Assembly: GCF_015390235.1 (NCBI RefSeq)
Contig: NZ_VUOH01000002.1
Location: forward strand, 124,001-188,000
Direction: 5' to 3'
Length of the DNA stretch: 64,000 nucleotides
Source of the DNA: Quadrisphaera sp. INWT6
Lineage (GTDB): Bacteria; Actinomycetota; Actinomycetes; Actinomycetales; Quadrisphaeraceae
How positions within the stretch are numbered: position 1 is the stretch's first letter; every line of letters begins with the position of its first letter. This document shows, piece by piece, positions 1 to 64,000 of this stretch. The notes below the pieces were generated by a model. That model ran no database searches and had not been told where the DNA came from. It saw nothing but the letters and a program-made list of their open reading frames with translations. A program made the translations under genes and the position numbers.

Positions 1-489
1 CCAGAGGGGGTCGTGGTCGTCGGCGGCGCCGCGGGCGGAGGCCGGGTCCCACGCCGAGCTCGCCGGGTCCTGGACGGCCCGCAGGTGCACCTCGCCGCTG
101 GGCGTGGCCGTCAGCGCGTAGACCCAGTAGCGCTCCCCCAGCGAGCCGGCGACCAGCAGGTCGGAGTGCCGCGCGCGGACCCACGGCTGGTGGGCCGACA
201 GCAGCTGCACCTCGATGAGGCGTTCGGGCGCGCCGTCGGCGTCGAAGCTCGGGTAGCGCCGGCGAGACCAGAAGCGGGTGCCCCCGGGCACCGGGGCGCG
301 CCAGGCGGTGCGCGCCACGAGCACGGCCTCGCTGTCGAGGTCCTCCCAGGCCGCAAGCCCGGGGTCGACGAGGTGGCGACCCTGCGCGGCCTCCCAGCGC
401 CGGACGAGGGCGACGGGGTCGGCGCCCTCCACCAGCGAGCTCGCCTGCTGTCCCACCACGCCATGGTGCGGTCGCGGGCTGCGCTGCAC
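1..489 (-). CDS. Hypothetical protein, 3' end cut by window edge
   Basis: An open frame of 163 codons enters from the left edge with no stop in view. It reads as a soluble protein rich in Trp, Arg and Asp, with stretches such as RRWEAAQGRHLVDPGLAAWE and RFWSRRRYPSFDADGAPERL. Third codon positions are almost all G or C, as in the neighbours, which supports this frame over the overlapping ones. The start is uncertain: GTG at 489 is the most upstream reasonable choice, and GTG codons near 459-456 are alternatives. No signal peptide or membrane segment is visible. I do not recognise the family. Confidence 0.55.
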   Translation of the reverse strand, partial: MQRSPRPHHGVVGQQASSLVEGADPVALVRRWEAAQGRHLVDPGLAAWEDLDSEAVLVARTAWRAPVPGGTRFWSRRRYPSFDADGAPERLIEVQLLSAHQPWVRARHSDLLVAGSLGERYWVYALTATPSGEVHLRAVQDPASSAWDPASARGAADDHDPLW

Positions 490-569
490 CTGGCCGTCCG
501 GTGAGCGTTCACCTGACCGCAACCTCCCCCGGCGCGCCGTCCGGCGGCGCGCCGGTCGCCGGGAGGCGC

Positions 570-1055
570 TCAGCCCTCGCGGTGCGCCCGCTCGGCGCTC
601 TCCATCGCCCCGCTGAACCCCACGAGGAAGCGGTGCACCGCTGACAGCTCGTCCTCGCTGAACGCCGCCATGACCGCGTCGGTCCGCTGGCCGAGCGGAC
701 CGAAGAACGCGCCGGCCACGCCCATCGCCGCGGGCGTGATGCGCAGGTGGACGCGGCGCCGGTCGCCCTCGGCCCGCTCGCGCTGCACGTGACCGGCTCG
801 CTCCAGCCTGTCGACCACGCTCGTGGTGGCCGCCGAGCTGAGCCCCAGGGCTCCGGCCAGGCCGCCGGCGGTCAGCGGCTCGCCGTCGGTCTCGGCCTGC
901 ATGACGTGGACCATCGCCTCGAGGTCGGTCGGGTGCATGGCCTGCTGCTCGGCGAAGGCGTGCGCCAGGTGCTGGGTGCGGTACGCGAGCGTGCGCACGT
1001 CGTCGACCAGCACGCGCTGCAGCCGCGCCCGCGCACCGTCCTGCTGCTCCGCCAC
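570..1055 (-). CDS. MarR-family transcriptional regulator
   Basis: A 161-residue protein of normal MarR length. The winged helix-turn-helix lies around residues 60-110 (LTAGGLAGALGLSSAATTSVVDRLERAG) and is followed by the wing with the family signature ERAEGDRRRVHLRIT. MarR proteins are dimers, usually repressors that respond to small phenolic or hydrophobic ligands. GTG at 1055 is preferred because GGGAGG lies 9 bases upstream. The in-frame ATG at 1064 would leave no spacing to that site. The gene is divergent from the MmpL exporter at 1142, so it probably controls that exporter and itself; this is inferred from position. Confidence 0.9.
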   Translation of the reverse strand: MAEQQDGARARLQRVLVDDVRTLAYRTQHLAHAFAEQQAMHPTDLEAMVHVMQAETDGEPLTAGGLAGALGLSSAATTSVVDRLERAGHVQRERAEGDRRRVHLRITPAAMGVAGAFFGPLGQRTDAVMAAFSEDELSAVHRFLVGFSGAMESAERAHREG

Positions 1056-1112
1056 GCCGACCATCCTCCCCCGCCTTGCGCCGGCACCCCTCGCGCTCCA
1101 TCATCTCACTCA

Positions 1113-1125
1113 TCGAACATTTCGA
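1113..1125. promoter_or_regulatory. Candidate MarR operator in divergent promoter
   Basis: TCGAACATTTCGA is a short inverted repeat (TCGA-5-TCGA) in the 86-base gap between the MarR gene and the exporter. It sits just upstream of the exporter ribosome site GAGAGG. Position and symmetry suit a MarR operator, but the site is short and unproven. Confidence 0.3.
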
Positions 1126-1141
1126 CCGTCGAGAGGTTTTC

Positions 1142-3310
1142 ATGAGTCGCGTCCTGCACGCACCCGTCGGACGGCGCAGCGCCTGGGCCTCCGTGGTGCT
1201 GGGCCTGCTGGTCGTGGTCGGCCTGCTGGTCCTCGCCCCCTCCCCCGACCGCGGTTCCGGCGTCAGCGCCGGACTGCCCTCCAGCGCCGAGTCGGTGCAG
1301 GTGGCCGAGCTCGCGCAGCAGCTGCCGGGGGCCGACGCGACGTCCGCGCTCGTCGTCGTCCAGCGGGCGGGCGGACTGCAGGCGGCGGACACCGCGGCGC
1401 TCCAGCAGCTGTCCGGGCAGCTGGCGGGCGTCGCGGAGGGCGGGGCGGTCGCCCCGCCCGTGGTCTCGCAGGACGGGACGACGGCGCTGGTCGCCGTGCC
1501 GCTGAGCACCGCCGGCGGCACCGAGGCGCTGGCGGAGACCGTCGAGGGCATCCGCGCCGAGGTGCGCTCGGCCACCGCCGACCTCCCCGAGGGGGTCACC
1601 GCCGAGGTCACCGGCGGAGCGGCGTTCACCACGGACATCGCCGCCTCGTTCGACGGCGCGAACCTCACACTGCTGCTCACCACGGTGCTCGTGGTCGCCG
1701 CGCTGCTCCTCGTCACGTACCGCAGCCCCGTGCTCTGGCTGGTGCCGCTGGCCGTGGTGGGTGCGTCGGCGGCCGCCGCGACGGCGCTGTTCGCCGTCGT
1801 CTCGCGGACCACGGGGCTCGTGCTCGACCCGTCCACGGGTGGCATCGCCGACGTGCTGGTCTTCGGCGCCGGCACCAACTACGCCCTGCTGCTCATCGCC
1901 CGCTACCGCGAGGAGCTGCGGCGCGAGCCCGACCGCCGCCTGGCCATGGCGCGCGCGTGGCGCGGCGCCGCCCCGGCGATCGCCGCGAGCGCGGGCACGG
2001 TGGTGCTGTCGCTGCTGGCGCTGTCGTTCGCCGTGCTGGGGAGCAACCGCAGCGTCGGGCAGTTCGGTGCGCTGGGCATCGCGGTGGCGGCGCTGTTCGC
2101 GCTGTTCGTGCTGCCGTCCGCCCTGGTGCTGTGCGGGCGCGGGGTGTTCTGGCCGTTCGTGCCGAGGGTCGGCTCCGCGGAGACCTCGCTCGGCGGGCCG
2201 TGGTCGCGCGTGGGCCGTGCCGTGGTGAAGCGGCCGTGGCGGGTGGTGGCGGTCGCCGTCGCCGTCCTCGCGGTGATGGCCGCGGGGCTCTCGGGGGCGC
2301 GGCTGGGGCTGAGCCAGACCGAGCAGTTCCGGGTGCAGGCGGAGTCGGTCGACGGGCTGGAGACCCTGGCGACGGCGTTCCCCGCCGGCGCCGCGGACCC
2401 GGCGCAGATCGTCGTGCGCAGCACCGACCCGGCGGTCGTGCAGGGAGTGGTCGACGCGGCGTCGGCCAGCGGGGGCGTGGCGTCCGCGAGCGCCGGCCGG
2501 CAGGCCGCCGGGGTCGACGGGGGCACCGGGATCACCGAGGTGACCGCCGTGCTCGACGGCGACCCGGGCAGCCCGGAGGCGGTCGCCGCCGTGGAGCGGC
2601 TGCGCACCGCGGTCGACGCGGTGCCCGGGGAGTCCCTGGTCGGCGGGAGCACCGCGAGCGACCTCGACGTCAAGGTCGCCACCGAGCGCGACCTGCGCGT
2701 CGTCGCCCCGCTGGTGCTGCTGGTCGTGCTGGCGGTGCTCGTGGTCCTGCTGCGGGCCGTCGTCGGGCCGCTGGTGCTGGTCGCGACGGTGGTGGCGAGC
2801 TTCTTCGCCGCGCTCGGCGCCGGGAACTGGCTGGCGACGCAGGTGCTCGGCTACCCGGGCCTGGACACGGGCGTGCCGCTGCTCGCGTTCCTCTTCCTGG
2901 TGGCCCTCGGCGTCGACTACAACATCTTCCTCGTCACGCGGGTGCGCGAGGAGGTGCCGGCGCGCGGCACCCGGGAGGCCGTGGTGGTGGGCGTCTCGGT
3001 GACGGGGGCCGTCATCACCAGCGCCGGCGTGCTGCTGGCGGCGGTGTTCACGGTGCTCGGCGTGCTGCCGCTCATCACGCTGACCGAGCTGGGGATCGTC
3101 GTGGGGCTGGGCGTGCTGCTCGACACGCTGCTCGTGCGGACGCTCCTGGTGCCGGCGCTGTTCACGCTGCTGGACCGGCGGGCCTGGTGGCCCGGTGCCC
3201 TGTCGCGCCGGGGCTCAGCGCCCCGCGGGCGGCTCGGCCACGACGGCTCCGACCACGGTGCCGACGACGACGTGCGGCGCCGAGGCGGCGAGCTCGCGGC
3301 GCCGCGCTGA
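1142..3310 (+). CDS. MMPL/RND-superfamily exporter
   Basis: A 722-residue inner-membrane protein with the MmpL layout: one N-terminal helix, a periplasmic domain, five helices, a charged break near residue 370, then the same arrangement repeated. The second half contains FLFLVALGVDYNIFLVTRVREE, the conserved Gly-Val-Asp-Tyr-Asn helix that carries the proton-relay Asp. Such proteins export lipids or drugs using the proton gradient. ATG at 1142 is preceded by GAGAGG; a longer reading from 1076 has no ribosome site. The last 35 residues are hydrophilic and lie opposite a small minus-strand ORF, so the true C-terminus is less certain. The divergent MarR gene is the likely regulator. Confidence 0.9.
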   Translation: MSRVLHAPVGRRSAWASVVLGLLVVVGLLVLAPSPDRGSGVSAGLPSSAESVQVAELAQQLPGADATSALVVVQRAGGLQAADTAALQQLSGQLAGVAEGGAVAPPVVSQDGTTALVAVPLSTAGGTEALAETVEGIRAEVRSATADLPEGVTAEVTGGAAFTTDIAASFDGANLTLLLTTVLVVAALLLVTYRSPVLWLVPLAVVGASAAAATALFAVVSRTTGLVLDPSTGGIADVLVFGAGTNYALLLIARYREELRREPDRRLAMARAWRGAAPAIAASAGTVVLSLLALSFAVLGSNRSVGQFGALGIAVAALFALFVLPSALVLCGRGVFWPFVPRVGSAETSLGGPWSRVGRAVVKRPWRVVAVAVAVLAVMAAGLSGARLGLSQTEQFRVQAESVDGLETLATAFPAGAADPAQIVVRSTDPAVVQGVVDAASASGGVASASAGRQAAGVDGGTGITEVTAVLDGDPGSPEAVAAVERLRTAVDAVPGESLVGGSTASDLDVKVATERDLRVVAPLVLLVVLAVLVVLLRAVVGPLVLVATVVASFFAALGAGNWLATQVLGYPGLDTGVPLLAFLFLVALGVDYNIFLVTRVREEVPARGTREAVVVGVSVTGAVITSAGVLLAAVFTVLGVLPLITLTELGIVVGLGVLLDTLLVRTLLVPALFTLLDRRAWWPGALSRRGSAPRGRLGHDGSDHGADDDVRRRGGELAAPR

Positions 3311-3421
3311 CGCCCTGGCCGCCCGCACCCGGGCGGCGATGACGAGGAGCAGCAGCACTCCGCACAGCTCCAGCAGGCCTCCGGTCGCGAGGTCGAGGAC
3401 CTGGTCGAGGGGCAGGGTCAC
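3215..3421 (-). CDS. Possible small membrane protein overlapping the exporter 3' end
   Basis: Sixty-eight codons with one strong hydrophobic helix (GGLLELCGVLLLLVIAARV) followed by an Arg-rich cytoplasmic stretch. GTG at 3421 has GAGGAG about 7 bases upstream. The 3' half runs antisense to the last 96 bases of the exporter gene, so only one of the two readings may be real there. No family is recognised. It could be a genuine single-span protein or a chance frame in GC-rich DNA. Confidence 0.4.
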   Translation of the reverse strand: MTLPLDQVLDLATGGLLELCGVLLLLVIAARVRAARASARRRELAASAPHVVVGTVVGAVVAEPPAGR

Positions 3422-3487
3422 AGGGGGTCTCCTCGGGCGGCGGGGCTGCGCTGGGCGGTGGTGGTGGAGGGGGTGGCGGTGGTGGTG

Positions 3488-3501
3488 GTGATCATGGGGC
3501 G
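3488..3501. repeat. Copy of the GTGATCATGG intergenic repeat
   Basis: GTGATCATGGGGCG lies in the gap between the small membrane ORF and the glycosyltransferase gene. It has the same 10-base core as the copies near 4893, 5000, 7481, 24384 and 24406. A flanking GGTGGCG/CGCCACC pair could form a hairpin around it. Confidence 0.5.
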
Positions 3502-3538
3502 CCACCCCCGCCGTCCGCTACGGAGCGTCTCCCTCGGG

Positions 3539-4816
3539 TCACCCGGTAGGCCCTGCGTTCACCCGGCTGGAGGCACCTCGGAACACCCAGCGGCGCAGGA
3601 GCAGGAAGCGCAGCGCCGTCGCCGCGGCGTTGGCGAGGACCAGCGCGGTCACCTCCACCGCGCGGGAGGGGTCGGCCAGGGCGTGGAGCGCGGCGAGCGC
3701 CCCGGAGGTCAGGCCCAGCGCCGCGGCGAAGACCAGCAGCCCCTGGGCGTGCGCCCGGACCAGACCACCGCGACCCGTGACGCCGAAGGTGAGCCGCCGG
3801 TTCGCCGCGGTGTTCGCCAGGGCGGTGACCAGCAGGGCGACCAGGTTGGCCGCCTGGGGTCCGACGGCGCCCCGCAGCAGCAGGTAGAGCACGAGGTAGG
3901 CCAGGGTGCTGGCCACCCCGACGGCGCCGAAGCGCACGACCTGTCCGAGCAGGCCGCGCGGCACCCCCGGCACGGCGGGCTCGAGGGGTTGGCGCCCGAG
4001 CTGGGCGCGCAGGGCCGCCAGCGGCAGCGAGCCGGTCGCGAAGGCGCGGGCGAGCCGCAGGACGCCGCGGACGTCGTCGGTGGCGGTGCGGAGGATGTCG
4101 ACGCTGCTGTCCGGGTCGTCCACCCAGTCGACCGGCACCTCGGCGATGCGGGCGCCGGCGCGCTCGGCCAGCACCAGGAGCTCGGTGTCGAAGAACCACC
4201 CCGTGTCCTCCACCAGCGGGAGCAGCTGGTCGGCGACGTCCTTGCGGACCGCCTTGAAGCCGCACTGCGCGTCGGAGAACCGCGCCCCCAGGCTGCCCCG
4301 CAGCAGCGCGTTGTAGGAGCGCGAGATGACCTCCCGCTTCGCCCCCCGCACCACCCGGGAGCCGCGGGCCAGGCGCGAGCCGATGGCGATGTCGGAGTGC
4401 CCCGAGACCAGCGGGGCGACCAGCGGCAGCAGGGCGGCGAGGTCGGTCGAGAGGTCGACGTCCATGTACACCAGCACGGGGGCGTCGGAGGCCGACCACA
4501 CGGCTTTCAGCGCCCGGCCGCGCCCCTTGGCCGCGAGGTGGACGGCCACCACCTCCGGCAGCGCCGCCTGCAGGGTGTCGGCGACGGCCGCCGTCGCGTC
4601 GGTGCTGGCGTTGTCGGCGATGGTGATGCGGAACGGGTACGGCACCGCCTCGGTCAGGTGGGCGTGCAGGCGGCGCACACAGGGCTCGAGGTCGTCCTCC
4701 TCGTTGAAGACCGGGACGACGACGTCGAGCAGCGGCCTCCCCGGCGCCGCCGTGAGCAGCCCGCGCGCGGGCCGCAGGGAGGGGCTGGGAGTTCCGTCCA
4801 GCAGGGGCGTCGTCAT
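3539..4816 (-). CDS. GT2 glycosyltransferase fused to a GtrA membrane domain
   Basis: A 425-residue two-domain protein. Residues about 30-260 form a family-2 glycosyltransferase of the dolichyl/polyprenyl-phosphate sugar synthase kind: LDVVVPVFNEEDDL, the metal-binding YMDVDLSTD, and DAQCGFKAVRKDV. Residues about 290-415 hold four helices of the GtrA type (VRFGAVGVASTLAYLVLYLL, ending in RRWVFRG). This fusion is common in actinobacteria. It is thought to load a sugar onto polyprenyl phosphate and help flip it for use by GT39-type transferases, one of which follows upstream at 5219-7270. ATG at 4816 is the start that begins just before the catalytic domain; the ribosome site is weak. Confidence 0.9.
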   Translation of the reverse strand: MTTPLLDGTPSPSLRPARGLLTAAPGRPLLDVVVPVFNEEDDLEPCVRRLHAHLTEAVPYPFRITIADNASTDATAAVADTLQAALPEVVAVHLAAKGRGRALKAVWSASDAPVLVYMDVDLSTDLAALLPLVAPLVSGHSDIAIGSRLARGSRVVRGAKREVISRSYNALLRGSLGARFSDAQCGFKAVRKDVADQLLPLVEDTGWFFDTELLVLAERAGARIAEVPVDWVDDPDSSVDILRTATDDVRGVLRLARAFATGSLPLAALRAQLGRQPLEPAVPGVPRGLLGQVVRFGAVGVASTLAYLVLYLLLRGAVGPQAANLVALLVTALANTAANRRLTFGVTGRGGLVRAHAQGLLVFAAALGLTSGALAALHALADPSRAVEVTALVLANAAATALRFLLLRRWVFRGASSRVNAGPTG

Positions 4817-4892
4817 GGGGTGAGGTTCGGCCCGCCGCCTCGCGCGCGGGTGTGCCCCTCCTGTGCCCCGCCTATGACCCCACCCCTCCCCC

Positions 4893-5009
4893 GTGATCAT
4901 GGGCGTCCGGAGCACCTTCCTCGGCCGTGGTGTCGGCGGGGCTCCGCCACCCCGCAGCACCACGACCAGGCGGCGCCGGGTGCCTCGTGCTCCGGAGGTC
5001 CATGATCAC
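4893..5009. repeat. Imperfect 23-bp inverted repeat with GTGATCATGG ends
   Basis: Arms at 4893-4915 and 4987-5009 match at 21 of 23 positions when one is reversed. Both outer ends are GTGATCATGG. The interior contains smaller pairs, GTGGTG/CACCAC and GGCGG/CCGCC, so the whole block can fold into a nested structure. The ends match other intergenic copies in the window. Confidence 0.7.
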
Positions 5010-5034
5010 GGCGGGAGGTGGGACGTCGTGGCGA

Positions 5035-5113
5035 GAGGTGTCGGAACCCCGGCGCGACGTGTCGCCACCCGGCCCTGGTTCCGACACCTCGCGACGGGGT
5101 TCCGACAGCTCGG
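5035..5113. repeat. GAGGTGTCGGAACC inverted repeat plus a third copy
   Basis: A perfect 14-base inverted repeat has arms at 5035-5048 and 5077-5090. A third, partial copy (GGTTCCGACAGCTC) begins at about 5098. The arrangement of two facing copies and a trailing third one resembles the block at 7390-7454. Confidence 0.65.
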
Positions 5114-5218
5114 GGCACCCCTCGCCGGCGCCGGCCGAGCGCACGCAGCACGCCGGGCCGCCGGCCACCCCCGGAGCGGGGTGGCCGGCGGCCCGGGGGG
5201 GCTCGCCCCAGCAGTGGC

Positions 5219-7270
5219 TCAGGAGCCGGTGGTGAGGTCGTAGACGGTGGTCGAGCCGACCGTCTGGGCCGTGAACGTCGACTCCACCCACGCCGTGATC
5301 TGGGCAGCCGTGCCCTCGCCCTCGCCCCCGGTGCGCCCGGGGATGAAGTAGTGCACCTCGCCCTCCGCCACCCAGGTCTGGAACTGCTCCAGCGTGGGCG
5401 AGGCGTCGGTGCCGTTGAAGCCGCCGATCGGCATCACCGACTCCTGCGTGGCCAGCTGGTAGCCAGCGGCGTTGTTGGCGCCGACGGTCGCGGCGACCCA
5501 GGTGTAGGAGCTCGCGTCCTGCTCCAGCAGCGCGACGAGCTCGGCGCTCGGGGTGCTGCCGTTCAGCAGACCGCCCGTCCCGCCACCGCCGCCCTGCATC
5601 CGGAAGCCCTGCGCCGCCGTCCCGTCGGCCGTGCCGCCCGCCTGAGTGCCCTGCTGGGTGCCCTGCTGGGTGCCCTGCTGGGCGCCGGGGAAGCCGCCAC
5701 CGCGCATCCCGCCACCGCCGAACCCGCCCATCGAGCCGGCCACGGTCGGCCCCGCCGACACGATCGACCCGGTGTGCCCGGTGCTCACGGTCTGCGCGGT
5801 GTACGCCAGCGGCCCGGCCAGCGAGGCCACCAGCGCCACCGCGGCCACCGCCTTCGCCATCGAGGGACGCAGCGACAGCGCCACGAGCCCGACGGCGGCC
5901 AGCACGCCCGCCACCAGGACCACCCACGACAGCCAGGGCAGGAAGTCGCTGCTGCGCGAGAGCAGCACGAACGACCACACCGCCGTCCCCGCCGTCGCCA
6001 CCGCGAGCGTCCCCAGCGCGAGCGCGGAGGAGCGGTGCGACCACAGCAGCGACGCCGTCACGCCCACCAGCGCGGCGACCGCCGGCGCCAGGGCGACGCT
6101 GTAGTACGCGTGGATGATCCCGGACATGAAGCTGAACACCAGGCCGGTGACCAGCAGCCAGGTCAGCCACAGCACCACCTGGGCGCGCTGTCCGTCGAGG
6201 CGCGGACGGCGGCGCAGCAGCACCAGCGCGACCACCGCCATCACCAGCGCCGCCGGCACCAGCCACGCGATCTGACCGCCGAACTCGCCGCTGAACAGGC
6301 GGCCCAGACCGGTCTCACCCCAGTTGCCGCCGCCTCCGGCGCCGCCCCCGCCGACGGAGCCGGTCTCGTCGCCGGTCAGCCGCCCCAGTCCGTTGTAGCC
6401 GAAGGTCAGGCCCAGGAAGCTGTTGTCCGTCGACCCGCCGATGTAGGGCCGCGACGACGCCGGCCACAGCTCCACCAGCGCCACCCACCACCCGGCGGAC
6501 ACGACGACGGCCAGCCCCGCGCCGAGCAGCTGCAGCACCCGGGCGCCGACGCGGCGGGGGCTGAAGAGCAGGTAGGTGAGCGAGAGGGCCGGCAGCACCA
6601 GGAAGACCTGCAGCTGCTTGGTGAGGAACCCCAGCCCGACGAGCACCCCGGCGGCCAGCAGCCACCGGGTGCGCCCGCCCTCGACCGCCCGCAGCACGGT
6701 GTACGCGGCGAGGGTCATGAGCAGCACGAGCAGCGCGTCGGGGTTGTTGAACCGGAACATCAGGGCTGCGACGGGCGTCAGCAGCAGCACCGCGCCGGAC
6801 AGCAGCGCCGCGCCGGCGGACGCGTGGCGGCGGACCGCGGCGTAGAGGACGCCGACGGTCGCCACCCCCATCAGCGCCTGCGGCACGAGGATCGCCCAGC
6901 TCGACAGCCCGAAGACGCGCACCGACAGCGCCATGACCCACAGCGACGCCGGCGGCTTGTCGACGGTGATCGAGCTCCCGGCGTCGGAGCTGCCGAAGAG
7001 GAACGCCTTCCAGCTGACCGACCCGGCCTGCACCGCGGCGGAGTAGAAGGAGTTGGCCCACCCCGACGCGCTCAGGCCCACCAGGTAGGCCACCGCCGCC
7101 GCGACCAGCAGGCCGACCAGCGCGGGCCGCTCCCAGGCGGGACCGTCGTCGCGGCGCGCGGTCAGCCACCCCAACGGAGGACGACGGCGCGTGCCCGCGC
7201 CTCCGCGGCGCACGGTCCCGTCCAGCGGCGGGGCCTCCCCCGACCCGGCGGCGGTGTAGCTCAGTGTCAT
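5219..7270 (-). CDS. GT39-type polyprenol-dependent glycosyltransferase
   Basis: A 683-residue multi-span membrane protein of the ArnT/YkcB-like class of GT-C enzymes. These take a sugar from a polyprenyl phosphate donor on the outer face and pass it to an envelope acceptor. The first outer loop carries FYSAAVQAGSVSWKAFLFG and DKPPASLWVMALSVR, the usual location of catalytic acidic residues. About ten helices follow. A Gly-rich loop around residues 500-540 then contains three QQGT repeats, followed by a soluble C-terminal domain (VAATVGANNAAGYQL). The GT2-GtrA gene downstream probably supplies its donor. Start ATG at 7270 has only a weak ribosome site. The exact sugar cannot be told. Confidence 0.9.
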   Translation of the reverse strand: MTLSYTAAGSGEAPPLDGTVRRGGAGTRRRPPLGWLTARRDDGPAWERPALVGLLVAAAVAYLVGLSASGWANSFYSAAVQAGSVSWKAFLFGSSDAGSSITVDKPPASLWVMALSVRVFGLSSWAILVPQALMGVATVGVLYAAVRRHASAGAALLSGAVLLLTPVAALMFRFNNPDALLVLLMTLAAYTVLRAVEGGRTRWLLAAGVLVGLGFLTKQLQVFLVLPALSLTYLLFSPRRVGARVLQLLGAGLAVVVSAGWWVALVELWPASSRPYIGGSTDNSFLGLTFGYNGLGRLTGDETGSVGGGGAGGGGNWGETGLGRLFSGEFGGQIAWLVPAALVMAVVALVLLRRRPRLDGQRAQVVLWLTWLLVTGLVFSFMSGIIHAYYSVALAPAVAALVGVTASLLWSHRSSALALGTLAVATAGTAVWSFVLLSRSSDFLPWLSWVVLVAGVLAAVGLVALSLRPSMAKAVAAVALVASLAGPLAYTAQTVSTGHTGSIVSAGPTVAGSMGGFGGGGMRGGGFPGAQQGTQQGTQQGTQAGGTADGTAAQGFRMQGGGGGTGGLLNGSTPSAELVALLEQDASSYTWVAATVGANNAAGYQLATQESVMPIGGFNGTDASPTLEQFQTWVAEGEVHYFIPGRTGGEGEGTAAQITAWVESTFTAQTVGSTTVYDLTTGS

Positions 7271-7389
7271 GCGGAGAGCGTCGGCGCGGGCGCTGGGGCG
7301 GCTCTCGGGCGAGCCTGTGCGCTGACTGTGCCTCGAGCGGGGCCACCGGCAGCCGCACCGCGACCAGCGGCCTCCGCCCCCGCAGCGGC

Positions 7390-7435
7390 GGTGTCAGACC
7401 CCTGGGGCCGGATGCAGCCCCAGCGGTCTGACACC
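7390..7435. repeat. Two-tier palindrome GGTGTCAGACC
   Basis: Outer arms at 7390-7400 and 7425-7435 are an exact 11-base inverted repeat. Inside them CTGGGG (7402-7407) pairs with CCCCAG (7418-7423), giving an almost continuous 17-pair hairpin. A third partial copy, GGTCTGAC, lies at 7443-7450, and CCATGATCACGG follows at 7480. It is in the leader between the histidine kinase and the GT39 gene. Confidence 0.7.
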
Positions 7436-7477
7436 GGGTGAGGGTCTGACGCTGCCCGCGGGCCACCTGCTCGGGAA

Positions 7478-7495
7478 GCCCATGATCACGGTGGG
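7478..7495. repeat. Copy of the CCATGATCACGG repeat
   Basis: GCCCATGATCACGGTGGG sits 33 bases before the 3' end of the histidine kinase gene. CACCTGC and GCAGGTG flank it and could pair around it. The core matches the other intergenic copies. Confidence 0.5.
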
Positions 7496-7527
7496 CAGGT
7501 GCTCGTGAGGTCCGATGGCACCACGGC

Positions 7528-9093
7528 TCAGGTGGGGTCCTCGGACTCCAGCGGGGCCACCGGCAGCCGCACGAGGAACGCGGTCTGCCCCGGCCGCGTG
7601 GTGACGTCGACGGTGCCTCCGGTGGAGGCCACGATCGCCGACACGATGGCGAGCCCCAGGCCGCTGCTGCCCGCTGAGCGGGAGCGGGACCCGTCACCGC
7701 GGGCGAACCTGTCGAAGACGTGGGGCAGCAGCTCCGCGGGGATGCCGGGGCCGTCGTCGAGCACGGAGAGGACCACGAGGCCCGGCGTCGTCGTCGCCAG
7801 CCCCGCCGTGACGGTCGTGCCCGGCGGGGTGTGGGTGCGCGCGTTGGTGAGCAGGTTGACCACCACCTGGTGCAGCCGGGCGGCGTCGCCGACCACCTCG
7901 ACCGGCTCCTCGGGCAGGTCCAGGCGCCACACGTGGTCGCGGCCGACCGCCGAGGCGTCGCTGACGGCGTCGAGCAGCAGGCGCGTCAGGTCGACCAGCT
8001 CGGTCTCCAGGGGGCGGCCGGCGTCGAGGCGGGCCAGCAGCAGCAGGTCCTCGACCAGCCCCGTCATGCGCTTCGCCTCGGACTCGACCCGTCCCAGCGC
8101 GTGCGCGGCGTTCGGGGGGAGCGCCGCCGGGTCGCGGTTGACCAGCTCGGCGTACCCGCGGATGGACGCGAGCGGGGTGCGCAGCTCGTGGCTGGCGTCG
8201 GCGACGAACTGGCGGACCCGCTGCTCGCTCTCGTGGCGCGCCGCGAGCGCTGAGCCGACGTGGGTGAGCAGGCTGTCGAGCGCCGCGCCGACCTGGCCCA
8301 CCTCGGTGCGGGGGTCGGTGTCGCGCGGTGGGACGCGCACGGCGAGGGAGACCTCACCCCGGTCGAGCGGCATCGCGCTGACCTGCGCCGCGGTGGCGGC
8401 GACCCTGCGCAGGGGGCGCAGCGAGCGGCGGACGACGACGGCAGCGGCCAGACCCGCCAGCAGCACGGCGAGCACGGCGACGACGAGCTCCACGGCCACC
8501 AGGCGGCGCTGCGTGGCCTCCAGCCCGGACAGCGGCACGCCCGTGACCAGCACGTCGTCTCCGCTGGTGACGCCGACGACCCGGTACGTGCCGAGCGAGC
8601 CGACGTCGACGGTGCGGGGCGTCCCGCCGGCGGTGACCTCCGCGAGCGCCGAAGCGTCGGCGCTGCTGGCGGTGACGGCGCAGAACCCCTCCAGCGAGGC
8701 GGCGGCGGTGACCCGGCCGTCGGCCACCCGGGCGGCCAGCGTCCCGGGGGCCTGGCCGGGGGCCAGGAGGAAGCCGATGCCGGCGGCCTGCGCCTCCTCG
8801 TCGGCCGTGGACGAGGTGCAGCGGTCCTGTCCTCGGAACGCGGGCTGCGAGGGCTCCTCGGACTGGGCGGAGGTGCCCCCGGCGCGGAACCGCTCACCGG
8901 CGAACGGGGCGCGCTCGGCGGAGCTGACCAGCTGCGCGTCGAGCTGGGCCAGCTGCAGCTGCCGCAGGGCGACGACGGTCGCCGTCCCCACCGCGGCGCA
9001 CACGACGGCGACCAGCGCCACGAGCGCGACCACGAGCTTGGTGCGCAGCGACCACGCGCGCACGCGGACCAGCCTCGTCAGGGCGCCGGTCAC
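7528..9093 (-). CDS. Sensor histidine kinase
   Basis: A 521-residue membrane kinase. Helices at about 18-42 and 198-221 bracket an outer sensor domain with two Cys residues (RCTSS and GFCAV). A HAMP segment follows, then the HisKA box FVADASHELRTPLASIRGY with the phospho-acceptor at His302. The ATP-binding part has LLTNARTHTPPG (N box), DDGPGIP and GSSGLGLAIV (G box). The GTG start at 9093 overlaps the response regulator stop by four bases, so the pair is co-translated. Targets are unknown. The glycosyltransferase genes downstream on the same strand and the divergent Gln/Gly-rich anchored protein suggest an envelope signal. Confidence 0.95.
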   Translation of the reverse strand: MTGALTRLVRVRAWSLRTKLVVALVALVAVVCAAVGTATVVALRQLQLAQLDAQLVSSAERAPFAGERFRAGGTSAQSEEPSQPAFRGQDRCTSSTADEEAQAAGIGFLLAPGQAPGTLAARVADGRVTAAASLEGFCAVTASSADASALAEVTAGGTPRTVDVGSLGTYRVVGVTSGDDVLVTGVPLSGLEATQRRLVAVELVVAVLAVLLAGLAAAVVVRRSLRPLRRVAATAAQVSAMPLDRGEVSLAVRVPPRDTDPRTEVGQVGAALDSLLTHVGSALAARHESEQRVRQFVADASHELRTPLASIRGYAELVNRDPAALPPNAAHALGRVESEAKRMTGLVEDLLLLARLDAGRPLETELVDLTRLLLDAVSDASAVGRDHVWRLDLPEEPVEVVGDAARLHQVVVNLLTNARTHTPPGTTVTAGLATTTPGLVVLSVLDDGPGIPAELLPHVFDRFARGDGSRSRSAGSSGLGLAIVSAIVASTGGTVDVTTRPGQTAFLVRLPVAPLESEDPT

Positions 9094-9812
9094 GGGGCGG
9101 GCTTGAGCACGTACCCGACGCCGCGCACGGTGTGGATCATCGGCTCGCGCCCGGCGTCGACCTTCTTGCGCAGGTAGGAGATGTACAGCTCCACCACGTT
9201 GGCCTGGCCGCCGAAGTCGTACTTCCAGACCCGGTCGAGGATGTGCGCCTTGCTGAGCACCTTGCGGGGGTTGCGCATCAGCAGCCGCAGCAGCTCGAAC
9301 TCGGTCTGGGTGAGCACCACCTCGTCGTCGCCGCGGAAGACCTCGTGGCTCTCCTCGTCCATGGTCAGGTCGCCCACGGCGAGGCGCGGGTCGGCCCGCG
9401 GGGCGAGGGCCCCGGAGCGGCGGACCATGCCGCGCAGCCGGGCGATGACCTCCTCCAGGCTGAACGGCTTGGTGACGTAGTCGTCGCCGCCGGCCCGGAT
9501 GCCGGCGATGCGGTCCTCGACGGAGTCGCGGGCGGTGAGGAACAGCACCGGGACGTCGGGGACCTCCTCGCGGAGCCGGCCGAGCAGGGTCAGCCCGTCG
9601 ACGTCGGGGAGCATGACGTCGAGGACGACGACGTCGGGGCGCAGCTCGTGCGCCGCCCGCACCGCGGCGGCGCCGTCACCGGCGGAGCGCACCTGCCACC
9701 CCTCGAAGCGCAGCGCCATCGACAGCAGGTCGGCCAGCTGGGGCTCGTCGTCGACGACGAGCGCCCGCACCGGGCTGCCGTCGGTGCGCAGCAGCGCCTC
9801 GCTCGTGCTCAT
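9090..9812 (-). CDS. OmpR/PhoB-family response regulator
   Basis: A 240-residue regulator. The receiver domain has the acidic pair VVDDEP near residue 21, the phospho-acceptor Asp65 in VVVLDVMLPDVDG, and the Lys in DDYVTKPF. The C-terminal winged helix is of OmpR type (TQTEFELLRLLMRNPRKVLSKAHILDRVW and VELYISYLRKKVD). ATG at 9812 begins the compact receiver; longer readings add unrelated sequence. It is paired with the kinase that follows by a 4-base overlap. The 143-base gap to the plus-strand gene at 9956 is a likely shared regulatory region. Confidence 0.95.
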   Translation of the reverse strand: MSTSEALLRTDGSPVRALVVDDEPQLADLLSMALRFEGWQVRSAGDGAAAVRAAHELRPDVVVLDVMLPDVDGLTLLGRLREEVPDVPVLFLTARDSVEDRIAGIRAGGDDYVTKPFSLEEVIARLRGMVRRSGALAPRADPRLAVGDLTMDEESHEVFRGDDEVVLTQTEFELLRLLMRNPRKVLSKAHILDRVWKYDFGGQANVVELYISYLRKKVDAGREPMIHTVRGVGYVLKPAP

Positions 9813-9955
9813 GCGCTCAGTGTCGTCCGGCGGTGGCCGTCCTGTCTGGGCGTCTGCTGTGGTCCGGCTATGAGGTCCGTCCCGGGTGGGGGCGTCATAG
9901 GAGGCGCACAGGCGCCCTGCAGCGCCGGGGCAGCGCACGCACCGAACGTCCTGGC

Positions 9956-10387
9956 ATGACCACCACAGACACCCTCCCCACGCAGGACCCCGTGCGCGAC
10001 GCCGCCCCGGGGGTCGGACGCCGCGTGACGGCCCTCGTCGCCGCGGGCGCGCTCGCCGTCGGGCTCCTCGGCGGCGTGGGCATCGGCCGGGTGACGGCTC
10101 CCGCGGCGGCGTCCGCCGGTGTGGGTGCCAGCGGCTCCGGGCAGGGCGGCCCCGGGGCGATGGGCGGTGGCGGCGGGGCGGGGTTCCCCGGCCAGATGGG
10201 CGCTCCCGGCGGGTCGACGTCGCAGGGGGGCACGAGCCAGCAGGGCCAGCTCGGCCAGCAGGGCCAGCTCGGGCAGCAGGGCCAGCTCAGCCAGCAGGGC
10301 CAGCAGGGCACGGCTCCGGGAACCACCGGCGGGACCACCGGCGGGACGACCGGCGGGACCACCGGCGGGACCACCAGCAGCACCTGA
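9956..10387 (+). CDS. Single-span protein with Gln/Gly and Gly-Thr repeats
   Basis: One hundred forty-three residues. One membrane helix lies at about 24-46 (VTALVAAGALAVGLLGGVGI). After it comes a Gly/Pro/Gln-rich tail: a GGGGGAGFPGQMG stretch, then a GQLGQQ-type hexad run, then five GGTT repeats up to the stop. There is no lipobox or sortase signal. Composition suggests a flexible anchored envelope protein. A similar FPGAQQGTQQGT stretch occurs in the outer loop of the nearby GT39 enzyme. ATG at 9956 starts immediately before the acidic N-terminus. It is divergent from the two-component operon and may be its target. Confidence 0.75.
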   Translation: MTTTDTLPTQDPVRDAAPGVGRRVTALVAAGALAVGLLGGVGIGRVTAPAAASAGVGASGSGQGGPGAMGGGGGAGFPGQMGAPGGSTSQGGTSQQGQLGQQGQLGQQGQLSQQGQQGTAPGTTGGTTGGTTGGTTGGTTSST

Positions 10388-10536
10388 GCGGCTGACCGCC
10401 CGCCGCGGGGGCGCGCGCCCAGCCCCGTCCGGGGGCCGCGGCTGCGTACGATCGAGCCGCTCCGGTGGCGGTCGGTGGGTGGTCGGGTGCACCGCGCACG
10501 GCGCGCCCCGCGTCCCTGCGAGAGGCACCCCCACCC

Positions 10537-11778
10537 GTGTACGCGCTCCTCCTGGCGATCATCTACGCCGCGTTCGTCAGCCTCGGGCTCCCCGACTCCC
10601 TCGTCGGTGCCGGCTGGCCGGTGATGCAGCGCGACCTGGGCGTCCCGGTCGGCTTCGCCGGCATCATCACCGCGATCATCTCCGCCGGGACCATCGTCTC
10701 CAGCCTGGCCTCGGAGCGCCTCACGCGCCGCCTGGGCGCCGGGGTCGTCACCGCCGCCAGCGTGGCACTCACCGCCGCCGCCCTCGTCGGGTTCTCGCTG
10801 TCCGGCTCGTTCTGGCTGCTGTGCCTGTGGGCCGTCCCCTTCGGGCTGGGCGCGGGCGCCGTCGACGCCGCCCTCAACAACTACGTGGCCCTCCACTACG
10901 CCGCGCGGCACATGAGCTGGCTGCACGGGTGCTGGGGCCTGGGGGCCTCGGTCAGCCCGTTCGTCATGAGCTGGGCGATCGCCTCGGGGCGGGGCTGGTC
11001 GAGCGCCTACCTCACCATCGGCCTGGTCCAGGTGGCCCTCGCGGCGGCGCTCTTCGCCAGCATCCCGCTGTGGGGGAAGGTCAACCCCGTCGCGGCAGGT
11101 GGCCTGCCCGCCGACGGCGCCGGAGCCGCGGGGGCCGGGGAGGCGGGCGGCTCGGCGAGCACGGGCCACGTGCCGCTCGCCCGGGCGCTGCGGGTGCCCG
11201 GGGTGCCGCTCGTGCTGGTGGCGTTCTTCGCCTACTGCGCCGTCGAGAGCACGTCGATCCTGTGGGCCTCGACGTACCTGGTCCGCGAGCGCGGCGTCGA
11301 GCCCGCCACGGCCGCGGCGTTCGCGTCGCTGTTCCTCATCGGCATCACCGCGGGCCGCTTCCTCACCGGCTTCGTGGCCGACCGCCTGGGCGACCGCGCC
11401 CTCATCCGCTGGGGCTTCGCGGCCGTGCTCGTCGGTGTCGCGCTGCTCGCCGTCCCGCTCGAGTCGGACGTGCTGGCGCTGGCGGGCCTGGTGCTCGCGG
11501 GCCTGGGCTCGGCGCCGGTCTACCCGGCGATCATCCATTCCACGCCCGCGAACTTCGGGCGGCACAACTCCCAGGCCGTCATCGGCATCCAGATGGCCGC
11601 CGCCTACACCGGCGCGACGCTGGCACCGCCGCTGTTCGGTGCGATCTCCTCGGGAGCGGGGCTGTGGGTGCTACCGCTGTTCCTCGCGGTCATCGCCGCC
11701 CTGGGCCTGGTCGTCTCCGAGCGCCTCAACCGGCTGGTGGACCGGCAGGCCCTCGGCGCCGGGCGCGCCGCCGGCTGA
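10537..11778 (+). CDS. MFS transporter, fucose-permease-like
   Basis: A 413-residue carrier with 12 predicted helices. The N-terminus (YALLLAIIYAAFVSLGLPDS) and the stretch GLGAGAVDAALNNYVALHY are typical of the FHS/FucP-like branch, members of which import sugars or act on unknown solutes. GTG at 10537 has GAGAGG 11 bases upstream and places the first helix at the N-terminus; a longer reading adds an Arg-rich non-helical segment. The gene is convergent with the one at 11782, with only three bases between the stops. The substrate is not evident. Confidence 0.88.
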   Translation: MYALLLAIIYAAFVSLGLPDSLVGAGWPVMQRDLGVPVGFAGIITAIISAGTIVSSLASERLTRRLGAGVVTAASVALTAAALVGFSLSGSFWLLCLWAVPFGLGAGAVDAALNNYVALHYAARHMSWLHGCWGLGASVSPFVMSWAIASGRGWSSAYLTIGLVQVALAAALFASIPLWGKVNPVAAGGLPADGAGAAGAGEAGGSASTGHVPLARALRVPGVPLVLVAFFAYCAVESTSILWASTYLVRERGVEPATAAAFASLFLIGITAGRFLTGFVADRLGDRALIRWGFAAVLVGVALLAVPLESDVLALAGLVLAGLGSAPVYPAIIHSTPANFGRHNSQAVIGIQMAAAYTGATLAPPLFGAISSGAGLWVLPLFLAVIAALGLVVSERLNRLVDRQALGAGRAAG

Positions 11779-11781
11779 CCG

Positions 11782-12276
11782 TCAGGCCCGCGCGGGGCCG
11801 GCCGCCAGGACCGTGAACAGCTCGGTCGTCTGCGAGGTGACCAGCGCGAGCTGGAGGGTCGCCCCGGTCGTCGTCGTCAGGGGCACGAGCCGCGCCCCGG
11901 GCCTGACGGTCAGCAGGCTCGCCAGACCGGCCCGCTGCTCACCGGCCAGGTCGATCCCGGTCACGCCCGCGGTGACGGTGCGCATCGGCAGGAACCTCAG
12001 CCCGAACAGGTAGGGACGCAGCGTGAGCAGGCCCGGGTCGACGGTGACCCGGCCGTGGCGCCACCTGCGGGTCAGCCCCGGCTGCTCACCGGACACCAGG
12101 CGCAGGCCGCCGTCCAGGCTCCAGCGGGAGGAGCCGACGTCACCCGGGCGCTGGCTGGGCTGGGCCATCCGGCGCCGGAAGGCCCAGACGGCCACGTACA
12201 GGGCACCGATGCCGACGAGCAGAGCGAGCAGCAGCGCTGCGGTGGGGGACTCGCCCACGCCGACCTCCTGGGACAC
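11782..12276 (-). CDS. Membrane-anchored hypothetical protein
   Basis: One hundred sixty-four residues with one N-terminal helix (AALLLALLVGIGALYVAVWAF). A basic stop-transfer segment and a soluble domain of beta character follow (WSLDGGLRLV, GRVTVDPGLLTLRPYL, ending in a hydrophobic strand). The fold looks like the small PH-like or DUF2550-type domains of actinobacterial membrane proteins, but I cannot assign a family with confidence. ATG at 12276 starts right before the helix. It stands alone, convergent with the MFS gene. Confidence 0.7.
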   Translation of the reverse strand: MSQEVGVGESPTAALLLALLVGIGALYVAVWAFRRRMAQPSQRPGDVGSSRWSLDGGLRLVSGEQPGLTRRWRHGRVTVDPGLLTLRPYLFGLRFLPMRTVTAGVTGIDLAGEQRAGLASLLTVRPGARLVPLTTTTGATLQLALVTSQTTELFTVLAAGPARA

Positions 12277-12458
12277 CGGCGCGGGGGCTCCACACCTGGC
12301 AGTCCCGGATGCTGGCGTCTGCCGAGGCAGACGCGCAACGCCGGGCCGGCAGGCCGCCGTCGAGCGCCCGCAGGGCGTGGTCCGACCGTGGGAACGGTCG
12401 GCGGACGGTCACCGACCGACCCGCGAGCGTCGCGACCGGTCCCGCGGCGTCGCCCCGC

Positions 12459-12641
12459 CTACCCGGCGTCCACGGGGGTGGGAGACGGACGGCCCTCGCG
12501 CGGGTCGACGACGCTCGCGCGGCCGCCGCGGTCGGCGTCGTCGGGGGCGACGACCTCCGGCGCCTGGGCCGGCGCGAACCGGGCCAGCGGCGGGTGCAGC
12601 GGAGACCAGCGGTGGAGGGCTGAGGGCCGGGCGCTCGACAT
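12459..12641 (-). CDS. Small hypothetical protein at the end of the redox operon
   Basis: Sixty residues beginning MSSARPSALHRW and ending in an acidic, Pro-rich tail. Over 90% of its codons end in G or C, a much cleaner pattern than in the other frames here. It begins 43 bases after the ferredoxin stop on the same strand, so it can be the last cistron of that operon. An AGGAGG sequence lies too far upstream (about 24 bases) to be its ribosome site. No cysteine, helix or known motif is present. Confidence 0.5.
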   Translation of the reverse strand: MSSARPSALHRWSPLHPPLARFAPAQAPEVVAPDDADRGGRASVVDPREGRPSPTPVDAG

Positions 12642-12684
12642 GGCGGGACAGTAGGAGCGTGATCACCTCCTGGCGAGGGACGCC

Positions 12685-12906
12685 TCACGGGGCCGGGCGC
12701 AGCGAGAGCGCCATCCGCGGGCACTCCCCCACGGCCAGGTGCGCCGCCCGCTGCAGCCGCCGCGGGACGGCGGGGGCCACCTCGCCGGTGGTGGAGACCG
12801 GGTAGCCCCAGTCGTCCTCGGCGAGCAGCTCGCCCAGCAGCTCGGTGCACAGGCCCCGGCCGTCGCAGCGCGTCCAGTCGACGTGCAGCCTCTCCACCGC
12901 GCTCAC
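12685..12906 (-). CDS. Small 3Fe-4S-type ferredoxin
   Basis: Seventy-three residues with Cys in the order RCDGRGLC (Cys-5-Cys) and, near the C-terminus, GECPRMAL (Cys-Pro). This three-Cys pattern is that of the single-cluster 3Fe-4S ferredoxins of actinobacteria, which pass electrons between a flavoprotein and an oxidoreductase. The GTG start at 12906 overlaps the stop of the NuoF-like gene by four bases, so the two are translated together. It is probably the soluble electron carrier of this module. Confidence 0.85.
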   Translation of the reverse strand: MSAVERLHVDWTRCDGRGLCTELLGELLAEDDWGYPVSTTGEVAPAVPRRLQRAAHLAVGECPRMALSLRPAP

Positions 12907-14264
12907 CGCTCCTCCCGGGCCAGGCAGCGCCCGCCCAGGTGGGCCTGGACGTCGTCGGCGAAGGTCATCAGGGTGCTGCGCACCAGGCGCACCGACCCAC
13001 TGGGGTGGTGGCAGGCGCCGCGCCCGTCGACCAGCCCCGCCACGCGGTGCAGCTCGTGCACGCGGCGGGCCAGCCCCTCGCGGCTGTGCTGCCGCGACGG
13101 CACCGCGGCGCCGGCGTCGGCCAGCGCCTCCAGGTGCTCGGCCAGGGTGGGCAGGCCGTTGACGCAGGGGCCGCACTGGCCGGCGGTCTGGGCCGCCAGG
13201 TAGCGGGCGACGTCGGCCCCCGCCCGCAGCCCGCAGGCGCGCGAGGGCAGGGCGATGACGACGCCCGCACCGGGGTCGGCACCCCACGGCGCGAGCGCGC
13301 TGCCGGAGTGGGGCAGCGAGGCCGTGTGCGGCGCGCGCTCCCCGAAGGGGACCCAGCCGCCGTGGTAGCCGCCGACCAGCAGCGCCGACAGCTGCTCGCT
13401 CGCTCCGCCGGCCGCCGAGAGGACGTCCGCGAGGGGTGCTCCCCCGGCGACCTCGGCCACCCGCGGTGTGCGGACGGCGCCGCTCACGGTCACCAGGCGA
13501 GTGCCCGGCTCGTCATCGGTGCCGACCGACCGGAACCACGAGGCGCCGAGGCGCGCGAGCAGCCCGAGGTGCGCGAGGGTCTCGACGTTCATCACGAGCG
13601 TCGGACGGCCGGGGCGCTGTGCGGTCCCCGCGCCCACCAGCCGCGGCGGGGGCCAGGGCGTGCGCGGCAGCGCCGGCCCGCCGGCCACGGCCGACGCGAC
13701 CGCCGACGACTGCCCCGCCACGAACCGGTCGGGAGCCGCCGTGCTGCGCACCGCGACCTCGTCGACACCGGCGGCGGCGCGCTCGACGAGCAGCGGCGCG
13801 AGGGTGCGCACCACCTCCGCGGGGGCGTAGAGGTGCGCCTCGGCTCCTCCGGCCGAGCTGCCGACGGCCCCGGTGACCGCGCGGACCGCGAGGGCCAGGC
13901 CGTCGAGCACGAGGTGGGGCGCGTGGGCGAGCAGGGCGTGGTCCTTGCTGCTGGCCGGCTCGCCCTCGGCGCCGTTGGCCACGACGACGGGCGGGCGCCC
14001 CGAGCGCACCGCCTCCCCGAGGGAGGCGAGCTTGCGGCCGGTGGGGAACGCGGCGCCGCCGCGGCCGGTGAGGCCGGCCTCCGCGGCGAGCTCGGCGACG
14101 CGCACCCCGGGCAGGCGAGCGGCGTCCGGGAGGGGCCCGACCAGCGCGAGGTGCGACGCGAGGTCGGGAGCGGCGCACGCCATGAGGCGGCGGCGGCTCG
14201 TGGTGGTCGCCAGGAGCGCCGGGGGCGGGCCGGCTGGCGCGGAGGGGAACGACAGGGCGGTCAC
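12903..14264 (-). CDS. NuoF-like flavoprotein / iron-sulfur subunit
   Basis: A 453-residue protein resembling the FMN- and NADH-binding subunit of complex I. Residues 64-79 (GLTGRGGAAFPTGRKL) form the FMN loop, NGAEGEPASSKDH matches the nucleotide region, and VMNVETLAHL matches the end of the flavin domain. An SLBB-like domain follows (VTVSGAVRTPRV). The cluster motif near the C-terminus is AGQCGPC, with Cys364, Cys367 and a distal Cys418. The first Cys of the usual SCGxCxxC motif is Ala361, so the cluster would be incomplete or differently ligated. Both ends overlap neighbours by GTGA. It likely moves electrons between NAD(P)H or ferredoxin and the membrane haem protein. Confidence 0.88.
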   Translation of the reverse strand: MTALSFPSAPAGPPPALLATTTSRRRLMACAAPDLASHLALVGPLPDAARLPGVRVAELAAEAGLTGRGGAAFPTGRKLASLGEAVRSGRPPVVVANGAEGEPASSKDHALLAHAPHLVLDGLALAVRAVTGAVGSSAGGAEAHLYAPAEVVRTLAPLLVERAAAGVDEVAVRSTAAPDRFVAGQSSAVASAVAGGPALPRTPWPPPRLVGAGTAQRPGRPTLVMNVETLAHLGLLARLGASWFRSVGTDDEPGTRLVTVSGAVRTPRVAEVAGGAPLADVLSAAGGASEQLSALLVGGYHGGWVPFGERAPHTASLPHSGSALAPWGADPGAGVVIALPSRACGLRAGADVARYLAAQTAGQCGPCVNGLPTLAEHLEALADAGAAVPSRQHSREGLARRVHELHRVAGLVDGRGACHHPSGSVRLVRSTLMTFADDVQAHLGGRCLAREER

Positions 14265-14914
14265 CGCCGGGCCCCCGCTCCGACGGGCTCGCGCCGCAGT
14301 CCGGCGAGGTGGGCCGGGACGTCGCGCCGGTCGCCCGTCGCGGCGGCGTCGAGCGGGGCCGCCGCTCGGCGCGGCGCGGGCACCCGGCGGGGCAGGAGGC
14401 GCAGCACGAGGGCGCCGCCCACCGCGGCGGTGCAGGCGACCACGACCGCCGTCATCCACCACGTGCCGGCGTCGGTGCCCGTGCCCAGGGTGTGGAGCAC
14501 GGCGCTCGGCCAGCACAGGTAGGCCGCCCAGTGCACCGCCCGCCAGGCGCGCAGCCCCAAGCGGTGGCGCAGCAGGCTGGTCACCACCAGCGCCGCGACG
14601 AGGTCCAGGGCGAGGGTGCCCAGGCCCAGCCAGAACGGGTTCCACGCGCCCAGGAACGGCACGACGACGTCGACCAGCTCCAGCTGGGCGTACGGGTCGA
14701 CGAGCATCGTCGCGACGTGCACCACGAGGAAGACCAGCGCCGACAGGCTGAGCCAGCGGTGCACCGCCGCGACGGCGGCGCGCGACAGCCCGGGCGCGCT
14801 CTCACCGCGGCGCACCAGGACCCCGGCGACCACGACGGCCGTGAACAGGACCAGCGCCGCGACACCGGTGCCGCGGCCGAGGTACCAGAGGGCGTCGACC
14901 AGGGCGTCGCTCAC
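14261..14914 (-). CDS. Ferric-reductase-like haem b membrane protein
   Basis: Two hundred seventeen residues with about six membrane helices and a basic tail. Two helices carry spaced histidine pairs, His52/His66 (VHRWLSLSALVFLVVHV) and His128/His141 (RAVHWAAYLCWPSAVLHT). This is the pattern that holds haem b in the ferric reductase/MsrQ-like superfamily. It opens with WYLGRGTGVAALVL, common to that group. It lacks the flavin and NADPH domains of full ferric reductases, and the NuoF-like partner next to it may fill that role. The GTG start at 14914 overlaps the ApbE stop by four bases. Confidence 0.88.
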   Translation of the reverse strand: MSDALVDALWYLGRGTGVAALVLFTAVVVAGVLVRRGESAPGLSRAAVAAVHRWLSLSALVFLVVHVATMLVDPYAQLELVDVVVPFLGAWNPFWLGLGTLALDLVAALVVTSLLRHRLGLRAWRAVHWAAYLCWPSAVLHTLGTGTDAGTWWMTAVVVACTAAVGGALVLRLLPRRVPAPRRAAAPLDAAATGDRRDVPAHLAGLRREPVGAGARR

Positions 14915-15978
14915 CGCTGCTCCTCCGTCACCGGCTCGGCGGGCCAGGGGCCGACCAGCACCACGTCGCCGTCGTCACCGACCAGGCGGGCGGTGGCGTG
15001 CTGCTCGGCCAGCCACGCGGGAGCGGCGGCGCCCAGCACCAGGGCCGCGGTGCTCAGGGCGTTCGCCTCGGCGCAGCTGGGGGCGACCACCGACGCGGTC
15101 CGCCACACCGGCTCCGCGGGGAGCCCGGTGGCCGGGTCCAGCACGTGGTGCGCCGGGCCGGCCGGGGTCGCCCAGCGGCGGTGCAGGGTCGACGACGTCG
15201 CCACGCCACGCACCCCGCCGACGGCGAGGAGGCTGGCGGGCTCGCCGTCGCCGTCCTGCACCCGGACCTGCCAGCCCCCGGACGGCTCGCGGCCGGCCGT
15301 GGCGACGTCGCCGCCGATGGACACCAGCGCGCCGCCGCCGAAGCGCTCGACCACGGCGTGGGCGCACAGGTCGGCCGCGCGGGCCTTGGCGGTGGCGCCG
15401 AGGTCGAGCAGCACCCCGGCGGGCAGCCACAGCAGCGCGCTCCCGTCGGGGTCGGCGCCGGGCAGGACGACGACGCCCCGCCACGCCGCCGACGGGCGCG
15501 GGAGCGCCGCGGGGTCGGTGCCGGCCGTGGCGCGCACGAGCCGGAACGGCGCCGCCGGACCCGCCGCGGGTGCGGCGGTGCGGGCGCGGACGACGTCGAG
15601 GTCGTCGTCGTACCCGAGGGCCTCCAGGTGGTGGCCGAGCGTGGGGTCGACGGCTCCCGAGGTGCGCTCGGCGGCGTCGAGCGCGACCTCGACGAGGTCG
15701 GCGAGCAGCGCGCTGACGCGCACGGGCGCGCCGGCGAGCGACGCAGCCGCGGCGCGGACCACCTCGGAGCCGGGGCGGAAGCGGCTGGCGGCAGCGTCCA
15801 CGGCGGCCAGCCGCTCCTCCACCAGCGCTCGCGCGGCGGGCAGGACGGCGGGGTCGGTGACCACGAGGCGCGCCGTCGTCGTCCACACGGACCACTCGGC
15901 CGCGGCGGTGTCCGGGCGGGTGGCGCGGCGGGTGGTGGCCCGAGGCCGGTGGCGGCGGTGCAGGACGGTGGTGCTCAT
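14911..15978 (-). CDS. apbE: FAD:protein FMN transferase (ApbE family)
   Basis: A 355-residue ApbE protein. This family moves FMN from FAD onto a Thr or Ser of an exported target. Family features include VDAAASRFRPGSEV, LDLGATAKARAADL, SIGGDVATAG, HHVLDPATG and CAEANALSTAALVLG. At position 306 an Asn stands where enterobacterial members have Asp in the ADxLxT metal site. As far as I recall this is frequent in actinobacterial members. No signal peptide is clear; the N-terminus is basic. It overlaps the exported protein before it and the haem protein after it by four bases each, which ties it to this electron-transfer operon. Confidence 0.9.
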   Translation of the reverse strand: MSTTVLHRRHRPRATTRRATRPDTAAAEWSVWTTTARLVVTDPAVLPAARALVEERLAAVDAAASRFRPGSEVVRAAAASLAGAPVRVSALLADLVEVALDAAERTSGAVDPTLGHHLEALGYDDDLDVVRARTAAPAAGPAAPFRLVRATAGTDPAALPRPSAAWRGVVVLPGADPDGSALLWLPAGVLLDLGATAKARAADLCAHAVVERFGGGALVSIGGDVATAGREPSGGWQVRVQDGDGEPASLLAVGGVRGVATSSTLHRRWATPAGPAHHVLDPATGLPAEPVWRTASVVAPSCAEANALSTAALVLGAAAPAWLAEQHATARLVGDDGDVVLVGPWPAEPVTEEQR

Positions 15979-16232
15979 GACCCGCTCGACCCGGCGTGGG
16001 AGGAGCCCGCGCTGCCGCTGGTGACCCACCCCTGGTCGGAGCTCGTCGAGCCGCCGCCGGTGGTCGAGGAGGTGGAGGTCGTCGTCCCGGTGGCGTCCGT
16101 CGTCGTGGAGGCCTCCGCCGCCGCGACCCCGGCGACGGTGACGGCGCCGACCAGGGCCGCGCTCGTGGCGACCGCCACCACGAGGCCGGCCCGCCTCCTG
16201 CTCTTCTCGCGCTCGCCCACCACGACGACCAC
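15975..16232 (-). CDS. Small exported Ser/Thr/Gly-rich protein
   Basis: About 85 residues. A basic N-terminus and one hydrophobic helix (GLVVAVATSAALVGAVTVAGV) form a signal peptide or anchor. The tail consists almost only of Ser, Thr, Gly, Ala and a few Asp. It is the first cistron of the redox operon and overlaps apbE by ATGA. Its place is where an FMN-carrying target of ApbE is normally encoded, yet it has no FMN-binding domain. The nearest thing is TDATGTTTS at residues 45-53, which is not the usual D-x-x-S/T-G-A-T. GTG codons at 16223 and 16220 are alternative starts. Confidence 0.65.
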   Translation of the reverse strand: MVVVVGEREKSRRRAGLVVAVATSAALVGAVTVAGVAAAEASTTTDATGTTTSTSSTTGGGSTSSDQGWVTSGSAGSSHAGSSGS

Positions 16233-16462
16233 TCCCGTCCCTGTCTGCGTCCGGGCCGCTCGCTGCGGCCCGGTGTCGATGGTCGGGAGGCGCGGTGGCC
16301 CGGCCCTGGGCGCTCCCTGTCCGGCCCCTGTGGAGGCGGCGGCGCACTTCCTGTGCAGCGCGTATCAGTCCCCTGTGCATCGCTGCACGGCCCTCAGCGA
16401 CGCGCGCGGCGCGGCCGATCGAGGGGTGGACAGCACGAGCCACCGACGCCAGGAGAACCCCG

Positions 16463-17053
16463 ATGAGCCTCACGACGAGCAGCGCCACCTGCACCCCCAC
16501 CACCTCCGCGACCTGGGCGAGCGGCGCGTCGGCGACCGCCCGCTCCGAGCGGGTGCCGGGCCACGTCAGGACCGCCGCCGACGCTCTCGGCCTGAGCACC
16601 GACGAGGTCATGAGCGCGCTGAAGGGCGGTGAGAGCCTGCTCGACGTGGCCGACGCCCAGGGCGTCTCCCGCGACGACCTGCTCTCGGCGCTGAAGGCCG
16701 GCGCTCCCCAGGAGCTGCAGGACAGCGCCGACGCCGACGCCCTGGTGGAGGCGCTGGCGTCCGCCACGGGCGTCGGCGGGCCGGGCGGCGCCGGTGGGCC
16801 GGGCGGCGCCGGCGGCCACCACGGACCGCCCCCGGCGGGCGCGACGACGGGAGTGCTCAGCGGCTCCCTGACCAGCGCGCAGCAGACGACCCTCGGCGCC
16901 CTGAGCGACCTGCTCGGCACCGACGCCGACACCCTGCTCGGCCAGCTGCGGTCCGGTACGGACCTGACCGACCTGCTCTCGCAGAAGGGCGTGACGCTCG
17001 ACCAGCTCACCACGGAGCTCGAGGAGGGCCTCGTGGTCGACACCCGGGTGTGA
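16463..17053 (+). CDS. Hypothetical protein with two DUF2680-like helical repeats
   Basis: A 196-residue protein without signal peptide. Two related helical units, near residues 35-80 and 135-190, share the pattern L-G-x-[ST]-x-D-x-[LV]-x-x-x-L-[KR]-x-G-x-x-L-x-D-[VL] (DEVMSALKGGESLLDVADAQ and DTLLGQLRSGTDLTDLLSQK). A Gly/Pro/His-rich linker joins them. Such units occur in small actinobacterial proteins of unknown role. ATG at 16463 follows AGGAGA closely. It is divergent from the redox operon, with 230 bases between them that must hold both promoters. Confidence 0.7.
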   Translation: MSLTTSSATCTPTTSATWASGASATARSERVPGHVRTAADALGLSTDEVMSALKGGESLLDVADAQGVSRDDLLSALKAGAPQELQDSADADALVEALASATGVGGPGGAGGPGGAGGHHGPPPAGATTGVLSGSLTSAQQTTLGALSDLLGTDADTLLGQLRSGTDLTDLLSQKGVTLDQLTTELEEGLVVDTRV

Positions 17054-17087
17054 CCGGTCTGGGACCGCCCGCGCCTACCGTGGGTGC

Positions 17088-18002
17088 GTGAGCGCCTCGC
17101 CCTTCCGCGTCGCCCTCCTGGGCGAGGGGGTCGGCGCCTCCCTCACCCCGGCGATGCACGAGCAGGAGGGGCGCCTGCTCGGCCTCGACTACCACTACGA
17201 CGTCGTCGACGTCGCCGGCGCCGCCACCTCGGACGCCGACCTGGGGCGGCTGCTGCGCGACCTGCGGCGTGAGGGCCACCGCGGCGTCAACGTGACGCAC
17301 CCCTTCAAGCAGCGCGTCATCGCGCACCTGGACCGCCTCGACGACGACGCCGCGCGCCTCGGGGCCGTCAACCTGGTGCGGTTCACCGAGGCCGGTGCCA
17401 CCGGCCACAACACCGACTGGACCGGCTTCCGCTCCTCGCTGCGGTCTGCGCCCGGCGGCCCGCTGGAGGGCGGGCTCGCCACCGTGCTGCAGGTCGGGGC
17501 CGGGGGCGCGGGGGCAGCCACCGCGTACGCGCTGCTCGACCTCGGGGCGAGCACCCTCGGAGTCCACGACGTCGACGGCGAGCGCGCGCGGGCCCTCGTC
17601 GAGCGGTGCGCCGCGCTGTTCCCGGCGGCGACCGTCCGCGTCGCGAGCGCGGACGACGCGCTGTGGGCGAGTGCCGACGGCGTGGTCCACGCCACCCCGG
17701 TCGGCATGGACCACCACCCCGGACCGTCCTTCGACCCCGACCGGCTGCGCGCGGACGCGTGGGTCGCCGAGGTGGTCTACCGGCCCCTGCTCACCGAGCT
17801 GGTGGTGCGGACCCGCGCGTCAGGACGGCGCGCGCTCGACGGCTCCGGCATGGCCGCCGGGCAGGCGGTCGACTCCCTGCGCCTCCTCACCGGTCGGGAG
17901 CCCGACGCCGCACGTGTCCGCGCGCACCTGGTCGAGCTGCTGGCCCGGGAGACCGCACCCGGCGACGCGCGTCGTGTGCCCGGAGCCACTGCTCGGGGCT
18001 AG
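17088..18002 (+). CDS. Quinate/shikimate dehydrogenase family protein
   Basis: A 304-residue AroE-superfamily enzyme. The substrate site has ASLTPAMHEQEG, the form found in quinate/shikimate dehydrogenases of the corynebacterial QsuD kind, rather than the SxS of biosynthetic AroE. Catalytic Lys74 lies in THPFKQR and Asp110 in HNTDWTGF. The dinucleotide fold has VGAGGAGAATAYALLDLG, and the C-terminal GMAAGQAVDSLRL is conserved. It would oxidise quinate or shikimate with NAD(P). The GTG start at 17088 lies 35 bases after the previous gene. The DHA2 transporter that follows may handle a related solute, but this is inferred only from position. Confidence 0.9.
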   Translation: MSASPFRVALLGEGVGASLTPAMHEQEGRLLGLDYHYDVVDVAGAATSDADLGRLLRDLRREGHRGVNVTHPFKQRVIAHLDRLDDDAARLGAVNLVRFTEAGATGHNTDWTGFRSSLRSAPGGPLEGGLATVLQVGAGGAGAATAYALLDLGASTLGVHDVDGERARALVERCAALFPAATVRVASADDALWASADGVVHATPVGMDHHPGPSFDPDRLRADAWVAEVVYRPLLTELVVRTRASGRRALDGSGMAAGQAVDSLRLLTGREPDAARVRAHLVELLARETAPGDARRVPGATARG

Positions 18003-18151
18003 ACTCCTCACCGGCTCGCTGCGGCTCCTCGGACCCGTGAGCAGTCACACCCTCCGTTCGCGTCCGGCTGCAGAGCCGGGGCGGTCGCTGCACGGCGATC
18101 CGGGCTGGAAACCCCGACGACGGCACCCTCGGACCTCGAAGGAGCCCCGCT
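18003..18151 (+). other. Structured leader of the DHA2 transporter gene
   Basis: The 149-base gap between the dehydrogenase and the transporter contains paired segments. CTCAC near 18007 pairs with GTGAG near 18036, and CCGGCT (18064-18069) pairs exactly with AGCCGG (18074-18079) across a GCAG loop. The ribosome site AAGGAG is at 18139-18144. It does not match any riboswitch consensus I can recall, so it is only a candidate regulatory leader. Confidence 0.3.
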
Positions 18152-19624
18152 GTGCCTGCTGCAGCCAGCCCCGTGACCCCTCCCGCCGCCGCGGGACCCG
18201 CCTCGACGCCGCGCCCGCGCGGACCGCACCACGCGACCTGGGTGCTGGTCATCACGTCCGTGACCCAGCTGCTCGTCGTGCTCGACGGCACGATCGTCGG
18301 CGTCGCCCTCCCCCACGCCCAGGCCGACCTCGGCCTGTCGGACTCCGCCCGGCAGTGGGTCGTGACCGCGTACGCCCTCGCCTTCGGTGCGCTGCTGCTG
18401 CTCGGCGGCCGCATCGCCGACTTCACCGGCCGGAAGAAGACGTTCCTCGTGGGGCTCGTCGGCTTCGGCGCCGCCTCGGTCTGGGGCGGCCTCGCGGGCA
18501 CCGGCGTCGAGCTCGTGCTCGCCCGCGCCGGCCAGGGCGTCTTCGCCGCGCTGATGGCACCTGCGGCGCTCGCCATCCTGACCGTGACCTTCCCGAGCGG
18601 ACCGGAGCGCACGAAGGCCTTCGCGATCTTCGGGGCGGTGTCGGGAGCCGGAGCAGCCGTCGGCCTGCTCGCCGGCGGGGTGCTGACCGACGTCCTCTCG
18701 TGGCGCTGGTGCCTGCTGGTCAACGTGCCCTTCGTCATCAGCGGCGTGGTGGCCGGTGCGCGCCTGCTCGACGAGAGCCGCGCGGCCGGCGAGCGCCGCT
18801 ACGACGTCCCCGGCGCCGCAGCGGTCACGGCGGGCTTCGGCCTGCTCGTGGTGGGCCTGACCCTCGTCGAGGACTCCACCCGCACCGCGCTGGCCGTCGC
18901 GCTCGTCGTGGCCGGCCTGGCCTGCCTCGCGCTGTTCGCGCTCGTGGAGCACCGCAGCGCCCACCCGCTGCTGCCGCTGCGCGTGGTCACCGACCGCGTG
19001 CGCGCCGGCGCCCTGGGCGTCCAGGCGCTGGTGGGGGCCGTGATGGTCGGCGCGATGCTCTACCTGGCCTTCCACCTGCAGGTGGTGTTGCAGATGAGCC
19101 CGCTGCTGGCGGGCCTGGGCACCCTGCCCATCACCGTCGCGATCATGGCCACCGTGCCGCGGTCCACGCGCATGCTCGACCGGGTCGGGCCGCGCCTGCA
19201 GCTGGTGGTCGGACCGCTGGTCGGCGCCGTCGGCATCGGGTACCTCTCGCAGATCAGCCCCGGCGGCAGCTACTGGGTGCAGGTGCTGCCCGGGCTGCTC
19301 GTCTTCGGCGTCGGCATGGGTCTGACCCTGGTGCCGCTGCAGAACGTGGCGCTGCTGGGCGTCGACGCGCGCGACGCGGGGGCGGCCTCCGCCGCGGTGA
19401 CCGCGGCGATGCAGCTCGGCGGATCGGTCGGCCTCGCGGTGCTCACCACGGTCTACGTCGGCGTCGCGGGCACCACGGGCGCGCCCGCCGACCTGGTCGC
19501 GGGGTACTCCGCGGTGTTCTGGTGCGGTGCTGCGCTGCTGGTGGCCGCAGCGGTCGTCGCCGCCGTCGCCGTCCCCCGCGGCACGCGGGTCTCCGGCGGC
19601 GACGCCCCCGCGCTGCACGTCTGA
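18152..19624 (+). CDS. DHA2-family (EmrB/QacA-type) MFS transporter
   Basis: A 490-residue carrier with about 14 helices. Helix 1 holds VLDGTIVGVALPHAQADL with the Asp typical of this drug:proton antiporter family, then GGRIADFTGRKKTFLVG (motif A) and the motif C region AGAAVGLLAGGVL. Members export cationic drugs or metabolites at the expense of the proton gradient. GTG at 18152 is preceded by AAGGAG. It may be co-transcribed with the dehydrogenase upstream. A strong hairpin follows the stop. The substrate cannot be read from sequence. Confidence 0.92.
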   Translation: MPAAASPVTPPAAAGPASTPRPRGPHHATWVLVITSVTQLLVVLDGTIVGVALPHAQADLGLSDSARQWVVTAYALAFGALLLLGGRIADFTGRKKTFLVGLVGFGAASVWGGLAGTGVELVLARAGQGVFAALMAPAALAILTVTFPSGPERTKAFAIFGAVSGAGAAVGLLAGGVLTDVLSWRWCLLVNVPFVISGVVAGARLLDESRAAGERRYDVPGAAAVTAGFGLLVVGLTLVEDSTRTALAVALVVAGLACLALFALVEHRSAHPLLPLRVVTDRVRAGALGVQALVGAVMVGAMLYLAFHLQVVLQMSPLLAGLGTLPITVAIMATVPRSTRMLDRVGPRLQLVVGPLVGAVGIGYLSQISPGGSYWVQVLPGLLVFGVGMGLTLVPLQNVALLGVDARDAGAASAAVTAAMQLGGSVGLAVLTTVYVGVAGTTGAPADLVAGYSAVFWCGAALLVAAAVVAAVAVPRGTRVSGGDAPALHV

Positions 19625-19643
19625 CGGCTCCGGGACCGTCCGA

Positions 19644-19672
19644 GGCCGGGCGGCGTCGGACGCCGCCCGGCC
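19644..19672. terminator. Hairpin after the DHA2 transporter
   Basis: A perfect 13-pair stem has arms at 19644-19656 and 19660-19672 with a 3-base loop. It starts 20 bases after the transporter stop and just before the permease start. There is no T-run, as usual in this GC range. Confidence 0.65.
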
Positions 19673-19692
19673 GGGGGTGCATCCTCCCTGGC

Positions 19693-21105
19693 GTGACCAC
19701 CACTCCCCCGGCCCGCAACGGGCTGCGCCTGGGGCCCGTCGAGGCCCTGCTGGCGCAGCAGGCCCCCGACGGCTCCTCGGGCCTGCGCCGCTCGATGGGG
19801 CTCTGGCAGCTCACCGCGCTCAGCATCGGCGCGACCCTCGGCACCGGGATCTTCGTCATCCTCGGCGAGGCGGCGCCGCTGGCCGGGCCGGCGGTCATCC
19901 TGTCGTTCGTGCTGGCAGCGGTCACCGCGCTGTTCTCGGCGCTGTCGTACGCGGAGCTCGCCGGCAGCATCCCCGTCGCGGGGTCCTCCTACTCCTACGC
20001 CTACGCGACCATGGGCGAGGCGGTCGCCTGGGTGTGCGGCTGGTGCCTGATGCTCGAGTACGGCGTCTCGGTCTCGGCCGTCGCAGTCGGCTGGGGCGCC
20101 TACATCGACGACCTCGCCCGCGCCGCCTTCGGCTCGACGCTCCCCGAGGCGCTGGCGAACCCGCCGGGCGAGGGCGGGGTCGTCAACGTGCCGGCGGTCG
20201 TCGTCGTCCTGCTCGCGATGGCCCTGCTGCTGCGGGGCACCCGTGAGAGCGCGCGGGTCAACGCGGTGGTCGTGGTGCTGAAGGTCGCGGTGCTGCTCTT
20301 CTTCTGCGCGGTGGCGTTCACCGCCTTCCGCGCCGGCAACCTCGCACCGTTCGCACCGCTGGGCGTCGCGGGCATCACGGCCGCGACCTCCCAGGTGTTC
20401 TTCTCCTACATCGGGTTCGACGCCGCGTCGACGGCCGGCGAGGAGGCGCGCGACCCGCGCCGCGACCTGCCGCGGGCGATCATGCTCTCCCTCGTCGTCG
20501 TCACCGCCGTCTACTGCCTGGTGGCGCTGGCGGCGCTCGGCGCGCTGCCGTGGCGCGAGCTCGACGGGTCCGAGGCTGCCCTGGCCGACGTGCTGAGCCG
20601 CGCCGTCGGCGGCACGTGGCCCGCCGTGGTCCTGTCGGTGGGCGCCGTCATCGCCATCGCCAGCGTGGTCTTCACCGTCTTCTACGGACAGACGCGCATC
20701 CTGTTCGCGATGTCGCGCGACGGTCTCGTGCCGCGGGTCTTCTCCCGCGTGAGCGGGCGCCAGGGCGTGCCGGTCGCCAACGTCCTCATCTGCGGCGCGG
20801 TCATCGCCGTGCTCGCGGGCGTGGTGCCGCTGGGCGAGCTCGCGAACGCCACGAGCATCGGCACGCTGTTCGCCTTCGCCCTCGTCAACGCCGGGGTGCT
20901 GGTGCTGCGCCGCGCCCGGCCCGACCTGCCCCGCACCTTCCGCACGCCGCTGTTCCCGCTGACGCCGGTGCTCGGCATCGCCTTCTGCGGGCTGCTGCTG
21001 TTCGGGCTGCGCGGCACCACCTGGCTCGTGTTCGCGGCGTGGATGCTCGTGGGCGCCGCGGTCTACGTCTTCTACGGGCGGCGCCGGTCGGTGCTGGCGC
21101 GCTGA
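19693..21105 (+). CDS. APC-family amino-acid permease
   Basis: A 470-residue permease with 12 helices. It shows the APC consensus in helix 1 (IGATLGTGIFVILGEAAPLAGPAVILSF is the glycine-rich substrate site), SYAELAGSIPVAGSSYSYAYATMGE, and FFSYIGFDAASTAGEEARDP. The last two are characteristic of the cationic amino-acid transporter branch. GTG at 19693 lies 20 bases downstream of the terminator hairpin. It ends one base before the stop of the convergent GntR gene. The likely substrate is an amino acid or polyamine; the exact one is not clear. Confidence 0.92.
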   Translation: MTTTPPARNGLRLGPVEALLAQQAPDGSSGLRRSMGLWQLTALSIGATLGTGIFVILGEAAPLAGPAVILSFVLAAVTALFSALSYAELAGSIPVAGSSYSYAYATMGEAVAWVCGWCLMLEYGVSVSAVAVGWGAYIDDLARAAFGSTLPEALANPPGEGGVVNVPAVVVVLLAMALLLRGTRESARVNAVVVVLKVAVLLFFCAVAFTAFRAGNLAPFAPLGVAGITAATSQVFFSYIGFDAASTAGEEARDPRRDLPRAIMLSLVVVTAVYCLVALAALGALPWRELDGSEAALADVLSRAVGGTWPAVVLSVGAVIAIASVVFTVFYGQTRILFAMSRDGLVPRVFSRVSGRQGVPVANVLICGAVIAVLAGVVPLGELANATSIGTLFAFALVNAGVLVLRRARPDLPRTFRTPLFPLTPVLGIAFCGLLLFGLRGTTWLVFAAWMLVGAAVYVFYGRRRSVLAR

Positions 21106-21106
21106 C

Positions 21107-21805
21107 TCAGCGACCGAGCACGTACCGGCGCAGGTCGGCGAGGGTCTGGTCCATGTGCGAGTCCATCGCCGCGCGGGCCGCGGCCGGGTCGGCCGAGCGG
21201 ACGGCCTCCAGCACGCCGGCGTGCTCGGCGATGGCGTGCAGCTGGACCGGCTCGTGCCGGGAGGTCTCCTCGCGCCGCGCCCGCAGCACGGCGGACAGCG
21301 GCCCCAGCAGCACCGCGACGAAGGGGTTGCCGGAGGCGCGGAAGACGACGTCGTGGAAGGCGATGTCCGCGGCGACGAAGCCGGCGACGTCGGCGGCGTC
21401 GTGGGCGGAGCGCATGGCGCTCAGGTGGCGCTCGAGGTCGGCGAGGTCGGCGTCGCTGCGGTGCAGGGCGGCCAGCTCTGCAGCGCCCGACTCCACCATG
21501 CGCCGCAGCTGCAGCAGCTGGAGCGCCGCCTGCTCCCCGCCGCTGCGGTCGTGGGCGAGGGCGACGGCGTCGATCGCCGTCCAGGTGCTCGTGGGGCGCA
21601 CCACAGTGCCGCGCCCGCGCTGGACCTCGATCACGCCCTGGGTCTGCAGCACCTTGAGCGCCTCGCGCACGGTGAGGCGGCTGACGTCGTGCTCGGCGGC
21701 CAGCTCGGCCTCGGGAGGCAGCAGCTGCCCCGGCGGGGTGCGCCCGTCGACGACCCGCTCCAGCAGGGCGGCCGCGACGACGTCGACCAGGGACTCCCGC
21801 GCCAC
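21107..21805 (-). CDS. FadR-subfamily GntR regulator of the tetronate operon
   Basis: About 232 residues. The N-terminal winged helix has PEAELAAEHDVSRLTVREALKVLQTQGVIEVQRGRG, typical of GntR. The all-helical C-terminal FCD domain carries metal- or ligand-binding residues (ADIAFHDVVFRASGN and HAIAEHAGVLEAV). Start GTG at 21805 is chosen because GAGGTGG lies about 4 bases upstream; GTG at 21814 is also possible. It is the last gene after the GntP carrier, LtnD and OtnK on the same strand. It most likely represses that operon until a tetronate ligand binds. Confidence 0.9.
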   Translation of the reverse strand: MARESLVDVVAAALLERVVDGRTPPGQLLPPEAELAAEHDVSRLTVREALKVLQTQGVIEVQRGRGTVVRPTSTWTAIDAVALAHDRSGGEQAALQLLQLRRMVESGAAELAALHRSDADLADLERHLSAMRSAHDAADVAGFVAADIAFHDVVFRASGNPFVAVLLGPLSAVLRARREETSRHEPVQLHAIAEHAGVLEAVRSADPAAARAAMDSHMDQTLADLRRYVLGR

Positions 21806-21887
21806 ACCGACCACCTCACCGCGCTGGCAGGACGAACCGCCGCCGGGGACCCCGGCGGCGGCTCTCCACACTACTGACGGGTGCTGC

Positions 21888-23372
21888 TCAGGCGCCGGTG
21901 AGCACCCAGCCCGCCCAGGCGACGGCGAACCCGACCAGGCCCAGCACGGTGGTGAGCACCGTCCAGGTGCGCAGCCCGTCGGCCACCGAGAGGCCGAAGT
22001 ACCTCGTCACCGTCCAGAAGCCGGCGTCGGTGACGTGGCTCAGGCCCAGGGAGCCGAAGCCGACGGCCACGGTGAGCAGCGCCACCTGCAGCGGGGAGTA
22101 CCCGCCGGCCTGGACCGACTCGACCAGCAGCCCGGCGGTGGTGACGATCGCGACGGTGGCCGAGCCCTGGGCGGCGCGCAGCGCCAGGGTGATGACGAAC
22201 GCGAGCACGATGAGCGGCAGGCCGAGGGTGTCGAGCACCCCGGACAGGGCCGCACCGATGCCGCTGGCGCGCAGCACCTCGCCGAAGACACCGCCGGCGG
22301 CGACCACCAGCAGGATCGCCGCGATCGGGGGCAGGGCGCCCTCCATCACCTCGCCGGTGCGCTCCAGCGGCCAGCGGCGGCGCACCGGGATGAGGAAGTA
22401 CGCCAGCGCGACGGCGACCAGCAGCGCGAACACCGGCGTGCCGACGAAGGTGGCGACGCCGAAGAGCGGGTGCTCCTCGCCGAGCACCAGGGTCAGGCCG
22501 GTGCCGAGCAGGATCTGGACGATCGGCGCCGCGACGAGCAGCACGATGAGGCCAGCGCTCGGCGGTGCCTGGACCCCGGTGCGAGCGACCGTCGTCGTGC
22601 TGCCGCCGCCCGGCGCACCACCGGACGAGGTGCCGCCAGAGCCGGGGGCGTCGGTGCCGAACTCCTCGACCTGCTTCGCGACCGCCGGGCTCAGCGACAG
22701 CGGCTCGCGCGTCATCCAGCGCCCGAGCAGGTGCGCGACGACGGCCAGCGGCACGCACGCCACCAGGCTGATGAGCAGCACGAGCCCGATGTCGGCGCCG
22801 AAGACGCCGGCGCCCGCGACGACGCCCGGGTGCGGCGGCACGGCCACGTGGACGGCGAGCGCGATGCCCGCCATCGGCAGCCCGAACCGGATCGGCTGGA
22901 AGCCCAGCACCTTGGCGAACGCGTAGACCACCGGCACCAGCACGATGACGGCGACCTCGAAGAACACCGGGATCGCCACGAGGAACGCGACGGCCGTCAG
23001 CGCGACCGCGGTGCGCTGCGGGCCCAGGGCGCTGGTGAGCCTGTCAGCGAGGCTCTGCACCCCGCCGGAGGTCTCGATGAGCCGGCCCAGCACCGCGCCG
23101 AGGGCGATGAGCAGCGCGACCTTGCCCATGGTCGAGCCGACGCCGGTGGCCACGACGGTGAACACGGACTCCAGCGGCAGCCGCGCGGAGACGGCCACGG
23201 CCACGCTGACCACGAGCAGCGCGAGGAACGCAGGCACCGTGAACCGGATGATGAGCACGAGCAGGACGGCGATGCTCGCGCCGGCGATGCCGAGCAGCAG
23301 CGGTGTCGAGAGCGCCACCTCGGGGGTGACGGGGTCGGCCGTGAGGACGGTCGCGGCGATCGCGGCGATCAT
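21888..23372 (-). CDS. GntP-family carboxylate/sugar-acid permease
   Basis: A 494-residue carrier of the gluconate:H+ symporter family with 12-14 helices. Conserved features are AVHVAVPPHPGVVAGAGVFGADIG, GSATVAIVTTAGLL and GSLGLSHVTDAGFWTVTRYFGL. A Gly/Ser/Pro-rich linker around residues 240-275 is longer than usual. ATG at 23372 lies 8 bases after the LtnD stop, so the two are co-transcribed. With a tetronate dehydrogenase and kinase next to it, its substrate is probably L-threonate or D-erythronate. Confidence 0.93.
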   Translation of the reverse strand: MIAAIAATVLTADPVTPEVALSTPLLLGIAGASIAVLLVLIIRFTVPAFLALLVVSVAVAVSARLPLESVFTVVATGVGSTMGKVALLIALGAVLGRLIETSGGVQSLADRLTSALGPQRTAVALTAVAFLVAIPVFFEVAVIVLVPVVYAFAKVLGFQPIRFGLPMAGIALAVHVAVPPHPGVVAGAGVFGADIGLVLLISLVACVPLAVVAHLLGRWMTREPLSLSPAVAKQVEEFGTDAPGSGGTSSGGAPGGGSTTTVARTGVQAPPSAGLIVLLVAAPIVQILLGTGLTLVLGEEHPLFGVATFVGTPVFALLVAVALAYFLIPVRRRWPLERTGEVMEGALPPIAAILLVVAAGGVFGEVLRASGIGAALSGVLDTLGLPLIVLAFVITLALRAAQGSATVAIVTTAGLLVESVQAGGYSPLQVALLTVAVGFGSLGLSHVTDAGFWTVTRYFGLSVADGLRTWTVLTTVLGLVGFAVAWAGWVLTGA

Positions 23373-23380
23373 CGCGCGCC

Positions 23381-24334
23381 TCAGCCCCTGCGCCGCGGGG
23401 AGACGACGCGGATGACGGCGGAGTCGTCAGCCTCGGCCAGGCCGTGGGCCTCGCCGAGCAGGAACAGCTGCTCGGCGGCGGCCGCGACGGGGGTGGCCAG
23501 GTGGGCGCGGCGCGCGGCGTCGCCGACGATCCCGAGGTCCTTCACGAAGATGTCGAGCCGGCTCAGCACCTCGGCGCCGCCCTCGTCGTGGGCCTGGAGC
23601 ATGCGCGGGCCGCGGTTGCCGAGCATGAACGAGCCGGCCGCACCGGCGTCCAGCGCCTCGAGGGTGCGCTCCCTGTCGAGCCCGAGGGCGTCGGCGAGGG
23701 CCAGCGCCTCCGCGGCCGCGGCGATGTGCACGCCGCACAGCAGCTGGTTGACGGTCTTGAGCGCCTGGCCGTCGCCGGGGGCGTCTCCCACCACGGTCAG
23801 GGTGGAGGCGAGCAGGTCGAGCACGGGGGCGGCGGTCTCGCGGGCGCGCGGGGTGGCCCCGACGACGACGAGCAGGTCGCCGGCGCCCGCGCGCGCCGGC
23901 CCCCCGGACAGGGGCGCGTCGACCAGGTCGACGTCGAGGTCCGCCAGGCGCGCGGCCAGCTCGGCGATGCCGTCGGTGCCGACGGTGCTGGTCAGGACGA
24001 CGGCGGAGCCCGCCTCGAGGTGCTCGGCGATGCCGGGGACGGCGGCGGCGCCGTCCTCCCCGCTGGCGGGCGAGCCGAACAGCAGCGCGTCGAGCTGCGC
24101 GGCGTTGCGGACCGCCACGAGCACGACCTGCGCGCCGGTGACGGCCTCGGCGGCGCTGGTGGTGGTCTGGACGCCGGCCTGCGCGGCCAGCTCCAGGCGC
24201 GCGGGGGCGATGTCGAAGCCGCGCACGGGCAGGCCGGTGGCCAGGCGCGTGGCCATCGGCAGACCCATGGCGCCCAGGCCGATGACGGCCGTCGTCGGCG
24301 TGGTGGCGGGGGTGGGCGGGGTGCTGGTGCTCAT
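23381..24334 (-). CDS. ltnD: L-threonate dehydrogenase (3-hydroxyisobutyrate dehydrogenase family)
   Basis: A 317-residue NAD-dependent enzyme. The Rossmann loop is GLGAMGLPMATRLA, the substrate motif is DAPLSGGPARAGAGDL, and the catalytic Lys is in GQALKTVNQLLCGVH. FVKDLGIV near the end is conserved in the LtnD group. It oxidises L-threonate (or D-erythronate) to the 2-oxo acid, which isomerises to the 3-oxo form used by OtnK. ATG at 24334 has GGAGGA 6-8 bases upstream. The kinase gene precedes it on the same strand, separated by a 115-base gap that holds a large perfect hairpin. Confidence 0.88.
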   Translation of the reverse strand: MSTSTPPTPATTPTTAVIGLGAMGLPMATRLATGLPVRGFDIAPARLELAAQAGVQTTTSAAEAVTGAQVVLVAVRNAAQLDALLFGSPASGEDGAAAVPGIAEHLEAGSAVVLTSTVGTDGIAELAARLADLDVDLVDAPLSGGPARAGAGDLLVVVGATPRARETAAPVLDLLASTLTVVGDAPGDGQALKTVNQLLCGVHIAAAAEALALADALGLDRERTLEALDAGAAGSFMLGNRGPRMLQAHDEGGAEVLSRLDIFVKDLGIVGDAARRAHLATPVAAAAEQLFLLGEAHGLAEADDSAVIRVVSPRRRG

Positions 24335-24370
24335 CGTCGAGTCCTCCGGGTGTGGGTGAGCAGGGCCGGA

Positions 24371-24428
24371 GGGTGGCGGACGCCCATGATCACGAGGCTT
24401 CGACCGTGATCATGGGCGTCCGCCACCC
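24371..24428. repeat. Perfect 23-bp inverted repeat with CCATGATCAC core
   Basis: Arms at 24371-24393 and 24406-24428 are exact reverse complements with a 12-base loop. The inner end is CCATGATCAC, the same core seen at 3488, 4893, 5000 and 7481. It lies between otnK and ltnD and may cut or attenuate transcription, but it looks more like a dispersed palindromic element than a plain terminator. Confidence 0.8.
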
Positions 24429-24449
24429 CGGCGAGGGGTGTCGGGTGGG

Positions 24450-25904
24450 TCAGGGCGTCGCGGAGAGGGTGCGCACCACGGCGAGCAGGGAGGCGTCGTC
24501 GCCGACGTTGCCGGCGAAGACCACGTACGGGACGCCCGCGGCGGGCCCCTCGACGGGCTCCCACAGCGACACGAGCCCCGGGAGCAGCGGCCCGCGGACC
24601 ACCGCGCGCCGGATCCCGAGGCCGTACCGGGCGACGTCGCTGGACGTGATGCCGCCCTTGGCCACCACGAAGCGCGGCGCGGTGCGGGCGACCACGCCCT
24701 GCACCACCTCGACGACCGCGCGCGAGACGGCGACCGCGATGTCGAGGCTCGCGGCGGCGTCGCCGCCGGTGGTGAGCACCCGCGAGGTGCTGACCACGAC
24801 GTCGCCGGCGGCCAGCGCGGCGACCAGGCGGTCGACGACGGCGGCCAGGTGCTGCTCGCGCCGGTCGGCGTCGAGCACGGCGGCGACCTCGACCTCGACC
24901 TGGTCGGCCAGGCGGTGCCCCCCGCGCAGCTGCTCGAGCTGGCGGGTGGTGAGCCCGACGTGGGAGCCGACGACGACGAGCCCGCCGCGCGCGTCACCGG
25001 TGGGCACCTCCTCGCGGGTGAGCGGGGCGCGCTCCTCCATGCCCACGCGGGCCCGCACGAACGGCGGCCCCACCCGGTGCAGGAAGCGCTGGCCCTCACC
25101 GGCGAGGAGCTCCTCGGCGAGCGCGAGCACGCGCAGGTCGCGCTCGTCGGCGGCGTCGACCACGACGACGCGGCCGTCGCGGGCCCCGCGCAGCACGGCG
25201 GCGGCGGCCTCGGGGCCCCGGCGCAGGTCGGCCAGGGTGAGGGCGAGCACGTCCTCGCGTGCGACCGGGGCGGGACCGCCTGACGGGGCGCTCTTCTCGG
25301 CGACCCAGTCGCGCAGGTCGGAGGAGGTGAAGCCGAAGGTGGCGTCGCGGGCGAACTCGGTCTCCCCCACCGGCGTGCAGGTGCCACCGGTGCACCAGTG
25401 GTGGACGGCGCCCACGGTGATGCGGCCGGCGTCGGGGAAGGCGGGGACGAGGAGCACGGCGTCGGGGACGGGCTCGCCGAGCTCGCGCAGGGTGGCCGTG
25501 ATGGTGTCGGTCTCGAGGGGGAAGTGCCCGCGCAGCGTGCTGTCGCCGCGGGAGACGAAGCCGACGTCGACGCCGAGCCGGCGGGCGGCGGCCACCCCGG
25601 CGGTGACGACCTCGCGGTTGGTGCGGGCGGCGTCGTCGGGGCCGAGAGCCCGGGTGTTGGTGAGCACGTAGACGCAGGGAGCGCCCTGCTGGAGGCCCCA
25701 GGCGAGGTCGTCCTCGGCCCAGCTCGTGAGCACGGGCACGCCGTGCACGGACTGGGTGCCGGTGGGGTCGTCGTCGAGGACGACGAGCACGCGGCCCGAG
25801 GCGGCGACGCGCTCGGCGACGGCTGCGGCCTCGACCGGGTGCGGCGCGGGGAGCCCGTCGAGCAGGTCGCCGAGGGTCACGGCGCGAGGGTCGGTGGCAG
25901 ACAT
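24450..25904 (-). CDS. otnK: 3-oxo-tetronate kinase (four-carbon acid sugar kinase)
   Basis: A 484-residue DUF1537/OtnK protein. The N-terminal domain starts with VLVVLDDDPTGTQSVHGVPVL and has FVSRGDSTLRGHFPLE, the substrate loop of the family. The C-terminal nucleotide domain has RFVVAKGGITSSDVARYGLG and ends FAGNVGDDASLL. It phosphorylates 3-oxo-tetronate to 3-oxo-tetronate 4-phosphate, which an OtnC-type aldolase/decarboxylase turns into DHAP. No otnC or otnI is present beside it. ATG at 25904 is the first start after the candidate operator. It heads the operon otnK-ltnD-gntP-gntR. Confidence 0.93.
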   Translation of the reverse strand: MSATDPRAVTLGDLLDGLPAPHPVEAAAVAERVAASGRVLVVLDDDPTGTQSVHGVPVLTSWAEDDLAWGLQQGAPCVYVLTNTRALGPDDAARTNREVVTAGVAAARRLGVDVGFVSRGDSTLRGHFPLETDTITATLRELGEPVPDAVLLVPAFPDAGRITVGAVHHWCTGGTCTPVGETEFARDATFGFTSSDLRDWVAEKSAPSGGPAPVAREDVLALTLADLRRGPEAAAAVLRGARDGRVVVVDAADERDLRVLALAEELLAGEGQRFLHRVGPPFVRARVGMEERAPLTREEVPTGDARGGLVVVGSHVGLTTRQLEQLRGGHRLADQVEVEVAAVLDADRREQHLAAVVDRLVAALAAGDVVVSTSRVLTTGGDAAASLDIAVAVSRAVVEVVQGVVARTAPRFVVAKGGITSSDVARYGLGIRRAVVRGPLLPGLVSLWEPVEGPAAGVPYVVFAGNVGDDASLLAVVRTLSATP

Positions 25905-25920
25905 CCAGATCAACTCCCTT

Positions 25921-25944
25921 GTCATCTGATGTCTGATGTCTAAC
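25921..25944. promoter_or_regulatory. Candidate GntR operator upstream of otnK
   Basis: GTCATCTGATGTCTGATGTC contains two head-to-tail TCTGATG units followed by TCTAACAG. The stretch is unusually AT-rich for this genome and lies 17-40 bases before the otnK start. It is a natural place for the GntR protein of the operon to bind. This is inferred from composition and position only. Confidence 0.4.
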
Positions 25945-25997
25945 AGGAGAGGTCACCCGGTGGCAAGTCCACCTGGGCCCCTCTCGCCCCGCCGCCG

Positions 25998-26720
25998 TCA
26001 GACGGCGGTGCCCACCAGCGTGCCGATGCCGTAGGTCACGGCCATGGCGACAGCACCGCCGGCCACGGTGCGCAGCACGGCGCGCGACACCGCGGCCCCG
26101 CCGAGCCTCGCGCTGACGGCTCCGGTGAGCACCAGCGCCAGCAGGACGGCGACGACGGTGGCCACCACCTGCGTGTGCGGCGGCGACAGCAGCGCCGCCA
26201 GCAGCGGCAGCAGCGCCCCCAGCGTGAACGACAGCACCGACGCCCACGCCGCCTGCCAGGGCTTCGCCACCTCGTCGGGGTCGAGGTTCAGCTCGGCCTC
26301 GGCGTGCGCGCGCAGCGCGTCCCTCTCGGTCAGCGCCACGGCCACCTGGCGGGCCAGGTCGGCGGGGATCCCCTTGGCGGCGTAGATCGCCGCCAGCTCG
26401 TCGAGCTCGGCCTCGGGGGTCTCGGCGAGCTCGCGGCGCTCCAGGTCGAGCAGCGCCGACTGCGTGTCCTTCTGGGTGCTGACCGAGACGTACTCCCCCA
26501 CCGCCATCGACAGGGCCCCGGCCACGAGGCCGGCGGTGCCCGCGGTGAAGAGCACGCCGCGGTCGGTGGTGGCGCCGAGGACGCCGAGGACGATGCCGGC
26601 GGTCGAGACGATGCCGTCGTTGGCGCCGAGCACCCCGGCCCGCAGCCAGTTGAGCCGGTCGCCGACGCCGCGGTGGAGGGCCGGTTCGAGCGTGGTGGCA
26701 GCGGGCGCGTCGTGGGTCAC
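25998..26720 (-). CDS. VIT1/CCC1-family divalent metal transporter
   Basis: A 240-residue membrane protein of the VIT1/CCC1 family, which moves iron or manganese out of the cytoplasm. It shows the opening WLRAGVLGANDGIVSTAGIVLGV, the next helix AGLVAGALSMAVGEYVSVSTQKDTQ, and a cytoplasmic helical segment rich in Glu (ERRELAETPEAELDELAAIY) that binds metal in this family. Three C-terminal helices follow. The GTG start at 26720 precedes MTHDAP. It stands alone between the tetronate operon and the potassium transporter. Confidence 0.93.
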   Translation of the reverse strand: MTHDAPAATTLEPALHRGVGDRLNWLRAGVLGANDGIVSTAGIVLGVLGATTDRGVLFTAGTAGLVAGALSMAVGEYVSVSTQKDTQSALLDLERRELAETPEAELDELAAIYAAKGIPADLARQVAVALTERDALRAHAEAELNLDPDEVAKPWQAAWASVLSFTLGALLPLLAALLSPPHTQVVATVVAVLLALVLTGAVSARLGGAAVSRAVLRTVAGGAVAMAVTYGIGTLVGTAV

Positions 26721-26807
26721 GGCGTCGAGTGTGCCGACGGCCCTGGAGCCGCAGCTGCTCAGGCGGGCCTTCCGAAGAGGAGCCTCACCTCACAGCACCC
26801 GGGCGGG

Positions 26808-28781
26808 TCAGACCTCCAGGCGGGCGCCCATGACCACGGTGCGGGTGGCCGGCAGGTCGAAGGCACGGGCGGCGTCGGTGGTCAGCCGCGAGGTGGCGGT
26901 GAACAGCCCGCGCTGCCACCGGGGCATGTCGAGCCCGGGGGCGCCGTCGCCGTCGCCGTCGTCGTCCCCCCCGGCGCGCCGCAGGTCGAGGGTGGAGAGG
27001 AACCAGGAGGCGCCGTCGAGGTCGAGGGCGAGCTCGTCGCGCGCCGACAGCGCTGCGAGCGCGTCGGGCACGTCGGTGCGCTGCAGGTAGCCGAAGCGCA
27101 GCTCGACCAGCAGCAGGTCGCCGGCCGGGCTGGCGCCGTCGACCAGCGGGCGGCGCTCGACGAGGCGGGCGACCTCGTCCAGCGGCACCTGGGGGACGTC
27201 GGCGGTCTCGACGGAGACCACCACCACCCGGGAGTGCAGGGCGTGGAGGTGCTCGACGGTGGCGCGCATCGCCAGCGGCGCGGTGGCGTCGCTGCCGGCC
27301 GAGCCCCGGTTGAGGTAGACGGCCGTGCCGGGGACGAGCGCGAGCGCCGGGTCGGCGGTGGCGACGCCGTCCAGCAGCGCGTGCAGGGGGCCCTCCTGGC
27401 GCCGCCGCAGCGCGGTGACGCCGCGGCGGCCGCGGTGCCAGGTGGTCATCACGGTGAACAGCGCCGTGCCGATGACCAGGGGCACCCAGGCGCCGTGGGC
27501 CAGCTTGGTGAGGTTCGCGGCGAGGAAGAGCAGCATGAACAGCCCCATGCCGGTGCCGCCCCCGACGACCACCCACCGGGGCCAGCTCCACTGGTGCGCG
27601 GCGACGACGGTGATGATCGTCGTGGTGATGAGGATGGTGCCGGTCACGGCCATGCCGAACGCGAAGGCCAGGGCCGCCGACGACTCGAAGGCGAGCACCA
27701 GGACGACGACGGCCAGCATCAGCGCCCAGTTGACCCACGGCACGTAGACCTGCCCGATGGTGTGGGCGGAGGTGTGCACGATGCGCAGCCGGGGCAGGTA
27801 GCCGAGCTGCACCGCCTGGCGGACCACCGAGAACGCCCCGGTGATGACGGCCTGGGAGGCGATGACGGTGGCGGCGGTGGCGAGGAGCACCAGCGGCAGC
27901 AGGGCCCACGAGGGCACCGAGAGGAAGAAGGGCGCGCGCACGGGACCGTCGGCGGACAGGTCGCCGAGCAGCAGGGCCCCCTGCCCCGCGTACGACAGCA
28001 CCAGCGACGGGTACACCAGGAAGAGCCAGGCGCGGGAGACGGCGGGACGCCCGAAGTGGCCGAGGTCGGCGTACAGCGCCTCGGCGCCCGTCACCGACAG
28101 CACCACCGCGGCGAGGGCGAAGAACGCGGTGCCCGGCTCGGCGACGAAGAAGCCGACGGCGTAGGTGGGCGACAGCGCCCGCAGCACCGACGGCTCTCCC
28201 ACCACCTGCACGAGGCCCGCGACGCCGATCGTGGTGAACCACAGCGCCATCACCGGCCCGAAGGCCGCACCGACCTTCGCGGTGCCGAAGCGCTGCACGG
28301 CGAAGAGCACCACGATGATCACGACGGTGATGGGGACGACGAAGGGCGCGAACCCCGGGCTGACCTGCTCGAGGCCCTCCACGGCGGACAGCACCGAGAT
28401 GGCCGGGGTGATCATGCTGTCGGACAGGAACAGCGCTGCCCCCGCGATGCCCGCGGCCGCGAGAGCGGCCACCACCCGGGGCGACAGGCGGCGCCCGTCG
28501 CGGCCGCGGCGGCCCAGGAGGGTGATCAGCGACATGATGCCGCCCTCGCCGTCGTTGTCGGCGCGCAGCACCACGCCGACGTAGAGCACCGTGACCACGA
28601 GCGTCACCGACCAGAAGATCAGCGAGACCAGGCCCAGCAGGTTGTCCGCCGTGAGCGGCACGGGGTGGGGGTCGTCAGGGCTGAACAGCGTCTGGATGGT
28701 GTAGATCGGGCTCGTCCCGATGTCGCCGAAGACGACGCCGAGGGCGCCCAGCAGCAGGGCGCTCCGCGCCGGGCTCGTCAC
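26808..28781 (-). CDS. kup: Kup-type potassium:proton symporter
   Basis: A 657-residue carrier with 12 helices and a C-terminal cytoplasmic domain. It shows the strongly conserved start GALGVVFGDIGTSPIYTIQTLF, then EGGIMSLITLLGR, ALFLSDSMITPAISVLSAVEG, GTAFFALAAVVLSVTGAEALYADLGHFG and YAGQGALLL, which define the HAK/KUP/KT family. It imports potassium with protons. GTG at 28781 gives the usual short N-terminus; GTG at 28817 is possible. A hairpin separates it from the chemoreceptor gene upstream, so it probably has its own promoter. Confidence 0.95.
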   Translation of the reverse strand: MTSPARSALLLGALGVVFGDIGTSPIYTIQTLFSPDDPHPVPLTADNLLGLVSLIFWSVTLVVTVLYVGVVLRADNDGEGGIMSLITLLGRRGRDGRRLSPRVVAALAAAGIAGAALFLSDSMITPAISVLSAVEGLEQVSPGFAPFVVPITVVIIVVLFAVQRFGTAKVGAAFGPVMALWFTTIGVAGLVQVVGEPSVLRALSPTYAVGFFVAEPGTAFFALAAVVLSVTGAEALYADLGHFGRPAVSRAWLFLVYPSLVLSYAGQGALLLGDLSADGPVRAPFFLSVPSWALLPLVLLATAATVIASQAVITGAFSVVRQAVQLGYLPRLRIVHTSAHTIGQVYVPWVNWALMLAVVVLVLAFESSAALAFAFGMAVTGTILITTTIITVVAAHQWSWPRWVVVGGGTGMGLFMLLFLAANLTKLAHGAWVPLVIGTALFTVMTTWHRGRRGVTALRRRQEGPLHALLDGVATADPALALVPGTAVYLNRGSAGSDATAPLAMRATVEHLHALHSRVVVVSVETADVPQVPLDEVARLVERRPLVDGASPAGDLLLVELRFGYLQRTDVPDALAALSARDELALDLDGASWFLSTLDLRRAGGDDDGDGDGAPGLDMPRWQRGLFTATSRLTTDAARAFDLPATRTVVMGARLEV

Positions 28782-28810
28782 GGGGAGCAGTGTGGATCTC
28801 GGGTGGGACG

Positions 28811-28849
28811 ACCGCACGCCGTCCGGACGAGGTCCAGACGGCGTGCGGT
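28811..28849 (-). terminator. Hairpin after the chemoreceptor gene
   Basis: A perfect 13-pair stem has arms at 28811-28823 and 28837-28849 and a 13-base loop. It lies 25 bases beyond the chemoreceptor stop on the minus strand and before the kup start. No T-run follows it. Confidence 0.6.
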
Positions 28850-28874
28850 GACGAGGTCGGTCGGGGCGGAGGCG

Positions 28875-30464
28875 TCAGAGGCGGAAGGCCGCCACCGACT
28901 CCCGCAGCTCCCGCGCCGTGCCGGCCAGCTCCTCAGCGGTCCGCGTCGACTCCGCAGCGCTCTCAGTCGTGCGCGCCGAGGCGCCCGCGACACCGGAGAT
29001 GTTCGTGCTGATCTCCTGCGCCCCAGAGGACACCTCCGTGACCGAGCGCACCATCTCCGCCGTCGTGGCCGACTGCTGCTCCACCGCCGAGGCGACCGTG
29101 GCCTGCAGCGCGTCGATCTGCCCGATGACCGCGCTGATCTGCTCGATCGCCGACCGGGCGTCGGTGGCGTCGGCCTGGGCGGTCTGCACCCGGGCCACGA
29201 TCTCGTCGGTGGCCCGCGCGGTCTGGCCCGCGAGGTCCTTGACCTCACCGGCGACGACGGCGAAGCCCTTGCCCGCCTCACCGGCACGGGCGGCCTCGAT
29301 CGTGGCGTTCAGCGCCAGCAGGTTCGTCTGCTCCGCGATCGAGGTGATCAGCTTGACGACGTCACCGATCTCCCGGGAGGAGACCCCGAGGCGCTCCAGG
29401 GTCGCGCTGGCCTGCTCGGCCGTCGCGACGGCGGCGGCCGCCGTCTGCGAGGCGGTCGCGGTGGAGGAGGCGATCTCCCCGATCGCGGCGGTCATCTCCT
29501 CGCCGGCGGCGGCGATCGTCGACATGGAGGCCGAGATCTCCTCGCTCGCCCCCGCGACCACGCCGGCCTGGGCGGAGGACTCCTGGGCCCCCGCCGACAG
29601 CTCGCTCGAGACCGACGTCAGCCGCTCGGAGGTCTGCGCCAGGTCGGTGGCCCGCCCGGTGATCTGCTGCACGACGCCGGCGAGGTTGGCGATGGAGGCG
29701 TCGGTGGCGACGGCGAGCTGGCCGACCTCGTCCTTGCTGGTGATGCCGGTGCGCTGGTCCAGGCGGCCCTCGGCCAGGCCGCGGACCACCACGAGGACCT
29801 CGCGCAGCGGGCCGGCGATGCTGCGGGTCAGCGCGACGGCGAGGGCGATGGCCACCGCCAGGGCCAGCGCCGCGACCACGGACATGGTCAGCAGGGCGCT
29901 GCGGAACGCCGCAGCACCGGCGGCCGCGGCGGCCGCCCCCGCGGCGTCCTCGGCCTCGACGAGCGCGTCCAGGCTGCTGGACATCTCCTTCGTCAGCGGA
30001 CTCAGCTGCTCCTCCCGGTAGGCGACGAAGGCGTCCATGTCGCCGCCCTGCGCCACGGTGAAGAGCTGCGTGCGAGCGGTCCGCCACGCACCGAGGGCCG
30101 CCCACGCGTCGTCGCGGACGGCGGCCGGGACGCCGGAGTCGACGGCCGCGTAGCTCGCCCAGTCAGCTTCCAGGTCGGCCTCGTGCTCGGTGTTGTCCTC
30201 CAGCGCCGTCGTCAGCGACTCGGGGTCGTACATGCCGAGCTGGGAGCGGGTGGTGTCCTGGCGCAGGCGCATGACGTCCACGCGGACGTCGGCCAGGCGG
30301 GCCGTGCCGGTCGCGACCCCGGCGTGCATGTCCACGAGCCGCTCCTGCGACTGCCGCAGGCGCAGGGCTCCCACGCCGAGGACCACGAGCAGGAGGAGGC
30401 AGACGACCGCGAAGGCGGCTGCCAGCCTCGTGGACACCTTGAGGTCGCGCACAGCTGAGAGCAC
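28875..30464 (-). CDS. Methyl-accepting chemotaxis protein
   Basis: A 529-residue receptor. Helix 1 at about 12-33 is followed by an outer four-helix-bundle sensor domain, helix 2 around 190-215 and a HAMP segment. The long coiled-coil signalling domain has its hairpin tip EQTNLLALNATIEAARAGEAGKGFAVVA near residue 385. The tip contacts CheA and CheW in chemotaxis arrays. No che or flagellar genes lie in the window, so its partners must be elsewhere. GTG at 30464 has GAGGAG about 7 bases upstream. No CheR-docking pentapeptide is seen at the C-terminus. Confidence 0.95.
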   Translation of the reverse strand: MLSAVRDLKVSTRLAAAFAVVCLLLLVVLGVGALRLRQSQERLVDMHAGVATGTARLADVRVDVMRLRQDTTRSQLGMYDPESLTTALEDNTEHEADLEADWASYAAVDSGVPAAVRDDAWAALGAWRTARTQLFTVAQGGDMDAFVAYREEQLSPLTKEMSSSLDALVEAEDAAGAAAAAAGAAAFRSALLTMSVVAALALAVAIALAVALTRSIAGPLREVLVVVRGLAEGRLDQRTGITSKDEVGQLAVATDASIANLAGVVQQITGRATDLAQTSERLTSVSSELSAGAQESSAQAGVVAGASEEISASMSTIAAAGEEMTAAIGEIASSTATASQTAAAAVATAEQASATLERLGVSSREIGDVVKLITSIAEQTNLLALNATIEAARAGEAGKGFAVVAGEVKDLAGQTARATDEIVARVQTAQADATDARSAIEQISAVIGQIDALQATVASAVEQQSATTAEMVRSVTEVSSGAQEISTNISGVAGASARTTESAAESTRTAEELAGTARELRESVAAFRL

Positions 30465-30597
30465 CGGGTACTCCTCGTTCGGGGGACAGGCTTCAGGCCT
30501 CCATCGACCGGTCCTCCGCGGGGCTTGAGGTCCGTCAGCGGGTCGCGGGTGGACCGCCTCCGGGTACTGTGCGGCCGACCTCGGGGCAGGAGCAGCT

Positions 30598-31680
30598 GTG
30601 ACGACGCCGACGACGACACCGACGACCGCGCCCACGACCATGCCCGCGGAGTGGGAGCCCCACGCCCGCACGTGGATGGCCTTCCCCCCGCCGAACGCCA
30701 CCTTCGGCGAGGTCGGGGGGCCCGACCTCGCCCGCGCCCGCGCCGCGTGGAGCCGCATCGCGGGTGCGGTGGTGGCGCACGAGCCGCTGACGGTGCTGGT
30801 GCGGCCCGAGGACGTCGGCGCCGCGCGCGAGCTGCTCGACCCGCGGGTGCACCTCGAGCCGGTCGGGCTCGACGACGCCTGGATGCGCGACTCCGGCCCC
30901 ACCTTCGTCCGCTCCCCCGAGGCGGGCGACGCGGGCAGCCCGGGCGGCCCCGGCGGTGCCGTGCGCGCGGTGGACTGGACCTTCAACGGCTGGGGCGCCC
31001 AGAGCTGGGCGGCGTGGGAGCAGGACGCGCTCGTCGCCCGCCGCGTGGCGGAGCTGGCCGGGGTGCCGGTGGCGTCGTCGTCGCTCGTGCAGGAGGGCGG
31101 CGGCTTCCACGTGGACGGCCAGGGCACGGTGCTGCTCACCGACACCGTGCAGCTGGACCCCCACCGCAACCCCGGGTGGACCCGCGAGCAGGTCGAGGCC
31201 GAGGTGCACGCCCACCTGGGCACCTCGAAGGCCATCTGGCTGCCCCGGGGCCTCACCGCCGACTACGGGGAGTTCGGCACCCGCGGGCACGTCGACATCG
31301 TCGCCGCGTTCACCGCTCCCGGCCGGGTGCTCGTGCACACCCAGACCGATCCCGGCCACCCCGACCACGCGGTCTCCGCCGAGGTGCTCGAGCTGCTGCG
31401 CAGCGCCACCGACGCCCGCGGTCGCCGCCTGGAGGTCACCGAGCTCCGCGCCCCGACCACCACGGAGGTCGACGGCGAGCTGGTCGACTTCTCCTACGTC
31501 AACCACTACGTGCTGAACGGCGCCGTGGTGCTGTGCGGCTTCGCCGACGAGCGCGACGACGCCGCGGCCGCCGCGCTGGCCAGCGCCTACCCGGGCCGCG
31601 AGGTGGTGCTCGTCGACGCGCGCGACGTCTTCGCCTTCGGCGGCGGCATCCACTGCACCACCCAGCAGCAGCCCGTCTGA
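30598..31680 (+). CDS. aguA: Agmatine deiminase
   Basis: A 360-residue protein of the PPAD/AguA family. It hydrolyses agmatine to N-carbamoylputrescine and ammonia. Family features are MPAEWEPHARTWMAFPP, LDDAWMRDSGPTFV, VQEGGGFHVDGQGTVLLTD and FGTRGHVDIVAAF. The C-terminal GGGIHCTTQQQP holds the catalytic Cys353. The first 15 residues are a Thr/Pro-rich extension; an inner ATG (MPAEWEPH) could also be used. No aguB is adjacent. The APC permease at 19.7 kb is too far away to link with it. Confidence 0.94.
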   Translation: MTTPTTTPTTAPTTMPAEWEPHARTWMAFPPPNATFGEVGGPDLARARAAWSRIAGAVVAHEPLTVLVRPEDVGAARELLDPRVHLEPVGLDDAWMRDSGPTFVRSPEAGDAGSPGGPGGAVRAVDWTFNGWGAQSWAAWEQDALVARRVAELAGVPVASSSLVQEGGGFHVDGQGTVLLTDTVQLDPHRNPGWTREQVEAEVHAHLGTSKAIWLPRGLTADYGEFGTRGHVDIVAAFTAPGRVLVHTQTDPGHPDHAVSAEVLELLRSATDARGRRLEVTELRAPTTTEVDGELVDFSYVNHYVLNGAVVLCGFADERDDAAAAALASAYPGREVVLVDARDVFAFGGGIHCTTQQQPV

Positions 31681-32029
31681 GGCGCTGCGGCCGTCCGAGT
31701 GGCGGTCCGCGGCGGGTGCTGGCACGGTCAGCCGGTCGGGAGACGCACCGCTGAGGCGGTGGTTGCGCGGCACTGACTCAGGAAGCGGGTCGTCACCGGA
31801 GACGCCACCTGCCCTGGAGGACCACCCCGCACCAGGAACACCCCCGGCGATGACGCCGCCCCCGCCCGACCAGGGGTCAGGTGCCCGAGCAGACCCGGCC
31901 AGACCCGTGTGCTGCCCGCCCGCCCCGCCTCCACCCGCCCGCCCCGTCGACGACGGCCCGGGCGCCGTGCCAGCGCGCCCGCACCCCGCCGGCGCGCCCT
32001 CCACGCACCCCAGAACGAGGAGCACCTCC
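31681..32029. other. 349-base intergenic region, no gene supported
   Basis: Frames across this gap are Pro/Arg/Ser-rich and lack the codon bias of the genes. It must hold the promoter of the three-gene stress operon that starts at 32030. I see no clear sigma-factor boxes, hairpin or repeat. Confidence 0.5.
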
Positions 32030-32875
32030 ATGTCCGACCCCGTCCGCGGCACCCGCCCGCTCGGCGAGCCCGCCACCCCCGTCCGCGGCACCCGCCCCCT
32101 CGACGAGCCCGCCACCCCCGTCCGCGGCACCCGCCCCCTCGACGAGACCTCCCCCCTCCGGCCGTCGGCGGGCGCCACGGCCCCCGCGTCCTCGGCTCCC
32201 GGCAGCCCGCCCAGCACCACCCAGACCGCCCGCGACCAGGCCTCCTCCGTCGCCTCGGACGCCGGCGACGCCGGCAGGCACGTGGCCGGGGTCGCCAAGG
32301 AGCAGGCCGCCGACGTGGTCGGCGAGGCCCGTCGCCAGGCCAGCGACCTGCTGCACCAGGGGCGCAGCCAGCTCCGGGAGCAGTCCACCGCCGGTCAGCA
32401 GCGCGCCGCCTCCGGCCTGAGCTCGCTCGCCAGCGAGCTCAAGGACCTCGCCGAGGGCAAGGGCGGCAGCGGCATCGCCACCGACCTCGCGCACCAGGCC
32501 TCCCGCCGCGTCGACGCCGTCGGCAGCTGGCTCGGCGAGCGCGAGCCCGCCGACGTCCTGCGCGAGGTGGAGGGCTTCGCCCGCCGCCGTCCCGTGGCCT
32601 TCCTGGCGATCGCCGCCGGGGTCGGCCTCGTCGCCGGCCGGCTCACCCGCGGCCTGTCGGCCGCCGCCCACGACGGGCCCGACGCCGCCTCCGGTGGGGG
32701 CACCCCCGGCGCCCAGGCAGCCCCCGTGGTCCCGCCCGTCGTCCCGCCCGTCGCGGACCCCCTCACGGAGCCGGTCGTCGAGCCGGTCGTCGAGCCGGGA
32801 GCCGGCTGGACCGCCCCCGGCACCGCTGCGGCTCCGGCCGTGGACGAGCGGGCGTGGGACGGGCCGCTGCGATGA
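32030..32875 (+). CDS. DUF3618/YtxH-like membrane-stress protein with N-terminal 13-residue repeats
   Basis: A 281-residue protein. The N-terminus has three near-identical copies of PVRGTRPLDEPAT. An Ala/Gln-rich amphipathic helix (residues about 65-190: SSVASDAGDAGRHVAGVAKE onward) follows, then one membrane helix (VAFLAIAAGVGLVAGRL). The tail is Pro/Val-rich. The gene overlaps the holin-like gene by ATGA. This trio of helical membrane proteins is common in actinobacteria, often in stress regulons; its function is unknown. ATG at 32030 has GAGG 10 bases upstream. Confidence 0.75.
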   Translation: MSDPVRGTRPLGEPATPVRGTRPLDEPATPVRGTRPLDETSPLRPSAGATAPASSAPGSPPSTTQTARDQASSVASDAGDAGRHVAGVAKEQAADVVGEARRQASDLLHQGRSQLREQSTAGQQRAASGLSSLASELKDLAEGKGGSGIATDLAHQASRRVDAVGSWLGEREPADVLREVEGFARRRPVAFLAIAAGVGLVAGRLTRGLSAAAHDGPDAASGGGTPGAQAAPVVPPVVPPVADPLTEPVVEPVVEPGAGWTAPGTAAAPAVDERAWDGPLR

Positions 32876-33315
32876 GCCACGCCGTCGGCGACGACGCCCG
32901 CGCCGGGGCGCCCCCGACCGCGACGGGTGAGCCCTCCAACCTGGGTGACCTCTTCTCGAGGGTGACCTCCGACCTGTCCACCCTGGTCCGCCAGGAGATC
33001 GCCCTGGCCAAGGCCGAGGCGACCCAGTCGGCCACCCGCGCCGGCAAGGGCGCTGGGCTGCTGGCCGGAGCGGGGGTCTCGGGCCACTTCGTCCTCCTGT
33101 TCCTCTCGGTCGCCCTGTGGTGGGGCCTGGGGAACGTCATCGGCCGCGGCTGGTCCGCCCTCGTCGTGGCGGTCGTGTGGGCCGTCATCGCGGCGGTGCT
33201 CGCCTCGGTCGGCCGCAAGGAGCTCAAGACCGTCCAGGGCCTGCCGGCCACCACCAGCACGCTCCAGCAAGTGCCCAGCGCCCTGAAGGGCCGTGAAGAG
33301 GAGAACCACCGATGA
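32872..33315 (+). CDS. Holin_X/DUF1469-family membrane protein
   Basis: A 147-residue protein of the so-called phage holin superfamily 6 (DUF1469), which in actinobacteria is not phage-linked. An amphipathic segment (LFSRVTSDLSTLVRQEIALAKAEA) precedes two membrane helices (HFVLLFLSVALWWGL and ALVVAVVWAVIAAVLASVG). The middle gene of a three-cistron operon, it starts at ATG 32872 overlapping the previous stop and ends overlapping the next start. It probably shapes or supports the cytoplasmic membrane with its neighbours; the actual role is unknown. Confidence 0.88.
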   Translation: MSHAVGDDARAGAPPTATGEPSNLGDLFSRVTSDLSTLVRQEIALAKAEATQSATRAGKGAGLLAGAGVSGHFVLLFLSVALWWGLGNVIGRGWSALVVAVVWAVIAAVLASVGRKELKTVQGLPATTSTLQQVPSALKGREEENHR

Positions 33316-33917
33316 GCACCGACCCCGCCCAGCTCCGCGCCGAGATCGACGCCACCCGCGCGCGGATGAGCGACGACGTCAACGCCCTGACCGACTACGC
33401 CGCCCCGGCCAACGTCGCGCAGCGCCAGAAGGAGAAGGTCCGCGGCGCCGTCGGCAGCGCCGTCGGTGGCGTGCGCGACAAGGTGATGGGCACCGCCTCG
33501 AGCACGACGGGTGCCGCCTCCGGCGCCGTCTCCGGTGCCGCCTCGACCGTGGGCGACGCCGTCCACGGCGCTCCGGGCGCCGTCAAGGAGCAGACGCGCG
33601 GCAACCCGCTGGCCGCGGGGCTGGTGGCCCTGGGCGTCGGCTGGCTCGTCGGGTCGCTGCTGCCCGCGAGCACGAAGGAGGCCCAGGCGGCGACCGCGGT
33701 GAAGGAGCACGCGTCCACCGTGACCGCGCCCCTGGCCGACGCCGCGAAGGAGGCGGCGTCGAACCTGCGGGAGCCCGCGGCGCAGGCGGCGCAGTCCGTG
33801 AAGGAGACGGCGACCGACGCCGCCGCCACCGTCAAGGACGAGGGGACCTCCGCCGCGCAGGACGTGCGCGGCAGCGCCGCGGACGCGAAGGACGCCGTGC
33901 AGGACAGCCGCTCCTGA
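33312..33917 (+). CDS. DUF3618 protein
   Basis: A 201-residue protein opening with the DUF3618 signature (PAQLRAEIDATRARMSDDVNALTDY). A Gly/Ala/Ser/Thr-rich stretch and a single membrane helix (NPLAAGLVALGVGWLVGSLL) follow. The C-terminus is a long Ala/Lys/Glu amphipathic helix resembling late-embryogenesis/YtxH proteins. It overlaps the holin-like gene by ATGA and closes the operon before a strong hairpin. Family function is unknown; composition suggests membrane or desiccation stress. Confidence 0.88.
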   Translation: MSTDPAQLRAEIDATRARMSDDVNALTDYAAPANVAQRQKEKVRGAVGSAVGGVRDKVMGTASSTTGAASGAVSGAASTVGDAVHGAPGAVKEQTRGNPLAAGLVALGVGWLVGSLLPASTKEAQAATAVKEHASTVTAPLADAAKEAASNLREPAAQAAQSVKETATDAAATVKDEGTSAAQDVRGSAADAKDAVQDSRS

Positions 33918-33924
33918 GTCCGGC

Positions 33925-33956
33925 CCGCCGCCCCGCCCGACGCGGCGGGGCGGCGG
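33925..33956. terminator. Hairpin closing the DUF3618 operon
   Basis: A perfect 13-pair stem has arms at 33925-33937 and 33944-33956 and a 6-base loop, starting 8 bases after the stop. It may also serve the convergent ABC operon that ends at 34046. Confidence 0.7.
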
Positions 33957-34045
33957 CCCCGGCGAGCTCGACGCGGCCTGCCGCGGGCGGATCGACCGGA
34001 ACCGCGACGAGGCGGTGGGGTCGTGCACGAGGCGCGCCGTGCGGG

Positions 34046-34873
34046 TCAGCCCTTGACGGCGCCCGCCGTCAGACCCGCCACGATCTGCCGGTTGAAGAAG
34101 ATGTACATGACCAGCGGCGGGATCGTGATGAGCAGGATGTTCATGAAGAGCAGGTTGAAGCTGGTGTTGAACTGGCTCTGGAAGTTGAAGAGGGTCAGCT
34201 GCACCGTGGCGTTCTGCTCTCCCGGCAGGAAGTAGAGCGGGTTCACGAAGTCGTTGAAGACCGCCACCGACTGCACCACGATCACCGTCACCACCACCGA
34301 GCGCAGCAGGGGCAGGACCACCCGGAAGAACAACCGGACGGGCCCGGCACCGTCGATGATCGCCGCCTCGTCGATCTCCCGCGGGATCGAGGAGATGAAG
34401 GCCCGGAAGAGCAGGATCGAGAAGGACAGGCCGAAGGCGACCTCCACCAGGATGAGTCCGGGCATGGTGCCGAACAGGCCGATCCCCTGCAGGACCCAGA
34501 TCGTCGGGACGACCGCCGGGGGCACGATCAGCCCGGCCAGCACGAGGAAGTTGATCAGCCCGGTCCAGCGCGTGACCCGGCGCTGGAGCACGAAGGCCAC
34601 CATCGCCCCGAGCACCACCATCCCGGCGACCGAGGCCACCGTGAGGATCGTCGAGTTGATGAAGGCGATGATGAGGATGTAGTCGCGCGTGGCCAGGACG
34701 TCGAGGAAGTTCTGGACGAACTGCGGGTTCTCCGGCCAGGTGAAGGTGAGGCGCGACGCGTCGGTGGCGTCCTTGCCGGCCTGCAGCACGATGAACGCGA
34801 ACGGCACGAGGAAGACGACGACGCTCGCGAGGATCGCGACGGCGCCGGCCCAGCGCCGGGTGGCGGGGCGCAT
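34046..34873 (-). CDS. Carbohydrate ABC transporter permease, MalG type
   Basis: A 275-residue permease with six helices. The cytoplasmic EAA loop is EIDEAAIIDGAGPVRLFFRVVLPLLR, which docks the ATPase. The C-terminus is YIFFNRQIVAGLTAGAVKG, typical of the MalG/CUT1 type. ATG at 34873 overlaps the stop of the other permease by ATGA. With the binding protein and permease upstream it forms an importer whose ATPase is not encoded here; a shared MsmK-like ATPase elsewhere is likely. Context in the rhamnose locus suggests rhamnose or a rhamnosyl oligosaccharide. Confidence 0.92.
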   Translation of the reverse strand: MRPATRRWAGAVAILASVVVFLVPFAFIVLQAGKDATDASRLTFTWPENPQFVQNFLDVLATRDYILIIAFINSTILTVASVAGMVVLGAMVAFVLQRRVTRWTGLINFLVLAGLIVPPAVVPTIWVLQGIGLFGTMPGLILVEVAFGLSFSILLFRAFISSIPREIDEAAIIDGAGPVRLFFRVVLPLLRSVVVTVIVVQSVAVFNDFVNPLYFLPGEQNATVQLTLFNFQSQFNTSFNLLFMNILLITIPPLVMYIFFNRQIVAGLTAGAVKG

Positions 34874-35805
34874 CACATCGCCACCTCCTTCTTGGCCAGC
34901 CAGCGCGTCAGCGGGATGACGATGGCGGTGACGACGATGAACAGCAGGACGTTGCCGGCCGTGGACAGGCCGTAGAAGCCCGCCTGGTACTGCTTGTAGA
35001 TCACCGAGGCGATGACGTCCGAGGTGAACCCCGGGCCGCCACGGGTCATGGCCCAGATCAGGTCGAACGAGCGCAGTCCGCCGATGAGGCTGAGCGTGAC
35101 CACGGTGGAGGTCGCCGGCCAGGACAGCGGCAGCGTGATGCTGCGGAACTGCTGCCAGGGCGAGGCGCCGTCGACGGCGGCCGCCTCGGTGTACTCCGGC
35201 GGGATCGACACGATGCCCGCGATGTAGATGACCGTGGCCAGGCCGACGCCTTTCCAGACGTCGACCAGCGCGACCGAGAGCAGGGCCAGCTGCGGGTCGG
35301 TCAGCCACCCCGGACCGGCGATCCCCACCAGCTCCAGCACCTGGTTGATCAGGCCCCGGGAGGGGTTCATCAGCGCGGTGAAGGTGATGCCGACGCCCAC
35401 GGTGGAGACCAGGACCGGGAAGAACACCACCGAGCGCAGGTAGGCGCGCCCCGTGATCTGGCTCGCGAGCAGCACGCCCAGGCCCATGCCGAGCACGACC
35501 TTCAGCCCCGAGGTCACGACGGCGTAGATGATCGTGTTGGTGAAGCCCTTGACCAGGGCGGGCTCGCGGAAGAACTGGAAGAAGTTCTCCAGGCCGATGA
35601 ACTCCGAGCTGGAGAAGTTCCACCGGGTCAGGCTGAAGTAGAACGAGACGATCGTCGGGACGATGAAGATGCTCAGGTAGACGACCGCCGCGGGGAGGTA
35701 GAACCAGCCCGGGTACGGGGTTCCCTTGCGTGAGCGCCGCGGCGCTCGGCTCGTCTGCGGCGGCGAGGCCGGGGTCGGCGGCAGGCCCGTCGTGGTGCTC
35801 GCCAC
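34873..35805 (-). CDS. Carbohydrate ABC transporter permease, MalF type
   Basis: A 310-residue permease. After a basic 30-residue lead it has six helices, beginning PGWFYLPAAVVYLSIFIVPTIVSFYFSLTRW. The EAA loop is IPPEYTEAAAVDGASPWQQFRSITLPL, as in CUT1 permeases. The GTG start at 35805 has GGAGGA upstream. It lies 84 bases after the binding-protein gene, with a perfect 18-pair hairpin between them, and overlaps the next permease by ATGA. Confidence 0.92.
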   Translation of the reverse strand: MASTTTGLPPTPASPPQTSRAPRRSRKGTPYPGWFYLPAAVVYLSIFIVPTIVSFYFSLTRWNFSSSEFIGLENFFQFFREPALVKGFTNTIIYAVVTSGLKVVLGMGLGVLLASQITGRAYLRSVVFFPVLVSTVGVGITFTALMNPSRGLINQVLELVGIAGPGWLTDPQLALLSVALVDVWKGVGLATVIYIAGIVSIPPEYTEAAAVDGASPWQQFRSITLPLSWPATSTVVTLSLIGGLRSFDLIWAMTRGGPGFTSDVIASVIYKQYQAGFYGLSTAGNVLLFIVVTAIVIPLTRWLAKKEVAM

Positions 35806-35844
35806 GGTTCCTCCGTTGGTCGAGGTCGGTCATCGGGTGGAGCG

Positions 35845-35883
35845 GGCCCTGACCGGGGCGGAGCGTCCGCCCCGGTCAGGGCC
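35845..35883 (-). terminator. Perfect 18-pair hairpin between binding protein and permease
   Basis: Arms at 35845-35862 and 35866-35883 are exact reverse complements with a 3-base loop. It starts 7 bases after the binding-protein stop. In CUT1 operons such a stem usually protects the first message or partly stops transcription, so that more binding protein than permease is made. Confidence 0.7.
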
Positions 35884-35889
35884 GGTGGG

Positions 35890-37224
35890 TCACCAGCCTT
35901 CGAGGCCGAGCTGCTGGGCCTGCTTCTCGACGTCCTGGTCGTAGAGGGCGGCACCCTCGGCGGCGGTGCTGATGCCGGATCCCACCTGCACGGTGATCTG
36001 CTCCAGGCTGGGCCCCTTGACCGCGGAGAGGAACTCCAGGGCCGGGCTCTGCTTGTCGTCCTCGAAGTAGGCGTTGACGTCCTGGGTCAGGGCGGTCACG
36101 TCAGAAGGCAGCTCGCAACCGGTGACCAGGTAGGGACCGGTGGGCGGGCTGGCGGAGGTCTGGGCCTCGCAGCCCTCCGGGCTGGCGATGAAGGCGGCGA
36201 ACTTCTTCGCGGCCTCCAGCTCGGCGCCCGTCGTGCTCGTGGGGATGTAGGCGCCGTTGGGGTACCAGGCGGTCAGTCCGTTGGTCGCGGCGTCGTCACC
36301 GGGGAGGGCGAAGAAGCCGACGTTGTCGGTGTCGCCGCCGGCGGCGGTCTCCAGCCCGCCAGCCGCGACGGCGGACAGCATCGGGTACTGGGCACCGGTG
36401 CCGTCAGCGACCATGCGCAGACCGTCCGCCAGCGTCGCAGAGGCGAAGTCGCTGTTCGTCAGGCCGAGGTCGTGGACCTGCTGGAGGTGCTCGAAACCCT
36501 TGATGGCAGCGGGGTCGGTGGCGTACTTGGCCTTGTTCGCGGTGTAGTCGTCGGCGAAGCTCGGCTCTGCGGCAGCGACGTTGTGGAAGTCACCCAGGAC
36601 GAACAGCTGGGAGGTCCAGGTCTCTCCGTAGGTCTGGACGACCGGGGCGACACCGTCACCGGAGTCCTTGATCTTCTGGCTGTTGGCGATGAACTCGTCC
36701 CAGGTGGTGGGGACGCTGAGGCCGAGCTCGGCGTAGACGTCCTTGTTGTAGACCACGCCGCCGCCGAAGGCGGTGCCGATCGGGACCCCGTAGAGCTCGT
36801 CTCCGACGGAGACGTTGGGCTTGAAGGCGTCGGAGACATCACCTGCGAAGCTCTCGCTCGTCAGCGGGACGAGGTTCTTCGCGGGGTCGATCTGCTGGAA
36901 CAGCGACCCGGAGTTGTAGGAGAAGATGTCCGCCATCGAGCCGGTCGACAGGCGGGTCTTGATGAGGTTGTCGCCCTCGGTGCCCGCGGGGCGGGTCTCG
37001 AGCTCGACGGTGATGTCCGGGTTGGCGGCGTGGAAGGCGTCGGCCATGGCCTGGGCGGGCTTGACGGAGGAGTCCGCGGGGTCGACGAGGAAGTTGATCG
37101 TCGTGCCCTCGGCGTCCCCGTCGGAGGAGCCCAGGCTGCCGGCGCTGCACGCCGACAGGGACAGCGGCAGGGCCACGAGGGCCGCCACCGCGGTGGTCGT
37201 CTTGCGCTTGCGGGAGCTGTGCAC
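35890..37224 (-). CDS. Sugar ABC transporter substrate-binding lipoprotein
   Basis: A 444-residue lipoprotein. The N-terminus has RKRK, a hydrophobic helix and the lipobox LSAC, which would make Cys24 the lipidated residue. The rest is a family-1 binding protein: NFLVDPADSSVKPAQAMADAF, ADIFSYNSGSLFQQIDPAKNL, ELGLSVPTTWDEFIANSQKI, then AAKKFAAFIASPEG. GTG at 37224 is preceded by GAGGAGA and fits the signal peptide. Two near-copies of the LacI operator lie upstream. It is the first gene of the importer operon, probably for rhamnose or a rhamnoside. Confidence 0.93.
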   Translation of the reverse strand: MHSSRKRKTTTAVAALVALPLSLSACSAGSLGSSDGDAEGTTINFLVDPADSSVKPAQAMADAFHAANPDITVELETRPAGTEGDNLIKTRLSTGSMADIFSYNSGSLFQQIDPAKNLVPLTSESFAGDVSDAFKPNVSVGDELYGVPIGTAFGGGVVYNKDVYAELGLSVPTTWDEFIANSQKIKDSGDGVAPVVQTYGETWTSQLFVLGDFHNVAAAEPSFADDYTANKAKYATDPAAIKGFEHLQQVHDLGLTNSDFASATLADGLRMVADGTGAQYPMLSAVAAGGLETAAGGDTDNVGFFALPGDDAATNGLTAWYPNGAYIPTSTTGAELEAAKKFAAFIASPEGCEAQTSASPPTGPYLVTGCELPSDVTALTQDVNAYFEDDKQSPALEFLSAVKGPSLEQITVQVGSGISTAAEGAALYDQDVEKQAQQLGLEGW

Positions 37225-37277
37225 AGCGGTCTCCTCGTCGAGATGGCTCACCGCGCGGGTGAGTCGGCCGGGCTGTA

Positions 37278-37289
37278 TGAGTCGTTTCA
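37278..37289. promoter_or_regulatory. LacI-type operator, imperfect copy A
   Basis: The minus strand reads TGAAACGACTCA, 10 of 12 matches to TGAAACGTTTCA, 54-65 bases upstream of the binding-protein start. It lies 55 bases centre to centre from copy B, so two dimers could loop the DNA between them. Confidence 0.6.
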
Positions 37290-37332
37290 TTCGCGCCGTA
37301 GCGAAGAACCTGCGCCCTGCGAGGACTATGCC

Positions 37333-37344
37333 TGAAACGTCTCA
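37333..37344. promoter_or_regulatory. LacI-type operator, imperfect copy B
   Basis: TGAAACGTCTCA matches the palindrome TGAAACGTTTCA at 11 of 12 positions. It lies between the binding-protein gene and the LacI gene, on the far side of the likely promoter. Confidence 0.65.
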
Positions 37345-37420
37345 ATGAGACAAGCACCGCGCCCGAGAGCGTTGCCGATCCGAGATCTCCCGATCCTGGA
37401 CGCCCCCTGCTGAGCGTCCC

Positions 37421-38422
37421 TCAGGACGACTCGCGCACCACCAGCTCGGGCGTGAACAGCCGCGGGGTCGTCACCTCTGGAGCAGCTGCCACCTCGTTGA
37501 GCAGCAGCTCGACCGCGGCGCGGCCCAGCTGCTCGCGCGGCTGCCTCACCGAGGTCAGCGGCACCGCGGCCGTCCCGGCGTAGGTGATGTCGTCGTACCC
37601 GACGATGGCGAGCTCGTGCGGCACCCGGACCCCTCGGCGCAGGCACTCGTTGAGCACTCCGAGGGCCAGCAGGTCGTTGGCGCAGAACACCGCCGTGGGC
37701 CGCTCCCCCGGCCCCGTCCACGTGGCGAAGAGCTGGGCCGCAGCCCGGCTGCCAGCTCGCACGTCGAGGTCGTCGAAGCTCAGGCTGTGCGCCCTCGTCC
37801 CGGGGTGGCGGTCGACCTCCTCGGTGAAGCCCCGCTCGCGGTCGCGGACCTGGCGCAGCTCGTGGGGACCGCCGACGTAGACGAGCGACCGGTGCCCTCG
37901 GGCCAGCAGGTGCTCGGCAGCGAGCCTCCCGCCCTCGACGTCGTCCACCGCGACGGAGGGGGTGCTGAGCGTCGCCGCCGTGCCGTCGACGACGACCACC
38001 GGGGTCCCGGCGCGCTCCAGCTCCTCGGCCGCCTCGGGGAGGTCGTCGCGGATCGGGGAGAAGAGCACCCCCATCACCTGCTGGGCCTTGAGGCGCGTGA
38101 GGTGGCGTCCCTCCCGGTCGACGCTGCCCCCGCTGTTGGACACCACGACCAGGGCGCCGACCTCGTCAGCGGCCTCCTCCACACCGGCGATGACATCGGC
38201 GAAGAAGGGGTTGGCCACGTCGACGACGACCAGGGCGATGGTGCGGCTGGTGCCGGCGCGCAGCTGCCGGGCCGACTCGTTGCGGACGTAGCCGAGCCGC
38301 TCGATGGTGGCCTCGACCAGCTCCCGGCGCGCCGGGCTGACCAGCTCCGGACGGTTCAGGACGTTGCTGACCGTGCCCACCGAGACGCCTGCAGCCCTCG
38401 CCACGTCCTTGATGCCCACCAC
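37421..38422 (-). CDS. LacI-family regulator of the rhamnose regulon
   Basis: A 333-residue regulator. The N-terminal DNA-binding domain is IKDVARAAGVSVGTVSNVLNRPELVS, with the hinge helix in ESARQLRAGTSRTIALVV. The periplasmic-binding-protein-like core begins DVANPFFADVIAGVEEAA and contains HRSLVYVGG and IVGYDDITYAGTAAVPLTSVRQP. Its context is complete: transporter, MFS, rhamnosidase and rhamnose catabolism, with four copies of TGAAACGTTTCA-like sites at three promoters. It most probably represses these until rhamnose or an intermediate binds. The start is GTG at 38422 or the adjacent GTG at 38419. Confidence 0.93.
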   Translation of the reverse strand: MVGIKDVARAAGVSVGTVSNVLNRPELVSPARRELVEATIERLGYVRNESARQLRAGTSRTIALVVVDVANPFFADVIAGVEEAADEVGALVVVSNSGGSVDREGRHLTRLKAQQVMGVLFSPIRDDLPEAAEELERAGTPVVVVDGTAATLSTPSVAVDDVEGGRLAAEHLLARGHRSLVYVGGPHELRQVRDRERGFTEEVDRHPGTRAHSLSFDDLDVRAGSRAAAQLFATWTGPGERPTAVFCANDLLALGVLNECLRRGVRVPHELAIVGYDDITYAGTAAVPLTSVRQPREQLGRAAVELLLNEVAAAPEVTTPRLFTPELVVRESS

Positions 38423-38480
38423 AGGGGCACCGTAGTCAGCCCCCAGCCGCGCGCCGCCCCCTCACCCGGACGCCGGCGCG

Positions 38481-39755
38481 TCAGGTGGCCACCGCCTCCG
38501 GGCCGCGCGCGTCCTCGGCGTCGACCGCGCGGGGCTGTCGAGCCACCCAGAGCAGACCGACCAGGCCAGCACCGAGGTTGAGCGCGACCAGCACGGCGAA
38601 CAGCCCGCGCGGCGACGCCTCCGCGAGGGCCGGGGTGACCAGGGCGAAGGCGGCCGTCAGCGCGCGGGTGACGAAGATGGCCACGCCCTGCCCGGTGGCG
38701 CGCACCGCGGTGGGGAACAGCTCCTGGCTCCACACCTTGAAGATCGACTCCCCCGCGAGCCCCCCGCCGAAGGCCGCCAGCAGCGCGGCGGTGAAGACGG
38801 TGGCGAAGGTGACCCCGAGCACCACGGGCACCACGAAGCCGCCGGCCAGCAGCAGGGAACCGACGACGAAGCCCGTCATGCGCGAGGGCCGGCCCGAGAT
38901 CCGCATGAAGAGCAGGTTGGCCGCGAGCCCGACGACGGTGCCCACGAGCCCGGCACCGGTGGCCGCCCGGGGGCTGACGTCGGCGACGTTGACGAACAGG
39001 TACGTGCCCAGCTGCCCCAGGGTGTTCGCCGAGAGGTTGTTGAGCGTGTAGAAGAGCGTCACGGCCGCCAGCGGCACGGAGTGCGCGGCGAGGGCCCTCA
39101 GCCCCGGGCGTCGCGTCGTCGTCCTCGTCGCAGCCGCGCTGCTGACGCGGGTCCAGGCCGACGACTCCGGCAGCGTCCGCCGCAGCACCCACACCACGAG
39201 GGTGATGACGGCGACCTGCGCGAACAGGATCCGCCCGCCCAGCTCGCCGAGGCCCGAGACGGCGAAGCCGACCAGCTGGGACCCCACGATCCCGCCGATC
39301 CACATCACCTGGGAGAAGGCGACGAGGCGGCTGCGCTGCTCGGGCGGTGACTCCTCGGCGATCAGCGCCAGCGACACCGGGATGTCGGCGCCCAGCGCCA
39401 GTCCGGTGACCGCCGCTCCCGCGTACAGCACGCCGACGCCCGGGGCGAGGGTGAGCAGGAGCAGCCCGGCGACGAGCACCAGCAGGTCGACGGAGAAGAC
39501 GCGCTTGCGTCCGAAGCGGTCGCCCAGACGACCGCCGACCAGCGCCCCGACGGCGAGCCCCAGGGTGAGGATCGCCGACAGCGCCCCGATGTCCCACGCG
39601 TCCAGGCCGAGGGCGTCCTGGTAGAGGACGAAGGCCGTCCCCGCGGCGATGATCGTGGCGGCGTCGATGTAGGAGGCCGCGCCGCCGAGCACGGCGACCT
39701 TCCACGGCGGGCGCGCACCGGTCCGTCCTGCGCCCGCCGCGGCCGGGGCGCTCAC
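38481..39755 (-). CDS. MFS transporter in the rhamnosidase operon
   Basis: A 424-residue carrier with 12 helices. Motif A is GGRLGDRFGRKRVFSVDL and the central loop is short, resembling the sugar/metabolite:H+ symporter groups (ALGADIPVSLALIAEESPPEQRSRL). GTG at 39755 overlaps the rhamnosidase stop by four bases, so the two proteins are made together. It would import the rhamnose or oligosaccharide freed by the hydrolase, giving a second route beside the ABC importer. The LacI gene follows 58 bases downstream. Confidence 0.9.
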   Translation of the reverse strand: MSAPAAAGAGRTGARPPWKVAVLGGAASYIDAATIIAAGTAFVLYQDALGLDAWDIGALSAILTLGLAVGALVGGRLGDRFGRKRVFSVDLLVLVAGLLLLTLAPGVGVLYAGAAVTGLALGADIPVSLALIAEESPPEQRSRLVAFSQVMWIGGIVGSQLVGFAVSGLGELGGRILFAQVAVITLVVWVLRRTLPESSAWTRVSSAAATRTTTRRPGLRALAAHSVPLAAVTLFYTLNNLSANTLGQLGTYLFVNVADVSPRAATGAGLVGTVVGLAANLLFMRISGRPSRMTGFVVGSLLLAGGFVVPVVLGVTFATVFTAALLAAFGGGLAGESIFKVWSQELFPTAVRATGQGVAIFVTRALTAAFALVTPALAEASPRGLFAVLVALNLGAGLVGLLWVARQPRAVDAEDARGPEAVAT

Positions 39756-42742
39756 CGGCCGCCTCCCGCGCCGCCTCCCCCGGCGGCGGCCGCCGTCGCC
39801 AGAGCCCTCTCGACGGCCTGGAGCAGCGGCGTGCCGGAGGGCACGCTGCCGGGAGCGGACGCGGACAGCGCCATGGTCCGCACGCTGCGCTCGAGCAGCG
39901 GCGCGATGCGCCGTGCGGCCTCGCCGTCGTCGTGCCCGACGCCGGCGTCGACCAGGGCCGGGGCCACCGCGTCCCAGGCGCGGGCGTCGTCCAGCAGCGC
40001 GCGCACCGGCGAGTCGAGGCCGACCGGGGCTCCGGTGTCCCCGAAGGCCGCGGCGACGGGCAGGGAGAAGGAGTGCTCACCGCTGCCGACGCTGACCGGC
40101 TCGCTGCCGTCGGGGAGCTGGACGACGGCGCGAGCGCCCGGCGGGACGACGACGTCGAGGTGCCAGGTCCCCCCGTCAGCGCCGTCGACGGACCAGGCGA
40201 CGTCGGCGCGGCCGTACGGGGTGTCGTGCCACGCGGAGGCGCTCGTCAGCCCGCCACCGGGGCGAGGGGCGACGACGAGCTCGCGGTAACCCGCCGACCG
40301 CGGGTCCGTCGAGGGCGCGAGACCGACCAGGGTGCGGTGCATCCAGTCGGCCACCGCGCCCAGGGCGTAGTGGTTGAACGAGGTCATCTCGCCGGGGTTG
40401 ATGGTGCCGTCGGGCAGCATCGAGTCCCAGCGCTCCCACACCGTCGTCGCGCCCATGGTCACCGGGTACAGCCAGCTGGGCACCCGTCGCTGCAGCAGCA
40501 GGCGGTGGGCGACGTCGACGTGGCCGGTGAGCGTGAGCGCGTCGGTCACCAGCGGCGTGCCGACGAAGCCGGTGCTGATGCGGAACCCCGAGGTCCGCAC
40601 CAGGTCGGCCAGCCGGTCACCGGCGTGCTGGCGGGACCCCTCGGGCAGGAGGTCCCAGCAGATCGCGACGGCGTAGACGGTCGGGCAGTCCGACAGCACG
40701 CGGCCGGCACCGGTCACGTACTCCGCGACGAAGGCGTCGCGCACGCGGCGGGCGACGTCGTCCCAGTGGGCCGCGTCGTCGTCGCGTCCCAGCACCCGGG
40801 CGGTGCGGGCGAGGAGGTCAGCTCCGCGTGCGAGGTGGGCGGTGGCGATGACGTCGGGGTCGGCCTGGGCCGCCGCGGCGTCCTCCGGGGGCGCGGTGGG
40901 GTCGAGCCAGTCACCGAACTGGAACCCGCCGGACCACAGCAGGTCCTCCCCGGCCTCGCGCAGCAGGCGCTCGACCCAGGCGACCATGCTCGGCCACTGG
41001 CGCTCCAGCACCGCGGTGTCGCCGGTGCGCTCGAAGACCACCCAGGGGATGACCACGCCAGCGTCGCCCCACGCCGCTGCCGGCACCGGTGCGCCGTCGG
41101 AGCCGAAGACGCCGGGACCGGACAGGACGTCGGGGACGACGAACGGCACCGCGCCGTCGACCTGGTCGGCGGCGACGTCCTTGAGCCAGCTGGTCCAGAA
41201 CCCCCCCGAGCGCGTGAGGAAGGACGCGGTGGGGCTGAAGACCTGCGCGTCGCCGGTCCAGCCGAGGCGCTCGTCGCGCTGGGGGCAGTCGGTGGGCACG
41301 TCGACGGCGTTGCCCTGCCAGCCGCGCAGCACGTTGGCGTGCAGCTGGTCGAGCAGCGGCTCGGAGGAGGAGAAGCCTCCGGCCAGCTCCAGGTCGGAGG
41401 TGATGACGACGCCCTCGACGTCGCCGGCGGTCAGCCCGGCGAGCCAGGCGGGTCCGGAGACCTCCGCGTAGCGGAAGCCGTGGAAGGTGAAGCGCGGCTC
41501 GAGCACCTGCTCGCCCGCCTGGTCGGCCGACGAGGAGCCCGCCAGGTCGTAGGTGTCGAGGCACTTCGCGGTGCGCAGGGGGCGCACGCCCAGCGCGCCG
41601 TGCTCGAGCACCTCGGCCTGCCGCACGACCACGCGGTCGCCGTCCTGGGGGCCGAGCTCGGGGCGCACGCGGACCCGCAGGTGGCCGACGACGTTCTCCC
41701 CGAGGTCGAGGCGGACGGTGGTCTGACCCGGGTCAGCCCCGACGCCGGGCGCGTCGAGCACCTCGACGGCCACCGGGCGGACGGTCCGGACAGCGCGGAC
41801 AGGAGCGGAGTCCGCGGCGACCAGGTCGGCGTCGGGCAGGCCGAGCTCGGTGACCGCGTCCCAGCCGGCGTCGTCGAAGCCGGCGCTGAGCCAGGCCTCG
41901 TCGCGCCGGCGGAGGTCGACGTGCTCACCGTCGTAGAGGTCGTCGTCGAGCACCTCGCTGGGCGACCAGCGCCAGGAGGAGTCGGTGATGACGCGCTCGG
42001 AGGTGCCGTCGTCGTAGGTGAGCTCGAGCTGGGCGAGCAGCGCGCGCTGGGTGCCGTAGAGCGCGCGGCGCCCGCCCCAGGCCAGTCGTCCGCGCCACCA
42101 GCCGTTGCCGAGGAGCGCCCCCAGGGCGTTGTCACCCTCGACCAGCAGGTCCGTGACGTCGTGGGTGCGGTAGCGCAGGCGGGAGCGGTACGCGGTCCAC
42201 CCCGGGGCGAGGAGCTCGTCGCCCACGCGGCGCCCGTTCAGGTGCGCCTCCACCAGCCCCTGCGCGGTCAGGTGCAGGCGGGCGCTGCGCAGCCCCGGCC
42301 GCACGGTGAACCCGCGGCGCAGACGCGGGGCGGGCGAGGCCACGGGAGCACCGGGCTCGCCGGCGGGGTCGGCGGTCACGAGGACGGCGGTCCAGTCGCG
42401 ACGCTCGAGGAGCCCCGCCTCGACCGGCTCGGGCTCGGACCACTCGGAGGTGGAGCCGTCGGCGCCGGTGGCGCGGACCTGCACCAGCCTGCGCTGACCG
42501 CTCGTGAGGGGGGTGAAGGGCCAGGCGACGAGCACCTGCTCCGCGGAGACGACGGGAGCGGCGGTCTCGACGACCTCACCCCCGGCGTCGAGCAGGCGGA
42601 CCTCGTAGCGCTCCTGCACCCAGTCGCGGGGGCCGGGAGCCACCTGCCACGACAGGCGCGGCGCGGCCTCGCCGATCCCCAGCCCCCCACCGGCCCGCTG
42701 GTGCTCGACCCGGACAGAGACGACTCGCACCTGCGTCGACAT
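39752..42742 (-). CDS. Alpha-L-rhamnosidase, GH78
   Basis: A 996-residue glycoside hydrolase. In order: an N-terminal Fn3-like domain (PRLSWQVAPGPRDWVQERYEVRL), a rhamnose-binding beta domain (ARLHLTAQGLVEAHLNGRRVG, LLGNGWWRGRLAWGG), the all-helical catalytic domain with DVPTDCPQRDERLGWTGDAQVF and TVWERWDSMLPDGTINPGEM, and a C-terminal beta domain. About 100 further residues, helical and Ala-rich, form an extra tail. It releases terminal alpha-L-rhamnose. There is no signal peptide, so it acts on imported rhamnosides. ATG at 42742 has GAGGAG 8 bases upstream. A perfect operator palindrome lies 21 bases before the start. Confidence 0.95.
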   Translation of the reverse strand: MSTQVRVVSVRVEHQRAGGGLGIGEAAPRLSWQVAPGPRDWVQERYEVRLLDAGGEVVETAAPVVSAEQVLVAWPFTPLTSGQRRLVQVRATGADGSTSEWSEPEPVEAGLLERRDWTAVLVTADPAGEPGAPVASPAPRLRRGFTVRPGLRSARLHLTAQGLVEAHLNGRRVGDELLAPGWTAYRSRLRYRTHDVTDLLVEGDNALGALLGNGWWRGRLAWGGRRALYGTQRALLAQLELTYDDGTSERVITDSSWRWSPSEVLDDDLYDGEHVDLRRRDEAWLSAGFDDAGWDAVTELGLPDADLVAADSAPVRAVRTVRPVAVEVLDAPGVGADPGQTTVRLDLGENVVGHLRVRVRPELGPQDGDRVVVRQAEVLEHGALGVRPLRTAKCLDTYDLAGSSSADQAGEQVLEPRFTFHGFRYAEVSGPAWLAGLTAGDVEGVVITSDLELAGGFSSSEPLLDQLHANVLRGWQGNAVDVPTDCPQRDERLGWTGDAQVFSPTASFLTRSGGFWTSWLKDVAADQVDGAVPFVVPDVLSGPGVFGSDGAPVPAAAWGDAGVVIPWVVFERTGDTAVLERQWPSMVAWVERLLREAGEDLLWSGGFQFGDWLDPTAPPEDAAAAQADPDVIATAHLARGADLLARTARVLGRDDDAAHWDDVARRVRDAFVAEYVTGAGRVLSDCPTVYAVAICWDLLPEGSRQHAGDRLADLVRTSGFRISTGFVGTPLVTDALTLTGHVDVAHRLLLQRRVPSWLYPVTMGATTVWERWDSMLPDGTINPGEMTSFNHYALGAVADWMHRTLVGLAPSTDPRSAGYRELVVAPRPGGGLTSASAWHDTPYGRADVAWSVDGADGGTWHLDVVVPPGARAVVQLPDGSEPVSVGSGEHSFSLPVAAAFGDTGAPVGLDSPVRALLDDARAWDAVAPALVDAGVGHDDGEAARRIAPLLERSVRTMALSASAPGSVPSGTPLLQAVERALATAAAAGGGGAGGGR

Positions 42743-42762
42743 CGACGGATCTCCTCGCGGTA

Positions 42763-42774
42763 TGAAACGTTTCA
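42763..42774. promoter_or_regulatory. LacI-type operator at the rhamnosidase promoter
   Basis: TGAAACGTTTCA, a perfect 12-base palindrome. On the minus strand it lies directly after a likely -10 box TACAGT (42784-42779), so a bound repressor would cover the transcription start of the rhamnosidase-MFS operon. Confidence 0.8.
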
Positions 42775-42847
42775 CCACACTGTAGCAGGGCACTCGGGCG
42801 CCGTCACCCTCCCGCGGGGCCCGCCCCGGCGGGGCGCCAGCGAGGGC

Positions 42848-42892
42848 TTGACCGGGCACCGCGAGGGTCCTATCTTTCGTGAAACGTTTCAC
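42848..42892 (+). promoter_or_regulatory. rhaI promoter with LacI-type operator
   Basis: TTGACC at 42848-42853 and TATCTT at 42871-42876 are spaced by exactly 17 bases, a good housekeeping promoter. GTGAAACGTTTCAC (42879-42892), a perfect 14-base palindrome, begins two bases after the -10 box and covers the expected start point. This is the clearest promoter-operator unit in the window. Confidence 0.8.
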
Positions 42893-42915
42893 TACAGCGC
42901 GGAAGCAGGAGCACG

Positions 42916-44082
42916 ATGACGTCCTTCGAGAACATCTCCGGGCAGCTCGCCGAGCAGGCGATCGAGCTGCCCTCCTGGGCGTTCGGCAACTCCGGCACCC
43001 GCTTCCGCGTCTTCGGCCAGCCGGGCGTGCCCCGCGACCCCTTCGAGAAGGTCGCCGACGCCGCCAAGGTCCACGAGCTCACGGGCCTGGCGCCCACCGT
43101 CGCCCTGCACATCCCCTGGGACGAGGTCGACGACTACGGCAAGCTCCGCGCCCACGCCGCCGACCTCGGCGTGGCGCTCGGCACCGTCAACTCCAACACC
43201 TTCCAGGACGAGGCCTACAAGCTCGGCAGCCTCGCCCACCGCGACGCCGCCGTGCGCCGCAAGGCCATCGACCACCACCTGCGCTGCATCGAGATCATGG
43301 GCGAGACCGGCAGCCGCGACCTGAAGATCTGGCTGGCCGACGGCACCAACTACGCCGGCCAGGACGACATGCGCACCCGCCAGGACCACCTGGCCGACTC
43401 CCTGGCCGAGATCTACGCCGCCATCGGCGAGGACCAGCGCCTCGTGCTCGAGTACAAGATCTTCGAGCCGGCGTTCTACTCCATGGACGTGCCCGACTGG
43501 GGCACCTCCTACGCCCAGGTCGTGGCGCTGGGCCCCAAGGCCTTCGTGTGCCTGGACACCGGTCACCACGCGCCCAGCACCAACATCGAGTTTATCGTCA
43601 TGCAGCTGCTCCGCCTGGGCCGCCTGGGCTCCTTCGACTTCAACAGCCGCAACTACGCCGACGACGACCTCATCGTCGGCTCCGCCGACCCCTTCCAGCT
43701 CTTCCGCATCCTGGTCGAGGTCGTGCGCGGCGGCGGCCTGGGCCCCGACAGCGGCGTCGCGTTCATGCTCGACCAGTGCCACAACATCGAGGCCAAGATC
43801 CCCGGCCAGATCCGCTCGGTGCTCAACGTGCAGGAGATGACCGCCCGGGCGCTGCTGCTGGACCGCGCGGCCCTGGACGCCGCCCAGCTCGCCGGTGACG
43901 TGCTCGGGGCCCACGAGGTGTTCATGGACGCCTTCCAGACCGACGTCCGCCCAGCTCTCGCCGACTGGCGCGAGTCGCGCGGGCTGCCCCGCGACCCGAT
44001 GGCCGCCTACCGCGCCAGCGGCTACCAGCAGCAGGTCGAGGCCGAGCGCGTCGGCGGGGACCAGGCCGGCTGGGGCGCTTGA
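42916..44082 (+). CDS. rhaI: L-rhamnose isomerase
   Basis: A 388-residue metal-dependent isomerase of the RhaI type found in actinobacteria and Bacteroidetes, distinct from E. coli RhaA. It converts L-rhamnose to L-rhamnulose. Features: IELPSWAFGNSGTRF at the N-terminus, the barrel with metal ligands in LKIWLADGTNYAGQDD, LVLEYKIFEPAFYSMDVPDW, CLDTGHHAPSTNIEF and GSFDFNSRNYADDDL, and a C-terminal helix. ATG at 42916 follows AGGAG. First gene of rhaI-rhaD-rhaB-lldD, directly after the operator-bearing promoter. Confidence 0.95.
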   Translation: MTSFENISGQLAEQAIELPSWAFGNSGTRFRVFGQPGVPRDPFEKVADAAKVHELTGLAPTVALHIPWDEVDDYGKLRAHAADLGVALGTVNSNTFQDEAYKLGSLAHRDAAVRRKAIDHHLRCIEIMGETGSRDLKIWLADGTNYAGQDDMRTRQDHLADSLAEIYAAIGEDQRLVLEYKIFEPAFYSMDVPDWGTSYAQVVALGPKAFVCLDTGHHAPSTNIEFIVMQLLRLGRLGSFDFNSRNYADDDLIVGSADPFQLFRILVEVVRGGGLGPDSGVAFMLDQCHNIEAKIPGQIRSVLNVQEMTARALLLDRAALDAAQLAGDVLGAHEVFMDAFQTDVRPALADWRESRGLPRDPMAAYRASGYQQQVEAERVGGDQAGWGA

Positions 44083-44090
44083 GGTCTCCG

Positions 44091-44360
44091 GTGCGTCGGA
44101 GCGCTCCCGGTGCGCGGTCGCCGGCACGCACACCGGCGCGTGCCGGAGTCCGCGACGTCGCTCGCCTGGCCGGGGTGAGCCCCCAGGTGGTCGCGGACTC
44201 CCTGAACAGCGCGGGGAGCGCCGCCAGCTCGCAGGCCGCCGCACCTGAGCGGCACCGCTGCGTCCCGGCTGCTGCGCACCCGCCCAGACACGTCTTCGAG
44301 CCCTCGACCCGAGACCCGCTCCCCCGCCTGACGGCCGCTCCCACGGAGGACCACTCGTGA
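44091..44360 (+). pseudogene. Orphan LacI-type helix-turn-helix fragment
   Basis: An open frame of about 90 codons, with VRDVARLAGVSPQVVADSLN at residues 20-39. This is clearly the DNA-recognition unit of a LacI-family regulator, but nothing of the effector domain follows. The remaining 50 residues are Ser/Ala/Pro-rich and unrelated. It starts just after rhaI (GTG at 44091 or TTG at 44079), and its stop overlaps the rhaD GTG by four bases. It may be the relic of a deleted regulator or a tiny DNA-binding protein; relic is more likely. Confidence 0.55.
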
Positions 44361-46427
44361 GCACCAACCCCACCGCCGACGCCCTGGTCGCCCGCTCGAA
44401 CCGCCTGGGCGCCGAACCGGCCAACACCAACTACGCCGGAGGCAACACCTCTGCCAAGGGCACCGCCACCGACCCCGTCACCGGTGAGGAAGTCGAGCTG
44501 CTCTGGGTCAAGGGCTCCGGCGGCGACCTCGGCACCCTCACCGAGGCCGGCCTGGCCGTGCTGCGCCTGGACCGGCTGCGGGCCATGACGTCGACCTACC
44601 CCGGTGTGGACCGCGAGGACGAGATGGTCGCCGCCTTCGACCACTGCCTCTTCGGCCGCGGCGGTGCCGCGCCCTCCATCGACACCGCCATGCACGGCCT
44701 GGTCGAGGCCGCCCACGTCGACCACCTCCACCCCGACGCCGGCATCGCCATCGCCACCGCGGCTGACGGCGAGGCGCTGACCGCCGAGGTCTTCGGACCG
44801 AAGGTCGTCTGGGTGCCCTGGCGCCGACCCGGCTTCCAGCTGGGCCTGGACGTCGCCGCCGTCAAGGAGGCGAACCCCGAGGCGGTCGGCTGCATCCTCG
44901 GCGGGCACGGCATCACCGCCTGGGGCGACACCTCCGATCAGGCCGCGGCGAACTCCCTGTGGATCATCGCCACGGCCCAGGCGCACCTCGACGCCCACGG
45001 GAAGGCGGAGCCCTTCGGCGCCGTCCGCCCCGGGTACGAGGCCCTCGGTGACGCCGAGCGCCGTGCGCGCGCCGCTGCCCTGGCGCCCACGATCCGGGGG
45101 CTGGCCTCCCACGACCACCCCGTCGTCGGGCACTTCAGCGACGACCCCGCGTGCTCGACTTCCTCGCCCGGGAGTCCCTGCCGCGCCTGGCCGAGCTCGG
45201 GACCTCCTGCCCGGACCACTTCCTGCGCACCAAGGTCAAGCCCCTCGTGCTCGACCTGCCCGCCACCGCCACCGTCGAGGAGGCCACGGCCCGCCTGCGC
45301 GAGCTGCACACCGCCTACCGCGAGGACTACCAGGCCTACTACGACCGCCACGCGGTCACCGACGGACCCGACGCCTCCCCGGCGATCCGCGGCGCCGACC
45401 CGGCGATCGTCCTGGTCCCCGGGGTGGGGATGTTCAGCTACGGCAAGGACGAGCAGACCGCCCGCGTGGCCGGGGAGTTCTACCTCAACGCCATCAACGT
45501 CATGCGCGGCGCCGAGGCCGTCTCCACCTACTCCCCCATCGCCGAGGCCGAGAAGTTCCGCATCGAGTACTGGGCGCTGGAGGAGGCCAAGCTCGCGCGG
45601 ATGCCGAAGCCAAGAGCCACGCCACCCGCATCGCGCTGGTCACCGGTGCCGCCTCGGGCATCGGCAAGGCGATCGCCACCCGCCTGGCCGCCGAGGGCGC
45701 CTGCGTCGTCGTCGCCGACCTCGACGCCGAGAAGGCCCAGGCCGCCGCGGAGGAGATCGCCGCGCTGGTCGGCGCGAAGGTCAGCAGCGACGTCGCGATC
45801 GGCGTGGCTGCGAACGTCACCGACGAGGCCGCCGTCGCCGCCGCCGTCGAGGCCACCGTGCTGGCGTTCGGCGGGATCGACCTGGTGGTCAACAACGCCG
45901 GGCTGTCGCTGTCCAAGCCGCTGCTGGAGACCACCGCCGAGGACTGGGACCTGCAGCACGACGTCATGGCCAAGGGCTCCTTCCTGGTCTCCAAGGCCGC
46001 CGCGAGGGCGCTCATCGAGCAGGGCCTGGGCGGTGACGTCGTCTACATCTCCTCCAAGAACTCCGTCTTCGCCGGGCCCAACAACATCGCCTACTCCGCC
46101 ACCAAGGCCGACCAGGCCCACCAGGTGCGCCTGCTGGCCGTGGAGCTGGGTGAGCACGGGGTGAAGGTCAACGGCATCAACCCCGACGGGGTGGTGCGCG
46201 GCTCGGGGATCTTCGCCGCCGGGTGGGGCGCCAACCGCGCCAAGACCTACGGCATCGACGAGCAGGACCTGGGCGCGTTCTACGCCCAGCGCACCATCCT
46301 CAAGCGCGAGGTGCTGCCGGAGAACGTGGCCAACGCCGTCGCCGCGATCACCGGACCGGACTTCAGCCACACCACCGGCCTCCACGTCCCCGTGGACGCG
46401 GGTGTGGCCGCCGCCTTCCTGCGATGA
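44357..46427 (+). pseudogene. rhaD: Rhamnulose-1-phosphate aldolase / lactaldehyde dehydrogenase fusion, two frameshifts
   Basis: Read across two frame changes, this encodes the usual bifunctional protein of about 690 residues. The N-terminal class II aldolase part has NYAGGNTSAKGTA, LLWVKGSGGDLGTL and DHLHPDAGIAI. The C-terminal SDR part has LVTGAASGIGKAIATRLA, NNAGLS and the Tyr-Lys motif in AYSATKAD. The frame shifts near 45150 (DDPA then VLDFLARE) and near 45611 (ARMPK then KSHATRIALVTG). Both fit the loss of one base, a G and a C or G respectively. All catalytic motifs survive, so sequencing error is as likely as decay. The product would give DHAP and L-lactate. Confidence 0.85.
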
Positions 46428-47913
46428 CCTCCACCACGGACAGGGCCGCGAGGTCGGTCGCCGCGATCGACCTGGGCGCCACCAGCGGCCGGGTCATCAC
46501 CGGCGCGCTGGACGGCGGGCACGGGCAGGAGCGGCTGCACCTGCGCCACGTGGCCAGGTTCGACAACACCCCGGTCCGCCTGCCCGACGGCCTGCACTGG
46601 GACGTGCTGTCCCTGTACTCGGCCGCGATGCGGGGCCTGGGCGCGGCCTCGCGGGAGGAGCCGGGCCTGGTGGGGGCCGCGGTGGACTCCTGGGCCGTCG
46701 ACTACGGGCTCCTGGGCTCCGGCCGGCTGCTGGGCAACCCGTACCACTACCGCGACGAGCGGAACCACGCCGGCGTCACCGACGTCCACGCCCTGGTGGG
46801 CCCCGAGGAGCTGTACCGCCGCAACGGGTTGCAGCACCTGCCGTTCAACACCCTCTTCCAGCTGGCCGCCTCCCGAGCCAGCGGCGAGCTGGGGCTCGCC
46901 GAGCGGCTGCTGCTCATCCCCGACCTGCTCGGCTACTGGGCCACCGGGCGCCAGGTCGCCGAGCGCACCAACGCGTCGACGACGGGCCTGGTGCCCGTCG
47001 GCGGCGGGACCTGGGACGGCGAGCTGCTCGGCCGACTGGGCCTGCGCCCCTCCCTCTTCCCCGAGGTCGTCGAGCCCGGCGCTGTCATCGGCGGGGTCTC
47101 CTCCGCAGTGGCCTCGGAGTTCGGCATCGCGGGCGGTCTGACCTTCACCGCCGTGGGCTCCCACGACACCGCCTCGGCGGTCGCGGCGGTCCCGATGCAG
47201 GCCGAGGACGCCGCCTACATCTCGTGCGGCACCTGGTCGCTGGTGGGTGCCGAGCTGAGCACCGCCGTGACCAGCGAGACCGCCCGGTCGGCCGGGTTCA
47301 CCAACGAGGGCGGCGTCGACGGGCGGGTGCGGTTCCTCAGGAACGTCATGGGCCTGTGGCTGCTGTCGGAGTCGCTGCGCACGTGGGCGAGGGCCGGCAC
47401 CACCCACGACCTGCCCGCTCTGCTGGAGCAGGCCGCGCTCGTGCCCCACGACGTCCCGACCTTCGACGCCAACGACCCCCGCCTCATGGCCCCCGGAGAC
47501 ATGCTGAGCCGGGTCGGAGCGCTGCTCGCCGAGCGGGGTCACCCGGCCCCGGCCTCGGCACCCGAGCTCGTCCGCAGCGTGCTGGGCAGCCTGGCCGAGG
47601 CCCATGCCGGGGCCGTCCGCGACGTCGACCGCCTCACCGGGCGCACCACCCGCACGGTGCACCTGGTGGGCGGCGGTGCGCAGAACGCGCTGCTGTGCCA
47701 GCTGACCGCCGACGCCACCGGGCTGCCCGTGGTCGCGGGTCCGGTGGAGGCCACCGCCGTCGGCAACCTCCTGGTGCAGGCGCGCACGCACCACCTGGTG
47801 CAGGGTGACCTCGAGGCGCTGCGCGCCGTCGTCGCCCGCTCCTTCCCCCGAGGACGTTCCGGCCGCGCACGGGCGCCGCCACCTCACGACCCGACGCGCT
47901 GCAGAGAGGCTGA
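46424..47913 (+). CDS. rhaB: Rhamnulokinase, probable frameshift at the C-terminus
   Basis: A FGGY-type kinase of about 495 residues that phosphorylates L-rhamnulose. Features: [68 protein letters not shown] and [22 protein letters not shown]. As written the frame runs without a stop into lldD. Adding one C to the run of five at 47845-47849 gives a typical ending ([10 protein letters not shown]) and a stop at 47913, 7 bases before the lldD start. I take that as the true end. ATG at 46424 overlaps the rhaD stop by ATGA. Confidence 0.88.
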
Positions 47914-47920
47914 GCACCCG

Positions 47921-49160
47921 ATGGTCCAGCGACAGGCCCCCAAGCCCGCCGAGCTCCTGGAGTACCTCCACTTCAAGAAGCCCACCCTCGACGGCCGCAA
48001 GCGCCGCCTCGACGCCGCCCTCACCGTCGAGGACCTGCGCACCATCGCCAAGCGCCGCACCCCCAAGGCCGCCTTCGACTACACCGACGGCTCCGCCGAG
48101 GCCGAGATCTCCATCGCCCGCGCCCGCCAGGCCTTCCAGGACGTGGAGTTCCACCCCCAGGTCCTGCGCGACGTCGCCCACGTCGACACCACCACCACCG
48201 TCCTGGGCGGCGCCTCAGCCCTGCCCTTCGGCATCGCCCCCACCGGCTTCACCCGCCTGATGCAGACCGAGGGCGAGACCGCCGGAGCCGGCGCCGCCGC
48301 CGCGGCGGGGATCCCCTTCACCCTGTCCACCCTGGGCACCACCTCCATCGAGGACGTCAAGGCCGCCAACCCCCACGGGCGCAACTGGTTCCAGCTGTAC
48401 GTCATGCGCCAGCGGGAGATCTCCTACGCCCTGGTCGAGCGCGCCGCGAAGGCCGGCTTCGACACCCTGTTCTTCACCGTCGACACCCCCGTGGCCGGTG
48501 CCCGCCTGCGCGACAAGCGCAACGGCTTCTCCATCCCCCCGCAGCTGAGCCTGGGCACGGTGCTGGACGCCTCCACCCGCCCGTGGTGGTGGTACGACTT
48601 CCTCACCACCCCCAAGCTGGAGTTCGCCTCCCTGAGCGCCACCGGCGGCACCGTCGGTGACCTGCTGGACATGGCGATGGACCCCACCATCAGCTTCGAC
48701 GACCTCCAGGTCATCCGGTCGATGTGGCCGGGCAAGCTGGCCGTCAAGGGCGTGCAGACCCTCGCCGACGCCAAGAGGTTCGCCGACGCCGGCGTCGACG
48801 CGATCGTGCTGTCCAACCACGGCGGCCGCCAGCTCGACAGGGCGCCCATCCCCTTCCACCTGCTGCCCGAGGTGGTCAAGGAGGTCGGCGAGGACCTGGA
48901 GGTCATCGTCGACACCGGCATCATGAACGGCGCCGACGTGGTGGCCTCGGTCGCGCTGGGCGCGAGGTTCACCCTGGTGGGGCGGGCCCTACCTGTACGG
49001 GCTGATGGCCGGCGGGCGCCCGGGGGTCGACCGGGTGGTGCAGATCCTGTCCGAGCAGGTGGTGCGGACGATGAAGCTGCTGGGGGCGCACTCCCTGGAG
49101 GAGCTGACCCCGGAGCACGTCACCCAGCTGGAGCGCCTGGTCCCCCGCGCCCGGCGCTGA
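47921..49160 (+). pseudogene. lldD: FMN-dependent L-lactate dehydrogenase, one frameshift
   Basis: An FMN-dependent alpha-hydroxy-acid dehydrogenase of about 413 residues. Features: [53 protein letters not shown], the FMN/substrate Lys in [11 protein letters not shown], and the catalytic His/Arg in [13 protein letters not shown]. At 48987-48989 an extra C breaks the frame (LVGRA then [18 protein letters not shown]). The rest of the protein is intact to the stop at 49160. It would oxidise the L-lactate made by RhaD to pyruvate, completing the pathway. ATG at 47921 is preceded by GAGAGG. Confidence 0.85.
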
Positions 49161-49165
49161 GCGCG

Positions 49166-49200
49166 CCAGGGGCCCGGCTGCTCAGCAGCCGGGCCCCTGG
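49166..49200. terminator. Strong bidirectional terminator hairpin
   Basis: CCAGGGGCCCGGCTG at the left pairs exactly with its reverse complement at the right end, up to 49200, around a short loop. It begins 5 bases after lldD and 11 bases from the convergent CsbD stop, so it can serve both. Confidence 0.75.
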
Positions 49201-49211
49201 GCGGGTGGAGG

Positions 49212-49388
49212 TCAGTGACCCGGGGTGGCGTCCTTGGCCTTCTCGACGTTCTGGCGCTGCTCCCCCATGACCTGGTCCTTGCGGCCCTGGGCGGTCAGCT
49301 CGGCGTCGTCGGTCTTCTTGCCGACGGCCTCCTCGGCCTTGCCCACGGTCTTCTGCACGACGTTCTTCAGCTTGTCGCCTGCGGACAC
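49212..49388 (-). CDS. CsbD-family stress protein
   Basis: A 58-residue hydrophilic protein, [20 protein letters not shown] followed by Lys/Asp/Glu-rich sequence, with [12 protein letters not shown] in the second half. This is the CsbD-like fold of small general-stress proteins. The family is common in sigma-B-type regulons; its function is unknown. GTG at 49388 is preceded by GGAGGAGG. It is single, convergent with the rhamnose operon. Confidence 0.88.
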
Positions 49389-49485
49389 GGGTCCTCCTCC
49401 ATCGCTGCACTGCTGTCGCCGATCACGCTAGGAACGCGATCACCGCACCGCGCGGCGAGGTGAGCCCCGCCGGGTGTCGCGATCA

Positions 49486-50244
49486 TCACAGCCCGTCAGG
49501 GGTTTCGGCGCCCTGCGGCGGGGTGAGGACGGCGAAGCGCGTGGTGCGCCGCAGCCGGAAGCCCAGGTGCTCGTACAGGCCGATCGCGCCGGTGTTCGAC
49601 GCCGAGGCGTGCAGGAACGGCAGCTCCCCGCGCTGGCGGGTCCCGTGGGCGACGGCGAGCACGAGCCGCCGCCCCAGCCCCTGGCCGCGCCAGGCGGCGT
49701 CGGTGCACACCGCGCTGATCTCGGTGGCGCCGCGGCCTCCGCCCGCGGGGTGCAGCCGCTCCCCCGCCATCGCCACCAGCCGGCCGGAGCGGCGGACGCC
49801 GAGGTAGGTGCCCATCTGCACGGTCCGCGGCAGGAACGGCCCCGGCTCCGTGCGCCGCACCAGGTCGGTCATCTCCTCGACGTCGTCCGGGCCGAGGCGC
49901 ACCGCCTCGGGGTCCGCTGCGGTGACCACCGGCCCGTCGTCGTCGGCGACCAGCTGCACCCCGGGGATGTCGACGACCACGCCCCAGTCGCCGGGCGGGG
50001 TCGGCACGTCGCCGGTGAGGACCAGCACGCCGCCGGGACCCACCAGGGTGGCGGCGTCGCGCCAGTCACCGGGCGTCGGGTCGGGCGGCAGGGCACCGAA
50101 GGCGGCGACGTCGGGCTCGTAGGCGACCACCCGGCCGCGGCGGCGCGCGAGGTGGGCGTGCGGGCCGGTCGCCGCGTGCCAGACCGCCCGGTCGAGCAGC
50201 GCGTCGAGGTCGGTGCTCCCGCTCAGCTCGGAGCCGCCGGTCAC
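49486..50244 (-). CDS. GNAT-family N-acetyltransferase
   Basis: A 252-residue acetyltransferase with a degenerate N-terminal half and a C-terminal GNAT fold of the FR47 kind. The acetyl-CoA loop is CTDAAWRGQGLGRRLVLAVA, followed by LHASASNTGAIGLYEHLGF. It acetylates an amine, possibly a thiol- or amino acid-type product in this context. GTG at 50244 overlaps the upstream monooxygenase stop by four bases, making it the last cistron of the SAM-IV-led operon. The acceptor cannot be told. Confidence 0.88.
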   Translation of the reverse strand: MTGGSELSGSTDLDALLDRAVWHAATGPHAHLARRRGRVVAYEPDVAAFGALPPDPTPGDWRDAATLVGPGGVLVLTGDVPTPPGDWGVVVDIPGVQLVADDDGPVVTAADPEAVRLGPDDVEEMTDLVRRTEPGPFLPRTVQMGTYLGVRRSGRLVAMAGERLHPAGGGRGATEISAVCTDAAWRGQGLGRRLVLAVAHGTRQRGELPFLHASASNTGAIGLYEHLGFRLRRTTRFAVLTPPQGAETPDGL

Positions 50245-51398
50245 CGGTCGCCCCACTGCGCCGCGAGCAGCTCGTAGGAGCGGACGCGCGCCGCGTGGTC
50301 GTGGGTGGCGGTGGTGACGAGCAGCTCGTCGGCGCCGGTCGCGTCGCGCAGGCGCTCCAGGCCCGCGACGACGGTCGCCGCCGAGCCCACGAAGCGCGTG
50401 GCCAGCCGGTCGGCGACCAGCGCGTCGTCGGCGGCGGTCCACCGACCGGACGCGGTGAGCTCGGCGGCCTCCGCCGGTGTCGGGTAGGGGATGGCACCGG
50501 CGGACGTGCGGATCGAGCGCACCCACGGGCCGTAGCCGGCGGCCAGGTGCTGGGCCTCCTCGTCCGTCTCGGCGACGATGACGTCGGCGGAGACCGTCAG
50601 GTGCGGCTGGGCCGTGCCGTGCGGACCACCGGCAGGGCGGAACGCCGCCCGGTAGGAGCGGGCGGCGTCGAGGACGCCCTGCGGGGCCACGTGGTAGTTC
50701 GCCCCGAAGCGCAGGCCGCGCTCCCCCGCCACCGCCGCCGTCGTCCCGCCGGTGCTGCCGAAGAGCCAGACCTGCAGGTCGGCGCCGGTGCCGGGGTGGG
50801 CCTGCAGCGGCACGCCGGCCGAGGAGGTCCACGTGCCGGCGAGGAGGGCGAGCACGTCGTCGACCTGCTCGCCGAAGCCGGGTGCGCCGGGTGCGGGGAC
50901 GGGCACCAGCTCGGGCAGGGCCCCGAAGCGCGGCGCGGTGAGCAGCGGCGCCAGCGGGAACGGCCCGGGCACGCGCAGGCCGTCGACCACCGCGCCCTCC
51001 TGCTGCTCCGGCGTGGGCGCCGGCGGCGGGGCGAGGGGCGCGCCGTCCTCGCCGCGCGGCGGGCCCCCGGGGCGCCCGAGGCCGAGGTCGATGCGGCCGG
51101 GGTGCACGGCGTCGAGGAGGGCGAAGTCCTCCACGGCGCTCAGCACCGTGCGGTGACCGGTCTGCAGGGCCGCGGCGCCCAGCCGGATGGTCCGCGTCCG
51201 CCCCGCCACGAGCGCCAGGACGACGGCGGGCGAGACGCCCACCACGCCGGGGTTGAGGTGGTGCTCGGCCACCCAGTAGCGGGCGTACCCGCAGCGCTCC
51301 GCCGACTCGGCGAGGTCGGCGCTGTTCGCCAGCGCCTGCGCCGTCGTGCTGCCCGAGGGGACGGGCACCAGGTCGAGGACGGCCAGGGGCGTGCTCAC
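50241..51398 (-). CDS. LLM-class flavin-dependent oxidoreductase (luciferase-like)
   Basis: A 385-residue enzyme of the single-component luciferase-like family. Features: LAVLDLVPVPSGSTTAQALAN, YARYWVAEHHLNPGVVGVSP, IRLGAAALQTGHRTVLSAVEDFALLDAVHPGRIDLGLGR, and LFGSTGGTTAAVAGERGLRFG. It binds FMNH2 (or F420) and oxygenates or reduces a small substrate. GTG at 51398 overlaps the stop of the next LLM gene by four bases. Located in an operon with three other LLM genes and an OsmC protein, it probably takes part in organosulfur breakdown. Confidence 0.92.
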   Translation of the reverse strand: MSTPLAVLDLVPVPSGSTTAQALANSADLAESAERCGYARYWVAEHHLNPGVVGVSPAVVLALVAGRTRTIRLGAAALQTGHRTVLSAVEDFALLDAVHPGRIDLGLGRPGGPPRGEDGAPLAPPPAPTPEQQEGAVVDGLRVPGPFPLAPLLTAPRFGALPELVPVPAPGAPGFGEQVDDVLALLAGTWTSSAGVPLQAHPGTGADLQVWLFGSTGGTTAAVAGERGLRFGANYHVAPQGVLDAARSYRAAFRPAGGPHGTAQPHLTVSADVIVAETDEEAQHLAAGYGPWVRSIRTSAGAIPYPTPAEAAELTASGRWTAADDALVADRLATRFVGSAATVVAGLERLRDATGADELLVTTATHDHAARVRSYELLAAQWGDR

Positions 51399-52786
51399 GC
51401 GCTCGCTCCCGCCGTCGTCGTGCTGGAGCCACCGGCGGGCACCGGCCGCAGGCCGAGGTTGTCGCGCAGCGTGGTGCCCTCGTACTCGGTGCGGTGCACC
51501 CCGCGCTCCTGGAGGATCGGCACCACACGGTCGACGAACGGGTCGAGCCCGCCCGGCGTGAGGTGCGGGACGAGGATGAACCCGTCGGAGGCCTCCGCCT
51601 CGACGAGGTGCTGGATGGTGTCGGCCACGGTGGTCGGCGAGCCCACGAACGTCTGCCGCGCCGTCTGCTCGATCATCAGCTCGCGGATCGACAGGCCCTC
51701 CGCCTCGGCCCGCTCCCGCCACGCCCTCGCGGTGGCCAGCGGGTCGCGGTACTGGCGCACGCTCGCGCGACCCTGGCTCATGACCTGCTCGCCGACCACC
51801 GGGTCGACGTCGGGCAGCGGACCGTCGGGGTCGTAGCCGGACAGGTCGCGGTTCCAGACCTGCTCGAGGAAGACGATCGCCGTCGCCCCGCTGACCTGCG
51901 CGCGGCGCACCTCGCGGGCCACCTCCTCGGCCTCGGCGTCGGTGTCGCCGAGCGCGAAGGTGGCCGCGGGCAGCACGAGCAGGTCGTCTCGGCGGCGGCC
52001 GAACGCCGCGAGGCGCGCCTTGACGTCGGCGTAGAACGGCCGGCCCTCCTCGAGCGTCGCGTACCGCGTGAAGATCGCGTCGGCGTGCTCGGCGGCGAAC
52101 GCGCGGCCCTCCTCGGAGTCACCGGCCTGGAAGACCACCGGCCGCCCCTGCGGGCTGCGCGGCACGGTGGTGTGCCCGGAGACGTCGAAGTGCGCGTCGT
52201 GGCGGGCGAACGCCCCCGGCCCGGGCGCCCGCAGGAACCGGCCGGTGTCCTTGTCGGCCAGCACCTCGTCACCGCGCCAGGAGTCGAAGAGCTCGAGCGC
52301 CGTCTCCAGGAACGAGCGGGCGCGGTCGTAGCGCTGGTCAGCGGCGAGGAACCCGCCGCGGCGGAAGTTCTCGCCCGTGAACGCGTCCCAGCTGGTGACG
52401 ACGTTCCACGCGGCCCGACCCTCGGAGAGGTGGTCGAGGGTGGCGAACTGCCGGGCCACCTCGTAGGGCTCGTTGAACGTCGAGCTGATGGTGCCGGTGA
52501 GCCCCAGGTGCGTGGTGACGCCGGCGAGGGCCGCGAGGATCGTGAAGGTGTCGGGCCTGCCGACGACGTCGAGGTCGTAGGTGCGCCCGGCGTGCTCGCG
52601 CAGCCGCAGCCCCTCGGCGAGGAAGAGGAAGTCGAGCTTGCCGCGCTCGGCGGTCTGCGCGAAGCGCACGAACGAGTCGGGGTCGATGTGGCTGCCCGCG
52701 GCGGGGTCGGACCACACGGTGGTGTTGTTGACGCCGGGGAAGTGCGCCGCGAGGTGCACCTGGCGCCCGGTCGTGTCTCGGCTCAT
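51395..52786 (-). CDS. NtaA/SnaA/DszA-type flavin monooxygenase
   Basis: A 463-residue LLM protein of the nitrilotriacetate/dibenzothiophene-sulfone monooxygenase subfamily. Features: VHLAAHFPGVNNTTVWSDPAAGSHIDPDSF, LDFLFLAEGLRLREH, AWNVVTSWDAFTGENFRRGGF, YDRARSFLETALELFDSW and VFQAGDSEEGRAFAAEHADAIF. This group uses FMNH2 and oxygen to cut C-N or C-S bonds. ATG at 52786 overlaps the previous stop by ATGA. Of the four LLM enzymes in the operon it is the one most like known desulfurising monooxygenases. Confidence 0.92.
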   Translation of the reverse strand: MSRDTTGRQVHLAAHFPGVNNTTVWSDPAAGSHIDPDSFVRFAQTAERGKLDFLFLAEGLRLREHAGRTYDLDVVGRPDTFTILAALAGVTTHLGLTGTISSTFNEPYEVARQFATLDHLSEGRAAWNVVTSWDAFTGENFRRGGFLAADQRYDRARSFLETALELFDSWRGDEVLADKDTGRFLRAPGPGAFARHDAHFDVSGHTTVPRSPQGRPVVFQAGDSEEGRAFAAEHADAIFTRYATLEEGRPFYADVKARLAAFGRRRDDLLVLPAATFALGDTDAEAEEVAREVRRAQVSGATAIVFLEQVWNRDLSGYDPDGPLPDVDPVVGEQVMSQGRASVRQYRDPLATARAWRERAEAEGLSIRELMIEQTARQTFVGSPTTVADTIQHLVEAEASDGFILVPHLTPGGLDPFVDRVVPILQERGVHRTEYEGTTLRDNLGLRPVPAGGSSTTTAGASA

Positions 52787-54009
52787 CGCGCTGCCTCCGT
52801 GAGGGCGTAGCGGTTGGCGGGGCGGGCCAGGCCGAGGCGCTCGCGCAGCGTGCGCTCGGAGTACTCCGTGCGGAACGCCCCGCGGCGCTGCAGCTCGAGG
52901 ACGAGCCCGCGCGTGGTGGCGTGCAGGTCGTCGGGCAGGACGGCGGGGCGCAGCCGCAGGCCGTCCAGGCCCGCCTCCTGCCACGCCAGGGCGAGGTCGG
53001 CCAGCTCGGCGGGCGTCCCGGCGAAGACCAGCGCGTCGCTGGTGCCGGCCAGGGGTGCCCCGGCGGCCTCGTCGAGGCGGGCCAGCCGCTCCGCCGCGGC
53101 CCCGGGCCGCTCGTCGAGGACGACGGCGACGTCTCCGAGCAGGCGCAGCGGCTGGTCGCCGGCGCCGTCCGGCCAGGCGGGCTGGGTCTGCCGCTCGGCG
53201 CGCACGGCGGTGACGAGGCGCCGCGCGTCGTCGGCGTCGTGGGGGGTGAGGAACCCCAGGTCCGCGGAGCGCGCGACGAAGCGGTGCGCCACGGGCACGT
53301 GGCTCAGGGCCGCCACGAGCGGCTGGCCCTGCGGCGGGCGCGGGGTGGTCGAGGGGCCGCGCACCGAGAAGTGCGGGCTGTCGACGTCGACGGCGTGCAG
53401 CTTGGCGGCGTCGACGAAGCGGCCGGTCGCGGTGTCGCGGATCTCGGCGTCGTCCTCCCAGGAGTCCCAGAGGCGGCGCACCACCTCGGTCCAGTCGCGG
53501 GCCTCGTCGAAGACGTCCTCCACGAGCGCCGGGTCGGGGGTGCTCCCGGGGACGAGGGCCGTCAGCTCCGGGCGGCGACCGAGGTGGGCGGCCTCGTCCG
53601 GGCGCAGGGAGACCTGCACCCGCACGCCCGCGCGGCCGCGGCTCGCGTGGTCGAGGGTGGCCACGGCCTTGGAGAGGTGGAACGGCTCCGTGTGCGTCGC
53701 CGTCGCGCTCGGCACGAGGCCGACGTGCTGGGTGACGAGGGAGAGCCTCGCGGCCACGAGCACGGCGTCGAGGCGGCCGACCACCACGTCGGTCCGGTCC
53801 GTCGACTGCAGGCGGAACGCGTCCTCGAGGGTGACCAGGTCGAGCAGGCCGGCCTCGGCCTCGAGGGCGAGGTCGGTCCAGTAGCGGGCGCTGGACAGCT
53901 CGGTGGGGCGGGCGGCGGGCTCGCGCCAGGCGGCGGGGTGCCACCCCGCGCCGTCGAGCGCGACCGCGAGGTGCAGGGGCTTCGTGGGCACGAGCGGGTC
54001 AGCGGGCAC
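52783..54009 (-). CDS. LLM-class flavin monooxygenase, paralogue
   Basis: A 408-residue luciferase-like protein related to the DszA-type gene beside it but more divergent. It has LHLAVALDGAGWHPAAWREP, DLALEAEAGLLDLVTLEDAF, ATLDHASRGRAGVRVQVSL and VFDEARDWTEVVRRLWDSWEDD. The end RRGAFRTEYSERTLRERLGL is shared with the other members of the operon. The start is GTG at 54009 or GTG at 53991; neither has a strong ribosome site. It ends in ATGA overlap with the next gene. Confidence 0.88.
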   Translation of the reverse strand: MPADPLVPTKPLHLAVALDGAGWHPAAWREPAARPTELSSARYWTDLALEAEAGLLDLVTLEDAFRLQSTDRTDVVVGRLDAVLVAARLSLVTQHVGLVPSATATHTEPFHLSKAVATLDHASRGRAGVRVQVSLRPDEAAHLGRRPELTALVPGSTPDPALVEDVFDEARDWTEVVRRLWDSWEDDAEIRDTATGRFVDAAKLHAVDVDSPHFSVRGPSTTPRPPQGQPLVAALSHVPVAHRFVARSADLGFLTPHDADDARRLVTAVRAERQTQPAWPDGAGDQPLRLLGDVAVVLDERPGAAAERLARLDEAAGAPLAGTSDALVFAGTPAELADLALAWQEAGLDGLRLRPAVLPDDLHATTRGLVLELQRRGAFRTEYSERTLRERLGLARPANRYALTEAAR

Positions 54010-54062
54010 GGGGGCGCATCTGTTCCAGGGCACCTGCTGACCCGCTCGGCGTCGTGGCGGCC

Positions 54063-54554
54063 TCAGACGGCCGCGCGGACCCTGTTGGTCCAGGTCGAGA
54101 CCACCTCGGTGCCCGCGCGCTCCAGCAGCTGGGTCACGGGGCAGCGGCGGCTGACCTCGGCCACGAAGGCGTCGAACGCGGCGTCGTCGAGGTCGGTCTC
54201 CAGCTCGACGGTCAGCGACACCTTCGAGAACGACGGGTTCCCCTCGGCACCGAAGACGAGCACGGAGTTGTCGAGCTCGGCGTCGACGCGGCCGTGGAAC
54301 GCGCCCAGCTCGACGCCCTGGCCGAGGGCGACGATCTTCGAGGTGACCTGGTTGCACGAGACGTAGCCCGCGAGCACCAGGTCGAGCGGGCTGGGGGCGC
54401 TGTCGGTGCCCCCGAACGCCGGGTGGCCCTCGGCGCGGACGACGTGGGGTCCGCCGGCGACGGCGACGTCCTGCAGGACGCCCTCCCCCTCGCCGTGGAG
54501 CTCGAAGCTGAGGACGGAACCCTTCGGGTGCAGCGGCACGTGCGTCTCCTCCAT
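54063..54554 (-). CDS. OsmC-family protein
   Basis: A 163-residue OsmC/YhfA-like protein. Two conserved Cys lie in LAGYVSCNQVTSKIVAL and in SRRCPVTQLLERAG, the pair that reduces organic hydroperoxides in OsmC/Ohr enzymes. ATG at 54554 starts the compact domain. It is embedded between LLM monooxygenase genes under a SAM-IV leader. There it may remove peroxides or reactive sulfur formed by the monooxygenases; this role is inferred. Confidence 0.9.
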   Translation of the reverse strand: MEETHVPLHPKGSVLSFELHGEGEGVLQDVAVAGGPHVVRAEGHPAFGGTDSAPSPLDLVLAGYVSCNQVTSKIVALGQGVELGAFHGRVDAELDNSVLVFGAEGNPSFSKVSLTVELETDLDDAAFDAFVAEVSRRCPVTQLLERAGTEVVSTWTNRVRAAV

Positions 54555-54628
54555 CGGTGCGGGCGCGCGGGACCGCGCGCCTCGGTGGGCGGGTGGTGCT
54601 CGGGTGGTGCGGTGGGTGGGGCGCCGGC

Positions 54629-55522
54629 TCAGGCGGCGCGGCGCTCCGCGGAGCCAGCCGGCTCGGCAGGGTCGGCGGTCTCGGCGGTCTCGGCGCGGAG
54701 CCGGTCCCGCAGTCCGGGCTCGGAGCTCGAGCGGCGGAAGGCCCCGCGGCGCTGGAGCTCGGGCACCAGGCCGCGCGTGGTGGCGAGCAGGTCGCGGAGC
54801 GGCTCGGCGGGGTGCAGCCGCAGCCCCTGCAGGCCCGCCGCGCGCCACGCCAGCGCGAGGTCGGCGAGCTGGGAGGGCGTTCCGGCGAACACGCGCGCGC
54901 CCTCGGGTGCGGTGGCCGGGAGGCTCGCCGCCGCGAGGTCCGCGCGGTCGCGGGCGCGGGCGGCGTCGTCCTCGAGCACGACGACCAGGTCTCCGAGGAG
55001 GTGGCGCGGAGCGCCCTCGGTGCGGGCCGCCGCGACGAGCTGGTGGACGTCGACGGTGGTGCGCGGGGCGACGAACCCGAGGTCGGCGGCCGAGGACGGC
55101 AGGGCGCGCGGGCCGCGCCCGGGGCGGCCGGGCAGGGCCACGACGGGCCCGGTCCCCTCCGCGGACCAGCGGCGACGAACCGCGCGGACCCACCCCTGCT
55201 CGTCGGCGGGGACGGGCACCTGCAGCAGGACGCCGGCGCGTCCGCCGCTGGCGCGGTCGAGCTCCTCGACCGCGGTGGCGAGCCGGCCGGGCTCGCTCAG
55301 GCCGGCGCGGACGACGGGCAGCAGGCCGGTGCTGCGGGTGGCCGCCGCCAGGCGGGTCGCGGCACGGACGGCCCCGAGCTCGTCGGCGGCGGGACCGGCG
55401 GGGGCGTCGAGGGTGAGGAAGTCGAGCAGGCCCCTCTCGGCCTCGGCGGCCAGGTCGGCCCAGGGCGCCGTCGCGCCGGCGTGGTGCCCGCCGAGGGCGA
55501 GGGCCAGGTGCAGGTGGGACAT
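54629..55522 (-). CDS. Shortened LLM-class monooxygenase, first gene of the operon
   Basis: A 297-residue luciferase-like protein, about 110 residues shorter than its neighbour paralogue. It keeps the N-terminal strand (LHLALALGGHHAGATAPWADL), LLDFLTLDAP, LDRASGGRAGVLLQVPVP, and a C-terminal part nearly identical in pattern to the paralogue (ATTRGLVPELQRRGAFRRSS). Much of the central barrel is missing, so activity is doubtful. ATG at 55522 has GAAGAGG 8 bases upstream. The SAM-IV riboswitch lies directly upstream. Confidence 0.82.
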   Translation of the reverse strand: MSHLHLALALGGHHAGATAPWADLAAEAERGLLDFLTLDAPAGPAADELGAVRAATRLAAATRSTGLLPVVRAGLSEPGRLATAVEELDRASGGRAGVLLQVPVPADEQGWVRAVRRRWSAEGTGPVVALPGRPGRGPRALPSSAADLGFVAPRTTVDVHQLVAAARTEGAPRHLLGDLVVVLEDDAARARDRADLAAASLPATAPEGARVFAGTPSQLADLALAWRAAGLQGLRLHPAEPLRDLLATTRGLVPELQRRGAFRRSSSEPGLRDRLRAETAETADPAEPAGSAERRAA

Positions 55523-55593
55523 CGGTGGACCTCTTCCGCCCCGGTGCGGGGCCTCGCGCTTACCGGGGCCCCGCCTCGTGCGGGGTCCGGTCG

Positions 55594-55672
55594 GGTCGTC
55601 ACCTGGGGCACCCCGCCGCAGAGCGAGGGTTGCCGGTCAGCTAGCCAGGGCTTGTCGCTGACGCTCATGACC
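55594..55672 (-). promoter_or_regulatory. SAM-IV riboswitch
   Basis: Reading the minus strand from 55672, the conserved blocks of the actinobacterial SAM-IV aptamer appear in order: GGTCATGAGCGTCAGCG, AAGCCC, GCTGACCGGCAACCCTC, GGGGTGCCCC and GTGACGACC. The outer stem closes as GGTC with GACC. SAM binding lowers expression of sulfur or methionine genes. Here it controls the LLM/OsmC operon, whose first start is about 72 bases downstream of the aptamer. GC-rich stems between the aptamer and the start could form the switching element. Confidence 0.9.
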
Positions 55673-55793
55673 TGATGGATCTGGTGGAGCTGGTCGTGCT
55701 GGGCCAAGCGTGGCGCCTGGGGCGCGGGCGCGTCAACACCACCCCGCCGTCCTCCCCCGCGGGGCGCCCGCTCCCCTCGTACGCCCTCCCCCT

Positions 55794-55873
55794 GTTGGCA
55801 CGGGGTGGCCCTGCGCCAGTAGGACTGGCACGGGGTGGCCCTGCGTCATCCGGGGAGGGGTGCAGATCCCCCC
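55794..55873. repeat. 80-base direct repeat, copy 1
   Basis: It begins GTTGGCACGGGGTGGCCC and ends GCAGATCCCCCC. Within it GGCACGGGGTGGCCCTGCG occurs twice, 30 bases apart. It matches copy 2 at 56022-56101 at about 76 of 80 positions. Confidence 0.8.
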
Positions 55874-55915
55874 ACTCCAGGCGGAGTGACCTCCGGGCGC
55901 GCCCAAGACCTCGAG

Positions 55916-55964
55916 GGCGGAGTCCGGGGCCACATCAGCGCCCCCTCTGGCCCGGGACTCCGCC
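55916..55964. repeat. 17-base inverted repeat between the direct repeats
   Basis: Arms at 55916-55932 (GGCGGAGTCCGGGGCCA) and 55948-55964 pair with one mismatch around a 15-base loop. It stands midway between the two copies of the 80-base repeat. Confidence 0.65.
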
Positions 55965-56021
55965 GTCGCGAGCTCCGCTCCGCCCCACCGCGGGCGCTGC
56001 GAGGCGAGGCGAGGCCCCCTC

Positions 56022-56101
56022 GTTGGCACGGGGTGGCCCTGCGCCAGCAGGACTGGCACGGGGTGGCCCTGCGCCATCCCGGGAGTGGTGCAGATCCCCC
56101 C
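56022..56101. repeat. 80-base direct repeat, copy 2
   Basis: Same sequence as 55794-55873 with about four changes, again with the internal 30-base doubling. The low divergence implies a recent duplication or gene conversion. Confidence 0.8.
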
Positions 56102-56158
56102 GGGCGCACCGGGCTCGCCCGGTTCGTCGGCCAGAGGCCGGCCCGGGACGGGCGGGCG

Positions 56159-56854
56159 TCAGAAGGAGACGACGCCTCGGATGCGGTGTCCCGTGGCGAT
56201 CGACTCCCCCGAGATCATCGCCGCGCGCGGCGACAGGAGGAACGCGACCAGGTCGGCGATCTGGTCGGGGCTCGACTCCCCGCCGCGCCCCGGCGCCACC
56301 TCGGCCGAGGGCGTCGGCGTGACCGTCCCGGGGCTGACGGTGTTGACCGTGACGCCGCTGCCGGCGACGGCGTCGGCCAGGTTCTTCGCCGCGACGACCA
56401 GCGCGGCGTTGCGCACGGCCCCGGTCGTGTTGCCGGTGAGGAAGGCGTTCTGCCCGCTCACGCCGACGACGCGCCCGTACCCCGCCTCCCGCATCACCGG
56501 CAGCGCCGCCGCGGCCAGCCGCAGGAAGACGACGGCCTTGGCGTCGAAGGCCTCGAGCACCTGGGCCGGGTCGTCGTTGCGGGCGGGGTCGAGCGTCTGC
56601 GCGCTGGGCGCGGCCGTCACCACCAGGCCGTCGAGCCGCCCGTGGTGGGTGAGCACCGCCTCGACGGCGGCGGTGGCGGAGGCGTCGTCGCGGGCGTCGA
56701 GGCGCAGCCGGAGGCCGGCGGCGTCGGGCTCGGTGGAGCGCGACGCGACGACGGCGGCAGCGCCCTCCTCACCGAGCCGGCGCACCACGGCGCTGCCGAT
56801 GAGGCCGCCTCCCCCGACGACGAGCACCACGCGTCCGGCCAGCCCCAGGTCCAC
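56159..56854 (-). CDS. SDR-family protein lacking the catalytic Tyr-Lys
   Basis: A 231-residue short-chain dehydrogenase fold. The NAD(P) loop is VVGGGGLIGSAVVRRL, then LDARDD and LVVTAAPSAQ in place of the usual NNAG. Ser survives in VVGVSGQN, but the position of the YxxxK motif reads GAVRNAALVVAAKN, so the catalytic Tyr and Lys are not in place. It may bind a nucleotide without reducing a substrate, or use another site. The C-terminus is VNTVSPGTVTP and normal. GTG at 56854; it follows the STAS gene on the same strand 9 bases downstream. Confidence 0.85.
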   Translation of the reverse strand: MDLGLAGRVVLVVGGGGLIGSAVVRRLGEEGAAAVVASRSTEPDAAGLRLRLDARDDASATAAVEAVLTHHGRLDGLVVTAAPSAQTLDPARNDDPAQVLEAFDAKAVVFLRLAAAALPVMREAGYGRVVGVSGQNAFLTGNTTGAVRNAALVVAAKNLADAVAGSGVTVNTVSPGTVTPTPSAEVAPGRGGESSPDQIADLVAFLLSPRAAMISGESIATGHRIRGVVSF

Positions 56855-56863
56855 CCGGGAAGG

Positions 56864-57253
56864 CTAGCCGCGACGGGCCGCGGCGCCGCTCGAGCCGGAG
56901 CCGGCGAGGGCTGACTCCGGGTCGGGGTGCAGCGGCATCACGTGGCGCATCCCGGTGATGCGGAACAGCTGCTCCACCCGCGGGCTGGTCGAGACCAGCA
57001 CGAACGTGCGGCGGTGGGCGCGCGCCAGCTTGTGGCACTGCACGAGGACCCCGAGGGCGTAGGAGTCCATGAAGGTGACCGCGCGCAGGTCGACGACGAC
57101 GCTGGGTGCGCCCTCGGCGCCGTCGTGCCGGATGAGGCGGCGCAGCTCCTCGCGCAGGGGCGGGGCGGTCCTGACGTCGAGCTCGCCGTCGACGCGGAGG
57201 ACGACGGCGTGGCCGTCCGCCTCCAGGGGGAGCCGGGTGGTCGTGGTGCTCAT
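56864..57253 (-). CDS. STAS-domain anti-sigma factor antagonist
   Basis: A 129-residue single-domain STAS protein of the SpoIIAA/RsbV type. The core strand-helix unit is VVVDLRAVTFMDSYALGVLV, with Ser64 as the phosphorylation site normally targeted by an anti-sigma kinase. The kinase is not encoded nearby. It would release a sigma factor under stress. ATG at 57253 gives the usual short N-terminus. It probably forms an operon with the SDR-like gene. The 212-base gap to the plus-strand coiled-coil gene is a divergent promoter region. Confidence 0.9.
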   Translation of the reverse strand: MSTTTTRLPLEADGHAVVLRVDGELDVRTAPPLREELRRLIRHDGAEGAPSVVVDLRAVTFMDSYALGVLVQCHKLARAHRRTFVLVSTSPRVEQLFRITGMRHVMPLHPDPESALAGSGSSGAAARRG

Positions 57254-57465
57254 GTCCCCCCTCCGCCCGTTCCGGCTCCCGCTGTCGGCGGCGAGTCTGC
57301 GGCCTGCGGCGCCGCAGCGCCTGTGGTTCCTGAGGGTAACCACGGGAGCGGCGTCCGGCACCGGTGCCGTGCGCCGTCCGGGGTCTCGCGGCGGCGTCCA
57401 CCCGTCTCCCGGACGGGCGGGGTCTGGGAGGTGTGGATCTCCGGCGGCCGGGTACTGACGTCCCC

Positions 57466-58251
57466 GTGACTGAGACGATCAAGGACACCCCGACCGGCCA
57501 GACCCTCCGCGGCGACGACCGCACCACCTTCACCCGGGCCGCCCTGGAGCGGGCCGCGCGCGCCTCCCACGACGCCGGCGACCAGCGCGACGAGCTGGCC
57601 CGGCGCGTCGAGGAGGCGCGGCGCACGCGCAAGGAGGCCAAGGCCGGGCGCCGCACCGCCCGGGCCCAGCTGGAGCTGGCCGAGCGCGACGTCGCCATCG
57701 CCAAGGAGACCGTCGCCTCGCTGCGCGCGCAGCTGGCGGTGGCCACCAAGCACGCCGAGAAGGTGGGCAAGGACGCCGAGAAGGCGGAGCGCGAGCACAC
57801 CGAGGGCCTGCGCCGCGCGTCGAAGAAGAAGGGGAGGGCCGAGGCCCGCTCGAAGGACGCGAAGGGCGGAGGCGCACCCGCAGCGTCGACGGACACCCGT
57901 GACGAGCACCGCGACCAGGACGGTGACCAGGACCGCGACGGCCAGCGGGACGGCCTCGCGGCGCGCGCGGCGGACCTCGCCGAGCGGGCCACCGACGAGG
58001 TCGCGGGGGCTGCTCTGACCCTGGAGGAGAAGGCCGACGACGCCGCCGCGAAGACGGCGACGCGGACGCGCCGCCCCCGCGGGTCCAGCGCCGGGTCCGG
58101 CACGACGACGCGCCGCAGCACCGGTCGACGCACCGCTGCCCCAGGGACCACCCACACCGCGGCGACCGCCCCCTCGTCCGACGTCGACAAGGCCGGCCAG
58201 GGCGCCTTCACCGTCGACGGCGACGCCGCCGGGCAGCGCAGCGACGCCTGA
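57466..58251 (+). CDS. Coiled-coil hypothetical protein
   Basis: A 261-residue protein. Residues about 20-125 are highly charged and helical (ELARRVEEARRTRKEAKAGR onward), forming a long coiled coil. The rest is Asp/Arg/Gly/Thr-rich and disordered, with a short helix around AARAADLAERATDEVAG. No membrane segment or enzymatic motif. GTG at 57466 is the first start after the divergent region. A clear hairpin follows the stop. It may be a cytoskeletal or DNA-associated scaffold, but this is not proven. Confidence 0.75.
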   Translation: MTETIKDTPTGQTLRGDDRTTFTRAALERAARASHDAGDQRDELARRVEEARRTRKEAKAGRRTARAQLELAERDVAIAKETVASLRAQLAVATKHAEKVGKDAEKAEREHTEGLRRASKKKGRAEARSKDAKGGGAPAASTDTRDEHRDQDGDQDRDGQRDGLAARAADLAERATDEVAGAALTLEEKADDAAAKTATRTRRPRGSSAGSGTTTRRSTGRRTAAPGTTHTAATAPSSDVDKAGQGAFTVDGDAAGQRSDA

Positions 58252-58280
58252 CACGCCCCGCCCGGTGCGCCCCGGGTGTG

Positions 58281-58314
58281 CAGCGCCCCGCAGCCCAGCG
58301 GCTGCGGGGCGCTG
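58281..58314. terminator. Hairpin after the coiled-coil gene
   Basis: A perfect 13-pair stem has arms at 58281-58293 and 58302-58314 and an 8-base loop, 29 bases after the stop. Confidence 0.7.
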
Positions 58315-58323
58315 CCGCGCCAG

Positions 58324-58389
58324 CAGACGCCAGCCAGACGCCAGCCAGACGCCAGGCAGGTAATAGCCGGACGTCAGCCGGACGTCAGC
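58324..58389. repeat. Six in-register 11-base tandem units
   Basis: From 58324 the sequence can be cut into six 11-base units: CAGACGCCAGC twice, CAGACGCCAGG, CAGGTAATAGC, then CGGACGTCAGC twice. The fourth is degenerate. The last unit runs into the 3' end of the minus-strand gene at 58385. This looks like a small minisatellite. Confidence 0.65.
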
Positions 58390-58966
58390 GGAGCAGCCGC
58401 TCCACCGCGGCCTCGACAGCGGCGAGCGGAACGGGGCCGCCCGGCACGCAGGCCGGGCCGTCGGACGAGAGCAGGGCGCGCAGGCGGGCGACGTGCGGGT
58501 AGGCGGCCAGGGCCGCCGACGGCGGCGCCGCGTCCGGGACCTCCACCGCGCGGGGACGCACGGCGAACAGGTGCAGCACCACCACGACCGGCGCATCGCG
58601 CACGGCGGTGGGGCGGGCCCCGCCCCGCTCCAGAGCGGCGCGCAGCGCGCTGGCCCAGGTGCCGCCGCGCACCCAGTCGTCCACCAGCACGGCGGAGGAC
58701 GTCGCGAGGGTCCACGACGCGGGGTGGCAGCGGGCCAGCTCGACGGCCCTGCGGTGGACGCCGCCCAGCACCGCGCGCCACCCGCCGTCCGCGGCGCCGT
58801 CCCCCTGCGCGGTGGTGCAGGGGTGGAGGAGCCCGGCGAGGGCGCGCGCGACGGCGCTCGCGAGCGGCGTCCCGCCGTCGTCCGCGCAGGAGCCGGCGGC
58901 GGAGCCCGCCTCCACCGCGGCCAGGAGGAGCTCCCGCTCGTCACCGCCCTCGGACGCGTCGCGCAC
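58385..58966 (-). CDS. Hypothetical protein
   Basis: A 193-residue Ala-rich, mostly helical soluble protein. It has LHPCTTAQGDG, VHRRAVELARCHPASWTLATSSAVLVDDWVRGG and VVVVLHLFAVRPRAVEVPD. Four Cys residues are scattered without a metal pattern. I do not recognise the family. GTG at 58966 lies just after a palindrome (58975-58989) that is a candidate TetR operator. The TetR gene ends 48 bases upstream, so this gene may be a target or an operon partner of that regulator. Confidence 0.65.
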   Translation of the reverse strand: MRDASEGGDERELLLAAVEAGSAAGSCADDGGTPLASAVARALAGLLHPCTTAQGDGAADGGWRAVLGGVHRRAVELARCHPASWTLATSSAVLVDDWVRGGTWASALRAALERGGARPTAVRDAPVVVVLHLFAVRPRAVEVPDAAPPSAALAAYPHVARLRALLSSDGPACVPGGPVPLAAVEAAVERLLR

Positions 58967-58974
58967 GCCGAGAT

Positions 58975-58989
58975 TCTTACACCGTAAGA
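58975..58989. promoter_or_regulatory. Candidate TetR operator TCTTACACCGTAAGA
   Basis: A perfect inverted repeat, TCTTAC-ACC-GTAAGA, directly upstream of the hypothetical gene start and 26 bases from the end of the TetR gene. A near-copy (12 of 13 on the core CTTACACCGTAAG) lies at 60439-60451 before the Asp23 operon. Confidence 0.6.
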
Positions 58990-59014
58990 CCAGACCCCCG
59001 GGAGGGGGTCGCGG

Positions 59015-59788
59015 TCAGGACCCGCTGCTGGAGACCTGCTGGGTGATCCTGTCGATCAGCGCCTCGAGCGACTCCTCGAACTCCCTCAGCGACTCGTCCT
59101 GCGACAGCAGCGGCCCCAGGCGCTCCACCACGGGCGCGTCGCGCAGCCCGTGCTCGGGGACCTCCTCCTCGACGAGGTCGAGCGGGCCCACCGCCCCACC
59201 GCGGTGGGAGACCTCCAGCAGCAGGTTGCCGAGCAGGAAGCTGGTGAAGGCGCGGTAGACCGCCACGGCCTGCTCGTCGCTGAAGCCCTCCGCGAGCAGG
59301 CCGGAGAGGAACTTCTCCACCCAGCGGATCGAGCGCAGCGGCGGCCGCAGCCAGGGCGCCTCAGGAGGTGTCGAGGCGATGAGCGGGAACGCCTTGGGGT
59401 GCGCGATGGCCACCCGCCGCACCCCGTGCGCCATCCGCTGGAGGAAGTCCTGCCACCCGTGCTCCGGGGTGCTGAGCACGTCCTCGTCGAGGTCGAGCTG
59501 GGCCACCAGGGTGTCGACCACGCCGTCGAGGAGGTCCTCGCGGCCGGGCACGTACCGGTACAGCGACATGGCCTCGACGCTGAGCACCGCCCCGAGCTTG
59601 CGCATCGTCAGCGCCGAGACGCCCTCGGCGTCGATGAAGTCCAGCGCGGCACCGAGGATGCGCTCCCGGCTGAGGGGGATGCGCGCGGAGGGCATCTCGC
59701 GGCCCTGGACCGCGAGCACGTCGGCATCGGGCACGGGCCCACCGCCGGCGACGGGTGCGGCGGCGTCGCTGCCGGGAGTCGTGGTCAC
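59015..59788 (-). CDS. TetR-family regulator with TetR_C-type ligand domain
   Basis: A 257-residue regulator. The helix-turn-helix follows a 35-residue flexible lead: LSRERILGAALDFIDAEGVSALTMRKLGAVLSVEAMSLYRYVPGREDLLDGVVD. It matches the TetR class rather than AcrR. The C-terminal domain (HGVRRVAIAHPKAFPLIAST, WVEKFLSGLLAEGFSDEQAV) resembles the TetR_C ligand pocket. Nearby 13-15-base palindromes are candidate binding sites, one before the downstream gene and one before the Asp23 operon. The inducer is unknown. Confidence 0.92.
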   Translation of the reverse strand: MTTTPGSDAAAPVAGGGPVPDADVLAVQGREMPSARIPLSRERILGAALDFIDAEGVSALTMRKLGAVLSVEAMSLYRYVPGREDLLDGVVDTLVAQLDLDEDVLSTPEHGWQDFLQRMAHGVRRVAIAHPKAFPLIASTPPEAPWLRPPLRSIRWVEKFLSGLLAEGFSDEQAVAVYRAFTSFLLGNLLLEVSHRGGAVGPLDLVEEEVPEHGLRDAPVVERLGPLLSQDESLREFEESLEALIDRITQQVSSSGS

Positions 59789-59870
59789 GGGTCGAGACTT
59801 CCACCCGCAGCCGACCCGCGCAGACCCGGCACCGCCGGTCGTGGCAGCGGTCGCGCTGCGCCCGCGGGCG

Positions 59871-60326
59871 TCACGAGACGGACCTGACGATCTCCAGGAC
59901 CGTCGGCCAGACGTCGCGGGCGCGGTCGGCCGCGGCGAACCCGGTCGCGACCAGCGGCCAGACGCAGCCGGCGGCGGAGACGAGCCAGGCGAGGCCGGCG
60001 AGGACCCACGCGAGCGCCGTGCGCCGCGCGCGCCAGGCCACCACGAGCAGGACCGCCGCCAGCGCGAGGCCGAGGAGCACGCCGACGGTGCTGCTGATGA
60101 CGGGGACGTCGACGACGGGTCCGGTGCCGGCGGCGGCGCCCACGAGGCCGGTCACCGGCCCCAGGACGAAGAGGGCGTTCAGGACGACCAGCACCGCGCC
60201 GACGACGACGGCGACCAGCGGTCCGGACGAGCCCCGGGAGGTCCGGTGGCGCGAGCCGCGGACCCCGATGAGGCGGGGCAGGGACCGGGGTGTGGAGCGG
60301 GAGCGGTGCACGACGACTCCTGGCAC
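59871..60326 (-). CDS. Hypothetical membrane protein
   Basis: About 151 residues. A basic N-terminus is followed by three or four hydrophobic helices (PLVAVVVGAVLVVLNALFVL, STVGVLLGLALAAVLLVVAW, ALAWVLAGLAWLVSAAGCVW). The family is not recognised. GTG at 60326 or GTG at 60311 may start it. It is divergent from the Asp23 operon across 171 bases that contain one candidate TetR operator, so it may share its control. Confidence 0.6.
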   Translation of the reverse strand: MPGVVVHRSRSTPRSLPRLIGVRGSRHRTSRGSSGPLVAVVVGAVLVVLNALFVLGPVTGLVGAAAGTGPVVDVPVISSTVGVLLGLALAAVLLVVAWRARRTALAWVLAGLAWLVSAAGCVWPLVATGFAAADRARDVWPTVLEIVRSVS

Positions 60327-60438
60327 TCGGGCGCCGCCACGGCGGAGGCGCGCACCGGCTGTCTACCCGCGGACGATCACTGCAGCCACCCGGGTGCTGC
60401 CTCCCGAAGTGGTGCCGGTTTCAACTCGCCGATCTACC

Positions 60439-60451
60439 CTTGCGGTGTAAG
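60439..60451. promoter_or_regulatory. Candidate TetR operator before the Asp23 operon
   Basis: CTTGCGGTGTAAG, the reverse of CTTACACCGCAAG, differs at one position from the core of the palindrome at 58975-58989. It lies 47 bases upstream of the first Asp23 gene start and next to TACCCT, a possible -10 box. Confidence 0.5.
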
Positions 60452-60497
60452 TCTCCTCACCGCGGCGCACTCGGCGCCGCCTCGTGAAGGAGCTGCG

Positions 60498-60965
60498 ATG
60501 TCGAACACCACCGCTTCCGCCACCCCGGCCACGGTCGCGAAGACCTCCTCGAGCAGCAGCTCGCTGGCCTCGACCCAGGGCTCCACCACCATCGCCGACA
60601 CCGTCGTGTCGAAGATCGCCGGCATCGCCACCCGCGAGGTGCGCGGCGTCCACAACCTCGGCGGCGGAGCCTCCCGCGCCGTCGGCGCGCTGCGCGAGCG
60701 CATCCCCGGCGCCTCCACCAACCACTCCCAGGGCGTGTCCGTCGAGGTCGGCGAGAAGCAGGCCGCCATCGACATCGACCTGATCGCCGAGTACGGCGTC
60801 GCCATCGCCGACCTCGCCGCCGGCGTCCGCCGCAACGTCATCGCCGCCGTGGAGCGCATGACCGGCCTCGAGGTGACCGAGGTCAACATCGACGTCAACG
60901 ACGTCTACATCCCCTCCGAGGACGACGGCGCCGACCAGCCGGCCGAGAAGCCGCGCGTCCAGTGA
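60498..60965 (+). CDS. Asp23/Gls24-family envelope stress protein
   Basis: A 155-residue protein. A Ser/Thr-rich lead of about 30 residues is followed by the Asp23 domain: TIADTVVSKIAGIATREVRGVHNLGG, QAAIDIDLIAEYGVAIADLAAGVRRNVIAAVERMTGLEVTEVNIDVNDVYI. Asp23 proteins coat the inner face of the membrane, held there by AmaP, and respond to cell-wall stress. ATG at 60498 is preceded by AAGGAG. It is the first of six genes in this operon and overlaps the next by GTGA. Confidence 0.93.
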   Translation: MSNTTASATPATVAKTSSSSSSLASTQGSTTIADTVVSKIAGIATREVRGVHNLGGGASRAVGALRERIPGASTNHSQGVSVEVGEKQAAIDIDLIAEYGVAIADLAAGVRRNVIAAVERMTGLEVTEVNIDVNDVYIPSEDDGADQPAEKPRVQ

Positions 60966-61303
60966 CCTCCGTCGACCAGCTCGGCGCGGCCGACCCGGCG
61001 CAGGAGCCGCAGCCGGTCGACGTCGTCGTGAGCACCGTCCTCGCCGTCCCGGGCGTGGCCTCGCTGAGCGCGGGCCCGGCGGGGACGGCCGCCACGCTGC
61101 TCCCCGGTCGCCGCGTCGACGGCGTCGCCCTGCGTGCCGACGGCACGCAGGTCCACATCGCCGTCCAGTACGGCGTCGACGTCCGCGAGACCGCTGAGGC
61201 GGTCCGCGTCGCCGTCACCGCGCTGGAGCCCCTGGCCCCCGTGCCGGTGACCGTCCGCGTCGAGGACGTCTACGCCGCACCGACCGGCCCAGCCCGCCCC
61301 TGA
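60962..61303 (+). CDS. Second Asp23-like protein
   Basis: A 113-residue divergent Asp23-type domain: VVVSTVLAVPGVASLSAGPAG, VHIAVQYGVDVRETAEAVRVAVTALEPLAPVPVTVRVEDVYA. The ending VRVEDVYA parallels VNIDVNDVYI in the gene before it, so the two are paralogues. GTG at 60962 overlaps the previous stop by four bases. A strong hairpin follows the stop. Confidence 0.85.
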   Translation: MTSVDQLGAADPAQEPQPVDVVVSTVLAVPGVASLSAGPAGTAATLLPGRRVDGVALRADGTQVHIAVQYGVDVRETAEAVRVAVTALEPLAPVPVTVRVEDVYAAPTGPARP

Positions 61304-61310
61304 CCGGGCT

Positions 61311-61343
61311 GCGGGGTCCGGCGGCGCCGCCGCCGGACCCCGC
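61311..61343. terminator. Perfect 15-pair hairpin inside the Asp23 operon
   Basis: Arms at 61311-61325 and 61329-61343 are exact reverse complements with a 3-base loop, 7 bases after the second Asp23 gene. It would either end transcription of the first two genes or divide the operon into differently expressed parts. Confidence 0.65.
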
Positions 61344-61400
61344 ACCGCACCACCCCCTCGCGGGCCGACACCAGGCCCGCCCCACAGCCCGGAGGAACTC

Positions 61401-61592
61401 ATGAGCACCGCCGTCCCCCCCACCTGGATCGGTGTCGTCGTCGCCCTGCTGCTGGCCCTGGCCGGCGTCGCCGGCGGTTTCGGCGGCTTCTGCTTCGCCC
61501 TCGTGCTCGGCGCCGTCGGCTACCTGGTCGGCGCTCAGGCGGAGGGCAAGATCGACGTCCTCGGCGCCCTGAGCGGCCGCGGCCGTGGCTGA
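61401..61592 (+). CDS. Small two-helix membrane protein (DUF2273-like)
   Basis: A 63-residue protein with two helices (WIGVVVALLLALAGVAGGFG and GFCFALVLGAVGYLVGAQ) and a short tail with GKIDVLGALSGR. Size and place match the DUF2273 proteins found beside AmaP and Asp23. ATG at 61401 follows GGAGGA. It overlaps the next gene by 8 bases. Confidence 0.8.
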   Translation: MSTAVPPTWIGVVVALLLALAGVAGGFGGFCFALVLGAVGYLVGAQAEGKIDVLGALSGRGRG

Positions 61593-61980
61593 GACCGCCA
61601 GCGCCGCCGAGCAGCGCCTGGCGGCCCCCGAGCAGCGCGGGTCGCTGCACGTCGCTGACAAGGTGGTCGTCGCCATCGCCCGGGCCGCCGCGCTCGGCGT
61701 CCCCGGCGTTGCCCCCGCCTCGGCCACGTCGGGCCTGATCTCCTCGGCCATCGGCCGCGACCTGCCGCGCGCGAGCGCGAAGGTGGCGGGCTCACGGGCC
61801 CGCCTGGAGATCGAGGTCGCCTCGGTGTGGCCCCACCCCGCGGCCCGCGTGGCCGCCGACGTCCGCCAGGCCGTCACCTCCCAGCTGGCCCGTCTCGCAG
61901 CGGTCCAGGCAGACGCGGTCAGCGTCACCGTCGACGCGGTGGTCCGCACCTCCGCCCCCGAGCGAGAGAGGGTCCGATGA
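61585..61980 (+). CDS. Third Asp23/Gls24-family protein
   Basis: A 131-residue Asp23-type protein: SLHVADKVVVAIARAAALGVPGVAPAS, ARLEIEVASVWPHPAARVAADVRQAVTSQLARLAAVQADAVSVTVDAVV. GTG at 61585 lies within the end of the preceding gene, and the stop overlaps the next ATG. It is a third, distinct copy of the family in this operon. Confidence 0.88.
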   Translation: MAETASAAEQRLAAPEQRGSLHVADKVVVAIARAAALGVPGVAPASATSGLISSAIGRDLPRASAKVAGSRARLEIEVASVWPHPAARVAADVRQAVTSQLARLAAVQADAVSVTVDAVVRTSAPERERVR

Positions 61981-62555
61981 CCACCACCACCCCGGGCCGC
62001 CACGCGGCGGCGCAGGGCCGCGCACCGCTGCCCTCGGCAGGGCTCCCCACCGGCGCCGGCACCATCGGATGGCTAGGGCCGCTGCTCGCGGTCCTGCTCG
62101 TCGGTGTCGCCGTCGTGCTCGGCCAGGACGCCTGGGTCCGGCTCAACGGCGGCAGCACCACCTGGCTCGGCACCGCCGCGTCCGGGCTCGACGGGCTGGC
62201 GCCCGCGCCGTGGATGGCCGCCGTCGGCGTCGTCCTGGTGCTCGTGGGGCTGTGGCTCGTGCTGAAGGCCTTCGGCCGCCGCACGCGCGACGCGCTCGCC
62301 CTGCGCGGCAGCAGCGGCGCGCACCTCACCACCGGCGACGTCGCGCGCCTGGTGACGGGCGCGGCGAACCAGGTCGACGGCGTGCTCGACGCCAAGACCA
62401 GCGCGTCGCGCCGCAGCGCGACGCTGTCGATCACCACCACCGGCACGCCCGGCACCGAGTCCCAGGCGCAGCAGGCGGCCGAGCGGGCGCTGTCGGCGCT
62501 GGCCAGCCCCCCGCGCGTCCGCGTGCGCGCCACCACCACTGGAGACCCCTCGTGA
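61977..62555 (+). CDS. DUF6286-type membrane protein of the Asp23 cluster
   Basis: A 192-residue protein. Two helices (WLGPLLAVLLVGVAVVLGQDAWV and WMAAVGVVLVLVGLWLVLKAF) precede a soluble AmaP/Asp23-like domain (LTTGDVARLVTGAANQVDGVLDAKTSASRRSATLSITTTG). DUF6286 proteins are found only in such actinobacterial clusters. ATG at 61977 and the GTG of the following gene both overlap neighbours by four bases. It probably anchors Asp23 proteins to the membrane. Confidence 0.82.
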   Translation: MTTTTPGRHAAAQGRAPLPSAGLPTGAGTIGWLGPLLAVLLVGVAVVLGQDAWVRLNGGSTTWLGTAASGLDGLAPAPWMAAVGVVLVLVGLWLVLKAFGRRTRDALALRGSSGAHLTTGDVARLVTGAANQVDGVLDAKTSASRRSATLSITTTGTPGTESQAQQAAERALSALASPPRVRVRATTTGDPS

Positions 62556-63136
62556 GCCGTCGCGTCCTCGGCCTGGACCGCTTCCTGGCCCTGCTGCTCG
62601 GCCTGGTCCTCATCGCCCTCGGCGCAGCCGTCGGCGCCTGGGGCCTCGGCCAGCTCACCCGCGTGTGGCCGTCCGCCCCCGGGCAGGTCAGCACCGGTCC
62701 GGTGACGAACGCCCTCGGGGCCTCGTGGTGGGCCGGCGCGGCCGCCGCGGGCGCCGTCGTCCTCGGCCTGCTCGGGCTGTGGTGGCTGCTGGCGCACGTC
62801 CCGCGCCGCTCCACCGGCGGACCGCTGCGCCTGAGCGGCTCCGACCGCTCCGGCGCGCTGTCGGTGGACGGCAGCGCCGCGGCGCAGACCGCCGCCGAGG
62901 TGCTCGCCGAGACCCCGGGCGTGCGCTCGGCCTCCGGCAAGGTCGTCTCCGACCGGGGCCAGCTCGTCGCCGAGATCTCCGTCACCGCCGAGCCGTCGGT
63001 CGACCTGACCGAGCTGGCCGAGGCCGTCGAGCGCACCACCGCCGACCTCAACACCGTGCTGGGCCGCTCGGACCTGCGCGGCCGCGTGGCCGTGCACATC
63101 GCGCGGCGCGAGCGCAGCCAGCCCCGCGTGCGCTGA
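62552..63136 (+). CDS. amaP: AmaP-like membrane anchor protein
   Basis: A 194-residue protein of AmaP shape: two N-terminal helices (LDRFLALLLGLVLIALGAAVGAW and WWAGAAAAGAVVLGLLGLWWLLAHV) with a loop, then a cytoplasmic domain (LRLSGSDRSGALSVDGSAAAQTAAEVL, LVAEISVTAEPSVDLTELAEAVERT). AmaP holds Asp23 at the membrane in Gram-positives. GTG at 62552 overlaps the DUF6286 stop by GTGA. It is the last gene of the stress cluster before the aquaporin. Confidence 0.85.
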   Translation: MSRRVLGLDRFLALLLGLVLIALGAAVGAWGLGQLTRVWPSAPGQVSTGPVTNALGASWWAGAAAAGAVVLGLLGLWWLLAHVPRRSTGGPLRLSGSDRSGALSVDGSAAAQTAAEVLAETPGVRSASGKVVSDRGQLVAEISVTAEPSVDLTELAEAVERTTADLNTVLGRSDLRGRVAVHIARRERSQPRVR

Positions 63137-63187
63137 CCGGCTCGACCGGTCCGTCGCCCACCCCTCGACACGCCCCCTGGAGGAGCC

Positions 63188-64000
63188 GTGGCCCCGCCCA
63201 CCCCGCGCTCCGGCTCCCGCCGGAACGAACGACCCCCTTCCGCCGCCGCCACCACCGCCTCGGCACCGGCTGACGCTCCCGTCGGCACCGCCCAGGCCCT
63301 GCTCGCCGAGTTCGCCGGCACCTTCGTGCTGGTCTTCGGCGGCTGCGGCGCAGCCGTCCTGGCCGCGGCGACCACCACCACCGACGGCACCGAGGTCGGC
63401 ATCGGCTACCTCGGCGTCGCCCTCGCCTTCGGCCTGACGGTCTTCGTCATGGCCTGGGCGGTGGGGCCGCTGTCGGGCGGGCACTTCAACCCGGCCGTCA
63501 CCGTGGGCCTGGCCACCGCCGGCCGCTTCGCCTGGCGCAAGGCCCCCGCCTACGTCGTCACCCAGGTCGTCGCGGCGGTCGTCGCGGCGGCGGTGCTCTA
63601 CGCCGTCGCCTCCGACCGTCCCGGCTTCGACGCCGTCACCTCGGGCTTCGCCACCAACGGCTACGGCGACCGGTCCCCGGCCGGCTACGGCGTGGCCGCC
63701 GCGATCATCATCGAGGTGCTGCTCACCGCGGTCTTCCTCGTGGTCATCCTCGGCGCCACCAGCGACCGCGCCCCCAAGGGCCTCGGCCCGGTGGCCATCG
63801 GCCTGGCGCTGACGCTGATCCACCTCATCTCGATCCCGGTGACCAACACCTCGGTCAACCCGGCCCGCTCCATCGGCCCCGCGCTCTTCGCCGGCCAGGG
63901 AGCGGTCGAGCAGCTGTGGCTGTTCGTCCTCGCTCCCCTCGCGGGCGCGGTCATCGCGGGCGTCCTGTACTCCCGCGTGCTCGACCCGGTCCGCGCGACC
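63188..64000 (+). CDS. aqpZ: Aquaporin / MIP-family channel, 3' end cut by window
   Basis: Two hundred seventy-one codons to the window edge, no stop yet. It has six helices and both NPA boxes, [13 protein letters not shown] near residue 100 and [15 protein letters not shown] near residue 220, with a 30-residue basic and Ala-rich lead. Residues around the second box resemble AqpZ, a water channel, rather than the glycerol facilitator GlpF. GTG at 63188 has GGAG just upstream. It follows the Asp23 operon by 51 bases and may be part of the same envelope or osmotic response. Confidence 0.92.

Follow-up and report, generated by a model that had tools for sequence, protein, structure and literature searches.

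Which protein is modified by the ApbE-family FAD:protein FMN transferase of a compact redox operon, when the usual targets of such enzymes are not found in its genome? The question is raised by a locus in a stretch of 64,000 nucleotides from Quadrisphaera sp. INWT6, which was analysed as a whole and is called the window below. On the minus strand of the window lie five genes in a row that, by their ORF coordinates, are joined by four 4-base overlaps (Table 1), as a preliminary description of this DNA had reported. The genes occupy the span given there except at its left end (position 12459), which lies 226 bases beyond the stop of the ferredoxin gene; these 226 bases hold no supported gene. 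A scan for promoters and terminators found none. Of 80 related loci, 69 have the genes for ApbE, haem b protein, NuoF-like protein and ferredoxin in this order on the same strand within 5 kb; the 80 are those closest to the NuoF-like protein, were picked by similarity to the NuoF-like gene and come nearly all from Actinomycetota. The genes form one conserved redox operon, and the comparison of operon content across actinobacteria that had been proposed as a check speaks in favour of the initial grouping.

Table 1. Features of the redox operon, in window coordinates.
Feature	Position	Strand	Basis
Gene 1, small exported protein, 85 aa (P0001)	15975..16232	-	architecture as upstream of ApbE in nearly all relatives
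Gene 1, predicted transmembrane or signal-anchor helix, residues ~17-39	16116..16184	-	hydropathy maximum 2.16
Gene 1, Ser/Thr/Gly-rich linker, presumably disordered	15999..16115	-	composition
Gene 1, last seven residues HAGSSGS, proposed FMN site at last Ser	15978..15998	-	relaxed ApbE motif
Gene 2, ApbE-family FAD:protein FMN transferase, without signal peptide	14911..15978	-	Pfam, conserved Ser262 and His278
Gene 3, ferric-reductase-like membrane protein, two b-haem sites (His52/66/128/141)	14261..14914	-	Pfam, His conservation, model
Gene 4, NuoF-like NADH/FMN protein, SLBB and altered N3 iron-sulfur domain	12903..14264	-	Pfam, motifs
Gene 5, three-cysteine ferredoxin (C14, C20, C62)	12685..12906	-	Pfam, PDB 4id8/4ov1

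The identity of gene 2 as an ApbE flavin transferase, already proposed in the preliminary description, is borne out by its match to PF02424 (148.9 bits against a cut-off of 25.6; 2.7e-43). Solved ApbE structures match the family profile with an E-value of 7e-40, the structure model of the protein has a pLDDT of 86, and Ser262 and His278 of the ApbE site are present in all 112 homologues. The aspartate that coordinates Mg2+ in characterized enzymes (D285 in V. cholerae ApbE, D301 in Listeria FmnB; PMC8906456) corresponds to Asn306 in gene 2. Asn occupies this position in 111 of the 112 members of the clade; in a divergent clade it is Glu, and there a nearby Thr of the site is mostly Lys. In Listeria FmnB, alanine at the Mg ligands greatly reduces or abolishes activity (PMC8906456). 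The Asn lowers the claim of standard catalysis. The solved T. pallidum ApbE has GGN at a place where GGD is invariant in the gene 2 family, so that Asp and Asn may have traded positions, although such an exchange is a guess.

Most ApbEs carry a signal peptide or a lipobox, which is typical and not universal. None of the 112 homologues of gene 2 has a signal peptide or a hydrophobic N-terminus and, lacking an export signal, the gene 2 enzyme is, as judged by its sequence, not a periplasmic ApbE of the usual kind. The usual targets of ApbE are FMN_bind proteins. The genome encodes a single ApbE, and in its 91% complete assembly we found no FMN_bind (PF04205), no NqrB/RnfD and no DUF2271; the search for known targets covered these three. 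This ApbE is thus without its usual target, with the reservation that at 91% completeness an FMN_bind gene may have been overlooked. Cytosolic ApbEs are on record (PMC12052999).

The candidate substrate is encoded directly upstream. Gene 1 has a GTG start that is uncertain by a few codons, and it matches no Pfam family at its cut-off, FMN_bind included. The predicted helix is preceded by an Arg/Lys-rich N-terminus, and in the relatives the linker that follows it measures 30 to 164 residues (median 64). Charge bias predicts an N-in, C-out orientation in 102 of 105 relatives, 55 of the 105 have an AxA-like site at the end of the helix, as in exported proteins, and 81 have RR before it. A strict Tat signal found no support (the strict motif occurs in 0/105 relatives), nor did a lipobox, a Cys near the helix end being present in just 4/105. 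The protein directly upstream of ApbE in the relatives is seemingly a disordered, Ser/Thr/Gly-rich protein anchored N-in by a single helix, of which the sole conserved outer feature is the C-terminus. The window contains one other low-complexity exported protein (9956-10387, plus strand), which ends in TTSST and not in the motif described below.

ApbE enzymes are reported to recognise the motif D-x-x-[S/T]-G-A-[S/T] and to place FMN on its final residue; a stretch of seven residues is enough, termini work best, replacement of the Asp by Ala has a minor effect and that of the Gly by Ala roughly halves labelling (PMC12052999). The [S/T]GA[S/T] motif has served before to identify DUF2271 and DUF3570 as substrates, both later confirmed by experiment (PMC8238504). 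The gene 1 ORFs compared here were picked by position, helix and linker composition, the last seven residues being left out of the choice. An ending [S/T]-x-[G/A]-S was nevertheless found in 93 of 98 non-redundant relatives. Low-complexity chance was rejected as its source, as 3.5 such endings are expected from the proteins' own linkers and at most 15 arose in 200,000 simulations. In a second, independent set of genomes, fetched after the pattern had emerged in the first, 30 of 33 had the ending. By position, Ser is found at -1 in 94 of the 98 relatives, Gly or Ala at -2 in 94 and Ser or Thr at -4 in 96; some of the five non-matching endings are ORF mis-assignments. The exact D-x-x-[S/T]-G-A-S makes up the last seven residues in 23/98, and 75/98 deviate from it. 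Most lineages have relaxed endings (SSGS, SRGS, THGS) in which only -1, -2 and -4 are strictly kept. Distant ApbE branches in other lineages end in DATTGAS, DSNTGAS, STSTGASGAKP or HATSGASGG at the stop codon, and DTSTGASG and TTGASGA occur as well. Compared with the canonical motif, the tail in the window has three substitutions (D to H, G to S and A to G) and keeps Ser at -1, Gly at -2 and Ser at -4. At 15 loci chosen for secreted-type pairs of FMN_bind and ApbE, which were assigned from the searches of the class genomes, no such tail was found.

The remaining genes could supply the electrons. Gene 3 matches Ferric_reduct (9.7e-11), and its His52, 66, 128 and 141 are 99-100% conserved in 74 sequences, in line with the earlier reading of a ferric-reductase-like protein with the pairs His52/66 and His128/141. 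Its sequence has no match in the PDB. The structure model (mean pLDDT 81.5) gave weak Foldseek matches with no significant E-value, and the fold is therefore assigned by VIA-align Z-scores of 9-11 together with the His pairs: SpNOX (8qta) Z 11.0 over 145 residues with an rmsd of 3.3, cytochrome b561 9.8, NOX5 9.7 and STEAP2 9.5. The model thus supports a two-haem b membrane protein of NOX/STEAP/MsrQ-like fold. With SpNOX, NOX5 and STEAP2 it would share both the fold and electron transfer across the membrane via two b haems; unlike the NADPH oxidases and STEAP proteins, it has no fused flavin/NADPH domain, a role that the NuoF-like protein and the ferredoxin would fill.

Gene 4 matches Complex1_51K (1.3e-21) and NADH_4Fe-4S (PF10589; 3.5e-12), scores far below the NuoF family cut-offs and conserves the NADH/FMN site motifs GRGGAxFP, NGxEGEPxSxKD and NVET. 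The NuoF-like flavoprotein of the preliminary description is in this way upheld as to identity, but one of the four cysteines of the N3 cluster is missing. Like NuoF, the 51-kDa subunit of complex I, gene 4 has the NADH and FMN motifs, an SLBB domain and the NADH_4Fe-4S domain. It differs from NuoF in the N3 cluster, where CGPCxxG plus C418 replaces CxxCxxC plus C; the third Cys is Gly in all sequences, and C344 and H420 are nearly invariant instead, which points to an altered iron-sulfur centre. The three-cysteine ferredoxin likewise stands: gene 5 matches Fer4_15 (5.3e-10), has the pattern C-x5-C ... CP with C14, C20 and C62 in 100% of 75 sequences, and finds its sole PDB match in 4id8/4ov1 (E 1e-4).

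Taken together, the genes probably encode a transmembrane relay, the putative end point of which is FMN at the end of the flexible tail of gene 1. NADH would be oxidised by the NuoF-like flavoprotein, and electrons would pass from its iron-sulfur centre via the small ferredoxin to the inner and then the outer b haem. From there they would reach an FMN that ApbE has linked to the C-terminal Ser of gene 1 through a phosphoester. With the protein anchored by its single N-terminal helix, the disordered linker would give the flavin the freedom to move back and forth between the haem protein and a more distant acceptor in the wall. Candidates for the final acceptor are Fe(III), a quinone-like molecule and an enzyme of the wall. 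The only recurrent neighbours of the related loci are two-component histidine kinases (7 of 65 neighbour ORFs), and no conserved reductase or iron transporter was found among these 65, so that the surroundings of the operon give no clue to this acceptor beyond the kinases. The gene identities, the conserved ligands and gene order and the C-terminal motif are observed; the flavinylation of gene 1, the direction of the electrons, the use of NADH and the reduction of ferric iron are inferred. A path from NAD(P)H to a flavinylated outer acceptor had been drawn in the preliminary description. The relay in it is plausible, but the acceptor as stated there found no support, no FMN_bind having been detected in the 91% complete genome; the evidence points to gene 1, through its C-terminal motif, as the acceptor that was left unnamed. 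Similar relays appear to be widespread in the Actinobacteria, among them Streptomyces, Nocardia, Mycobacterium, Kineosporia and others.

Because ApbE lacks a signal peptide in 112/112 homologues, the FMN is probably attached before export. The transfer would take place in the cytosol, where there is FAD, and gene 1 would cross the membrane afterwards; with ApbE inside and the tail C-out, loading would have to precede export, and a short protein that is moved after translation would permit this. We regard loading before export as the weakest link of the mechanism. More tentatively, and with slightly less than even confidence, we propose that ApbE has here a substrate of a new class and that an outer electron carrier can be built in a new way: a disordered, membrane-anchored tether would bear a flavin-tag of natural origin at its extreme C-terminus, receive FMN from a cytosolic ApbE before export and act as the last carrier.

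Other explanations of the conserved tail have to be weighed against this proposal. The tail might be conserved for another reason, such as docking to the haem protein, glycosylation, or processing (trimming, sorting) by an enzyme of the wall, with ApbE modifying something else. The relaxation of the motif outside -1, -2 and -4 would suit such a role, and so would the mycobacterial arrangement, in which the tail gene stays by the haem b gene and ApbE moves away, which would also be compatible with docking. We nevertheless consider this unlikely, as tails from several separate lineages share the SGAS/TGAS core, and even the leading Asp, with the ApbE motif, and the searches for FMN_bind, NqrB/RnfD and DUF2271 left no other ApbE target in the genome. 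A flavinylated tail might also remain in the cytosol and shuttle electrons between the ferredoxin or the NuoF-like protein and the inner haem. The lack of a signal peptide on ApbE and the cytosolic location of all other soluble partners agree with this, but the charge bias and the AxA-like sites described above argue for an outer C-terminus, and we rate a cytosolic tail as distinctly improbable.

It is still less probable that the enzymes of this ApbE clade do not transfer FMN to protein at all, but are, for example, FAD pyrophosphatases or dead enzymes in an operon that uses free flavin. An FAD-hydrolysing relative of ApbE is known (PMC4767422), and the changes of the Mg-ligand Asp to Asn or Glu, and of Thr to Lys in the divergent clade, could be read in this way, against which stand the complete conservation of the catalytic Ser and His and the strict pairing with a protein whose C-terminus carries the ApbE motif. 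Least credible, to the point that we give it almost no weight, is an artefact in which the ending is nothing but the ribosome-binding site of the ApbE gene that overlaps it. Stop and start do overlap in the window, and G-rich codons at -3 and -2 can act as a Shine-Dalgarno sequence. The terminal Ser, however, is encoded by both codon families across the relatives (TCG, TCA, TCC, AGC and AGT, with 11 AGY cases), and the Ser/Thr at -4 by eight codons; this variety of terminal Ser codons indicates selection on the residue and not on the DNA. The ending is also kept where tens of bases part the tail gene from the next gene, and where that gene is not ApbE, which contradicts a ribosome site at the ApbE start: in mycobacteria (L016, L018, L033, L141, L142) and at L015 and L059 the gene that follows the tail gene encodes the haem b protein, at L080 the NuoF-like protein, no ApbE adjoins, and the tails end in SRGS, SGGS or TGGS. 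In two of the mycobacterial genomes ApbE and the ferredoxin are found at a separate locus (L143, L144).

Flavin-based extracytosolic electron transfer as such is known; what appears to be new is the proposed design of the acceptor. The precedent invoked earlier, an ApbE joined to a ferric-reductase-like membrane protein, exists in the 'MsrQ-like' ApbE clusters of Actinobacteria (Meheust et al. 2021, PMC8238504). As in the present operon, these have a two-haem protein of the Ferric_reduct family beside ApbE and in some cases a NuoF-like gene (31 of 1797 clusters). They typically include a gene for an FMN-binding domain, whereas here a short disordered tail protein is found in place of FMN_bind; moreover, the survey, which expected FMN_bind genes, excluded genes that lacked a signal peptide or lipidation site (PMC8238504), and the ApbE studied here has no signal. 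The substrates DUF2271, DUF3570, Flavodoxin_4 and FMN_red resemble gene 1 in having an [S/T]GA[S/T]-type motif beside an orphan apbE, and FMN_red also in carrying its flavin sites on a disordered C-terminal extension (PMC8238504, PMC11334425). All four, however, are folded proteins of >100 residues that hold the flavin, whereas gene 1 has no folded domain and its motif forms the very last seven residues. A further parallel is the engineered flavin-tag, in which the seven-residue motif D-x-x-[S/T]-G-A-[S/T] at a terminus is enough for ApbE (reviewed in PMC12052999); that tag is artificial, whereas proteins like gene 1 would carry theirs naturally and in many cases in a relaxed form. In the open-access literature on flavinylation, to which the search was confined, we found no ApbE substrate described that is disordered and has the motif at its extreme C-terminus.

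If the proposal is correct, an electron carrier can consist of little more than a flexible tail whose final residue bears a flavin, and the redox path could be probed in antibiotic producers and mycobacteria at a single residue, the terminal Ser. It would also raise the question how a flavin-bearing tail crosses the membrane. The missing substrate would at the same time be named for a large set of actinobacterial ApbE enzymes that were not included in earlier surveys, in which a signal peptide on ApbE or the presence of FMN_bind proteins was a requirement. When 394 genomes of the class were searched with three queries, adjacent ApbE and NuoF-like genes were found in at least 54; among these genomes as listed, 22 are without FMN_bind, and 13 of the 22 have one ApbE only.

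The iron-sulfur site of the NuoF-like protein is altered, judging from its sequence, since the third of the four cysteines that ligate cluster N3 in complex I NuoF is replaced by glycine in all homologues, and since C344 and H420 are invariant or nearly so. In ApbE, the Mg-ligand Asp is replaced by Asn in the clade of the window protein (Asn306, with Thr310 nearby). The divergent ApbE clade carries Glu at this position and Lys in place of the nearby Thr, and this is the clade whose TGAS tails are the most canonical.

In mycobacteria the five-gene set is divided between loci. The tail, haem b and NuoF-like genes lie together at one locus (L016, L018, L033, L141 and L142), and the ApbE and ferredoxin genes are found side by side at a separate locus in the two mycobacterial genomes checked (L143 and L144). 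At L150, a single ApbE/haem b pair lies between two minus-strand ORFs for small exported proteins that carry the tail ending (near 1134 and 3183; AAHSTGS and MGRSSGS), and a double acceptor is possible there.

Among the 65 ORFs that neighbour the operon at related loci, 7 encode histidine kinases, the sole kind of neighbour that recurs. At L053 a Gly/Pro/Met-rich protein resembling the low-complexity exported protein of the window is encoded upstream of the operon.

Operon genes discussed and their neighbours in the window
Feature	Position	Strand	Remarks
Histidine kinase and response regulator	7528-9938	minus	few kb past operon 3' end
Low-complexity exported protein	9956-10387	plus	repeated GQLGQQ and GGTT units; C-terminus TTSST
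NuoF-like protein	12903-14264	minus	
ApbE	14911-15978	minus	
Divergently oriented neighbour gene	16463-17053	plus	repeat units of 'LGLSTDEVMSALKGG' type

A counterpart of the divergently oriented gene is kept in the same position at L001. The record name of this locus, Streptomyces sp. NP160, may be wrong, because its NuoF-like protein is 79% identical to that of the window, versus about 47% for true Streptomyces.

Follow-up and report, generated by a model that had tools for sequence, protein, structure and literature searches.

The stretch of DNA analyzed (the window) is 64,000 nucleotides in length and contains a SAM-IV riboswitch aptamer followed by six genes on the minus strand. In order, these are gene A, an OsmC gene, and genes C, D, E, and F. 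The C/D, D/E, and E/F pairs each overlap by approximately 4 nucleotides, and gaps of 74 and 53 nucleotides separate A from OsmC and OsmC from C, respectively. A preliminary description of this DNA had placed the aptamer directly ahead of six linked genes, including an OsmC protein, a GNAT, and one DszA/NtaA-like protein, with no sulfonate transporter or flavin reductase adjacent; each of these observations holds. No sulfonate or cystine transporter and no flavin reductase was seen adjoining the operon. The genome has two FMN_red matches, both outside the window, and an M20D amidohydrolase unlinked to the operon.

The SAM-IV aptamer (P1, P2, P3, P5, PK-1, and PK-2) occupies positions 55551..55672 of the minus strand. 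The Rfam covariance model RF00634 aligns at 55672-55551 (-) over its full length (1-116) with a score of 92.5 bits (E 1.9e-15) against a gathering score of 38 bits, and is the sole Rfam match in the window. The earlier span of 55672-55594 had the right location and strand but ended too early, leaving out P5 and the 3' strand of PK-2. In the SAM-IV alignment of 32 pairs, 99.1% of cells are paired, compared with 29-45% in slid controls. Two-sided changes are present at 13 of the 32 pairs, and PK-2 is compensated at 4 of 4 pairs. The P helices and both pseudoknots are backed by this covariation, which together with the Rfam score rules out chance pairing or a misreading. The aptamer has the same sequence, helices, and pseudoknots as RF00634. 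It differs in heading an oxygenase cassette, whereas RF00634 otherwise heads methionine biosynthesis and transport genes. A literature search for SAM-IV together with luciferase-like monooxygenases returned no relevant paper and no such SAM-IV target. The other SAM-IV loci of the genome mostly head sulfur genes, namely metY, two metNIQ-like sets, and an SfnB/DszC-like gene; a permease/hydantoinase set and one orphan are also among them.

A putative −35 element, TTGACG (55731..55736, minus strand), is invariant among six same-genus leaders. The sequence CACGCT (55707..55712, minus strand), 18 nucleotides after TTGACG, is the putative −10 element from the six-leader alignment, where the A at position 2 and the final CT are kept. 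A generic promoter scan of the leader found none because the −10 element is weak. The short leader that follows the aptamer (55523..55550, minus strand) contains a GC hairpin (GCCCC...GGGGC) and the Shine-Dalgarno sequence GAAGAGG, both identified by conservation in the six leaders. The hairpin partly overlaps the 3' end of the aptamer, which lies 29 nucleotides ahead of the gene A start (27-32 nucleotides across the six leaders). A scan of the leader for intrinsic terminators found none, and a transcription terminator at this site was rejected.

Gene D (51395..52786, minus strand) encodes a predicted FMNH2-dependent monooxygenase of the NtaA/DmoA family that is CmoJ/DszA-like. It scores 406 bits against TIGR03860, above the cut-off of 279.7. 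Its best PDB match is YtnJ/CmoJ (E 3e-82), and DszA is matched at E 3e-70. Residues N135, V137, T138, S139, R159, Y160, Q227, and G229 are kept, while H156 is replaced by A and L230 by D. The FMN/O2 residues are kept in 73 of 73 D sequences. By its sequence, D is a canonical NtaA/DmoA enzyme whose closest solved relatives are Bacillus subtilis CmoJ/YtnJ, then DszA. D shares its family and most FMN residues with the dibenzothiophene sulfone monooxygenase DszA/BdsA. It differs in that the substrate-contact residues F12, V248, and H316 are not conserved, and DszB and DszC are absent from the operon.

Gene C (52783..54009, minus strand) is NtaA-like and scores 232.8 bits against TIGR03860, below the cut-off. 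N135, V137, R159, Y160, and Q227, present in D, are lost in C. The FMN/O2 residues are missing in 79 of 79 gene C homologues, with N135 replaced by R or Q, R159 by L, Y160 by F, and QAG by [AS]LA. The AF2 model of C is a TIM barrel of good confidence, and the gene is under purifying selection (dN/dS 0.24-0.35). C adjoins D in 76 of 80 loci. From this linkage and the residue loss, C is predicted to be an obligate non-catalytic partner of D. Paired barrels of related, non-identical luciferase-like monooxygenase (LLM) proteins are found in two-protein flavin oxygenases such as bacterial luciferase (LuxA/LuxB) and the streptoseomycin entry 7e36 (chains A and B), and C and D each match 7e36 chains. 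Unlike those pairs, C and D are two NtaA-family members, and their complex is a prediction.

Gene A (54629..55522, minus strand) encodes a shortened LLM/TIM-barrel protein. It has no Pfam match and aligns to TIGR03860 only at the C-terminus (46.7 bits, below the cut-off). Alignment with C and with orthologues places a deletion over the FMN segment. The AF2 model has a pLDDT of 84.9, and its best VIA matches are BdsA and CmoJ (Z 27). From these alignments, A is read as a shortened copy of C that is specific to the genus. A decaying pseudogene is not favored, as A is intact in six species with dN/dS values of 0.28-0.67, although no gene of the operon is under less constraint. LLM3 of the Streptomyces cassette was rejected as an orthologue of A, as it is a CE1758-type LLM.

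Gene E (50241..51398, minus strand) is an MsnO8-family LLM oxidoreductase and a candidate sulfoxidase. It scores 251.2 bits against TIGR03558/MsnO8 (cut-off 166.95), and its best PDB match is MsnO8 (4us5). The four flavin monooxygenases counted previously are all of luciferase-like descent, but the family cut-off is reached by D and E alone; the set probably consists of two enzymes plus two paralogues that have degenerated. Gene F (49486..50244, minus strand) is a GNAT acetyltransferase (PF08445/PF00583, GNAT/FR47) with 53-56% identity to the GNAT of the Streptomyces cassette. The OsmC gene (54063..54554, minus strand) encodes a thiol peroxidase-like protein with two spaced cysteines (PF02566, 61.6 bits). 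A copy with 91% identity follows gene A in a sister species (G001), and among the C-D loci of relatives compared, OsmC is genus-specific.

The arrangement recurs in 5 of 5 same-genus genomes compared, in one of which a contig end truncates it. SAM-IV precedes gene A in six of six same-genus genomes, and six species share a conserved putative promoter, aptamer, and leader. G001 has a second SAM-IV ahead of a transporter-C-D-E-F unit, and a genome of another family (G042) has SAM-IV directly ahead of C-D. In Streptomyces, Ornithinimicrobium, Blastococcus, and Nakamurella, SAM-IV likewise lies upstream of the cassette or of parts of it, and in Ornithinimicrobium it precedes both E and C-D. None was seen within 10 kb of most distant C-D loci. 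Cys-type leader peptides follow SAM-IV ahead of the cassette in relatives.

The cassette of relatives adds perm-atp-sbp genes and a GNAT, and sbp and perm both have cystine ABC models among their best matches. This cystine-type transporter is present in G001 and the Streptomyces copies and absent from the window. The nearest relative of the cassette binding protein in the genome is only 26% identical, and a transporter copy encoded elsewhere in the genome was dropped for lack of a close match. Some cassette copies lie beside ssuE or metX/metY. An N-acetylcysteine deacetylase was dropped as a linked cassette part, with M20D matches in at most one of 80 relative loci.

The explanation that we moderately favor is a SAM-repressed operon for organosulfur scavenging that works like the S-alkylcysteine (CmoO/CmoJ) route of B. 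subtilis. At high SAM, the aptamer would fold and block translation at the adjacent start site, and at low methionine or SAM the genes would be expressed. The substrates would likely be S-alkylated cysteines or related amino acids, with import through an ABC transporter of the cystine type. As in the CmoO/CmoJ route, E may first oxidize the thioether to a sulfoxide and F may N-acetylate the amino group. D, receiving reduced FMN from a reductase whose gene lies elsewhere, would oxidatively cleave the C-S bond, with C, its flavin site lost, as the predicted partner that D requires. OsmC may reduce peroxide or sulfenic by-products, and A would be one more degenerate C copy that the genus has retained. 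Acetylation would not be a universal step, since F is present in only 12 of 80 C-D runs and a deacetylase is so rarely linked. The synteny, the SAM-IV regulon of the genome, and the Cys-type leader peptides of relatives back the earlier proposal of SAM control and organosulfur scavenging.

The proposal that the pathway was unrecorded stands only in part, as components resemble known B. subtilis ytn/scm salvage. The ytn operon carries the CmoO/CmoJ chemistry of S-alkylcysteine salvage (PMC10863075, PMC12757645). Shared with it are the NtaA-family C-S monooxygenase (the solved structure nearest to D is CmoJ/YtnJ), a further LLM that is a candidate sulfoxidase (E), a GNAT, and, in relatives, the cystine-type transporter. 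Unlike ytn, the operon has SAM-IV control, OsmC, and the flavin-site-less C and A, and is missing a linked deacetylase and a linked cystine-type transporter. The scm (yxe) cluster for S-(2-succino)cysteine combines an acetyltransferase with an FMN-dependent C-S monooxygenase (PMC12757645), a logic shared here. The operon differs from scm in its two LLM types, its regulation, and the missing linked ScmP deacetylase.

Scavenging of sulfonates, sulfones, or sulfonate esters (Ssu/Sfn/Dsz/Seu-like), with E and D acting on alkyl or aryl sulfonyl compounds, is an unlikely but credible alternative. The DszA match of D, the SfnB/DszC-like gene under another SAM-IV, and the ssuE, sulfatase, aryl-sulfate sulfotransferase, or NrtA/SsuA genes near some relatives' copies agree with it. 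However, D is nearer CmoJ than DszA, a GNAT has no obvious role on sulfonates, and these substrates are less favored than S-alkylated cysteine because the recurrent transporter is of the amino-acid/cystine type, not SsuABC. It is improbable that A and C work as ordinary monooxygenases through atypical FMN sites, which would give four separate oxygenation steps: both keep a confidently modeled TIM-barrel fold and C is under purifying selection, but the 79 C homologues carry other residues at the FMN- and O2-contacting positions and the segment is lost in A. It is very improbable that SAM-IV is a relic or controls A only, with downstream genes serving xenobiotic or chelator degradation or another non-sulfur purpose from other promoters; promoters could lie in the two intergenic gaps, chelators and chlorinated aromatics are also substrates of NtaA-family enzymes, and the SAM-IV loci include the hydantoinase set and orphan, but against this stand the G001 and G042 aptamers and the leader conservation.

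On the S-alkylcysteine-like reading, the new elements are the predicted control of this kind of cassette by SAM-IV and the conserved pseudoenzyme proposed as partner. A more tentative extension, held at somewhat less than even confidence, is that C-D is an obligate heteromeric flavin oxygenase conserved across Actinomycetota, with C an NtaA-family pseudoenzyme without flavin binding. It would cleave C-S bonds in an actinobacterial pathway whose substrate range is new and which SAM-IV gates, in some lineages together with a tandem leader peptide that senses cysteine. At this locus, a well-defined RNA sensor of SAM is linked to an actinobacterial oxygenase cassette that is widespread but uncharacterized, and for which sulfur source use under methionine limitation would be a direct functional test. 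Also of note are an oxygenase paralogue without a flavin site, which in many genera stays next to a predicted active sister, and leaders in which SAM sensing and cysteine sensing seem to be arranged one after the other.

The SAM-IV aptamer lies on the minus strand at 55672-55551 and is the sole Rfam match found by Infernal in the window. It spans the full model length and scores 92.5 bits (E 1.9e-15) against a gathering score of 38 bits. This confirms the preliminary description of a SAM-IV aptamer followed by six linked genes. The published fold with both of its pseudoknots, PK-1 and PK-2 (as described in PMC6890682), was scored in a 17-sequence alignment composed of the window copy, other copies of its own genome, and relatives. 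It is paired in 99.1% of cells, compared with 29-45% in a control with pairing partners slid 1-3 columns. Two-sided changes occur at 13 pairs, and every one of the four PK-2 pairs shows them; these counts are not independent events because the alignment mixes one genome's copies with close relatives.

The leaders of all six same-genus genomes share a near-identical aptamer core, an invariant TTGACG, and a -10-like CACGCT-type element 17-18 nt past it. The start codon is 27-32 nt past the aptamer and is immediately preceded by a GC hairpin and GAGG. A search of the operon leader found no intrinsic terminator, so control at translation start would be the likelier mode. Immediately upstream of the operon promoter (window 55788-56101) is a 21-nt dispersed repeat, TGGCACGGGGTGGCCCTGCGC, which has 23 genome copies at no more than one mismatch and 0 for the reversed control.

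All six genes are on the minus strand. D (52786-51395) and E (51398-50241) contain Pfam Bac_luciferase and exceed their family cut-offs, with 406 bits for TIGR03860 (cut-off 279.7) and 251 bits for TIGR03558 (cut-off 167), respectively. C (54009-52783) also matches Bac_luciferase but reaches only 232.8 bits for TIGR03860. A (55522-54629) reaches 46.7 bits for this family and, unlike C, D, and E, has no Pfam match. The remaining genes encode OsmC (54554-54063) and the GNAT F (50244-49486). The nearest solved structure to D is B. subtilis YtnJ/CmoJ (E 3e-82), followed by DszA/BdsA and nitrilotriacetate monooxygenase. The nearest solved relatives of E and F are MsnO8 and a structural-genomics GNAT.

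Of the four monooxygenases originally proposed, D and E probably stand, whereas C and A fall below cut-off and, judged by sequence, have lost the flavin site. D (73) and C (79) homologues were aligned with DszA and CmoJ (DszA numbering). N135, V137, T138, R159, Y160, Q227, and G229 are retained in every D homologue, and each of these proteins has S or T at position 139. In BdsA, a protein sharing 79% identity with DszA, FMN is bound at V137, S139, R159, and Y160 (PMC5819316). H156, whose mutation cut BdsA activity by half (PMC5819316), is not retained in D and is A in the window protein. In C homologues, position 135 is almost always R or Q, 137 almost always Q, R, or K, 159 mostly L, and 160 mostly F, and [AS]LA replaces QAG. 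A is 37% identical to C, and its FMN segment is deleted. AlphaFold models of C and A are both full barrels (pLDDT 84.9 each) whose nearest chains belong to the NtaA family (3sdo, Z 44.0 for C; BdsA 5xkd, Z 27.6 for A). Each of the six same-genus genomes has an intact A, which is the fastest evolving (dN/dS 0.28-0.67; C 0.24-0.35; D 0.13-0.24).

C directly adjoins D in 76 of 80 actinomycete loci. Two of the other four reach or approach a contig end, one has an intervening gene, and in the last C genuinely stands alone. C is read here as a putative non-catalytic partner of D, for which 7e36, containing two different luciferase-like (LLM) chains, is a possible precedent. The run containing C includes D in 77 of the 80 loci, E in 33, LLM3 (a further, CE1758-type LLM) in 23, GNAT in 12, and a binding protein in 11. 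C-D is therefore the cassette core, and the remaining genes are variable. OsmC accompanies the cassette only in this genus among the loci compared.

A-C-D-E-F with SAM-IV before A is present in sister genomes G001-G004, and G005 keeps SAM-IV and A onward as far as a contig end inside C. The order in G001 is A, OsmC, a second SAM-IV, permease, ATPase, binding protein, and C-D-E-F. Two transport proteins were scored against transporter models: the binding protein is best matched by cystine, and the permease by GltK, then cystine, all below cut-off. This transporter is gone from the window genome, where a genome search found the nearest binding protein to be 26% identical. Streptomyces plasmids and chromosomes carry the same block as permease-ATPase-binding protein-GNAT-C-D-LLM3-E, and some copies adjoin ssuE, metX/metY, a GST-like gene, or sulfatase genes.

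For most of the 80 loci, the search brought up no SAM-IV within 10 kb. It lies directly 5' of C-D in a genome of another family (G042), a short distance 5' of the cassette at four Streptomyces loci, 5' of LLM3-E in Nakamurella, and, as one copy, 5' of the transporter in Blastococcus. Ornithinimicrobium has two divergent copies, one for E and one for C-D. Downstream of several out-of-genus aptamers lies a short IDLLRVxSALC-type ORF; that of Ornithinimicrobium (locus L134) ends GCRCCCSPCCL. These ORFs look like cysteine-type leader peptides, a likeness that would suggest serial SAM-and-cysteine control. Such ORFs follow SAM-IV before transporter or oxygenase genes at L074:5773, L085:5659, L086:5634, and L113:3383 (locus coordinates), and also at L090:18537, L146:1880, and L134:9589. 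In the C-D neighborhood of Blastococcus, Pseudonocardia, and Nakamurella, SAM-IV also lies 5' of a class V aminotransferase that by eye resembles cysteine desulfurases (L090:7599-7711, L145:1502-1616, L146:184-298).

The window genome has eight SAM-IV copies (Rfam SAM-IV). Beyond the operon's own, copies lie 5' of metY, of two sets resembling metNIQ (the second, metN-I-Q-like, comes with an F420-type LLM), and of a sugar-type ABC transporter that has an NtaA-like gene nearby. An SfnB/DszC-like acyl-CoA-dehydrogenase-fold gene (L016:7214-8689; TIGR04022 234 bits, below cut-off) has its own SAM-IV. An unexpected target is a nucleobase-type permease with a hydantoinase-like gene (L011:5797-8989). 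The copy at L013:14256-14365 (C2:202256-202365 of the genome) has no clear downstream sense gene; it faces into an opposite-strand LacI-type gene at that gene's 3' end.

The known system that the operon appears to work most like is B. subtilis S-alkylcysteine salvage, which proceeds by N-acetylation, CmoO sulfoxidation, CmoJ C-S cleavage, reduction, and deacetylation (PMC10863075; PMC12757645). D is CmoJ-type, and in relatives the cassette includes a cystine-type transporter. E, an LLM of another family, and F, a GNAT, would be the candidate counterparts of CmoO and ScmL/YtmI. The systems differ in that a deacetylase match occurs in only 1 of 80 cassette loci; the window genome encodes an M20D amidohydrolase unlinked to the operon. 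On this comparison, scavenging of organosulfur compounds through SAM-controlled C-S monooxygenation is likely, and S-alkylated cysteine is the leading but unproven substrate class. The initial suggestion of an unrecorded scavenging pathway is partly supported: scavenging remains likely, but its closest functional likeness is to a known salvage system. The parts of the operon are of known kinds, and what is new is their combination and the putative pseudoenzyme partner C.
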